49,931 bases of DNA, taken from positions 1-49,931 of the forward strand of contig JALQYK010000037.1 of NCBI GenBank assembly GCA_023254115.1, given 5' to 3'. Made by a program: the position numbers and the translations under genes. The stretch is from Polynucleobacter sp. GTDB lineage: Bacteria > Pseudomonadota > Gammaproteobacteria > Burkholderiales > Burkholderiaceae. The notes under the pieces are model-generated. The model was not told where the DNA came from and made no database searches. It saw only the letters and a list, made by a program, of their open reading frames with translations. Positions 1 through 49,931 of the stretch are shown here, piece after piece. Each line of letters begins with the position of its first letter. The first letter of the stretch is position 1.

Positions 1-1
1 G

Positions 2-658
2 ATACAAAAACTTCAAATACTAAAATACTTTTTTTATAAAGAATTAGGGTTTGGCCCAAATCGTAATGACTATTACGACCCAAACAATTCTTATCTACAC
101 AGTGTGATTGAAACAAGAAGAGGTATTCCGATTTCATTGGCCTTGATATTTATGGAGCTTGGCCAACAAATTGGATTAAATATCAAAGGGGTCTCATTCC
201 CCAATCACTTCATGATGCGCTTGTCACTGCCTCAAGGCGAAGTGATCATGGACCCTCTTACTGGCACCTCTTTATCTAAACAAGAATTGCAAGAAATGCT
301 AGATCCTTACTTGGATGCACAAGGATATCGCGGTGAATATCAATTACCTCTGAGTGCCTTTTTAAGAAGCTCTAGTTCAAGAGAAATTCTGTCTCGATTC
401 TTAAGGAATCTGAAAGCCATCTACACCCAGCAAGAACGTTGGGAAAGATTGTTAGGAATTCAACAACGCCTCGTTATTTTGTTGCCAGACGCCATTGAAG
501 AAGTTAGAGACAGAGGTTTAGCTCTTGCTCAACTCGATTACATCAGACCGGCTATTGAAGACATGCAAAGGTATATAGATAGCTCAACAGAAGCCAGCGA
601 TATAGACGAGATCAAGGCGCAAATCGCACAACTCGAACAACAACACCGTCTGCACTAA
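2..658 (+). CDS. SirB1-family (transglutaminase-like/TPR) protein, 5' truncated by window edge
   Basis: The open frame runs in from the window edge upstream of the listed ATG (…IQKLQILKYFFYKELGFGPNRNDYYDPNNSYLHSVIETRRGIPISLALIFMELG…). The 'N.Y.dp.NSYL..V...R.GIPI.L' motif is typical of the SirB1 family. Confidence 0.85.
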   Translation: MQKLQILKYFFYKELGFGPNRNDYYDPNNSYLHSVIETRRGIPISLALIFMELGQQIGLNIKGVSFPNHFMMRLSLPQGEVIMDPLTGTSLSKQELQEMLDPYLDAQGYRGEYQLPLSAFLRSSSSREILSRFLRNLKAIYTQQERWERLLGIQQRLVILLPDAIEEVRDRGLALAQLDYIRPAIEDMQRYIDSSTEASDIDEIKAQIAQLEQQHRLH

Positions 659-669
659 AAGTATTTTTT

Positions 670-2436
670 ATGAGACCGGTGATTGCCGCCCTTCCTGATA
701 CCCTCATTAGCCAAATTGCAGCTGGTGAAGTTGTTGAACGCCCAGCCTCAGTAGTTAAAGAAGTTTTAGAAAATGCGATTGACGCAGGGGCTCAGGCAAT
801 TACTATTCGACTAGAAGAAGGCGGCTGCCAAAGGATTTCCATCCAGGATGATGGTTTTGGAATTGAGCATCAACAATTAAATTTAGCTGTTTTACGCCAT
901 GCAACGAGCAAAATTAAGTCTCTGAGCGATCTTGAATCAGTTGCATCTTTAGGATTTCGTGGTGAAGCACTAGCTTCCATTGCTTCAGTCTCGAGACTTT
1001 CCATCACGACACGGACCCCCGAAGATGATCATGCTTGGCAGATTCAAGTTAATGGCGGTCAAACTGTTGGTGATGTTAGTCCATCATCTGGCAACGTTGG
1101 CACCACCATCGACGTTCAAGATTTATATTTCAACACACCTGCCAGAAGAAAATTTTTAAAAAGCGCTAGTACAGAGTTAGGTCATTGCCTTGATGTGGTG
1201 AGACGTATTGCTTTATCCAGGCCAGACATTGGTTTTGCCATTTGGCATAATGGCAAAGTGATTGAACGTTGGTCAGCGGGCAATATTGAGCAAAGAGTGG
1301 ACGCCATCCTAGGACAAGAATTCCACGAATCCAGGATCGCACTAGAAAGCACCTCTGGCGTTTTATCTTTACGAGGCTTCATCAGTAAACCAACTGCCAG
1401 CAGAGCCAGAGCAGATCAACAATATAGTTTCGTTAATGGTCGATTTATCAGAGACAAAGTGATTCAGCACGCTATTCGTAGTGCGTACCAAGATGTACTG
1501 CACGGCGATCGACAGCCTATGATTGTGCTATCTCTAGAAATTGATCCCCAACTTGTTGATGTCAACGTACATCCTGCTAAAACTGAAGTTCGCTTTAGAG
1601 AGGGTGGCGCAGTTCATCAGTTTGTTTACAAAGCTATACAAAATGCTTTAAGCACGGGCGGTGGTGAACACATACATGAGAATACCGAGTTTGTAAGACC
1701 TCATACTTTTACTAGTATTAGTAGCCCGCCCGCTTGGGCTGGTGAAGCAGGTAATCAATTTTTACCCCTCAATCAAAATAGCAAACATGACATTGATCGA
1801 CTCTTTACTCAGATCAATGCCAACACCATCACCCACTCACCAGAGCAAGACTCTGATTTGCCATTGGGACATGCCTTGGCGCAAATTCATGGCATCTATA
1901 TCTTGGCTCAAAATAAGCATGGGCTTGTATTAATAGACATGCATGCCGCTCATGAGCGCGTCTTATATGAGAAGTTAAAAGAAGATTTATCTACGGGTAT
2001 CAAAATACAACAATTGCTAGTACCAATTGTGATGCATGCCACAGAACTTGAGATAGGCAAAGCTGAAGAGCACCGTCAAACGCTGGCTCAACTCGGTTTT
2101 GATTTAGCAACACTCTCCCCCACTCAATTGGCAATCAGAACAATTCCAAGCTTGTTGCAAAAATCTGACCCCGTGATGCTATTAAGAAATCTACTGAATG
2201 ATTTGGACCTCACTGGTTCTAAAGCAGTCTTAGATGCAGCTCAACACGAGCGCTTAGCCACACAAGCTTGTCATGCAGCAGTTAGAGCGCATCGACTATT
2301 AACGCTCACTGAAATGGATGCACTGCTACGTCAAATGGAGCAAACGCAAAGAGCAGATCAGTGCAACCACGGCAGACCAACCTGGGTGCAATTAACAATC
2401 CAGGATTTGGATAAATTATTTTTGCGCGGTCGATAA
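670..2436 (+). CDS. mutL: DNA mismatch repair protein MutL
   Basis: N-terminal GHKL ATPase motifs (IAAGEVVERPASVVKEVLENAIDAGA, GFRGEALASI) and C-terminal dimerisation domain (QACHAAVRAH, CNHGRPTW). Confidence 0.98.
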   Translation: MRPVIAALPDTLISQIAAGEVVERPASVVKEVLENAIDAGAQAITIRLEEGGCQRISIQDDGFGIEHQQLNLAVLRHATSKIKSLSDLESVASLGFRGEALASIASVSRLSITTRTPEDDHAWQIQVNGGQTVGDVSPSSGNVGTTIDVQDLYFNTPARRKFLKSASTELGHCLDVVRRIALSRPDIGFAIWHNGKVIERWSAGNIEQRVDAILGQEFHESRIALESTSGVLSLRGFISKPTASRARADQQYSFVNGRFIRDKVIQHAIRSAYQDVLHGDRQPMIVLSLEIDPQLVDVNVHPAKTEVRFREGGAVHQFVYKAIQNALSTGGGEHIHENTEFVRPHTFTSISSPPAWAGEAGNQFLPLNQNSKHDIDRLFTQINANTITHSPEQDSDLPLGHALAQIHGIYILAQNKHGLVLIDMHAAHERVLYEKLKEDLSTGIKIQQLLVPIVMHATELEIGKAEEHRQTLAQLGFDLATLSPTQLAIRTIPSLLQKSDPVMLLRNLLNDLDLTGSKAVLDAAQHERLATQACHAAVRAHRLLTLTEMDALLRQMEQTQRADQCNHGRPTWVQLTIQDLDKLFLRGR

Positions 2437-2442
2437 GAGCAC

Positions 2443-3414
2443 ATGTTTGAGAAAGCCGTTATCTCAATTGTGGGCCCTACAGCAAGTGGCAAAAGTGCGA
2501 TGGCGATGCAAGTCGCAAGACAAGCTAAAAAACTAGGTAAAACCATTGAGATCATCAGCATGGATTCGGCGCTGGTATACAAAGGCATGGATATTGGCAC
2601 CGCGAAACCTAGCGTTAGTGAAATGGCAGAAGTCGCGCACCACGGTATCAATATCGCTGAACCAGAAGCACCCTACTCTGCAGCTAAATTTGCTAAAGAT
2701 GCTAAGCAGTGGGTCAAAGAAATCCAAGACAGAAATAATATTCCGCTAATTGTTGGCGGCACCATGCTCTATTGGCGTGCCTTAGCTCATGGCTTATCTG
2801 AAATGCCAGCAGCATCACCTGAAATTAGGGCTCAAATTGAAGAACAAGCCAAAGAACTTGGTTGGGCTGCCATTCATGATCAACTAGCCAAGGTAGACCC
2901 TGCTAGCGCTGCTAGACTGGAAAAAAATGATGCTCAACGCGTACAAAGAGCTCTAGAAATCTACCTACAAAGTGGTAAACCAATGTCTGAATGGCTAAGT
3001 GAACAACCCAAAGACTCTGGTAGAGGTGATGGTGATATACCGCTTAATTTACGCTTAATCTCAATTGAACCATCTGACAGACCTGTATTACATGAGCGCA
3101 TTGCAAAACGCTTTGACATCATGGTTGAGCAAGGCTTTCTAGAAGAGATGAAAGTGTTGCATAAGAATCCCCTACTGCACCCAGATTTACCATCGATGAG
3201 AGCGGTTGGTTATCGCCAAGGGTGGGATTTTTTAGATGGAAAAATTAACTTTGAAGAATTTAAAGGTCAAGCAATTGCTGCGACTCGTCAATTAGCTAAA
3301 CGACAGTTAACTTGGTTGCGTGGAATTTCTGACAGAGAAGTATTTGATCCTCTGAACGAGGCAGACCTGCATCGATGTGAGCAAGTGTGCCTTGCTCACT
3401 ATCAACTCACTTAA
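2443..3414 (+). CDS. miaA: tRNA dimethylallyltransferase
   Basis: P-loop GPTASGKSAMA, ISMDSALVYKGMDIGTAKP, and RAVGYRQGW motifs; directly follows mutL. Confidence 0.98.
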   Translation: MFEKAVISIVGPTASGKSAMAMQVARQAKKLGKTIEIISMDSALVYKGMDIGTAKPSVSEMAEVAHHGINIAEPEAPYSAAKFAKDAKQWVKEIQDRNNIPLIVGGTMLYWRALAHGLSEMPAASPEIRAQIEEQAKELGWAAIHDQLAKVDPASAARLEKNDAQRVQRALEIYLQSGKPMSEWLSEQPKDSGRGDGDIPLNLRLISIEPSDRPVLHERIAKRFDIMVEQGFLEEMKVLHKNPLLHPDLPSMRAVGYRQGWDFLDGKINFEEFKGQAIAATRQLAKRQLTWLRGISDREVFDPLNEADLHRCEQVCLAHYQLT

Positions 3415-3419
3415 GTAGC

Positions 3420-4472
3420 TTAAATAACGATTGTTTGGTGAGCACCAGCCGGTCTAGCAACAATCTCGCCCAACTGATAAACAGTTTCACCGGTTGACTC
3501 CAACTGCGCTTTGGCAGAAGCAGCATCAGCAGCATTAACAATCACCACCATGCCGACGCCACAGTTAAATACACGGTGCATCTCTGCATCCTCAACGCCG
3601 CCTTCTTTTTGCAGCCATTGGAATAGTTTCGGTAATTGCCAAGCGTCGCGATGCAACACTGCCTGAGTATTTTCAGGCAAGACACGAGGTACGTTTTCTA
3701 CCAAGCCACCGCCTGTGATGTGAGCCATGCCTTTAACGGTCATCTTAGCCATCAAAGCCAACATTGATTTGACATAAATACGTGTTGGCGCCATGACTAC
3801 ATCACTCATGCTTTGACCATGAAAATCGTCAGTGGCTTTTGCACCAGCACGATCGATGATTTTACGGATCAAAGAATAACCATTTGAATGGGCACCACTA
3901 GAAGCCAAGCCCAAAATAACATCGCCTGGAGCGATTGTTGAACCATCAATCATGGTTGATTTTTCAACAGCACCCACAGCAAAACCAGCAAGGTCATACT
4001 CACCCTCTGGATACATACCTGGCATCTCAGCTGTTTCACCACCAATCAATGCACATCCCGCTAATTCACAACCTTTAGCAATACCGCCCACCACTGTTGC
4101 AGCAGTATCCACAGACAATTTTCCACAAGCGAAATAATCCAAGAAAAATAATGGCTCGGCACCTTGGACCAAAATGTCATTCACACTCATTGCAACCAAA
4201 TCTTGGCCCACTGTGTCGTGACGATTCCAATCAAAAGCTAACTTGAGCTTTGTACCAACGCCATCAGTACCAGAGACCAATACAGGCTCTTTATAGCGCT
4301 TAGGCACCTCAAATAAAGCTCCAAAACCGCCAATACCAGCCAATACGCCGTCGCGCATCGTCTTTTTGGCCATTGGCTTAATGCGCTCAACTAAGGCATC
4401 ACCAGCCTCCATATCGACACCCGCGTCGCGGTATGAAAGGCCTTGAGATTTAGAAGAATTTTGATCAGACAT
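3420..4472 (-). CDS. purM: Phosphoribosylformylglycinamidine cyclo-ligase
   Basis: [46 protein letters not shown] motifs. Confidence 0.98.
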
Positions 4473-4530
4473 AGCTATAAATGTATTTGAATCAGTAGAA
4501 TCCTAGAATTCTAGTGGATACGCTAAACCT

Positions 4531-5526
4531 ATGGCCTCTTTATTAACAACTTTCTTGGCAGCTTTTATCCTGGCTTATGTCTTAAGGCCAGTATTTACCT
4601 GCTTTCTAGCCCTAAGGGCCGGCAAAACGTTGTCTGCAGCATTAACGGTTCTAATCGGCTTTTTGGGTATTTTGGGGTTAATTCTTTTATTTATAAGCGT
4701 TTTGCAAAGAGAATTACCAGCTTTACGCCAACAATTACCGACTTGGCTAGAACTCACTCAAAAATCACTGCAACCATGGCTAGATACTCTGGCGATTAAC
4801 TTTGATCTTAAAAAAATTCAAGAAATCATTCAAAGTCGCATTAGTGAGCAACTCTCAAATAATGCAGATGCCATAATCAGCTCCGGCTTATCAACGATCT
4901 TAAATTCAAGCCAAAGCATTCTTGGCAGTCTATTTGGATTAGTTCTGATAGTTTTTATTGTTTTTTATCTAGTTGGCCAATGGGATGAATTCTTTAAAAA
5001 ATTAAGCCCTCTTATCCCCCCTCGTTGGTCACCTCTTGTAAAACAAATTCTTGTTGAGATTGATCAACTACTGTCTCAATATCTAAGAGGTCAGTTATTG
5101 GTCATCACCGTACTCTCTATTTATTACTCTGTAGGACTTTATTTACTCGGAATTACAGGAGCCCTTGCTTTAGGCTTGTTTACCGGTATCGCCATTTTTA
5201 TTCCATACATTGGGTATGGAGTAGGCTTGATACTTGCTCTACTCTCAGTATTACTACAGGCAGAAACAGGGGGTAGCCTTTTAGCAGTCTTAACACTCTA
5301 TATAGTAGGACAGGCAATTGAGAGCTTCATTTTGACGCCTAAATTGGTCGGAGAAAAAATTGGCTTACACCCAGTATTGGTTGTGTTTGCTTTAATTTTA
5401 TTTGGCAGTTGGTTTGGATTTTTTGGCATTTTATTAGCCCTACCAATGAGTGCAATCATTCTGGTGCTTTGCAAGCATGCTGTGCAAGCCTACCAAAACA
5501 GTGCTTGGTATAACAATAACGATTAA
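4531..5526 (+). CDS. AI-2E family transporter (PerM-like permease)
   Basis: Polytopic membrane protein with the conserved AI-2E block (GITGALALGLFTGIAIFIPYIGYGVG; LTPKLVGEKIGLHPVLVVFALILFGSWFGFFGILLALP); sits between purM and hda, a common betaproteobacterial order. Confidence 0.93.
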   Translation: MASLLTTFLAAFILAYVLRPVFTCFLALRAGKTLSAALTVLIGFLGILGLILLFISVLQRELPALRQQLPTWLELTQKSLQPWLDTLAINFDLKKIQEIIQSRISEQLSNNADAIISSGLSTILNSSQSILGSLFGLVLIVFIVFYLVGQWDEFFKKLSPLIPPRWSPLVKQILVEIDQLLSQYLRGQLLVITVLSIYYSVGLYLLGITGALALGLFTGIAIFIPYIGYGVGLILALLSVLLQAETGGSLLAVLTLYIVGQAIESFILTPKLVGEKIGLHPVLVVFALILFGSWFGFFGILLALPMSAIILVLCKHAVQAYQNSAWYNNND

Positions 5527-5528
5527 CC

Positions 5529-6287
5529 GTGACCAATCTACCGCCTCTACCTCGCCAAATTGCTCTTGATCTAGGCCATATACCTAAGCCTAGCTTAGAT
5601 AATTTCATTGCTACAGGCAATGAAAATCTAAGTACTCTGCTTAAGAGTCTTCAAGACTCTTGGCAACAAACTGATGGCTCTACCGACCCACTTAGGGTTG
5701 ATATGCGCATGATTCATGCATGGGGAGCCAGTGGATCAGGCAGAACACACATACTACAAGCGATGTATTTAAAAGGAATTGAGCAAGGTATTGATGCTTT
5801 CTTGCTCAACCAAGAAAGCACACCAGATGATTGGCGCATGGCTGGTAAAAAAATAGAAGACCAATCAAACTCTCCTGCCATTCTTTGCGTTGATGACATT
5901 GATCACTTAGATGAATTTGCGCAAGGCGCCCTATTTAGATTACATAACCTGATTAAAGATTCACTTAAGCAGTCTCTCATCACAACTAGCTTGTTACCAC
6001 CAGCCAATTTAGAGTTAAGAGAAGACCTTAGAACTCGCTTAGCCTGGGGGCTTGTGTTTCAAATGCACGCTCTATCAGATGGCGAAAAACTTCAGGCTCT
6101 TCAACAAGCGGCTCTGGCAAGAGGTTTAAATTTATCAACAGAAGTAGCTCCATGGTTGCTAAGGCACTTTCACAGAGATATGCCAAGCCTCATGTCTTTG
6201 TTAGAAGCCCTCGACGCCTACTCACTAGAAACCAAAAGAGCTATCACTCTTCCCTTAGTAAAAGAAATGCTTGCTCACAAAAATTGA
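5529..6287 (+). CDS. hda: DnaA regulatory inactivator Hda (GTG start)
   Basis: DnaA-like AAA+ protein: LPPLPRQIALDLGHIPKPSLDNFIATGNE, HAWGASGSGRTHILQA, ILCVDDIDHLDEFAQGALFRLHN; lacks a DNA-binding domain IV. Confidence 0.93.
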   Translation: MTNLPPLPRQIALDLGHIPKPSLDNFIATGNENLSTLLKSLQDSWQQTDGSTDPLRVDMRMIHAWGASGSGRTHILQAMYLKGIEQGIDAFLLNQESTPDDWRMAGKKIEDQSNSPAILCVDDIDHLDEFAQGALFRLHNLIKDSLKQSLITTSLLPPANLELREDLRTRLAWGLVFQMHALSDGEKLQALQQAALARGLNLSTEVAPWLLRHFHRDMPSLMSLLEALDAYSLETKRAITLPLVKEMLAHKN

Positions 6288-6302
6288 GCATAATGACAAG
6301 CA

Positions 6303-6983
6303 ATGACACAACTTGCCTTATTCGATTTAGACCACACCCTTCTGCCGATTGATAGCGATCATGAATGGGGCCGCTTTTTAGTCAAAATTGGTGTTGTAGA
6401 TGCCAACTACTACGCGGCTGAAAATGAGCGCTTTTATGCTGACTACAAAGCAGGTCGCCTAGATATTTATGCTTTTTTGGCTTTTGCCCTAAAACCACTC
6501 TCAGAACACCCTCGCCATCAACTGAACGAATGGCATGCGCAGTTCATGCACGAAGTGATTAAGCCAAATCTTCGTTCAAGTGCTTTTGATTTAGTAAAAA
6601 AACATCAGGATCAAAATGATGTCTGCTGTGTTGTGACCGCTACCAACAGTTTTGTAACTCGACCCATCGTTGAGGCATTTGGAATCAAACATCTCATCGC
6701 TACAGAACCAGAAGTATTGGGAGATCCAAACACTGGCAATTTTTCTGGAAAAGTTGCCGGCACACCGAACTTTAGAGAGGGTAAGGTAACTAGAGTTGAA
6801 AGCTGGCTATCTTCAGAAAAATTATCTTGGTCATCATTAGAAAGAAGTTACTTTTACTCGGACTCGATTAACGATTTACCCCTCATGGAAAAAGTAACTC
6901 AGCCGATTCCTACTAATCCAGATCAATCACTTCGCACTAAAGCGCTTGAAAATAACTGGCCAATTTTGGAGTTGTTCGCATGA
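6303..6983 (+). CDS. HAD-IB family hydrolase (SerB-like phosphatase)
   Basis: HAD motif I LALFDLDHTLLPIDSDHEWG and motif III/IV YFYSDSINDLPLMEKV. Confidence 0.92.
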   Translation: MTQLALFDLDHTLLPIDSDHEWGRFLVKIGVVDANYYAAENERFYADYKAGRLDIYAFLAFALKPLSEHPRHQLNEWHAQFMHEVIKPNLRSSAFDLVKKHQDQNDVCCVVTATNSFVTRPIVEAFGIKHLIATEPEVLGDPNTGNFSGKVAGTPNFREGKVTRVESWLSSEKLSWSSLERSYFYSDSINDLPLMEKVTQPIPTNPDQSLRTKALENNWPILELFA

Positions 6984-8377
6984 TTCGTCGTTTTATAGAC
7001 AGAATCCTTAGCAAATCTCCTAAGCAAAAAGGTTTGAAGCACGGGCACACACTGAGCCCAAAAAAAATTATCAAGCGCTCACACCATATCGACCCTGAGT
7101 TACTGTCAAAAAATGCTGTAAAAGTGACTCATGTCTTACAAGAAGCCGGTTACGAGGCTTACATTGTGGGTGGTGCAGTTAGAGATTTACTTTTAGGCAT
7201 TGCCCCAAAAGATTTTGATGTGGCAACAAATGCTACGCCCGAGCAAGTTCAAAAACTCTTTCGTCGCTCAAGATTAATTGGCCGGCGCTTTCAAATTGTT
7301 CACGTAACTTTTTATGGCAAAGAACGACCAGAAATCATCGAGGTGTCGACATTTAGAGCACATGTGCAAGCTGATGATGCTCATGTAGCAGCCAATGGTC
7401 GCATCTTGCGTGACAACGTTTGGGGCAGTCAAGCCGAAGACGCCACCCGCAGAGACTTTTCAATTAATGCCATGTACTACGATCCACAAACCGAGACAGT
7501 TTTGGATTACCACTCAGGTATGCAAGATATTCAGGCGAAGATTATTCGCATGATTGGAGAGCCGAGTCAACGCTACAGAGAAGATCCGGTGAGGATGTTA
7601 AGAGCGATTCGTTTCGCAGCCAAAACAGGTTTTTTAATTGAGGAAAACACGCTCAAACCCATTGAAAGCTTGGGCGATTTAATTCAGGATGTACCTAGCT
7701 CAAGGCTGTTTGACGAAATTCTCAAATTACTGATGTCAGGACATGCATGGGCTTCAATCGAAGGCTTACAAAAAGTTGGTCTGCATCACAAAATTCTGCC
7801 TCTAATTGAAGCCATATTGTCAGATGAAGATCGGACAGCATTTGTCAAAAAGTCACTTCAAAACACTGATGCACGTATCAAAAATGGCAAACCAGTATCT
7901 GGCGGTTTCTTATTTGCCACATTACTTTGGCATGATGTTCAAGAGACTTGGGGTAATTTTGAGAGCAACGGTATGCCAAGCATCCCAGCGCTTCATGCAG
8001 CTATTGATGAAATATTCAATCAACAAAAAGCTTTCTTGGGTATGCAACGACGTCACGAAGCAGATATGCGTGAAATCTGGGCAATGCAACCTCGCCTAGA
8101 AAAACGAGTCGGTCGCTACCCATATCGACTTATTGAAAGTCCAAAATTTAAAGCTGGCTACGATTTTCTTTTGTTGCGTTGCGAAACTGGGCAAGCTGAT
8201 GCAGAGATTGGTCAATGGTGGACTGACTTCTGGCAAGGTGATGAACACCTAAGAGCAGACCTCATGTTGCAAGCAAAATCACTCAACCAAGAGACAAGCA
8301 GCAATCCCACAAAAAAGCGTCGCAGAAGAAATCGATCGCGCGTGGCAAAATCTAGCCCTGCCGAGCAAAATAATTAA
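6980..8377 (+). CDS. pcnB: Poly(A) polymerase I
   Basis: Class II nucleotidyltransferase signature GYEAYIVGGAVRDLLLGIAPKDFDVATNATPEQV, RRDFSINAMYYDP; basic C-terminal tail KKRRRRNRSRV. Confidence 0.96.
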   Translation: MIRRFIDRILSKSPKQKGLKHGHTLSPKKIIKRSHHIDPELLSKNAVKVTHVLQEAGYEAYIVGGAVRDLLLGIAPKDFDVATNATPEQVQKLFRRSRLIGRRFQIVHVTFYGKERPEIIEVSTFRAHVQADDAHVAANGRILRDNVWGSQAEDATRRDFSINAMYYDPQTETVLDYHSGMQDIQAKIIRMIGEPSQRYREDPVRMLRAIRFAAKTGFLIEENTLKPIESLGDLIQDVPSSRLFDEILKLLMSGHAWASIEGLQKVGLHHKILPLIEAILSDEDRTAFVKKSLQNTDARIKNGKPVSGGFLFATLLWHDVQETWGNFESNGMPSIPALHAAIDEIFNQQKAFLGMQRRHEADMREIWAMQPRLEKRVGRYPYRLIESPKFKAGYDFLLLRCETGQADAEIGQWWTDFWQGDEHLRADLMLQAKSLNQETSSNPTKKRRRRNRSRVAKSSPAEQNN

Positions 8378-8416
8378 AAAAAAGATAAAGTACGGTTATA
8401 TTGAAAAGGGAGTTTC

Positions 8417-8920
8417 ATGGCACTGGCCTTTATTGGTCTTGGTGGCAATATTGGTGATACAAAACAACTCATCAAAGATGCCATAGTTTGTTTAGCTCAA
8501 AATCCTGAGCTAAGGGTACTCACACGCAGTTGTATGTACCAAAGTGCCCCCGTCGATGCAGAAGGTCCTGATTTCATTAACGCCGTTATTTCACTTGAGA
8601 CTGAACTGCCCCCAGAAGACTTATTAGCCATTTGTCAAAAAGTCGAGAACACTTTTGGTCGCGAAAGACCTTATATCAACGCACCTAGAACGATCGATCT
8701 TGATGTATTAGCCTACGACAATGTTTCTATCAACAATGATCGATTAACCATCCCCCATCCGCGCATGATTGAGCGATCATTCGTATTACTCCCTCTCTTA
8801 GAGATCGCTCCAGACATTGATCTACCAGGATTTGGTAAATTAACGAAATATATTCCTAATGTTGAACACCAACGCATTGAAAAGGTCAAAGGCTGCAACT
8901 GCCCTAGTCAACATATTTAA
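8417..8920 (+). CDS. folK: 2-amino-4-hydroxy-6-hydroxymethyldihydropteridine pyrophosphokinase
   Basis: [65 protein letters not shown] motifs. Confidence 0.97.
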
Positions 8921-8934
8921 AGGCTGCAAAAATT

Positions 8935-9762
8935 ATGAGTTACCTACAAGAAGCTGCTGCTAATCGAACGCCCATCACCATTGCAAAACTTCAAGCAATG
9001 CGCGATGCAGGTGAAAAGATTGCCGTTTTAACAGCCTACGATGCAAGCTTTGCCAACCTTATGGATCAGTCTGGGATTGATGTGATTTTGGTCGGCGACT
9101 CACTAGGTAACATCATTCAAGGACACACAAGCACGATTCCAGTCACCATTGAACAAATGGTTTATCACGTCAGCTGCGTAGCCAAAGGTAATCAATCAGC
9201 TTTTCTAATTGCTGATATGCCATTCGGAACCTATTCAACTCCTGAGCAAGCAATGGAAAATGCTGCCTCGCTCATGAGAGCAGGTGCCCACATGGTCAAA
9301 CTGGAGGGTGGTTCATGGCTTGCTGAAACAGTACGATTCTTAGTTGAAAGAAGTGTTCCAGTATGTGCGCACTTAGGCTTACTACCCCAATCAGTTCACA
9401 CCTTGGGCGGATTCAAAGTACAAGGCAAATCTACTGAAGCAGCAGAAATCTTAATCAAGGATGCACAAACTCTTGAAAAAGCTGGTGCACAACTTTTAGT
9501 ACTAGAAGCGATTCCTTCAGAACTCGGCAAAAGAGCAACAGCATCGATCAAACTGCCAACTATTGGCATTGGCGCCGGCCCAGATTGCTCTGGTCAAGTA
9601 TTGGTCATGCATGACATGCTAGGGGCATTCCCTGGCAGAAGTCCCAAGTTTGTTAAAAACTTCTTATTGGGACAAGAGTCGATAGAAGGCGCTTTTAAAA
9701 GCTATATCCAAGAAGTCAAAACCGGGAAATTTCCCGGTCCTGAACATTGCTTTAAGTCTTGA
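8935..9762 (+). CDS. panB: 3-methyl-2-oxobutanoate hydroxymethyltransferase
   Basis: [64 protein letters not shown] motifs. Confidence 0.98.
9721..9738 (-). terminator. Candidate intrinsic terminator of the dnaK-dnaJ transcript, lying inside the panB 3' coding end
   Basis: Perfect 18-bp palindrome ACCGGGAAATTTCCCGGT. Read on the minus strand (dnaJ direction) it runs directly into TTTT (…CCCGGTTTTGAC); no T-run on the plus side. Confidence 0.55.
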
Positions 9763-9777
9763 TAATTTAGTAAAAAA

Positions 9778-10914
9778 TTAGTTAAAAAAATCTTTTACTC
9801 GATCTAGCCAACCTTTTTGTTGTGGACTGTGCTTAGACCCACCAGACTTAAGGCTCTCATCAAACTTTCTTAAAAGATCTTTTTGAGTCTCATTCAACTT
9901 CACTGGCGTCTCAACCTGAACGTGAATATATAAATCACCAGGCAAAGCAGTCCTCAAACTCTTAATTCCTTTTGATCTTAATCTGAATACTCGACCACTT
10001 TGAGTTCCCTCAGGCACATCAAAGCTCGCCTTACCAGATAAAGTAGGAACTTCAATTTCGCCACCCAAAGCTGCATCAATAAATGAAATCGGCATTTCAC
10101 AATGCAGATCTTCCCCTTCACGCTGGAACACTGGGTGTTCTTTAATGTGAACTTCCACATACAAATCACCACTTGGACCACCATTAACACCAGGCTCACC
10201 ATTACCAGAAGAACGAATTCTCATGCCGTCATCAATACCAGCTGGAATTTTTACTTCTAGAGTTTTTTGAGATTTAATTTTTCCTGCGCCATGACATTTT
10301 TTGCAAGGCTTAGGAATGTATTTGCCCGATCCACTACAACGCGGGCAAGTTTGCTGCATAGAGAAAAAGCCCTGCGCAACCCTTACTTGACCAGCACCAT
10401 GGCAGGTTGTGCAAGTTTCAACTTTTGAGCCAGGCTCTGCACCATCTCCACCACAACTATCGCAGTTAGACCAACTAGGAACACGAATTTGTGTTTCGTG
10501 ACCATGCGCAGCTTCTTCAAGCGTGATTTCCATGCTGTAGCGTAAATCAGCACCACGATAAACCTGTGGACCGCCACGGCCACCGCGAGCACTGCCACCA
10601 CCAAAAATATCTCCGAAGATATCGCCAAAAGCATCAGAAAAGCCGCCAAAACCTTGACCGCCACCACCAAAGCCGCCCATATTGGGATCGACTCCAGCAT
10701 GACCATATTGATCATAGGCAGCGCGCTTCTGAGGGTCAGATAGCATCTCATAAGCCTCTTTGGCTTCTTTAAATTTACCCTCAGCTTCTTTGCTATCAGG
10801 ATTACGGTCTGGGTGGTATTTCATTGCCAACTTCCGATAAGCTTTTTTAATCTCATCGTCAGTGGCATTCCGAGCTACCCCCAGAATGTCATAAAAGTCG
10901 CGCTTGTTAGCCAA
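9778..10914 (-). CDS. dnaJ: Molecular chaperone DnaJ
   Basis: J-domain with HPD ([11 protein letters not shown]), G/F region, four CxxCxGxG zinc-finger repeats. Confidence 0.99.
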
Positions 10915-10923
10915 AACTATTCC

Positions 10924-12846
10924 TTACTTCTTGTCGTTTACTTCCTTGAAATCAGCATCAACGACATTGTCGTCTTTAGGCTTTGCATTATCACCGCCAG
11001 CTTGTGCTGCTTGATTTTTTTCAGCCATCGCAGCATAAACTTTCTCGCCTAATTTTTGACTAACCTTACCTAACTCTTCAGTCTTAGCAGCGATTACTTC
11101 TTTGTCAGTGCCTTTTGTAGCTTCTTCCAAATCTTTAATTGCAGCCTCGATTTTCTCTTTTTCACCAGCCTCTAAAGATGCGCCATGCTCTTCTAAAGCC
11201 TTCTTAGTTGAATGACCCAAAGCTTCTGCAGTATTGCGTGCGTCAACCAACTCACGCAATTTACGATCTTCTTCAGCATTAACTTCCGCATCCTTAACCA
11301 TGCGCTGGATCTCTTCCTCAGATAAACCTGAGTTAGCTTTAATGGTGATTTTATTTTCTTTACCAGTTGCTTTGTCTTTTGCGCCCACATGCAAAATACC
11401 GTTAGCATCAATGTCAAATGAAACTTCGATTTGTGGGGTGCCGCGTGCTGCTGGTGCAATACCTTCCAAATTGAACTCACCTAACACTTTATTAGCTGCA
11501 GCCATTTCACGCTCACCTTGGTAAACCTTGATGGTTACCGCAGGTTGGTTATCTTCTGCCGTAGAAAAAACTTGAGCATGTTTTGTTGGGATTGTGGTGT
11601 TCTTAGTAATCATCTTTGTCATCACGCCACCCAATGTCTCAATACCCAATGACAAAGGTGTTACATCTAACAACAATACGTCTGTACGATCGCCAGATAA
11701 CACCGCACCCTGAATTGCCGCGCCAACAGCCACAGCTTCGTCTGGGTTCACATCTTTACGTGGCTCTTGACCAAAGAACTCTTTTACCTTTTCTTGCACT
11801 TTAGGCATACGAGTCATACCGCCAACCAAAATCACATCATGAATATCGCCAACAGATACACCCGCATCTTTAATAGCTGTGCGGCATGGGTCAATCGTAC
11901 GACTAATCAAGTCATCAACTAATGACTCTAACTTTGCGCGAGTCATCTTGATGTTCAAGTGCTTGGGACCTGATGCATCAGCGGTAATGTATGGCAAATT
12001 GATATCTGACTGTTGGCTAGATGACAACTCAATCTTTGCCTTTTCAGCCGCTTCTTTTAGGCGTTGCAGAGCCAAAACATCTTTTGAAAGATCAACACCT
12101 TGCTCTTTTTTGAACTCATCAATGATGTAATCAATGATGCGTTGGTCGAAGTCTTCACCACCTAAGAATGTGTCACCGTTTGTTGACAACACTTCAAATT
12201 GTTTTTCGCCATCAACGTCAGCGATTTCAATAATTGATACGTCAAAGGTACCACCACCCAAGTCATACACAGCAATCTTGCGATCGCCTTTTTCTTGCTT
12301 ATCCAAACCAAAGGCTAAAGCAGCAGCAGTTGGTTCGTTAATGATGCGCTTGACATCTAAACCAGCAATACGGCCTGCATCCTTAGTTGCTTGACGTTGG
12401 CTGTCATTAAAGTAAGCAGGAACAGTAATCACTGCCTCAGTCACTTCTTCACCCAAATAATCTTCCGCCGTTTTCTTCATTTTGCGAAGAACTTCTGCAG
12501 AAATTTGTGGGGGCGCCATTTTTTTACCACGCACCTCTACCCATGCGTCACCGTTATCGGCTTTTGCGATGGTGTAAGGCATCAAATCAATATCTTTTTG
12601 AACTTCTTTTTCTTCGAATTTACGACCAATTAAACGCTTCACTGCATACAAAGTGTTGCGAGGATTAGTCACAGATTGGCGTTTAGCAGGCGCGCCCACC
12701 AAAATCTCACCATCTTCCATGTAAGCGATGATGGACGGGGTTGTGCGTGCACCTTCTGCGTTTTCAATTACTTTTGGCGTATTGCCCTCTAAAACTGACA
12801 CACATGAGTTTGTTGTACCTAAGTCAATACCAATAATCTTTGCCAT
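10924..12846 (-). CDS. dnaK: Molecular chaperone DnaK (Hsp70)
   Basis: [51 protein letters not shown] motifs. Confidence 0.99.
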
Positions 12847-12876
12847 GCTTAACTCCTAATAATTGTTTATATCCTT

Positions 12877-12905
12877 AATTTGGGGATTTATTCGGTTATT
12901 TCAAG
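12877..12905 (-). promoter_or_regulatory. Sigma32 (RpoH)-type heat-shock promoter for dnaK
   Basis: Minus strand reads CTTGAAA-N13-CCCCAAATT, very close to the sigma32 consensus CTTGAAA-N11..16-CCCCATnT; about 30 nt upstream of the dnaK start. Confidence 0.8.
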
Positions 12906-12911
12906 CCCTAA

Positions 12912-13472
12912 TTACTTAGGCTGACTAACCGTTACTAATGCAGGTCTCAAAACACGATCTGCAATCAAATAACCTTTTTGCAATACAGTCACAACCGTAT
13001 TAGCTTCTTGCTCATGGGGCACCATAGCAATAGCTTGGTGACGGTGTGGATCAAACTTTTCTCCAATCGGATTAATTTCAATCACACGCCCTTTTTCTAG
13101 CGCAGAAATTAATTGCTTAAGAGTTAACTCAATACCCTCTTTCATCTTGGCTGAGTCAGAACCGCTATCTGTCAAAGCGGCATTAAGACTATCCAAAACA
13201 GGTAATAAGTTCTCAGCAAAACCCTCAATCGCGAATTTATGAGCCTTTGCCACTTCCTCCATTGAACGCCTGCGGGCATTCTCAACCTCTGCTTTAGCAC
13301 GCAAAAACTGATCTTGGTGCTCTTGGATTTGGGCTTCTAGAGCAATAATTTTTTCTTCAGGAGTCAAAGGTGCAGCCGGCTCTTGGGTGGCATCTGCTAC
13401 AGCAGTTTGCTCCACAGATTTCTCCAACTCATTGATTTCTTGAGTTTTTTCTTGATTATTATCTTGGGTCAT
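12912..13472 (-). CDS. grpE: Nucleotide exchange factor GrpE
   Basis: Coiled-coil N-terminus, [39 protein letters not shown], and C-terminal [18 protein letters not shown] motif. Confidence 0.98.
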
Positions 13473-13476
13473 AAGT

Positions 13477-13497
13477 CACTTATTTGTTCAATAAGTG
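13477..13497 (-). repeat. Perfect inverted repeat CACTTATT-N5-AATAAGTG immediately upstream of the grpE ATG
   Basis: 8-bp arms with a 5-nt spacer, read directly from sequence; abuts the grpE start codon and overlaps the predicted sigma32 transcription start. Confidence 0.75.
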
Positions 13498-13500
13498 CTC

Positions 13501-13528
13501 ATATAGGGACAAAACAAGGGGTTTCAAG
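13501..13528 (-). promoter_or_regulatory. Sigma32-type heat-shock promoter for grpE
   Basis: Minus strand reads CTTGAAA-N13-CCCTATAT; same 13-nt spacing as the dnaK promoter. Confidence 0.78.
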
Positions 13529-13536
13529 CCCTTGTT
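13513..13536 (-). terminator. Candidate intrinsic terminator after hemH
   Basis: Inverted repeat AACAAGGG-N8-CCCTTGTT followed on the minus strand by a short T-tract (CCCTTGTTTTGTCCC), just downstream of the hemH stop. Confidence 0.55.
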
Positions 13537-13541
13537 CTAAA

Positions 13542-14633
13542 TTATTTTTTTGCAGCCAATTCTGTGGCTCGCTGAATACTCAACGCCAATGCCTCTGGCG
13601 ACTCTGGCAACTGAGGCCAACCAGCAAGGTGATCAGCAGCAATCTCCGCCAGACCCGATATCCAAACTGGATTAGTATTTAAACAAGAAATGTAGTGATA
13701 TTCACCACCACCCGCAGTCAAAAAGTCATCACGCACTTCCATCGCAATTTCTTCAAGCGTTTCCAAACAGTCAGCAGGAAACCCTGGGCAAAAAATATCT
13801 AAACGCTTTGTCTTCTTTTCACCAAGAGATTTAACAGTTGGCGCGGTGTATGGCTTTAACCACTCCGCCTTACCAAAACGTGACTGAAAGGTCACCATGG
13901 CTTGCTCTGAAGTCAAACCTAATGCCTCACGCAGTAAACGTCCTGTCTTATGACATTCGCAATGGTATGGATCACCCTTATCCAGAGTGCGCTTAGGCAC
14001 ACCATGAAAAGAAAATAATAATTTGTCGCCGCCTGCAAAATCAGGTCGTCCGTTTGTTTGCCAATATGACTCAACCTGTTCTTTCAGTGCATTAATGTAC
14101 TCAGGGTGATCGTGATAATGCTTAACTAATCTCAACTCTGGCTGATTACGCCATTTACTAATGATTCTAAAAATCTCATCAAATGTTGATGCAGTAGTTG
14201 TGGCTGAGTATTGCGGATACAAAGGCAAGACCAACAATCGTTCCATCCCTGCTTTTTGCAAACGATCTAGTACCGACTCCAAACTTGGGTTGCCATAGCG
14301 CATAGCAAGATCCACCAAAACATCTTTGCCTTGGGCTAAGAATTTTTGCTCTAGAGCTTGAGATTGTTTTTTTGAGTAAACCAATAAAGGTGAGCCGCCA
14401 TCAGGTCCATTTAACCAAATGCTGGCGTATTTTTTTGCTGACGCACCAGAGCGAATCGGCAAAATAATTAAATTAAGGATGCACCACCAAATTAATTTAG
14501 GAATCTCAACAACACGTGGGTCCGACAAGAATTGTTTTAAATATGGCTTTACAGCTGCGGCAGTAGGGGCATCAGGAGTTCCCAAATTAACCAACAGAAC
14601 TGCTGTGCGCAAAGCTTGACGAGCTATAGCCAT
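13542..14633 (-). CDS. hemH: Ferrochelatase
   Basis: [66 protein letters not shown], and [16 protein letters not shown] motifs. Confidence 0.98.
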
Positions 14634-14643
14634 TAAAAATCCT

Positions 14644-15666
14644 TCACTTATTTTGAATACCGCTACTCAAAGCACTAGAAAGTAGTTTAGCCGTGATATC
14701 AACAATAGGTATGACGCGTTCATAAGCCATACGAGTTGGCCCAATCACACCCAAGGTGCCAACGACTAAACCATCGACCCTGTATGGGGCAGTAATCACC
14801 GCCATATCATCCATTGGAACCAAAGCACTTTCACCGCCAATAAACACTTGCACACCATCTGCCTGAGAAGACACATCCAACAATTGCAGTAAGCTAGTTT
14901 TCTCTTCAAACATTCCAAAAAGCTGCTTTAGCTTATGCATATCAGAAGATAAATCACCAACATTCAACAAACGTCTTTCACCAGAAATCACCACTCCAGA
15001 ATCAGCGGTCATATTTTCAGAGCTAGCCTTTAGGGCAGCTTCCATCAATGAGGCAATTCCCGAACGCAAGCCCTCTAGCTCTTGCATTAAACGTTCTTTG
15101 ACAGCATAAAAACTTAACCCAGCAAATTGACTATTTAAATAATTGCTTGCTTCAACCAACTCTGAAGAGCTGTAATCACGCTCAGTCAAAATGATTCTAT
15201 TTTGTACGTCCCCATCTGGGGTTACCAATATCAGCAAGACCCTTTTTTCAGATAAGCGCAAAAATTCAATTTGCTTAAATACCTCTGAACGCCGTGGAGT
15301 TAAAACAATCCCAGCAAAATTAGACAAATTAGATAAAACTTGGGCAGCGGCAGTAACAACACGTTGCGGAGCATCAGCCTGAATCGCGTCCTGCGCTTCG
15401 TGAGCCACAACTTCCTCAATCGGCTGAACGGTAAGCATGGTATCTACAAACAGTCGATAACCTTTGGGGGTTGGAATACGCCCTGCCGAAGTATGAGGAC
15501 TAGCCACAAACCCCATATCTTCCAAATCAGCCATAACGTTACGAATGGTCGCAGCCGATAAATCAAGTCCAGAAAACTTTGATAAAGCCCTAGAGCCAAC
15601 TGGTTGTCCGTCGGCAATGTAGTGCTCAATCAGTGTTTTTAAGAGGCTTTTTGAACGTTCATCCAT
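14644..15666 (-). CDS. hrcA: Heat-inducible transcription repressor HrcA
   Basis: [50 protein letters not shown] winged-helix N-terminus, [20 protein letters not shown]. Confidence 0.97.
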
Positions 15667-15679
15667 TATTTATTAATTG

Positions 15680-15697
15680 TAGGGCTATTAGGGCTAT
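15680..15697. repeat. Perfect tandem 9-bp direct repeat (TAGGGCTAT)x2 in the 46-bp hrcA/nadK divergent intergenic region
   Basis: Read directly: …ATTG TAGGGCTAT TAGGGCTAT GG…. Confidence 0.85.
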
Positions 15698-15712
15698 GGT
15701 TTAATCAACAAC

Positions 15713-16615
15713 ATGTCAAATCTTAAGACAAAATCGTCAAAGCATTTTAAAAAAATCGCCTTGGTAGGCAAATACCAAGCCGAAGGCTTCGCGCACATGC
15801 TTTTAAACCTTGCAAATATCCTAAAAAATCTAGGTTGCGAGGTTTTTTTGGAAGCAGAAACTGCCTCCAACACCACGATTTCTCAAATTCCGAGCATTCC
15901 CTCTAGCGATTTCCACGCAAATATCGACTTAGTGGTCGTTTTGGGTGGTGACGGAACAATGCTCGGTATTGCACGACAGATTGCAGGCCAAAATGTTCCA
16001 TTAATTGGTATCAATATGGGCACCTTGGGCTACATGACTGACATACCGCTTCAAGACGTTGAACTGGTTTTAACCGAAATGATTAAAGGTCATTTCGAAT
16101 CAGACGTTAGATATTTATTAGAAGCTGAAGTACTACGTAACAAACAGGTCATTGGCTCAGGATTGGCTCTTAATGATGTGGTGGTTAATCGCTCTGGCAT
16201 TTCTGGAATGCTTGAGTTAACCGTGCACGTCAATAATCAGTTCATGTACAACCAACGTTCAGATGGATTAATTGTGGCAACGCCCACAGGCTCCACAGCC
16301 TATTCGATGTCAGCGGGCGGTCCGATTCTTCATCCATCAGTAGCTGGTGTGGTGCTCGCCCCCATTGCGCCACATGCTCTATCTAATCGCCCAATTGTTT
16401 TGCCAAATGATGCAACAATCATTATTGAACTTATTGGCGGCAAAGATGTTAGCGTTAACTTTGACATGCAATCTTTAACCCAACTTCAGATTGGCGATCA
16501 AATAAAAATTTGTCGCTCAAATAAAACAGTCACACTTCTTCATCCAGTTGATCACAGTGATTACAAGGCTCTTCGACAAAAGCTTCACTGGAATGAATAT
16601 CCATCATCGTTTTAA
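15713..16615 (+). CDS. nadK: NAD(+) kinase
   Basis: VVLGGDGTMLGIARQ, INMGTLGYMTDI, TPTGSTAYSMSAGGPILHPSV motifs. Confidence 0.98.
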   Translation: MSNLKTKSSKHFKKIALVGKYQAEGFAHMLLNLANILKNLGCEVFLEAETASNTTISQIPSIPSSDFHANIDLVVVLGGDGTMLGIARQIAGQNVPLIGINMGTLGYMTDIPLQDVELVLTEMIKGHFESDVRYLLEAEVLRNKQVIGSGLALNDVVVNRSGISGMLELTVHVNNQFMYNQRSDGLIVATPTGSTAYSMSAGGPILHPSVAGVVLAPIAPHALSNRPIVLPNDATIIIELIGGKDVSVNFDMQSLTQLQIGDQIKICRSNKTVTLLHPVDHSDYKALRQKLHWNEYPSSF

Positions 16616-16617
16616 AT

Positions 16618-18285
16618 ATGCTGCGCAGCCTAAATGTTCGTGACTTCGTCATTGTTGACGAACTTGATTTAGATTTAGACCATGGCTTCACAGTCTTAAC
16701 TGGTGAAACCGGCGCAGGTAAGTCCATCCTATTAGATGCACTATCACTAGTTCTTGGTGAAAGAGCAGATCCTAGCCAAATCAGAGAAGGTAAGAGTAAA
16801 GCTGAAATTTCAGCACTTTTCTCTTTGGATGGCTCATTAAAAGAGCTAATTTCAAACTGGCTAGATGAACAAGGTTTTAATCTAGAAGACGATGGTGCAA
16901 CTCTGATTCTCAAAAGAATCATCGAATCATCTGGTCGTAGTCGAGCATTCATTAATGGCAGCCTAGCCACTCTTAATCAAACAAAAGAATTAGGCAATCA
17001 TTTAGTCGACATTCATGGTCAGCATGCCCATCAATTGCTACTAAAAACCGGAGCACAACGAGATCTTCTTGATCATCAAGCTCAACTGCAAGAGCAAGTT
17101 TTAACAGTCAGGGGTTTGTATCAAGTGTGGCAAACCGCAAAAAAACAACTAGAGCTTGCGAAAAGTGCTGGTGAGAGCCTACAAAAAGAACAAGAACGGC
17201 TGTCTTGGCAGCTTGAAGAACTGGATCAACTTGCACCCAAAGCAGGTGAATGGGCTGAAATTGATGTTGAGTATTCACGTCTAGCTAATGCTGCCAAGTT
17301 GATTGAAGGGTCACAAAATGCCCTAGCAATGCTAAGCGAGCAAGAAGGTAATGCTGAAGAACTTTTAGGGAAAGCCTTCACGGAAATCGAGGATTTAGCA
17401 AAACTTGATAGTCACCTTGAAGACGCCAAGATTTCACTCGAGTCAGCACAAATACAAATCAGCGAAGCAACACATAGTCTTAATCGCTACCTACAAAAGA
17501 TTGACGTTGATCCAGACAGACTTGCTGAGGTTGAAGAGCGCCTGAAAGCTTTGCATAGCGCAGCAAAAAAATTCAAGGTAACACCTGAAGAATTACCAAC
17601 TATTTGGCTCGATATCAAAGAAAAGGTTAATGCCATTAAGGATTCTCAAGATTTAGCAGCCCTTGAAAAGAATCTGCATGCCACCCAAACTGAATACAAC
17701 AAAGCAGCAAAGTCATTGAGTCTCAATAGAAACAAAGCTGCGAAGATATTGGAAAAGCTAGTGACTGAAGCCATGCAAGATTTATCTATGGCAGGCGGTC
17801 AATTTGTCATCGGTATTGAGCCATTAGCTGAAGGCAATGCTTACGGTCTAGAAAATATTGAATTTTTAGTTGCTGGTCATCCTGGTGTTTCTCCAAAGCC
17901 ATTATCAAAAGTAGCATCAGGTGGTGAGTTAGCGCGCATCAGCCTAGCTATTAGTGTAATCACTTCAGAAGCTAGCCAAATTCCAACTTTAATCTTTGAT
18001 GAGGTTGATTCTGGCATTGGCGGTGCAGTTGCTGAAACTGTTGGAAAGCGCCTCAAAGAACTTGGTCAAGCCCACCAAGTGTTATGCGTTACTCATTTAG
18101 CTCAAGTTGCTGCACAGGGTCATCAACATTGGAAGGTTGAAAAACAGAGTTCGGACAACTCCACCACATCTACTATCACAAGTCTCAATCGACAAGAGCG
18201 TGTGGAGGAAATTGCACGCATGCTTGGTGGTACCGAGATTACCGATACCACCAGACGTCACGCAAGAGAGTTATTAGGTCAGTAA
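16618..18285 (+). CDS. recN: DNA repair protein RecN
   Basis: MLRSLNVRDFVIVDELDLDLDHGFTVLTGETGAGKSILLDALSLVLGERAD; VASGGELARISLAISV; TLIFDEVDSGIGGAVAETVGKRL. Confidence 0.98.
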   Translation: MLRSLNVRDFVIVDELDLDLDHGFTVLTGETGAGKSILLDALSLVLGERADPSQIREGKSKAEISALFSLDGSLKELISNWLDEQGFNLEDDGATLILKRIIESSGRSRAFINGSLATLNQTKELGNHLVDIHGQHAHQLLLKTGAQRDLLDHQAQLQEQVLTVRGLYQVWQTAKKQLELAKSAGESLQKEQERLSWQLEELDQLAPKAGEWAEIDVEYSRLANAAKLIEGSQNALAMLSEQEGNAEELLGKAFTEIEDLAKLDSHLEDAKISLESAQIQISEATHSLNRYLQKIDVDPDRLAEVEERLKALHSAAKKFKVTPEELPTIWLDIKEKVNAIKDSQDLAALEKNLHATQTEYNKAAKSLSLNRNKAAKILEKLVTEAMQDLSMAGGQFVIGIEPLAEGNAYGLENIEFLVAGHPGVSPKPLSKVASGGELARISLAISVITSEASQIPTLIFDEVDSGIGGAVAETVGKRLKELGQAHQVLCVTHLAQVAAQGHQHWKVEKQSSDNSTTSTITSLNRQERVEEIARMLGGTEITDTTRRHARELLGQ

Positions 18286-21078
18286 AACCTTTTGCCATAG
18301 CGTTGTTACTGCCAACCTAGCATCTTGCAAAGATGAATCCATCAGCTCTGGATGGATGCGAGTTTTATCAGCCCCATCCAATCGTATTCGATGTTGATAC
18401 TCACGATAAAGTCGATACGCATTAGCCACAGATTTAGACAATTCCTCTGAAATTAACTTCTCTTCGGCTGCATAGCCCAGCAAAGCAATGTTGCCCCAAT
18501 TACCCAGTAACTTAGGATGCTCAGCACTAAAACGAAGCACCAAGTACTGCACGATGAATTCAATATCAACCATACCTCCAGAATCATGTTTGATATCAAA
18601 CATTCCAGAATCATTCGGATGACCATCACTTACTTTTTTACGCATAGAGAGAATTTCTTGCTTTAAAAGCCGTTCATCTCTTGCTTGCGCGAGTACCTCA
18701 GAACGAATCTCTTCAAACTTCTTCCCAATCATCACGTCACCAGCACAAAAACGTGCACGTGTTAAAGCTTGATGTTCCCAAAGCCATGCAGAGTTATCTC
18801 CCTCTCGCAATTGATAGCGTTTAAATGCATCTATGCTAGTCACTAGCAAGCCCGCTGCACCGTTTGGTCTTAAACGTGTATCAATCTCAAATAGAACTCC
18901 AGCGGAGGTTGATGCAGTGAGCCATGCAATCAATCTTCTAGCAAACATGGCGTATCGCTCAGAAGCACCTTGATCAGAATCTGGCGCATCGTATAAAAAC
19001 ACAATGTCTAAATCAGAGGCATACCCTAGCTCTTTGCCACCGAGCTTACCGTAGGCAATGACAGCAAAAGCTGGTGGAGTATTTGGATTTAAACCATACT
19101 TATTTGCAACGATTGGCCAAACCCTCTCCAGAGTAATTCCTAATATCAAATCTGCTAAAGCTGACAAACGATCACTAACCTTTTCAATTGGTAAAGGCTT
19201 ATCTCTACCAATACCTAACTCAGCCAATAAGGTTAAAAATGTCTCGGTGTGATGTGTTTGCCTGAGAATATCCATAGCTAACTCAGCCTGATCACCATGC
19301 TCTGCAGCATCATCTAACAAAACGTTTATTTGAGACCGTAGTTTTGTCCAGTAAACATTTGGGTGATCTTCTGGGGAATATTGGCCAAAACCATTCAAAA
19401 GATCATCTAACAAGTGTGGGTGCTTGATTAAATAGTCAGCACCCCATTTTGATGCAGCCATTAAATCAATCAATCTACCCAAAATATGTGGGTACTCAAT
19501 CAGCAACGCCAAATAAGATGCTCGCCTAGAAATTGAATCTAGCAGGTTCATCATGCGCACCATCACACGATCCGCTTGCTCTAGTGCCCAGCCTTGTAAA
19601 CGAACATGCTCTGCAGATTGAGCCATCAACTGGATAAATCTTCTACGTGCAGTATCTGACAATGATCTCTGGCGAGCGCTACCGGCCCATGCAACCCACC
19701 TCTCAGACAACTCTACATAGTCAGTTGATGGCGACCAAATAGTCGAAGTCTCATTACTAGATTCAGCTTCTACGCCCTGCTGCTTTAAAACAAATGCGTT
19801 CTCAAATAAATTAGCCACATTGGCTCGATGTGAAGATAGTGCTTTTCTAAACTCATCTAGAGTTTGATGACCCATTGATAAAGCAATTCTCTTTTGTGAT
19901 GAATCATCGCCTGGTAAATGGTGAGTTTGAGCATCTTCCCAATACTGCAAACGATGTTCTAACTTCCTCAAATAAAGGTAAGCATCTCTCAACTGCACAA
20001 GATCAGACTCACTGATGTAATTCCGCTCATGCACTGCCTTTAAGACCTCTAAAGTTGGCTTAATTCTTAAGCCTGGATCTTGACCACCGCGCACTAGCTG
20101 AAACATTTGCGCCATAAACTCAATCTCTCTGATGCCGCCACGACCCAGCTTGATGTCTGCAGCCCTCTCAGGATGAGCAATACTCCTTTTTTCTGCCTCT
20201 TGCTGAATTTGGGCATGCAATTCTCTAATCGCAGCTATCACGCCAAAATCCAAATAGCGTCTATATACAAAAGGTCTCACCAAATCCTGGAGACCTTTTA
20301 GCGATGTTGCATGAGCGGGATCAAGCTCTGTCGGATAAATCATGCGCCCCTTAATCCACGCATAACGCTCCCACTCACGGCCTTGAACACTGAAATACTC
20401 CTCGAGCATTCCCAGGCTACATACCAATGGCCCTGAATCACCATTAGGTCGCAAGCGCATATCAACCCTAAATACAAATCCCTCAGACTTTAATTCACTC
20501 AATAGAGCAATTAACTTTTTACCTAATCGGGCATACCACTCATGATGAGAAATACTTTTCACCCCACCTTGAGTATCCCCATCCTCCTCGTACAAAAAAA
20601 CCAGATCAATATCAGATGAGACGTTTAACTCTTTTCCACCCAACTTCCCCATACCCACAACAATCAGCGGTAAAAACTGCCCATCTTTAGATTGGGGCTG
20701 CCCCACTAAAGGATACATATCCTTGTGCAAAGCACTAATGCCTATCGCAATCACTTTTTCTGCAAAGTAACTCATGGCCTCAGTGACTTCAGAAACATCG
20801 GCAAACCCACTCAGATCCCTTAAGGCCAACAAAAGCATCAATTTCTGCCGTGAAACCCTTAATTGAGCACCCAAAACCTCCAAATTGATAGGGTCTTGGC
20901 TTAGAACTTGGCTAGCTGGCTCAAGCAGTTTTTCAATAACAAGCGAGTTAATAGGGGTATTTATTCCACCTATCAAATCCTCTGCCCACAGCGGTTGAGC
21001 AGCCAACCAACGGCTAGCATAAGCAGAATGCTGATGAAGAACCGAAAGTCGGGAATCATTAATCGTCATAGGTATCAT
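18274..21078 (-). CDS. glnE: Bifunctional glutamine synthetase adenylyltransferase/deadenylyltransferase
   Basis: Two nucleotidyltransferase domains (GMGKLGGKELNVSSDIDLVFLYEED; AYGKLGGKELGYASDLDIVFLYD). Confidence 0.97.
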   Translation of the reverse strand: MIPMTINDSRLSVLHQHSAYASRWLAAQPLWAEDLIGGINTPINSLVIEKLLEPASQVLSQDPINLEVLGAQLRVSRQKLMLLLALRDLSGFADVSEVTEAMSYFAEKVIAIGISALHKDMYPLVGQPQSKDGQFLPLIVVGMGKLGGKELNVSSDIDLVFLYEEDGDTQGGVKSISHHEWYARLGKKLIALLSELKSEGFVFRVDMRLRPNGDSGPLVCSLGMLEEYFSVQGREWERYAWIKGRMIYPTELDPAHATSLKGLQDLVRPFVYRRYLDFGVIAAIRELHAQIQQEAEKRSIAHPERAADIKLGRGGIREIEFMAQMFQLVRGGQDPGLRIKPTLEVLKAVHERNYISESDLVQLRDAYLYLRKLEHRLQYWEDAQTHHLPGDDSSQKRIALSMGHQTLDEFRKALSSHRANVANLFENAFVLKQQGVEAESSNETSTIWSPSTDYVELSERWVAWAGSARQRSLSDTARRRFIQLMAQSAEHVRLQGWALEQADRVMVRMMNLLDSISRRASYLALLIEYPHILGRLIDLMAASKWGADYLIKHPHLLDDLLNGFGQYSPEDHPNVYWTKLRSQINVLLDDAAEHGDQAELAMDILRQTHHTETFLTLLAELGIGRDKPLPIEKVSDRLSALADLILGITLERVWPIVANKYGLNPNTPPAFAVIAYGKLGGKELGYASDLDIVFLYDAPDSDQGASERYAMFARRLIAWLTASTSAGVLFEIDTRLRPNGAAGLLVTSIDAFKRYQLREGDNSAWLWEHQALTRARFCAGDVMIGKKFEEIRSEVLAQARDERLLKQEILSMRKKVSDGHPNDSGMFDIKHDSGGMVDIEFIVQYLVLRFSAEHPKLLGNWGNIALLGYAAEEKLISEELSKSVANAYRLYREYQHRIRLDGADKTRIHPELMDSSLQDARLAVTTLWQKVLLT

Positions 21079-21122
21079 GTTATCGCTATCAATACCTTCT
21101 CGGCTACAGCATAATTACGAAA

Positions 21123-24100
21123 ATGTCTTGGTTAAGTCTTTCTACCATCTTAAAAAAGGTTCGCGAACATTCAATGGACGCGGATCAACTCATTACATGG
21201 AAAAAAAGGCTTAAATATGCCAGCCTAGCTGTTGGCATATTGTTTATTGTCATACACATTACTGTTAGATTTTTTATGTGGCCACAAGTTGAGAACCACA
21301 AAGCCACCTTTGAAGAACTGGTCAGTCAAAATATTGGCGCCCAGTTAAAGATTGAGGAAATTAAAACTGACTGGAACTTTCTTTGGCCATCATTCAAAAT
21401 TAAGAATATTGCCATTTATGACAGCACAGAAAAAAACTCTAGTCCTCGCCTAACCATTCCAGAACTCACCGGCAATGTTTCTTGGGAAAGTATTTGGACT
21501 TTTCAGCCACACTTTCATGATCTCAACTTTAATAATGCGACTATTTATGCGCACCGAAGACAAGATGGGAACTGGAATATAGGTGGAATCAAGTTAGACA
21601 AAAAATCTGCTGGATACAAATCAGCAAACTGGTTATTTGAGCAAGATAGCCTGAACATTAATGACGCGAAAATTATTTGGCTAGATCAACTCCATCAAAG
21701 CGCAGAACACCAAATCGAGATTCAATCATTGGTTCTCAAAAATACTTGGTATAAGCACCGCCTAGAGCTAGCAATAAAAACGCCATGGCACAAAGATCTA
21801 GCAAACATCACTGCCAAGTTTCGCCATAATGTTTTAGGTAACGCAGGTAATTGGGAAGATTGGAATGGTCGTATTGATTGGCAAATCAATGAAGTCAACC
21901 TGCAAAAAATCAATCAACTATTTGATACTTCAGTAAAAGTTTTAGACGGTAAACTTAGCAGCGAAGGGTACGCATACTTAGATAGCGGGTCACTTGATGG
22001 CGGTCAAACCAACATACAAGCGAGTCAATTACATTTTGAATGGGACAGAATTTCTAAACCATTAAAAATACAAAGCCTTAATAGTGAAATCAAACAAGAT
22101 ACTCAAGGCAAAAAAATGTCTTTGAGTGCCTCCTCACTTAAATGGCAAATCGATAAAACATCTCAAGCAACTGAGCTCAATGACATTACTGTGTATTGGG
22201 AAAAAGCCAAAGACATCGACTCAATCAAACATGCCGGGATTAAAGCTTCAGAAATTGACTTAGGTCTAGTAGAACAACTAGCTAGACAATTTCCGCTACC
22301 AAAAGACATTAGCGCTTTTATAAAGAATTACCAACCCGAAGGCCAACTAGAAGATTTGGATGCGAGCTGGAATGCAGACACAAGCCAGCTACCATTTGAT
22401 ATCTCTTTACCTGGATTTAATAAGTCGCATTACAAATTAGCATTTAAATTCTCAAAACTTTTCTTAAAACCTGAAAGAAAAGATTTTCTAGCAGTCTCAA
22501 ATTTGAACGGAAAAATATATGCCACAGAGCTAGGCGGTGAAGTTAGCATCGCCGGCAAAAATACTTCATTTGTTCTACCTGGCATTCTAGAAAATGATCA
22601 TCTAGCTCTTGATAAAGCTGATGGGCTGATTGAATGGACAAAAAATCAAGAGTCTTTTAAATACGTAGCAAAAAATATGCGTTTAGAAAATATTGACGCA
22701 TCTGTCAATTTTGATGCTGAGTATCGCCCTCCCACAAAAAAGGGTGCTGAATTTCTGAGCATCAAGGGAAATATTGACCGCGCCGAAGTAAATAAAATTA
22801 CACGCTACTTTCCATTGACTATGTCCAAGGATGCGCGTGCATACATCAGAGGTGCGCTGAAATCTGGATTGATTAGTAACGGCAACATTAACATCAGCGG
22901 CAACCCTGAGCATATTCCATTTGACACAAAACATCCGGGCATCTTTGACCTACATTTGCCGATTAAAAATGTTCAATACTCCCCAGCACCCAATGAAACA
23001 AAAAAGCAAGGGCAATGGTCAGACTTTACTAACGTAACAGGAGTTGTTGCCTTCAAAGGACCGCAATTGCAAGTAGACTTCAATCATGCAGTCTTTGAAA
23101 GCGTTAACTTAAAAGATATTCATGGCAGCATATTAAATGTCGTCAGCCCTAATGCTGTTCTAAAGATAAATGGCGAAGCATCTGGGTCAAGCGAAGATCT
23201 TCTGAAATACTACATACAAAGTCCGCCAGGCTTAAAGTTGCAAAAAACTGCAGAACAAATTAATTTAACTGGTAACGGCAAATTAAAAATTAATATCGAT
23301 TTGCCATTAGCAAATACAGCAAAAACAACCATTCAGGGTAGCGTCTTCCTTGAAAAAAATCAGGCGACCATCAATAAAACGCTTGATGTTAGGGACATCA
23401 CCGGTGAAATACTTTTTTCAGAAGACAATGTCTTAGGTAAAAACCTAAAAGCAAATTTATTGGGTGGCAACATTACTTTTGAAAGTGGTAGCAACCTACC
23501 ATGGAAGAATTCTGACGGCATGAAAGTTCATGGTCAAGTCAAAATTCAGCAACTCATTGATGCACTCAATACTAACTCAGACGAACAAGTCAAAACACTT
23601 CAACAACAGTTAGATGGTTTGGCATCCTATGATGGATCTTTAGCTATCACTTCTGGTGGTTACAAACTAGATTTAGGACTGCAACTCAAAGACATGAGTT
23701 CAAGCTTCCCAGCCCCATTTAATAAAAAATTGGGTGAAACACTATCAGGAAAATTGACCCTTAATAACACCAAAGAAACCAACTCTGAAACAGTCGGTCA
23801 ATTAAAAATCGGCAAATTGATTGATGCTAACTTTGCCTTTAAAGACAAATCAGATCTTCGCTTAGGCATTGGCATCAATACGCCTGGCTATGTGCCAAGC
23901 AAAGGAGTTACTAGTGCCATTGTTTTTGATAACCTAGACACTAGCATTTGGCAAAACTGGCTATCAAAAACCTTTCCAGAATCAACAAGCAATAAAAATC
24001 AAACGCAGAAAAAATCTACAATCCAACTAAACGCAGTCTCTGCATATATCAAAAATTTAAAGATTGCAGACCGAGATCTTAAGGACGTCAGCATCCTAGC

Positions 24101-25199
24101 AACACATGATGAGGATTTGTGGCATGCCAGCATTAACTCATCTCTAGCAGTCGGTTTAGTGCAGTGGCGCTCAGCGACTGCCGGTCTACCGCAAGGAAAA
24201 CTAACTGCTCGTTTGCAAAAACTTACCATTGAAAATTCAAGCTCTGGCGAAACAATTACAAAAAGCATTAATCAACGTATCCAAAAAATTCCGGCTCTTG
24301 ATATTCAATCAGATCAATTTATTCTCAATGGACAACCCTACGGAAAAATTGAGCTATTAGCTAATAATGACAAGAATGACTGGAAAATTGAAAAGCTGTC
24401 TTTAAAAACTGAAGATGCTGAAGTAAAAATTACTGGTCGATGGATTCTTCCAAAGCAAGCTAAAAAACTTGACTCAGGTAGAACAGAGCTTAATTTTGAC
24501 CTTGATATTGATAACGCCGGCAAACTTTTATCTAAACTAGGCTTCCCAAAAGCGATTGACGATGGCTCAGGAAAGCTGGTTGGACAACTTAGCTGGGCTG
24601 ATGCACCTTATAAATATGATCTGCAAACATTACAAGCAGACCTATCACTAGATATTGTTAAAGGTACCATCTTGCAGGTTGATCCAGGTCTTGGCAGACT
24701 TTTAGGAGTGCTTAGCTTTCAGGGTTTAACAAGAATCGCAACATTAGATATTGGTGGGGTATTAAAGCCAATCGTGACGCAGGGTACTCCATTTGACCGT
24801 ATCACATCAAGGGGCACGATCAATAATGGTGTAGCCAATATTAAAGACCTCAATATGAAAGGCCCTCAAGGTAACGTTCGCTTGACTGGCCATGCAAATC
24901 TCTTGAACGAAACCCAAGATATGCGTATTACTGTCTCACCCAACTTTAATGCGGGCACAGCATCGCTTGGCTACACTTTCATTAATCCAATCATTGGATT
25001 AAGCACACTAGTGGGCCAATATTTAATAGCGGACGAAGTTAGCAAACTATTCCAACTAGACTACTTAGTACAAGGAACATGGGCAACACCTCAAATTATT
25101 GCTTTAGATAACAAAGGTAACCCGCTTGACGAAAAACAACTCAAAGAGATCAGGGATAAATCCTTACTTCGTCAGCAGCAAAGTCCCAATAAGAAATAA
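21123..25199 (+). CDS. YhdP/AsmA-like (DUF3971) lipid-transport-type membrane protein
   Basis: 1358 aa with one N-terminal TM segment, repetitive beta-rich AsmA-like body, and C-terminal TASLGYTFINPIIGLSTLVGQYLIADEVSKLFQLDYLVQGTWATP typical of the YhdP family. Confidence 0.88.
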   Translation: MSWLSLSTILKKVREHSMDADQLITWKKRLKYASLAVGILFIVIHITVRFFMWPQVENHKATFEELVSQNIGAQLKIEEIKTDWNFLWPSFKIKNIAIYDSTEKNSSPRLTIPELTGNVSWESIWTFQPHFHDLNFNNATIYAHRRQDGNWNIGGIKLDKKSAGYKSANWLFEQDSLNINDAKIIWLDQLHQSAEHQIEIQSLVLKNTWYKHRLELAIKTPWHKDLANITAKFRHNVLGNAGNWEDWNGRIDWQINEVNLQKINQLFDTSVKVLDGKLSSEGYAYLDSGSLDGGQTNIQASQLHFEWDRISKPLKIQSLNSEIKQDTQGKKMSLSASSLKWQIDKTSQATELNDITVYWEKAKDIDSIKHAGIKASEIDLGLVEQLARQFPLPKDISAFIKNYQPEGQLEDLDASWNADTSQLPFDISLPGFNKSHYKLAFKFSKLFLKPERKDFLAVSNLNGKIYATELGGEVSIAGKNTSFVLPGILENDHLALDKADGLIEWTKNQESFKYVAKNMRLENIDASVNFDAEYRPPTKKGAEFLSIKGNIDRAEVNKITRYFPLTMSKDARAYIRGALKSGLISNGNINISGNPEHIPFDTKHPGIFDLHLPIKNVQYSPAPNETKKQGQWSDFTNVTGVVAFKGPQLQVDFNHAVFESVNLKDIHGSILNVVSPNAVLKINGEASGSSEDLLKYYIQSPPGLKLQKTAEQINLTGNGKLKINIDLPLANTAKTTIQGSVFLEKNQATINKTLDVRDITGEILFSEDNVLGKNLKANLLGGNITFESGSNLPWKNSDGMKVHGQVKIQQLIDALNTNSDEQVKTLQQQLDGLASYDGSLAITSGGYKLDLGLQLKDMSSSFPAPFNKKLGETLSGKLTLNNTKETNSETVGQLKIGKLIDANFAFKDKSDLRLGIGINTPGYVPSKGVTSAIVFDNLDTSIWQNWLSKTFPESTSNKNQTQKKSTIQLNAVSAYIKNLKIADRDLKDVSILATHDEDLWHASINSSLAVGLVQWRSATAGLPQGKLTARLQKLTIENSSSGETITKSINQRIQKIPALDIQSDQFILNGQPYGKIELLANNDKNDWKIEKLSLKTEDAEVKITGRWILPKQAKKLDSGRTELNFDLDIDNAGKLLSKLGFPKAIDDGSGKLVGQLSWADAPYKYDLQTLQADLSLDIVKGTILQVDPGLGRLLGVLSFQGLTRIATLDIGGVLKPIVTQGTPFDRITSRGTINNGVANIKDLNMKGPQGNVRLTGHANLLNETQDMRITVSPNFNAGTASLGYTFINPIIGLSTLVGQYLIADEVSKLFQLDYLVQGTWATPQIIALDNKGNPLDEKQLKEIRDKSLLRQQQSPNKK

Positions 25200-25208
25200 A
25201 ATTGGCAA

Positions 25209-26033
25209 ATGAATAACAAAGGCCAACTAAATATCGCCAGCATACAAATGGTTTCAACTAGTTCTGTTGAAAATAATTTGGATATCGCAGAAGATCTTGT
25301 GGCTAAAGCTAAAGCTGCTGGAGCAGATTTAGCAGTATTACCAGAATATTTTTGCCTCATGGGTCACTCCGACACCGATAAAGTAAAGGTTCGTGAAACC
25401 TTTGGCTCTGGACTTATACAAGACAGACTCAAGAAAATTGCTAGCAACCATCAAATTTATCTAGTTGCAGGAACTATTCCACTTAGCAGCGAACAACCCA
25501 ATAAGGTCAGAAACACTAGCTTAGTTTTTGATTGCCAAGGCAAAGTGATTGCAAGGTACGACAAAATTCACTTATTTGGTTTCAAGCAAGGCGAGGAAGA
25601 GTACCAAGAATCAAACACCATTGAACCCGGCTCAAAACCTACAAGCTTTGAAATTCAGGTTAATAATGAAACTTGGAGATTTGGTGTCACTGTTTGTTAT
25701 GACTTGAGATTTCCAGAACTTTATCGTGAAATTGGTATTGTTGACTGTCACATTCTTTCAGCAGCATTCACTTACACAACAGGCAAGTCACACTGGGAAA
25801 TCTTACTAAGAGCCAGAGCCATTGAAAATCAATGCTATGTTTTAGCAAGCGCCCAAGGTGGCCGTCATGAAAACGGCAGAACAACTTGGGGGCAAAGTAT
25901 GCTGATTGACCCATGGGGTGAGATTAAATCTGAATTAAAAGATGGTCAGGGATTTGTAATCGGGCAATTAGAAAAAAGCACAATTCATGAAATTCGAGCA
26001 AAATTACCTTCACTTCAACATCGGACACTCTGA
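25209..26033 (+). CDS. Carbon-nitrogen hydrolase family protein (Nit-type omega-amidase/nitrilase)
   Basis: Catalytic Glu (LAVLPEYFCLMG), Lys (RYDKIHLFGF), Cys (GVTVCYDLRFPELYREI) motifs. Confidence 0.93.
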   Translation: MNNKGQLNIASIQMVSTSSVENNLDIAEDLVAKAKAAGADLAVLPEYFCLMGHSDTDKVKVRETFGSGLIQDRLKKIASNHQIYLVAGTIPLSSEQPNKVRNTSLVFDCQGKVIARYDKIHLFGFKQGEEEYQESNTIEPGSKPTSFEIQVNNETWRFGVTVCYDLRFPELYREIGIVDCHILSAAFTYTTGKSHWEILLRARAIENQCYVLASAQGGRHENGRTTWGQSMLIDPWGEIKSELKDGQGFVIGQLEKSTIHEIRAKLPSLQHRTL

Positions 26034-26040
26034 TTAAGCA

Positions 26041-27525
26041 ATGAACTCACCTTTGGCATTAGAAAATCCACTTCAGCTTACTAGAGCTGATGCACTAAAA
26101 ATTGCTAAAGACATTCTTTTGGCGCCAGCAGGGATTACAGAGCAAGATTTACAAAATACGCTATCTCATATGCATCAGCATCATCTAGATGATGCTGATT
26201 TATATTTCCAAAGAACTCACAACGAAGCCTGGAGTCTTGAAGAAGGCATTGTCAAATCTGGTAGCTTTAGCATTGATCAAGGCGTGGGCGTTAGAGCCGT
26301 CAGCCATGACAAAACTGCTTTTGCATATTCCGATGAAATCAGCGCTAGCGCATTAAAAAATGCGGCAGAAGCAACACGAGTGATTGGCCCAAATAACAAT
26401 CAGACTTATATCAGCCCCAAGTGGGCAACGCCAGCAACTCATGCTTTGTATCAATCACTTAACCCTTTAGATAGCCTAGATGCAAAAGCAAAGATTGCAT
26501 TACTAGAGGATATTGAAAGAAAGGCAAAAGCCAAAGATCCCCGTATTGTTCAAGTAATGGCAGGGCTTGCTGGCGAATTTGATGTAGTTCTTGTGGCGAG
26601 AGCTAATGGTGTTTTAGCTGCAGATATCAGACCCCTCGTGCGTGTATCAATCACGGTAATTGCCGAACAAAATGGTCGCCGCGAAGTCGGATCATCAGGC
26701 GGTGGCGGTAGATTTGATTATCACTTTTTTGTTACTGAAAAAATTGATCAATGGATTAATGAAGCCGTCAGATCTGCACTAGTTAATTTGGAATCAAGAC
26801 CAGCTCCTGCGGGCCCTATGACTGTAGTGCTGGGTCCAGGTTGGCCGGGAGTTCTTCTGCATGAAGCAATTGGTCATGGTCTTGAAGGTGACTTTAACCG
26901 CAAGGGATCATCCGCCTTCTCTGGAAAAATTGGGCAAAGAGTCGCCGCCAAAGGTGTCACAGTTGTTGATGACGGCACAATCGCAGGACGTCGCGGCTCA
27001 CTGTCAGTTGATGATGAAGGCAACCCAACACAATGCACCACGCTCATTGAAGACGGCATCCTTAAGGGATATATACAAGACAGTCTTAATGCCCGCCTCA
27101 TGAAAATGCCAGTCACAGGCAACGCAAGACGCGAAAGCTACGCAGCTCTACCTATGCCTCGTATGACAAATACCTATATGCTAGGCGGCAAGGATGACCC
27201 TAATGAAATTGTTGCGAGCATTAAAAAAGGCTTGTATGCCGTTAACTTTGGCGGCGGACAAGTTGACATCACTAGCGGTAAATTTGTGTTTTCAGCATCA
27301 GAAGCTTACTGGGTTGAGAACGGCAAAATTCAATACCCTGTCAAAGGCGCAACCATTATCGGAAATGGCCCTGAATCCCTCAAAGATATCAGCATGATTG
27401 GTAATGACATGGACCTAGATAGCGGCATTGGAGTTTGCGGAAAAGATGGGCAAAGCGTTCCCGTAGGAGTCGGTCAACCCACCCTCAGAATCGATAATAT
27501 GACTGTTGGCGGGACAGCCCAATAG
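26041..27525 (+). CDS. tldD: Metalloprotease TldD
   Basis: ADLYFQRTHNEAWSLEEGIVKSGSFSIDQGVGVRAVS; zinc-binding HEAIGHGLEGDFNRKGSSAFSG. Confidence 0.97.
   Translation: MNSPLALENPLQLTRADALKIAKDILLAPAGITEQDLQNTLSHMHQHHLDDADLYFQRTHNEAWSLEEGIVKSGSFSIDQGVGVRAVSHDKTAFAYSDEISASALKNAAEATRVIGPNNNQTYISPKWATPATHALYQSLNPLDSLDAKAKIALLEDIERKAKAKDPRIVQVMAGLAGEFDVVLVARANGVLAADIRPLVRVSITVIAEQNGRREVGSSGGGGRFDYHFFVTEKIDQWINEAVRSALVNLESRPAPAGPMTVVLGPGWPGVLLHEAIGHGLEGDFNRKGSSAFSGKIGQRVAAKGVTVVDDGTIAGRRGSLSVDDEGNPTQCTTLIEDGILKGYIQDSLNARLMKMPVTGNARRESYAALPMPRMTNTYMLGGKDDPNEIVASIKKGLYAVNFGGGQVDITSGKFVFSASEAYWVENGKIQYPVKGATIIGNGPESLKDISMIGNDMDLDSGIGVCGKDGQSVPVGVGQPTLRIDNMTVGGTAQ
26174..26199. repeat. 26-bp perfect palindrome inside tldD
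   Basis: ATCAGCATCATCT|AGATGATGCTGAT, read directly. Confidence 0.95.
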
Positions 27526-27558
27526 CGAAAACCACAAAAACTGTGCTACATTAACCAA

Positions 27559-27636
27559 ATGTCTGCAAATAACTTTTACTTCTTTTACTTTTGGTTCTCA
27601 GCCCTAGGCGGTCGAGAGGCAGAAATTCAAGCGTAA
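27559..27636 (+). CDS. Attenuation leader peptide MSANNFYFFYFWFSALGGREAEIQA upstream of DAHP synthase
   Basis: 26-codon ORF (not in the supplied ORF track) with F-Y-F-F-Y-F-W-F in eight consecutive codons, followed 18 nt later by an intrinsic terminator and then an aromatic-amino-acid biosynthesis gene. Confidence 0.88.
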   Translation: MSANNFYFFYFWFSALGGREAEIQA

Positions 27637-27661
27637 ATTTCAAGCACTCAAAATAACCGCC
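27607..27661 (+). promoter_or_regulatory. Putative antiterminator pairing of the aro attenuator
   Basis: GGCGGT (27607-27612) is exactly complementary to ACCGCC (27656-27661), which is also the 5' arm of the terminator stem. Confidence 0.65.
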
Positions 27662-27684
27662 GACGCTAACGGCGGTTTTTTTTT
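27655..27684 (+). terminator. Intrinsic terminator of the aro attenuator
   Basis: Stem AACCGCC (27655-27661) / GGCGGTT (27671-27677), 9-nt loop, then a run of T (27676-27684). Confidence 0.9.
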
Positions 27685-27726
27685 ACACATATATGAATTT
27701 AGAAATAGCAAAAAGGGGTTAATGAA

Positions 27727-28851
27727 ATGGTTGATAAAGCTCTTAGCAATCGAGATAGCTGGTATGCCAGTGTCGACAAAACATCTGAGACTGATGATGC
27801 GCGCATCCAAAATATTACGGTGTTGCCTCCACCAGAGCATTTGATTCGCTTTTTCCCAATTCAGGGCACGTCTGTTGAAAAGTTAATCAACAAAACACGT
27901 AAGAAAATACGTGAAATCATGCACAGAAAAGATGATCGACTATTAGTCATCATTGGCCCATGCTCTATCCACGACCCAAGCGCGGCGATTGACTACGCTA
28001 CCAAACTTCTAGAGCAAAGAAAGAAGTATGAAGGGGAACTAGAAATTGTTATGCGCGTGTACTTCGAAAAGCCACGCACAACTGTGGGCTGGAAAGGTCT
28101 GATCAACGACCCATACCTAGATGAGAGCTACAGAATTGATGAAGGCCTTCGCATTGCGCGTCACTTATTAATTGAAATTAACCGTATGGGTATGCCAGCA
28201 GGTAGCGAATTCCTAGATGTTATCTCTCCGCAATACATTGGCGATTTAATTTCTTGGGGCGCTATTGGTGCAAGAACAACAGAAAGCCAAATCCACCGCG
28301 AACTAGCTTCTGGTATCTCAGCACCAATCGGATTTAAGAATGGCACCGACGGCAACATCAAAATTGCTACTGATGCCATCCAATCAGCTAGCAGACCTCA
28401 TCATTTCTTATCAGTTCACAAAAATGGTCAAGTGGCTATTGTTGAAACAAAAGGCAATGAAGATTGTCACGTTATCTTACGTGGTGGCAAAACCACCAAC
28501 TATGATGCAGAGAGTGTTGCCAAAGCTTGCACCGAACTTGAGGCAGCAAAACTACCAGGTACATTGATGGTTGACTGTTCACACGCTAACTCAAGCAAGC
28601 AACATGAGCGTCAAATCGAAGTGTCAAAAGATATTGCAGGCCAGTTAGCCGGTGGTTCGACACAAATTTTTGGTGTTATGGTGGAAAGTCACTTGTGCGC
28701 TGGAGCACAAAAGTTCACTCCAGGCAAAGACAATCCAAATGACCTTAAATATGCAACAAGTATTACTGATGCTTGCATTGGCTGGGATGACTCTTTGAAT
28801 GTTCTAGAGATTCTTGCTGAAGGTGTAAGACAGCGCAGAAAAAAGAAGTAA
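27727..28851 (+). CDS. aroG: 3-deoxy-7-phosphoheptulonate (DAHP) synthase, class I AroG/AroF type
   Basis: LLVIIGPCSIHDPSAAIDYA, VMRVYFEKPRTTVGWKGLINDPYLDESY, SQIHRELASGISAPIGFKNGTDG, VDCSHANSSKQ. Which paralogue (AroG, F or H) cannot be fixed from the sequence alone. Start preceded by an AAGGGG-like RBS. Confidence 0.95.
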   Translation: MVDKALSNRDSWYASVDKTSETDDARIQNITVLPPPEHLIRFFPIQGTSVEKLINKTRKKIREIMHRKDDRLLVIIGPCSIHDPSAAIDYATKLLEQRKKYEGELEIVMRVYFEKPRTTVGWKGLINDPYLDESYRIDEGLRIARHLLIEINRMGMPAGSEFLDVISPQYIGDLISWGAIGARTTESQIHRELASGISAPIGFKNGTDGNIKIATDAIQSASRPHHFLSVHKNGQVAIVETKGNEDCHVILRGGKTTNYDAESVAKACTELEAAKLPGTLMVDCSHANSSKQHERQIEVSKDIAGQLAGGSTQIFGVMVESHLCAGAQKFTPGKDNPNDLKYATSITDACIGWDDSLNVLEILAEGVRQRRKKK

Positions 28852-28869
28852 GCAAATAAGCTATGGCAA

Positions 28870-29442
28870 CTAAGACCCTTCGGGGTCTTTTTTGTGATGC
28901 CATAAAACATCAGAGCCACCAGCCTCTTTGTTTAAGACGCGTGCCAAAACAAATAACAAATCAGACAATCTATTGACGTATTGACGCGGCGTATCATGAA
29001 TAGGCTCATGACGTCCCAGCTTCACAATTGATCTTTCTGCACGGCGACATACAGTTCGACATACATGCGCTTGAGCAGCAGCACGAGTGCCCCCAGGCAA
29101 AATGAATTCCTCTAATCTTGGCAAAATAGCATTGTATTTTTTAAGCCAGATATCTAGCTGAGCTACCTGCTCCTCTTTCAATAAGGTGTAGTTGGGAATA
29201 CATAACTCCCCACCTAAATCGAACAAGTCATGCTGTATGGCTGAAAAAATATCCCTGAGCTCTATTGCAATGCTCTTTGGGATATCTTCAGTAATTAATA
29301 CCCCAATTTCAGAGTTGAGCTCATCAACGTCTCCCATAGCGCAGATACGCAGATGATCTTTATCTACACGTTGACCATCCCCCAAACCAGTGGTTCCGGA
29401 ATCGCCTGTTCTAGTCGCTATTTGCGTTAATCGATTGCCCAT
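28870..29442 (-). CDS. Cob(I)yrinic acid a,c-diamide adenosyltransferase (PduO-type ATR)
   Basis: TRTGDSGTTGLGDGQRVDKDHLRICAMGDVDELNSEIGVL; FILPGGTRAAAQAHVCRTVCRRAER; YVNRLSDLLFVLARVLN. Confidence 0.95.
   Translation of the reverse strand: MGNRLTQIATRTGDSGTTGLGDGQRVDKDHLRICAMGDVDELNSEIGVLITEDIPKSIAIELRDIFSAIQHDLFDLGGELCIPNYTLLKEEQVAQLDIWLKKYNAILPRLEEFILPGGTRAAAQAHVCRTVCRRAERSIVKLGRHEPIHDTPRQYVNRLSDLLFVLARVLNKEAGGSDVLWHHKKDPEGS
28872..28893 (+). terminator. Intrinsic terminator after DAHP synthase gene, overlapping the 3' coding end of the opposing gene
   Basis: AAGACCC-TTCG-GGGTCTT followed by TTTT; UUCG tetraloop. Confidence 0.92.
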
Positions 29443-29500
29443 AAGACTGATTATAGGGAAATAGCTAGAATAGAGTTAAACCACAAGAAAATAGAGACTC

Positions 29501-30994
29501 ATGAACACACTCACTGATAATCCGATTGCCGAAATAAAAAGCCGGCAAGCTCAGCTAGTAAAGGCTTTAAAGCCACTTTTACCAGAGCACGCCCTACTTT
29601 GGGAGCCAGAAGACACTATTCCTTATGAATGTGATGGTTTGGCGGCTTACCGTCAAATGCCTTTAGCTGTTGCCCTGCCCGAAACAGAAGCCCAGGCGGT
29701 TGCAGTCATCAAAGTTTGTCAAAATTTAGAGATTCCTATCGTTCCAAGAGGGGCGGGAACTGGTTTATCTGGCGGAGCAATGCCAATTGCTCAAGGATTG
29801 GTCCTATCCTTGGCTAAATTTAAAAAAATATTACACATAGACCCTGTTGCCAGAACAGCAGTTGTTCAACCCGGCGTTAGAAATCTAGCAATTTCTGAAG
29901 CAGTAGCTCATCATGGCTTGTACTACGCGCCAGACCCATCATCACAAATTGCCTGCTCGATTGGCGGCAATGTCAGCGAAAACTCTGGCGGGGTTCACTG
30001 TCTGAAATATGGCCTCACACTTCACAACATTTTAAAAGTCCGAGCCATCTTAATTTCTGGAGAAGTAGTGGAGTTCGGCAGTCTAGCTCCAGATGCTCCA
30101 GGATTAGATTTAATGTCAATTTTGGTGGGTAGCGAGGGCATGCTCGCAGTGATTACGGAGGTAGTGGTCAAATTAGTACCTAAACCTCAACTTGCTCAAG
30201 TCATCATGGCTAGTTTTGATGATGTTGAGAAAGGCGGCAACGCAGTTGCAGCGATCGTTGCTGCGGGCATCATACCTGCAGGCCTAGAAATGATGGATAA
30301 GGCCGCTACTAGAGCTGTTGAGGAGTTTGTCCACGCAGGATATGACATCAATGCTGAGGCTATTCTTCTATGCGAATCTGATGGCACCCCAGAAGAGGTG
30401 GCTGAAGAAATCGAAAGAATGACAGAAGTTCTAAAAAATAGCGGCGCCATCAGAATACAGGTGTCACAAAGTGAAGCGGAACGTCTTAAGTTTTGGAGTG
30501 GTCGCAAAAATGCGTTCCCTGCTGCAGGCCGAATCTCTGCAGACTATTACTGTATGGATGGCACAATCCCGCGTCAGCACATCGCCACCCTACTCAAGCG
30601 CATTCAAGATATGGAAAAAAAATATCAACTGCGTTGTATGAATGTTTTTCATGCAGGTGATGGCAACATGCACCCACTGATTTTGTTCAATGGCTCTGAC
30701 GAGGATGAATGGCATCGTGCTGAAGCATTCGGCAGTGATATTTTGGAAACATGTGTAGAACTTGGCGGAACAATCACAGGCGAACATGGTGTGGGCATCG
30801 AAAAGATTAACTCGATGTGCGTTCAATTTAGCGAATCAGAAAGAGAACTCTTTTGGGGAGTAAAAGCCGCATTTGATCCAAAGAAACTTTTAAACCCTGA
30901 TAAAGCAATTCCAACCCTTAATCGCTGCGCTGAGTATGGTCGGATGCGCATTACAGGTGGCGCTCTACCCCATCCAGAATTGGAGCGCTTCTAA
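29501..30994 (+). CDS. glcD: Glycolate oxidase subunit GlcD (FAD-linked)
   Basis: IPIVPRGAGTGLSGGAMP, PDPSSQIACSIGGNVSENSGGVHCLKYGLT, NVFHAGDGNMHPLILF, GEHGVGIEK. Confidence 0.96.
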   Translation: MNTLTDNPIAEIKSRQAQLVKALKPLLPEHALLWEPEDTIPYECDGLAAYRQMPLAVALPETEAQAVAVIKVCQNLEIPIVPRGAGTGLSGGAMPIAQGLVLSLAKFKKILHIDPVARTAVVQPGVRNLAISEAVAHHGLYYAPDPSSQIACSIGGNVSENSGGVHCLKYGLTLHNILKVRAILISGEVVEFGSLAPDAPGLDLMSILVGSEGMLAVITEVVVKLVPKPQLAQVIMASFDDVEKGGNAVAAIVAAGIIPAGLEMMDKAATRAVEEFVHAGYDINAEAILLCESDGTPEEVAEEIERMTEVLKNSGAIRIQVSQSEAERLKFWSGRKNAFPAAGRISADYYCMDGTIPRQHIATLLKRIQDMEKKYQLRCMNVFHAGDGNMHPLILFNGSDEDEWHRAEAFGSDILETCVELGGTITGEHGVGIEKINSMCVQFSESERELFWGVKAAFDPKKLLNPDKAIPTLNRCAEYGRMRITGGALPHPELERF

Positions 30995-32100
30995 TGAGCC
31001 ACTCATTTATTCAAGATACGCAAGAGATTATTCGTAACTCTATCGAATCAAAAGGTTTACTCAGAATCACAGGGTCAGGAACCAAAGATTGGTTCGGTGG
31101 AGAGCTCAAGGGGAATGCACTATCAACAAAAGGTTACCAAGGAATCATTAATTACCAACCTGACGAATTAGTAATCACCGTTAAATCTGGCACAACCATC
31201 AAAGAGGTTGAGTTAGCTCTTGATGAAAAAAATCAACAGTTCGCATTTGAACCACCTTACTTTGGTGAAAATGCCACCATTGGCGGCATGGTTTGTTCAG
31301 GGCTTGCTGGCCCAGGAAGAGTTAGCGCCGGAAGTTTGAGAGACTTTGTATTAGGTGCAAAGATCATGGATGGTCAAGGACAAGTGATGAACTTTGGCGG
31401 AACCGTGATGAAAAACGTTGCAGGATATGATGTCTCAAGATTGATGCCTGGATCACTAGGCACCTTGGCATTATTACTAGACGTCTCCATTAAAGTTTTA
31501 CCAAAACCAGTGGCTACAGCCACACTTCGATTGGAGATTGAGCAAGATAAAGCTCTACACACCATGAATTTATTGGCTAGCCAACCTTGGCCAATCAATG
31601 CCAGTTGCTGGCAAGGTGAACAAAATGGGGTTTTACACATTCGATTAAGTGGCGCCAAAGCTGCCGTAGAGTCAGCTACCAATTCTTTTAAGAAAAACTT
31701 AGGTATGCAATTACTTGAGCCTGAAGAAGCTAAAAAGTTCTGGGCAACTCTTAAAGAGCACCAATCAGATTGGTTTAAATCAAGCAACGGCGAAGACTCA
31801 GCATTGTGGAGGTTTGCGGTCGCGCCAACATCTAAACCTCTCGAGCTTACTGGATCCACCCTCATTGAGTGGCACGGTGGACAACGCTGGTGGCAGGGTA
31901 AATTAGATGCGGCAACAGCAAAGGCAATAGCAGCTAAAGCGCACGGCCATGCAAGCATATTCAGGTCAAGCGAAAAAGATATCGCAATGCTTAGTTCACT
32001 GAATGACAACCCTTTAACAAAGGCCCTGGTACCGGTACAAGATCGTCTAAAAAAAGCCTTCGATCCACATGGCATTTTTGCTACAGGAAGGTTGGCCTAA
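30994..32100 (+). CDS. glcE: Glycolate oxidase subunit GlcE (FAD-binding)
   Basis: FAD-binding PCMH-type domain (ATIGGMVCSGLAGPGRVSAGSLRDFVLGAKIMDGQGQVMNFGGTVMKNVAGYDVSRLM); TAATG overlap with glcD. Confidence 0.95.
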   Translation: MSHSFIQDTQEIIRNSIESKGLLRITGSGTKDWFGGELKGNALSTKGYQGIINYQPDELVITVKSGTTIKEVELALDEKNQQFAFEPPYFGENATIGGMVCSGLAGPGRVSAGSLRDFVLGAKIMDGQGQVMNFGGTVMKNVAGYDVSRLMPGSLGTLALLLDVSIKVLPKPVATATLRLEIEQDKALHTMNLLASQPWPINASCWQGEQNGVLHIRLSGAKAAVESATNSFKKNLGMQLLEPEEAKKFWATLKEHQSDWFKSSNGEDSALWRFAVAPTSKPLELTGSTLIEWHGGQRWWQGKLDAATAKAIAAKAHGHASIFRSSEKDIAMLSSLNDNPLTKALVPVQDRLKKAFDPHGIFATGRLA

Positions 32101-32101
32101 T

Positions 32102-33394
32102 ATGCAAACAGAATTAGCTCCTCAATTTGCTGGTACTCCAGATGGCGTGATGGCCCAGAGCATTTTGAATAAATGTGTTCACTGTGGGTTTTGTACAGCA
32201 ACTTGTCCAACATACCAAATACTTGGTGATGAATTAGATGGGCCACGAGGCCGGATCTACCTAATCAAACAAATTGCTGAAGGCAGACCCGCAACTGAAA
32301 AAACGCGCGAGCACTTAGATCGTTGTCTAACCTGTCGAAACTGCGAAAGCACATGTCCAAGTGGCGTCGATTACGGACACTTAGTTGATATTGGTCGCAA
32401 ATGGGCAGAAGAACAAACTAGTCCAAGACCTCTCGTTGAGCGCCTTTTACGCAAAGCATTAGCTTTTGGTCTAACCAATAAAATTCTCTTTGAGAGTGCG
32501 ATGCAACTTGGCAGAATTGTTAGGCCACTGCTACCAAAGGTCATTCAACAAAAAATACCACGTGGCAAAAAACCAGGTGTACGCCCTCCTAATAATCTTC
32601 ACCACACCAAAATGTTAATGTTAGAGGGCTGCGTTCAACCCGGCATGCTACCCAATATCAACAGCGCCACCATTCGAGTGATGAGTCAATTAGGTATTGA
32701 TGTTCTAGTTGCAGCCAAAGCAGGATGTTGTGGCGCACTAAAATATCATCTCAATGAGCAAGAAGCTGGCTTGGCAGATATGCGTAGGAATATTGATGCT
32801 TGGTGGCCATATGTTACGGGTGAAGCACCTGAATGCAATGGCCATAAAGTTGAAGCACTAATCATGAATGCATCCGGTTGCGGTGTCACGGTTAAAGAAT
32901 ACGGCCATATATTGCGCGACGATCCTCACTATGCAGAAAAAGCCAAAGTGATATCAGATCTTTGCAAAGATCTGATTGAGATACTGCCAAGTCACACACA
33001 GTCCTTAAAACAGCTAATTGGTGACAAGTCTAAGAAAGGTGTGGTCTATCACCCTCCTTGCACTTTGCAACATGGTCAAAAAATCAAAGGTCAGCTAGAA
33101 ACTATGCTTGGGCAATTGGGTATTGCCACAAATACGTGCCAAGATAGTCATTTATGTTGTGGCTCAGCCGGAACCTACTCAATCTTGCAAGCCGATTTAT
33201 CCAAACAACTTAAAGAACAAAAATTAAATCATCTTCAAAAAGCCGTTTCTGAGCATGAGGCAGATCGAATTGTGTCAGCAAATATTGGTTGCATTACACA
33301 TTTACAAAATGAAAATACAACTGTTGAACACTGGATTGAACTGATTGATTCATTAATAGAGCAAAATGAGGGATATGTCCTTCATAAAAGCTAA
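32102..33394 (+). CDS. glcF: Glycolate oxidase iron-sulfur subunit GlcF
   Basis: CVHCGFCTATCPTYQILGDELDGPRGRIYLIKQ and CLTCRNCESTCPSGVDYG 4Fe-4S motifs plus CCG domains. Start moved from the ORF-track 32069 to ATG 32102 (MQTELAPQF), typical of GlcF and just after the glcE stop. Confidence 0.95.
   Translation: MQTELAPQFAGTPDGVMAQSILNKCVHCGFCTATCPTYQILGDELDGPRGRIYLIKQIAEGRPATEKTREHLDRCLTCRNCESTCPSGVDYGHLVDIGRKWAEEQTSPRPLVERLLRKALAFGLTNKILFESAMQLGRIVRPLLPKVIQQKIPRGKKPGVRPPNNLHHTKMLMLEGCVQPGMLPNINSATIRVMSQLGIDVLVAAKAGCCGALKYHLNEQEAGLADMRRNIDAWWPYVTGEAPECNGHKVEALIMNASGCGVTVKEYGHILRDDPHYAEKAKVISDLCKDLIEILPSHTQSLKQLIGDKSKKGVVYHPPCTLQHGQKIKGQLETMLGQLGIATNTCQDSHLCCGSAGTYSILQADLSKQLKEQKLNHLQKAVSEHEADRIVSANIGCITHLQNENTTVEHWIELIDSLIEQNEGYVLHKS
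32953..32976. repeat. 24-bp perfect palindrome inside glcF
   Basis: ATCAGATCTTTG|CAAAGATCTGAT, read directly. Confidence 0.95.
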
Positions 33395-34088
33395 CTTAGA
33401 AAATATTAAAGAGCGTATCAATCAAGCCGCCAAGGCTTGTGGTCGCTCACCTGGTGATATTCAGCTTTTGGCCGTTTCTAAAACATTTCCTGCGGAAGAT
33501 GTAAGAACTTGCTTTCAAAGTGGGCAGCGTGCCTTTGGGGAAAATTATGTCCAAGAGGGTGTGGCAAAAATTACATCACTTCAAGATTTACGAGCTGAAA
33601 TTAAATGGCATTTCATTGGCCCACTACAAAGCAATAAATCTCGCGATGTTGCCGAAAATTTTGACTGGGTTCATAGCATCGACCGCCTAAAAATTGCTCA
33701 AAGATTAAATGATCAAAGACCATCTAACTTACCGCGATTAAATGTGTGCATACAAGTTAACATCAGCGGCGAATCGAGCAAAAGCGGTGTGCAAGCCAAT
33801 GATCTCATTGAGCTTTGTAAGCATATATCTGGACTACCAAATCTTTTATTAAGAGGACTCATGAGCATTCCAGAGCCCACAGATGACGTAGTCCAACAAA
33901 AACAGGCTCATCACGAGCTACGCCAACTCCTTGAGATTTTGAAGTCAAGCGAGGAGCTTGATCAATCTAAAATGCAATTAGATACCCTCTCCATGGGCAT
34001 GTCTTCAGATATTGAAGCTGCCATAGCAGAAGGTAGTACGATGGTACGTGTTGGGACAGCAATTTTTGGCAAGAGAACCTATTTATGA
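33375..34088 (+). CDS. YggS family pyridoxal phosphate-dependent/homeostasis protein
   Basis: LLAVSKTFPAEDVRTCFQSGQRAFGENYVQEGVAKI, WHFIGPLQSNKSR, LSMGMSSDIEAAIAEGSTMVRVGTAIFG. Start ambiguous between 33366 and 33375; overlaps glcF 3' end. Confidence 0.94.
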   Translation: MSFIKANLENIKERINQAAKACGRSPGDIQLLAVSKTFPAEDVRTCFQSGQRAFGENYVQEGVAKITSLQDLRAEIKWHFIGPLQSNKSRDVAENFDWVHSIDRLKIAQRLNDQRPSNLPRLNVCIQVNISGESSKSGVQANDLIELCKHISGLPNLLLRGLMSIPEPTDDVVQQKQAHHELRQLLEILKSSEELDQSKMQLDTLSMGMSSDIEAAIAEGSTMVRVGTAIFGKRTYL

Positions 34089-34933
34089 AGAACTTATCAA
34101 CTCTAAAAATTAGCTTTATTGGTGGTGGCAATATGGCTAGCGCACTAATAGGCGGATTAATTAATAAAGGGGTTGCCGCAAAAAATATTTTTGTTGCTGA
34201 CCCTTATGATCAAACCCGTCAACGTCTAGAGTCTGAGCTATCAGTTATTACTGCACAAAATGTTAAAAAATTAGCAGCACACATCGAATCATCTGACGTA
34301 ATTGTGATGGCCGTAAAACCTCAACAATTCAAAGAAGCATCACTAGAACTTGCTGAAGTACTCAGTACTTTCAACATAAAACCCCTGTGTTTGAGTGTGG
34401 CAGCAGGAATTAGAACATCTGATATGGCAGCATGGCTAGGTCATACAAGATTAGTAAGGGCTATGCCTAATACGCCCGCATTAATTAGCCAAGGCATGAC
34501 TGGTTTATACACAAATGCCAATACTGCAAAGAGCGATAAAGAATTAGCTGAAAATATTTGTCAGGCAGTTGGCAAGGTTGTGTGGGTTGATAACGAAAAA
34601 CAGATGGATGACATCACCGCTGTATCAGGTAGCGGCCCTGCATATGTTTTTGCTTTTTTAGAGGCTTTGGAAAACGCTGGTATTGCTCAAGGACTAACAC
34701 CTGCTCAAGCGCGTTTACTAGCTATACAAACCGTTCAAGGTGCTGCAAGTTTAGCTGCCCAATCTTCAGAACCACCATCAGTATTGCGCGAAAAAGTAAC
34801 ATCTAAAGGTGGCACGACATATGCCGCATTACAAGTACTTGAAAAAGAATCTTGGGCAGAGATCATGGCAAAAGCCATTAAGGCTGCGAGCGAGCGCGGC
34901 GCGGAGATGGGTGACGAATTTAGTCGTCAGTAA
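34085..34933 (+). CDS. proC: Pyrroline-5-carboxylate reductase
   Basis: ISFIGGGNMASALIGGLI, VRAMPNTPALISQGMTGLY, AVSGSGPAYVFAFLEAL, VTSKGGTTYAAL. Confidence 0.98.
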   Translation: MKNLSTLKISFIGGGNMASALIGGLINKGVAAKNIFVADPYDQTRQRLESELSVITAQNVKKLAAHIESSDVIVMAVKPQQFKEASLELAEVLSTFNIKPLCLSVAAGIRTSDMAAWLGHTRLVRAMPNTPALISQGMTGLYTNANTAKSDKELAENICQAVGKVVWVDNEKQMDDITAVSGSGPAYVFAFLEALENAGIAQGLTPAQARLLAIQTVQGAASLAAQSSEPPSVLREKVTSKGGTTYAALQVLEKESWAEIMAKAIKAASERGAEMGDEFSRQ

Positions 34934-34934
34934 T

Positions 34935-35780
34935 TTAAGAAAAAGCCAAGGCTAAAAATAAAGTTGCCCCTAACCAATTGTTTCTTTTGAACGCCAAAAA
35001 GCATTGCTCGGGAATTCTTTTTGATACCAATTGGTAGTAATAAAAAATTAGCGCCAAACCCAGAACCCAAAAAAACCAAAATAAACTCGACAAATCATGT
35101 CGTAGAGCAATCCAAGCAAAACTTGTCATAGTGATTGCATAGCAAATCATCATTACTAGAACATCATGCTTACCAAAGGTAATAGCGGACGTCTTGATGC
35201 CAATGGTTAAGTCATCCTCTCTATCAACCATGGCATATGCTGTGTCATAGGCTATAGCCCAAGCAATATTAGCAATGACCAGCAACCATGCATCAACAGG
35301 AATACTATTCTGCACCGCTGCATATGACATAGGTATTCCGAAGGAAAAAGCGATACCTAATATTGCTTGAGGGATTGAAAAAAATCTTTTTGTAAATGGG
35401 TAAATAGCTGCAATCAAAACAGCGGGAATAGATAAAAGCTTGGTAAAAAGATTGAGCGGAAGAATTAGTAAAAATGAAATTAGTGCCAGAAATGCAGCAA
35501 CCAGTAAAGCCTCTTTAGGACTTACTCGACCCGCTGTAACGGGTCTATCTTTAGTTCTAGAAACATGCTTATCAAAGTCTCTATCTGCATAGTCATTAAT
35601 GGCGCAACCTGCACTACGCATTAAAAAACAACCCATTGAAAAAATAAGCAGATGAGCCAATTGAGGATGCCCATTAGACGCCATCCATAAACCCCACAAT
35701 GTCGGCCACAGAACTAATAATGTACCGATTGGTTTATCAAAACGAATGAGCGCTAAATAGTCTGAAAACTTTGAAGCCAT
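34935..35780 (-). CDS. ubiA: 4-hydroxybenzoate octaprenyltransferase
   Basis: IRFDKPIGTLLVLWPTLWGLWMA, MRSAGCAINDYADRDFDKHVSRTKDRPVTAG, DTAYAMVDREDDLTIGIKTSAI. Confidence 0.97.
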   Translation of the reverse strand: MASKFSDYLALIRFDKPIGTLLVLWPTLWGLWMASNGHPQLAHLLIFSMGCFLMRSAGCAINDYADRDFDKHVSRTKDRPVTAGRVSPKEALLVAAFLALISFLLILPLNLFTKLLSIPAVLIAAIYPFTKRFFSIPQAILGIAFSFGIPMSYAAVQNSIPVDAWLLVIANIAWAIAYDTAYAMVDREDDLTIGIKTSAITFGKHDVLVMMICYAITMTSFAWIALRHDLSSLFWFFWVLGLALIFYYYQLVSKRIPEQCFLAFKRNNWLGATLFLALAFS

Positions 35781-36697
35781 TACAAGAACTCAACTCCCGA
35801 TAAACCACAAGATTTAATAGCATCAGCCAATGCATGCATGGCAGCAGTTCTTGCATAACTTTTACGCCACGCCAAAACAACACGACGCTTTGGAATCGGG
35901 TTAGCAAATGGAATATATCTAATTAAACTATTCGGGCTATTTTGATCAACAATCGAAGTAATTGGCAAAATAGTAATTCCAATCCCACCTGCAACCATCT
36001 GCCTAATGGTCTCTAGCGATGAGCCTTCAAAGCTACTTAACTCACCCTCTTTTTGATGTCTTTGCATGTCAGGGCAAATATCAAGCACTTGATCTCTAAA
36101 GCAATGTCCTTGGCCCAATAATAGGGTTGTTTGCGACTGCAAATCAGCATGCTGAATCATCGCCAGACTTTCCCAAGGATGACCCTGAGGAACGGCCACC
36201 ATGAAACCTTCATCATATAAAGGTAACACCTCTAGTCCACCTTGCGGGAAAGGCTCGGCAAGTATTGCAGCATCTATATCGCCCTGTTTCAAAAGCTCCA
36301 ATAGTTTGACTGTGAAGTTTTCTTGCAAGTACAAAGGCATTTGTGGCAACAAGCTTCTGCTGTTGGCAATTAACTTAGGTAGCAAATAAGGGGCAATCGT
36401 GTAAATGCTGCCCAAACGCACTGGCCCAGATAAAGGATCTTGACCATGCTGAGCCAAATGCTTGATTACCTGAGCCTCCTCCAACACCTTTTGAGCCTGA
36501 TGAATAATGCTCTGACCCAATGGAGTAATGGCTAACTCAGCACCAGATCTCTCAAAGATCTGAATGTTTAGCTCTTCCTCAAGCTTTTTAATTGCTACTG
36601 ATAAAGTAGGTTGAGACACAAAGCAAGCATCAGCCGCACGACCAAAGTGTCGCTCTCTAGCCACAGCCACGATATAACGTAGTTCAGTTAATGTCAT
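35780..36697 (-). CDS. oxyR: Hydrogen-peroxide-sensing LysR-type regulator OxyR
   Basis: LysR HTH (MTLTELRYIVAVARERHFGRAADACFVSQPTLSVAIKKLEEELN) with the redox-type Cys pair GQGHCFRDQVLDICPDM. Confidence 0.92.
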   Translation of the reverse strand: MTLTELRYIVAVARERHFGRAADACFVSQPTLSVAIKKLEEELNIQIFERSGAELAITPLGQSIIHQAQKVLEEAQVIKHLAQHGQDPLSGPVRLGSIYTIAPYLLPKLIANSRSLLPQMPLYLQENFTVKLLELLKQGDIDAAILAEPFPQGGLEVLPLYDEGFMVAVPQGHPWESLAMIQHADLQSQTTLLLGQGHCFRDQVLDICPDMQRHQKEGELSSFEGSSLETIRQMVAGGIGITILPITSIVDQNSPNSLIRYIPFANPIPKRRVVLAWRKSYARTAAMHALADAIKSCGLSGVEFL

Positions 36698-36709
36698 ATT
36701 GAGAGGATA

Positions 36710-38779
36710 TCAAGCTTTTAGATATTCAGCTCGACTACCTAACCATCTTGATAGATGCTGCTCGGCAATTTCCGGGTAATTCGATAACAAAGCCACAGAA
36801 AGTTGCTGTGTTTTTTCTATAAGCCACTGCTCTTTTTGTAAATCAATAAACCGCAACATCGCATCCCCTGACTGTTTAGAACCTAATAATTCTCCAGGAC
36901 CTCGTAAGGCTAAATCTCGTTCAGCAATCAAAAATCCATCTTGGGTTTCTTTAAGGGTTTGCAATCGTTCTTTTGCAGCTAACGATAACTCTTGACCATA
37001 TAACAAAATACATACAGACTCAGCTGATCCACGCCCAACTCGACCTCGCAACTGATGCAATTGTGCATAGCCAAATCTTTCAGCATGCTCAATGACCATT
37101 AATGAGGCATTAGGAACATCAACACCAACTTCTATGACTGTTGTAGCCACTAAGATTTGAATATCTCCAGAAACAAAACTTTGCATCACTGAATTTTTTT
37201 CTTGAGACTTCAACCTTCCATGCACTAAACCAATTTTGACATTTGGTAATGCCCTTACCAAAGCCTCATGTGTTTCGACAGCTGTCTTCAGTTGCAAGGT
37301 GTCCGATTCTTCAATGAGTGGGCATACCCAATATACCTGCCTGCCTTTAGCCAATTCTGCTAACAAGCCAGTAACAACCTCCTGCCGCCTCTCATTTTTA
37401 ACCAACTTTGTCACAATAGGCCTTCTTCCTGGCGGCAACTCATCAATGACCGATACTTCTAAATCAGCATAAAAAGTCATAGCCAAAGTTCTAGGGATAG
37501 GCGTAGCTGACATCATTAATTGATGACAGTGAACTTCAACGTCATCAATTTTTTGCTGTAATTGCAAACGTTGCTTAACCCCAAAACGATGCTGCTCATC
37601 AATCACAGCAAACCCGAGCTTAGCAAATTCAACACCCTCCTGAATTAAGGCATGGGTGCCAATAACCAAGTGCGCACTACCACTAGCAATTTGCTCTTGA
37701 GCTTCCCTCTTTTCCTTTACCTTAAGTGATCCAGTTAACCATGCAATCTTCACACCTAGAGGTTCTAACCAAAGCTTCAACTTGCGATAATGTTGCTCGG
37801 CTAATATTTCTGTGGGAGCCATGATGGCAGCCTGGCACCCATGATCAATAGCATGCAGAGCTGCTAATGCAGCAATCACAGTCTTGCCACTTCCTACATC
37901 ACCTTGCAACAAACGATTCATGGGATAGGCGCGACTCAAATCTTGAATAATTTCTTGCCAAACTTTTTTTTGAGCTTCAGTTAAATCAAATGGTAAAGAT
38001 TTGATAAATTGACTCAAAACGCCCCCCTCAAGAGGTACTGAACTCATTGATACTGCTTGCCTCTTTAAACGTTTTTGCCTTGCCTGCTGCAACGATATCT
38101 GTTGAGCCAATAACTCTTCGAGTTGAACGCGACGCCAGGCTGGATGCGTTCTATTTTGTATAGACTCCAAATCATCAGATTTACTTGGCTGATGCAAAGT
38201 GTGTAAAGCCGAAATCAATGTAGGAATACTTAAACCAGGAAAAGTCTTCGCAATTAGCTCATTCGGCAAAAATTCTTTTAAGCTAATTTGTAAGTCTGGA
38301 TCTTGAATGGCTTTGGCAATTGCCTTACGAATCACCGTTTGACTAACTCCTGCCACAGTAGAGTAAATAGGGGTCAATGTAGACGGCAGTGGCGCATCAG
38401 GTGTCACTGCTTTAACTACCGGGTGAACCATCTCCGGACCATAATATCCATCACGTACTTCCCCCCTTACACGCAAGTGAGTCCCCATCGACATTTGCTT
38501 TTGCTGGCTCGGGTAAAAGTTCAACCAACGTAAAAACAACTCTTGACCATCGTCATCTCTAATTTGAACTAGCAACTGACGACGCGGACGAAACATCACC
38601 TCTTGACGAATTACATACCCCTGAACTTGGTAGGTCAAACCACCAAATGACCCAATTGCCTCGGCAATGGTTGATAATTTGGTTTCATCTTCATAACGAA
38701 TAGGTATATGGAGCGCACAATCCAAACTGGAGCGCAAACCTAGCTTATCAAGAGGGGATGAATTGGTTTTACCGGTCAT
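36710..38779 (-). CDS. recG: ATP-dependent DNA helicase RecG
   Basis: OB-fold wedge domain, NRLLQGDVGSGKTVIAALAAL, DEQHRFGVKQR, MSATPIPRTLAMT, HGRLKSQEK, LHQLRGRVGRG. Confidence 0.98.
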   Translation of the reverse strand: MTGKTNSSPLDKLGLRSSLDCALHIPIRYEDETKLSTIAEAIGSFGGLTYQVQGYVIRQEVMFRPRRQLLVQIRDDDGQELFLRWLNFYPSQQKQMSMGTHLRVRGEVRDGYYGPEMVHPVVKAVTPDAPLPSTLTPIYSTVAGVSQTVIRKAIAKAIQDPDLQISLKEFLPNELIAKTFPGLSIPTLISALHTLHQPSKSDDLESIQNRTHPAWRRVQLEELLAQQISLQQARQKRLKRQAVSMSSVPLEGGVLSQFIKSLPFDLTEAQKKVWQEIIQDLSRAYPMNRLLQGDVGSGKTVIAALAALHAIDHGCQAAIMAPTEILAEQHYRKLKLWLEPLGVKIAWLTGSLKVKEKREAQEQIASGSAHLVIGTHALIQEGVEFAKLGFAVIDEQHRFGVKQRLQLQQKIDDVEVHCHQLMMSATPIPRTLAMTFYADLEVSVIDELPPGRRPIVTKLVKNERRQEVVTGLLAELAKGRQVYWVCPLIEESDTLQLKTAVETHEALVRALPNVKIGLVHGRLKSQEKNSVMQSFVSGDIQILVATTVIEVGVDVPNASLMVIEHAERFGYAQLHQLRGRVGRGSAESVCILLYGQELSLAAKERLQTLKETQDGFLIAERDLALRGPGELLGSKQSGDAMLRFIDLQKEQWLIEKTQQLSVALLSNYPEIAEQHLSRWLGSRAEYLKA

Positions 38780-38811
38780 TAATTAAATAGTAATGTTCCA
38801 ATGGGACTGTA

Positions 38812-41000
<2,189 letters not shown>

Positions 41001-41029
41001 AATCCTAGTTTCTAATTGGAGGAAATAAC

Positions 41030-41350
41030 ATGTTTATTAGCAACGCATATGCGCAAGCCGCTGGAGCGGAAAGTGGCGGCATTATGGGCTTTTTGCCATT
41101 AATTTTGATGTTTGCGGTGTTGTATTTTGTCATGATTCGTCCGCAAATGAAGCGCCAAAAAGAACTCAAAAACATGCTAGAGGCATTGGCTGTTGGCGAT
41201 GAAGTTGTGACTGTTGGCGGCCTAATGGGCAAAGTAACAAATCTTAAAGACCCATATGTAACAGTTGAACTACTCCCAGGTACAGAAGTAAAAATGCAAA
41301 AAAGCGCAGTAACGGCTGTTTTGCCTAAAGGCACTATCAAAGCTATCTAA
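41030..41350 (+). CDS. yajC: Preprotein translocase subunit YajC
   Basis: LPLILMFAVLYFVMIRPQMKRQKELKNMLEALAVGDEVVTVGGLMGKV; precedes secD. Confidence 0.97.
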   Translation: MFISNAYAQAAGAESGGIMGFLPLILMFAVLYFVMIRPQMKRQKELKNMLEALAVGDEVVTVGGLMGKVTNLKDPYVTVELLPGTEVKMQKSAVTAVLPKGTIKAI

Positions 41351-41362
41351 GAAAGATTTGGC

Positions 41363-43219
41363 ATGAATCGTTACCCGCTGTGGAAATACCTAGTAATTGC
41401 TGTGGCTCTTTTAATTGGAGCCATTTATACCCTTCCTAATTTCTTTGGGGAGGCGCCAGCTGTACAAGTTTCAGCGGGTAAAGTGACTGTCAAAATTGAC
41501 TTGAGTACACAAGAACGCATTACTCAAATTTTGAGTAATGCACAAATCCAGCCTAAAGGTATTCAATTTGAAAGAATTGGCGCTAACGGCACTATCAAGA
41601 TCCGTTTAGATAGCACCGACAACCAATTAAAAGTAAAAGACACTTTACAAAAAGCACTCAACCCAGATAGTAATGACCCAAGTTATGTCATTGCTTTGAA
41701 TTTGATTTCTAACACGCCAGCGTGGTTAGGCTCTATGGGTGCTATGCCGATGTATCTAGGCTTAGACCTAAGAGGTGGAGTCCACTTCTTACTTCAAGTT
41801 GATATGCGTGGCGCACTACAAAAGAAAATTGAAAGCCTAAGCGCCGATGCAAGATCACAGCTACGTGAAAAATCAATTCGTCACTCTGGCGTAGAACGTC
41901 AAAATGATTCAATCATCATTAAGTTTGCTAAAGAAGATGAAGCTTTAGCAGCAAGACTATTGCTTAATAAAAACATTCCTGACTTAGAGTTCAACTCACA
42001 AAAATCAGCGGATGGTTTTAAATTAGTTGGCGAATTTAAAGCTTCTGCCATTAAAGAAGTTCAAGAAAATGCAGTTAAGCAGAACATCACGACTCTACAC
42101 AATCGCGTCAACGAATTAGGGGTTGCAGAACCCGTTATTCAGCAACAAGGTCAAGATCGCATCATCGTTCAACTACCTGGTGTGCAGGATACAGCTAGGG
42201 CAAAAGACATTATCGGCAGAACCGCAACTCTAGAGTCTCGCTTGGCTGATCCAGTTAAGACATACCTTCTGTCTGGCGAACTACCCCCTCCAGGATCGGA
42301 TGTTTTTAAAACTGGCGATGGTCGCCAAGTTGTTTTTAAAAAATCAGTGATATTTAGTGGTGACAGAATTACTAGTGCGTCTGCAGGCTTTGATAACAAT
42401 CAACGTCCATCTGTGAACATCACCTTAGACTCTGCTGGTGGCCGCGTAATGCAAGAAGTTACGCGTGAAAACATCGGTAAACCAATGGGTATGATCTTGT
42501 TTGAAAAAGGTCGCGGGGAAGTTTTGACAGTTGCGACTATTCAAAGCGAATTTGGATCAAAATTCCAAATTACTGGTCAACCAAGCACTGAGAGCGCGAA
42601 TGACTTAGCTTTATTACTACGCGCAGGCTCACTTGCAGCACCGATGGAAATCATCGAAGAAAGAACAATTGGTCCAAGTTTGGGCGCTGACAATATCGCC
42701 AAAGGTTTCAATTCAGTTATTTATGGATTTTGCGCCATTGCAATCTTCATGATTGCCTATTACCTACTATTTGGCGCATTCTCAGTTATTGCTTTGGCAG
42801 TGAATTTATTTTTATTGGTTGCTATCCTCTCCATGCTGCAAGCCACCTTAACTTTGCCCGGTATTGCAGCTATGGCTCTAGCCTTAGGTATGGCAATTGA
42901 CTCGAACGTTCTAATTAATGAACGTATACGTGAAGAACTACGCTCAGGTGCTAGTCCACAAGCAGCGATTGCCACAGGCTTTGAAAAAGCATGGGGAACC
43001 ATTCTTGACTCAAACATCACCACACTAATTGCCGGTGTTGCGTTGCTTGCATTTGGCTCAGGCCCAGTCAGAGGCTTTGCTGTTGTTCATAGCTTAGGTA
43101 TTTTGACTTCCATGTTCTCAGCAGTTTTCTTTGCTAGAGGTCTTGCCAATCTTTGGTATGGCCGTAAAAAGAAACTTGAAAAACTATCTATTGGCCAAGT
43201 TTGGCGCCCAACTGAATAA
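41363..43219 (+). CDS. secD: Protein translocase subunit SecD
   Basis: MYLGLDLRGGVHFLLQVDM, LHNRVNELGVAEPVIQQQGQDRIIVQLPG, ALGMAIDSNVLINERIREEL. Confidence 0.98.
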   Translation: MNRYPLWKYLVIAVALLIGAIYTLPNFFGEAPAVQVSAGKVTVKIDLSTQERITQILSNAQIQPKGIQFERIGANGTIKIRLDSTDNQLKVKDTLQKALNPDSNDPSYVIALNLISNTPAWLGSMGAMPMYLGLDLRGGVHFLLQVDMRGALQKKIESLSADARSQLREKSIRHSGVERQNDSIIIKFAKEDEALAARLLLNKNIPDLEFNSQKSADGFKLVGEFKASAIKEVQENAVKQNITTLHNRVNELGVAEPVIQQQGQDRIIVQLPGVQDTARAKDIIGRTATLESRLADPVKTYLLSGELPPPGSDVFKTGDGRQVVFKKSVIFSGDRITSASAGFDNNQRPSVNITLDSAGGRVMQEVTRENIGKPMGMILFEKGRGEVLTVATIQSEFGSKFQITGQPSTESANDLALLLRAGSLAAPMEIIEERTIGPSLGADNIAKGFNSVIYGFCAIAIFMIAYYLLFGAFSVIALAVNLFLLVAILSMLQATLTLPGIAAMALALGMAIDSNVLINERIREELRSGASPQAAIATGFEKAWGTILDSNITTLIAGVALLAFGSGPVRGFAVVHSLGILTSMFSAVFFARGLANLWYGRKKKLEKLSIGQVWRPTE

Positions 43220-43233
43220 AAGGAATATTAGCC

Positions 43234-44211
43234 ATGGAATTTTTCCGTATCCGTCGTGACATTCCCTTTATGCGCCATGCATTGGTGCTAAATGTCATAT
43301 CAGCGTTGACATTTGTTGCCGCAATCTTCTTTTTGAGCACCAAAGGCTTACATCTATCAGTCGAATTCACAGGCGGCACTGTGATGGAGGTTAGCTATAC
43401 ACAAGCTGCTCCATTAAATTCAATTAGAGACGATTTAACCAAGTTGGGCTATCAAGATGTTCAAGTTCAAAACTTTGGTAGCTCTAAAGACGTTTTAATC
43501 CGTTTACCGCTACAAAAGGGGGCTGATGGCCAAGTTATTTCATCAGCACAACAAAGTGATCAAGTATTAACAACTTTAAAAGCCTCTCAAGATGACGTTA
43601 AATTAAAGCGTGTTGAATTTGTTGGGCCGCAAGTTGGTAAAGAATTGGCAACAGATGGCTTACTAGCACTTCTATTTGTTGTCCTAGGTATCGTTATTTA
43701 TTTATCTATTCGCTTTGAGTGGAAATTCGCTCTTGCCGGCATCTTGGCTAACTTACATGACGTAGTAATCATTCTGGGATTCTTTGCGCTCTTTCAATGG
43801 GAATTCTCACTATCTGTTTTAGCAGCTGTTCTAGCAGTTTTAGGTTATTCAGTTAACGAATCAGTGGTTATTTTTGACCGTATTAGAGAAAACTTCCGCA
43901 AATACAGAAAGATGGAAGTTTCTGCAATTATTGATAATGCCATCACCAGCACCACTAGCCGCACAATCATTACTCATGGCAGCACACAAATGATGGTCTT
44001 AGCGATGCTTTTATTTGGCGGCCCCACTCTTTACTACTTTGCATTAGCCCTAACAATTGGTATTTTGTTTGGTATCTACTCATCTGTTTTCGTGGCTGCT
44101 GCTCTAGCCATGTGGTTTGGAATTAGACGTGAGGATTTGTTAACCCCAGAAACAAAAACAAATCCTAACGCTAGCAATAGTGATGATCCAAACTTTGGCG
44201 CTCAAGTTTAA
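43234..44211 (+). CDS. secF: Protein translocase subunit SecF
   Basis: LHLSVEFTGGTVMEVSY, VGKELATDGLLALLFVVLGIVIYLSIRFEWKFALAGILANLHDVVI, GYSVNESVVIFDRIREN. Confidence 0.98.
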   Translation: MEFFRIRRDIPFMRHALVLNVISALTFVAAIFFLSTKGLHLSVEFTGGTVMEVSYTQAAPLNSIRDDLTKLGYQDVQVQNFGSSKDVLIRLPLQKGADGQVISSAQQSDQVLTTLKASQDDVKLKRVEFVGPQVGKELATDGLLALLFVVLGIVIYLSIRFEWKFALAGILANLHDVVIILGFFALFQWEFSLSVLAAVLAVLGYSVNESVVIFDRIRENFRKYRKMEVSAIIDNAITSTTSRTIITHGSTQMMVLAMLLFGGPTLYYFALALTIGILFGIYSSVFVAAALAMWFGIRREDLLTPETKTNPNASNSDDPNFGAQV

Positions 44212-44231
44212 ATAGCAAACATTAAGGTATT

Positions 44232-44258
44232 AAAAAAGCGGGCAATGCCCGCTTTTTT
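44232..44258. terminator. Bidirectional intrinsic terminator between convergent secF and terC-family gene
   Basis: AAAAAAGCGGGC-AAT-GCCCGCTTTTTT: GC-rich stem flanked by A and T runs on both strands. Confidence 0.93.
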
Positions 44259-44277
44259 ATTTTTTAATGTAACTAGA

Positions 44278-44967
44278 TTATTGAATAGCTGTTGCCATAC
44301 CTTTAGTAGCTTTCTTTGATAGATTAAATTGAATGGCTGTAGCAACAATTGCAAATACCCAAGGCAACAATTTCAACACCCATGCATCTACTGAACTCAA
44401 GGTAGATACAAACAATGGCTCTTTAATTACCATTTGCACTGCCACAGCAAATAGAACAAAGCTGCCAACAAATACGGCATTAGGCCAACGATCTAGTATT
44501 TTTGTAACCATACTAGAACCAAAAATTACCACTGGGATGCTAATCAATAGACCCATGATGATGAACCACCAATTGCCATTAGCAGCCGCTGCAATGCCCA
44601 ATGCATTATCAATGCCCATCACTGCATCTGCGATCACTATCGTGCTAATTGCGGACCAGAATGTATCTGCTGCTTTAACGTCTTCATGACTTTCTTGGAA
44701 TGCCAGTTTCCAGCCGATCCAAACTAAGGCTATGCCACCCACCAATCTAAGCCCTGGAATCATCATTAAATATGTGATGATTGCTACAGAAACAAAACGA
44801 ATTGCTATGGCACCAAAAGTACCCCAAAAAATTGCTTTTTTACGTAAATCAGGTGGCAAACGATTTGCAGCCATGCCAATAACAAGGGCATTGTCGCCAG
44901 CCAATACAAGATCAATCAAAATAATGGCAAGAACTGCCCAGACTGCATTTAGAGATAAAAAATCCAC
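44278..44967 (-). CDS. TerC family integral membrane protein (GTG start)
   Basis: LIDLVLAGDNALVIGMAANRLPPDLRKKAIFWGTFGAIAIRFV and VIADAVMGIDNALGIAAAANGNWWFIIMGLLISIPVVIFGS, the repeated DNA.VI motif of TerC proteins. Confidence 0.95.
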   Translation of the reverse strand: MDFLSLNAVWAVLAIILIDLVLAGDNALVIGMAANRLPPDLRKKAIFWGTFGAIAIRFVSVAIITYLMMIPGLRLVGGIALVWIGWKLAFQESHEDVKAADTFWSAISTIVIADAVMGIDNALGIAAAANGNWWFIIMGLLISIPVVIFGSSMVTKILDRWPNAVFVGSFVLFAVAVQMVIKEPLFVSTLSSVDAWVLKLLPWVFAIVATAIQFNLSKKATKGMATAIQ

Positions 44968-44986
44968 GGGAACACCCTCTTAAAAG

Positions 44987-45084
44987 TTGGTCTCGCCAAG
45001 AACCCATTCCCCTCATATACCGGACATATTCATGTCGTATTGACGATATACAAGACTCACATATGTGAGCTGGCTACTCCCCAA
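44987..45084 (-). promoter_or_regulatory. yybP-ykoY-like (Mn2+-sensing) riboswitch upstream of the terC-family gene
   Basis: Minus strand carries the conserved blocks UUGGGGAGUAGCC … GUCAAUACG … UUGGCGAGACCAA, with UUGG/CCAA closing (P1-like), GCCA/UGGC pairing and a perfect internal CTCACAT/ATGTGAG stem; located just upstream of a TerC-family gene, a recurrent target of this class. Confidence 0.85.
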
Positions 45085-45138
45085 TGGTTTGAAGAAATTC
45101 TATCGGAATATTTTTAGATTTGTACTAGACTAGATTTA

Positions 45139-45158
45139 ACCCCTTAAGCATTAGGGGT
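45139..45158 (-). repeat. Inverted repeat downstream of waaA (possible weak terminator)
   Basis: ACCCCT-N8-AGGGGT, just after the waaA stop; no strong T-run. Confidence 0.35.
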
Positions 45159-45164
45159 ACTTGA

Positions 45165-46498
45165 TTAGTAACTTGCTTGAACAACACCTAATATTTTTTG
45201 AGTAGCTCCGGTGTGTTGATTAGCAAAATCCAGAGCATTGGTGCTCATGGCTTCTTTGAGCTCATGATTTAGAAAAAGTAATCCGATTGCTTGACTCAAG
45301 CCATCAACACCATCAACCCTCAACCCAGCCTCCGCATCAATCACATCAATACTAGCTTGTTGGAAATTGAATGTATGCTGCCCCAAAATAATTGGTCTAC
45401 CCAGTGCGCATGCCTCAATAAAATTTTGGCCACCCAACGGTTGCAAACTACCACCCATCACCACGAAATCAGATAGGGCGTAGTAAAAACTCATCTCACC
45501 CATTGAATCACCAAGCAAAATACCTTGTTGATTAATTGCTGCAGCCAAATCTGTGTTAGTTCCCAGCAAAGACCTTCGTGCCACCTGAGGAAAACTCTTG
45601 GTTAATGATGCATACACATCATCGAATCGTTGAGGATGTCTTGGAACAATCAATAAGCAAATATTTTTTAAATCGGAGTGATCTTGTTTGAGTTTTTGCC
45701 AAGCCGCAACAATTAACTCCTCCTCACCCTCACGTGTACTAGCGGCACAAACTATCTGCATACCTACATTTAATTCTTTTCTCAAACGTAATGCCTCATT
45801 AACCTGAGAAGAATTAGCCGCAACATCAAACTTCAAGTTACCAGTTACTAATACGTTATTTAAATGAAGTGATTGATAGCGCTTAGCATCCAAACTGGTT
45901 TGAGCCAATATTTTTGTAAAAGATTGATAAATGTATGTAGCAATCACACCAAAGCTAGCTGCTCTCTTAGCACTTCTATTAGATAACCTAGCATTCACTA
46001 GTAATGTGGGCACCTTATGACGTTTGGCAGATAGAACAAGCGTTGGCCAAACCTCTGTTTCCATGATTAAGCCAATCTTAGGAGAAAAATATCGATAAAA
46101 GGCATTCACTGCCCATGAGACATCGTAGGGCAAATACACTTGTTGCAAACAACCAGATTTCAAATGTTGTTCAAATATTTGCTGCCCCGTCGCTCGTCCA
46201 GTAGGTGTCATGTGAGTCAACAAAATTGTTTTACCACTAGCAATTAATGCCTCGACAAGTGGTGCCGCAGCTCTGGTTTCCCCAACAGAAACAGCATGAA
46301 CCCAAATAAGGTTAGAAGTTTTTTTACAACTGTAAAACCCAAATCGCTCTGCCACATGCTGACGATAACCAGGTAATCTTCTACCCTTCCAATACAACCT
46401 AATTAATGCCACCGGTAATGCTAAATACCAAAGACATTCATAGAGCCACAATAGCAAACGAATCGAGATGCTCATCGTGACTCTAGTCTGATCAGTCA

Positions 46499-46499
<1 letters not shown>
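45165..46499 (-). CDS. waaA: 3-deoxy-D-manno-octulosonic acid (Kdo) transferase
   Basis: LIWVHAVSVGETRAAAPLVEAL, TPTGRATGQQIF, YLPYDVSWAVNAFYRYFSPKIGLIMETEVWP, GGSLQPLGGQNFIEACALG. Start may be 46499 (TAATG overlap with purB) or internal ATG near 46475. Confidence 0.96.
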
Positions 46500-47887
<1,388 letters not shown>

Positions 47888-47957
47888 CTAAAAAAATCGC
47901 TTAAAACATGATTTTAGTCGTTCTAGACGAACTTCCCTAAATAGCTATACTAATGAC

Positions 47958-48569
47958 ATGAAATTAATTGGATCCCTCACTAGCCCATACGTCAGAAAGA
48001 CTTTGATTGTCTTTACTGAAAAAAAGATTGAAGTGCCCTTAGTTGTCGAAGATGTTTGGTCAAAAACATCAGAAATCACTTCATCAAACCCCCTAGGCAA
48101 GGTGCCGTGCCTAGTCATGGATGATGGCGGAGCCATGTTTGATTCACGCGTGATTGTTGAATACGCTGATACGCTAAGCCCCGTTAATAAATTAATTCCA
48201 CCAACAGGCAAAGACAGGGCAGCAGTCAAAACCTGGGAGGCACTGGCTGATGGCATTGTTGATGCGGCCATACTTGTAAGGCTAGAGCCAACCTGGCATC
48301 CAGGTAATCAAGCGAGTCAACCATGGATTGATCGCCAACTCGATAAAATCAACAATGGCTTAAAAGCCATGTCCGATGGTTTAAATGATCATGAGTGGTG
48401 CTTTGGTAATCAAATGAGCTTAGCTGATATCGCAGCCGGCTGTGCTTTAGGATATTTGTTATTTCGCTTTCCAAATATCAAATGGCAAGCTAGCTACCCT
48501 AATCTAGATAAGCTTTATCAAAAGCTTATGAAGCGCCCGTCTTTCATACAGACAAATCCGCCTCAGTAA
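47958..48569 (+). CDS. Glutathione S-transferase family protein
   Basis: Thioredoxin-fold N-terminus (MKLIGSLTSPYVRKTLIVFTEKKIEVPLV…NPLGKVPCLVMDDGGAMFDSRVIVEYAD) and helical C-domain (FGNQMSLADIAAGCALGYL). Confidence 0.94.
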   Translation: MKLIGSLTSPYVRKTLIVFTEKKIEVPLVVEDVWSKTSEITSSNPLGKVPCLVMDDGGAMFDSRVIVEYADTLSPVNKLIPPTGKDRAAVKTWEALADGIVDAAILVRLEPTWHPGNQASQPWIDRQLDKINNGLKAMSDGLNDHEWCFGNQMSLADIAAGCALGYLLFRFPNIKWQASYPNLDKLYQKLMKRPSFIQTNPPQ

Positions 48570-48581
48570 AAATAGTAGCTG

Positions 48582-49706
48582 TTAATTAGTAATTATTCCG
48601 CCGCCTAGGCAACGGTCACCGCTATAAATAACAGCTGACTGCCCTGGCGTTACAGCCCACTGAGCTTCATCAAAGTTAAGCGTGAATAAATCTTCAGTCA
48701 AAGTTGTTAGTTGGCATGGAGCATCAACTTGTCTGTATCTAGTTTTGGCTGAGTAAGATCCTAAAGAAGGTGCAACATCAGACGTCCAACTAATTTGTGA
48801 TGCACTTAGCAATGGGTTTAATAACCAAGGATGTTCGTGCCCTTGAACGATATACAAGGTGTTACTCTGAATATCTTTCTTAGCAACAAACCAAGGGTCG
48901 CCCGTACCATCCTTACTGCCACCCATACCAATACCTTTGCGCTGCCCCAAGGTATAAAACGCCAAGCCAACATGCTCGCCAACTGTTTTGCCATCTTCAG
49001 TTTTAATCGGACCAGGCTTATTCGGTAAGTAACGATTTAAAAACTCTCTAAATGGTCTCTCACCAATAAAACAAATACCTGTTGAATCTTTCTTGGCAGC
49101 ATTAGGCAAACCAATTTTTTGAGCAATCTCGCGAATCACTGTTTTCCTAATGCCGCCCAAAGGAAAAATGACATGCTTTAACTGCTGCTGATTTAAGCGA
49201 TACAAAAAATAGCTTTGATCTTTAGTCTCATCAATTGCTTTTAGCAAATGTACTTCATTGCCAACTCTGGCAGTTTTAGCATAGTGACCAGTAGCAATCG
49301 CCTCGGCACCCAAACTCATTGCATGATCTAAAAATGCTTTGAATTTAATTTCAGCATTACATAAAACATCTGGGTTTGGCGTTCTGCCTGCTGAATATTC
49401 TCTTAAAAATTCTGCGAAGACTCGATCTTTATATTCAGAAGCAAAATTAACGGCTTCCACATCAATACCAATTAAATCTGCTACCGAGACAACATCCAAC
49501 CAATCTTGTCGCGAGGAACAATATTCGCTGTTGTCATCGTCTTCCCAATTTTTCATGAATAAACCGATGACTTTATAACCCTGCTGTTTCAAAATCCAAG
49601 CTGCGACAGAAGAGTCGACACCGCCAGACATACCAATCACTACCGTTGCCGGAGGCAATACGGGTGCGGCATCTAAAAAACTAGTGTCAAAAGCAGGGAA
49701 AGTCAT
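48582..49706 (-). CDS. mnmA: tRNA-specific 2-thiouridylase
   Basis: [88 protein letters not shown]. Confidence 0.98.
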
Positions 49707-49851
49707 AAAAATTGAGATCGAAGTTGCAAATTATAGCTAGCTAAAACAGCTAAATTAGGTAAAAAAACTCTAAAATTCGGGTTTTATCCGCTTAGAAATA
49801 TCCCTAATTTAGGGTAATCTTAAACTTTTATATAACAACAGGGAGAAACCC

Positions 49852-49931
49852 ATGCGCATTGGCGTGCCCTTAGAAACGCGGGCGAATGAAACGCGCGTTG
49901 CTGCAACACCTGAAACTGTGAAGAAATTCAT
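49852..49931 (+). CDS. pntA: NAD(P) transhydrogenase subunit alpha, N-terminal fragment (truncated by window end)
   Basis: MRIGVPLETRANETRVAATPETVKKF matches the N-terminus of PntA/alanine dehydrogenase-type proteins; preceded by AGGGAGAAACCC RBS. Confidence 0.75.
   Translation, partial: MRIGVPLETRANETRVAATPETVKKF

Follow-up and report, generated by a model that had tools for sequence, protein, structure and literature searches.

How is the gene for the first enzyme of the shikimate pathway controlled at this locus, and does the short reading frame rich in aromatic codons that precedes it play a part? The window, by which we mean the whole 49,931-nucleotide stretch analysed, carries a leader ORF at 27559–27636 on the forward strand (ATG 27559–27561, stop TAA 27634–27636), which encodes 25 amino acids, MSANNFYFFYFWFSALGGREAEIQA, and contains eight consecutive aromatic control codons at 27574–27597 (FYFFYFWF; 5 Phe, 2 Tyr, 1 Trp). 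Downstream on the same strand lies an intrinsic terminator at 27655–27684, AACCGCCG-acgctaa-CGGCGGTT, with an 8-bp stem (27655–27677) and a 9-T tail (27676–27684). Its 5' arm, arm 3 (AACCGCCG, 27655–27662), includes ACCGCC at 27656–27661, and this is also the partner of antiterminator arm 2, GGCGGU at 27607–27612, which lies within the leader ORF, 12 nt downstream of the point where the last aromatic codon begins. A 1:2 (anti-antiterminator) hairpin is predicted inside the leader ORF at 27590–27624, forward strand (UUUUGGUUCUCAGCC / GGUCGAGAGGCAGAA, -13.6 kcal/mol). An earlier sequence-only reading had pointed to the ORF, the hairpin with its T tail and the GGCGGT/ACCGCC complementarity; all three were confirmed to the base.

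The arrangement is not a chance one. Among ATG-started ORFs of 8–50 codons on either strand of the window, the leader ORF alone has 7 or more aromatic residues within a stretch of 8, the runner-up having 6 in 8 and lying on the opposite strand. Of 200 dinucleotide shuffles of the 151-nt leader segment, 198 folded less stably than the native sequence (z -2.57). Chance occurrence genome-wide was judged from the window together with a covariance model built from 48 leaders, for which the window locus was the only strong match in its own genome (4.9e-19; next 0.019).

The gene downstream (27727–28851, forward strand) had been taken for a DAHP synthase and this holds: it is a type-I enzyme by TIGR00034 (522.9 bits vs a cut-off of 173.2) and PF00793. 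We use the name aroG for convenience, since the protein falls below the AroG equivalog cut-off (541.3 vs 568) and passes that of an AroH-named subfamily (493.9 vs 463). Its nearest relative, at 98% identity, comes from a Polynucleobacter MAG, and in the AroG tree the window locus falls within Polynucleobacter. On the chromosome tldD comes first, then the leader and then aroG, with 90 nt from the leader stop to the DAHP synthase start. It is the sole DAHP synthase detected in the genome, where we found no second type-I and no type-II enzyme and no TrpR or TyrR-type HTH protein; as the assembly is 92.8% complete, these absences are provisional.

We hold with high confidence that the locus is a ribosome-mediated transcription attenuator controlling the DAHP synthase gene by the supply of aromatic aminoacyl-tRNA. 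Transcription would start at the leader AUG or no more than one or two bases from it, and ribosomes would load on the leaderless 5' end. With charged tRNAs ample, the ribosome would reach the stop codon, arm 2 would be covered or held in the 1:2 hairpin, arms 3 and 4 would make the terminator, and an RNA of ~126 nt would be released. Were Phe-, Tyr- or Trp-tRNA scarce, the ribosome would be expected to stall within 27574–27597, leaving arm 2 free to take arm 3 before arm 4 is synthesised, and with arm 3 so occupied polymerase would read through into the DAHP synthase gene.

Folding with a ribosome mask agrees with this scheme. The mask reached 12 nt beyond the first base of the A-site codon (an assumed width), and folding was done on RNA that still lacked arm 4. 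In the window, arm 3 was paired upstream with a probability of 0.95–1.00 whichever of the eight aromatic codons the ribosome stalled at, whereas with the ribosome at the stop codon this pairing fell to 0.00; without a ribosome it was intermediate (0.56). Most of 17 other leaders folded in the same manner showed the same behaviour. With the ribosome stalled at the Trp codon, antiterminator and terminator differ little in energy (-20.7 vs -21.8 kcal/mol). After arm 4 has been made the terminator is no less stable than its competitor, which calls for a kinetic switch. We infer that the antiterminator prevails because it forms earlier, as happens in classical attenuators. Mask folding, together with the covariation of arms 2, 3 and 4 described below, bears out the mutually exclusive antiterminator suggested earlier. 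Computationally, the locus displays three features of the attenuator class: clustered end-product codons, a terminator between ORF and gene, and an antiterminator that shares a terminator arm and is placed so that a stall would free it.

The device is broadly conserved across the order. An aromatic-run leader with an ACCGCC...GGCGGT-type terminator precedes the gene at 77 of the 80 best named Burkholderiales loci, which include Polynucleobacter, Limnohabitans, Variovorax, Rhodoferax, Polaromonas, Hydrogenophaga, Rhizobacter, Leptothrix, Sphaerotilus, Aquabacterium and others; in these leader-bearing loci the leader stop lies 80–185 nt from the aligned gene start. For the order at large, 80 AroG upstream regions were chosen by similarity from a sample of 300 genomes, and leader and terminator were found in 47 of them. 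Searching the same 300 genomes, the covariance model returned full-length matches (E <= 2.5e-8) in about 77, spanning some 14 families (f1, f3, f4, f8, f10–f13, f20, f23, f30, f39, f43 and f49), and in all of the ~65 genomes with both coordinates listed the match lay just upstream of AroG when compared by eye. The sequence-only reading had staked its case on a conserved aromatic run and arm pairing, and both, the latter as GGCGG/CCGCC, are seen across the order. No copy of the element was found in a plasmid collection.

Outside the order the leader appeared in 1 of 40 regions of a class-level sample, and a class-wide origin was rejected on that count. The single case, L186 (genome G463), has a near-identical device, MNAARASFYFWYYFPKPLAEEGLRSP, with terminator AAGCCGCCAG...CTGGCGGCTT, and may possibly reflect horizontal transfer. 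The model also matched four loci of family f28 (L210–L213), in which a YFYWY leader (e.g., MITFSAVFNAYFYWYRSSRRLQGASLD) and a GCCGCC...GGCGGC terminator precede a gene other than aroG, encoding a ~205-aa protein (MNEVSDARQIARES...) that has no significant Pfam match.

What is conserved appears at the level of RNA. In 125 of 125 leaders it is the ORF itself that holds the best complement of the terminator 5' arm. Arm 2 mostly lies 10–14 nt beyond the first base of the last aromatic codon, where one would expect the downstream edge of a ribosome stalled on that codon. The outermost position of arms 2, 3 and 4 reads C/G/C in 24, T/A/T in 13 and, as a wobble, T/G/C in 2 of 48 non-redundant leaders. 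Both sides had changed in 13 cells against a shuffled mean of 5.9, a value reached in 0 of 500 shuffles, with such both-side variation limited to one of the seven arm 2/3 pairs. Shuffled post-run segments seldom equalled the observed arm pairing (median p 0.025). A null that preserves the peptide through synonymous codons was weaker: it was not significant in the window (p 0.35), because Gly-Gly codons are G-rich anyway, and had an order-wide median of 0.17, so that codon content accounts for part of the pairing. Despite sequence differences, most families are predicted to form a local 1:2 hairpin over arm 2.

These data also bear on the idea that the leader encodes a conserved small functional peptide, for instance a membrane peptide, with the terminator merely ending an upstream or sORF transcript. 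The leader peptide is indeed hydrophobic, and near relatives keep its C-terminal GGREA well, but the core of arm 2 is read in frame 0, 1 or 2 in 82, 7 and 36 leaders, respectively, split by lineage, giving unrelated C-termini (PGGRE, PADGE, LAEG, PLAVE, HRR) while the complementarity is kept. It follows that RNA and not peptide is conserved, and peptide-level conservation was rejected as the cause of GGREA on this reading-frame evidence. Peptide length and N-terminus are moreover variable, and the ORF tracks the DAHP synthase gene and no other neighbour; we therefore give the peptide explanation almost no weight.

The terminator is kept in every leader-bearing locus, and in practically all of them it consists of a perfect G+C stem followed by 6–9 T. 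It could be argued that the hairpin simply terminates tldD, which ends at 27525, ~130 nt away, and that the aromatic ORF is incidental. However, a conserved predicted promoter lies between tldD and the leader, leader and terminator are kept together upstream of aroG in many families, and the three-way covariation takes in an arm inside the ORF, leaving a terminator of tldD barely credible. The uniformity of the stem and T tract likewise speaks against a leader that acts on DAHP synthase translation, by sequestering its SD or by reinitiation, or through Rho, rather than by intrinsic termination. The short distance from leader stop to gene start in the window would suit such a mechanism, but the gene's own SD lies 3' of the hairpin and shows good pairing (-7.8 kcal/mol), and we judge this route highly improbable. 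The earlier proposal of ribosome-mediated attenuation is therefore supported by conservation, covariation and mask folding alike.

A predicted extended -10 element, TGC-TACATT, lies at 27544–27552 on the forward strand, its hexamer occupying a conserved position. In 76 of 78 close loci a TA[CGA]A[TG]T hexamer, exemplified by TACATT and TAGAGT, ends 6–8 nt before the leader ATG, and in 75 of 78 TG occupies -3/-2 of the hexamer; in L008 and L061 the ATG at this distance lies a little 5' of the scored one. From this spacing the start site is expected at 27559 +/-1, the A of the leader ATG, and the leader in these close loci is probably translated from a leaderless transcript. SD pairing at the leader is weak (mean -2.3 kcal/mol; -1.5 in the window). 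A start downstream of the ORF, which would have told against the sequence-only reading, is not what promoter prediction gives. The predicted leaderless trait is lineage-specific, as most loci of f1, f3 and f8 show a -10-like box ~20–40 nt upstream instead.

The control codons vary between lineages. Phe codons occur in every leader and Tyr codons in nearly all, while Trp codons occur in 71 of 78 close loci and are missing in several families, making Phe the common denominator. Judged by codons, the lineage of the window could respond to Phe, Tyr and Trp. The suggestion that such leaders sense the whole aromatic pool is thus in keeping with codon content in this lineage but does not extend to the families without Trp codons. 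It should be considered, too, that codon content alone is no proof of what is sensed, since the Phe-Tyr-Phe leader of Corynebacterium glutamicum aroF responds to Phe and not Tyr (PMC11802643).

The leader is absent at 3 of the 80 named loci (L022, L038 and L068), where the tldD stop lies a few tens of nt or less 5' of the gene. The three form one fully supported clade adjoining leader-bearing Polynucleobacter and nested among leader-bearing lineages, and loss of the attenuator in one Polynucleobacter clade is consequently the simplest reading. The order sample contains three more Polynucleobacter genomes without the leader. At L022, L038, L068, L083, L084 and L086, where the tldD stop is near the gene, a TAAAAT box stands directly before the DAHP synthase ATG, a position from which the gene itself may be leaderless in these loci.

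The mechanism belongs to the trp/phe class of attenuators. Like pheL-pheA (Phe_leader, RF01859) and enterobacterial trpL, it combines a short control-codon ORF, a mutually exclusive antiterminator and terminator, and intrinsic termination; unlike them, it stands at the first shikimate step, has a mixed Phe/Tyr/Trp run and an arm 2 wholly in the ORF, and probably lacks a 5' UTR. The window locus scored 19.8 bits against RF01859, for which the gathering threshold is 55, and no Rfam family was found at gathering in 15 leader-bearing loci. RNAI, Phe_leader and Leu_leader appeared at a relaxed Rfam E-value; these sub-threshold matches were apparently terminator-driven and were set aside. The leader represents a family of RNA elements for which Rfam 15 has no entry. 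A parallel is found at aroR-aroF of C. glutamicum, for which the original study is reportedly that of Neshat et al. in 2014. There, too, an aromatic (Phe-Tyr-Phe) leader peptide precedes a DAHP synthase gene controlled by attenuation, and Phe limitation raises readthrough (PMC11802643, PMC4046766). Attenuation at the first shikimate enzyme, which the sequence-only reading had singled out, is accordingly supported here but has a precedent. Compared by description, the C. glutamicum system differs in belonging to an unrelated phylum, in having three aromatic codons against eight here, and in lacking Trp. The Sinorhizobium meliloti trpL/rnTrpL leader differs in using Trp only and in lying upstream of trpE(G), and in Sinorhizobium the released RNA (rnTrpL) and peptide (peTrpL) act in trans (PMC7298713). 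By analogy, the terminated ~126-nt leaderless RNA and/or the aromatic peptide might act in trans across Burkholderiales, coordinating other aromatic or unrelated genes, an extension that we regard as unlikely. Searches by sequence and by topic, covering mainly the open literature, gave no prior description of such a leader in Burkholderiales, although one may exist elsewhere. A 'Burkholderiales-1' motif is listed by name in a table of PMC2864571.

TrpR and TyrR regulons have been described in gammaproteobacterial lineages, with neither reconstructed for this order (PMC5343134), and the leader offers a testable answer to how shikimate-pathway entry is controlled there. The combination of three-arm covariation and loss in a single clade provides a good natural system for studying attenuator evolution, and a leader without a 5' UTR would allow the role of leaderless initiation in regulation to be tested cleanly. 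In pathway engineering, the leader is the sequence to delete where aromatic overproduction is desired. The genome of the window also carries a second classical attenuator at L204:1501-1625 (G000:C25:18788-18912), in which a Leu-run leader, MNYSLSLLLLLELGQNLGSVHA, and a terminator lie upstream of leuA.
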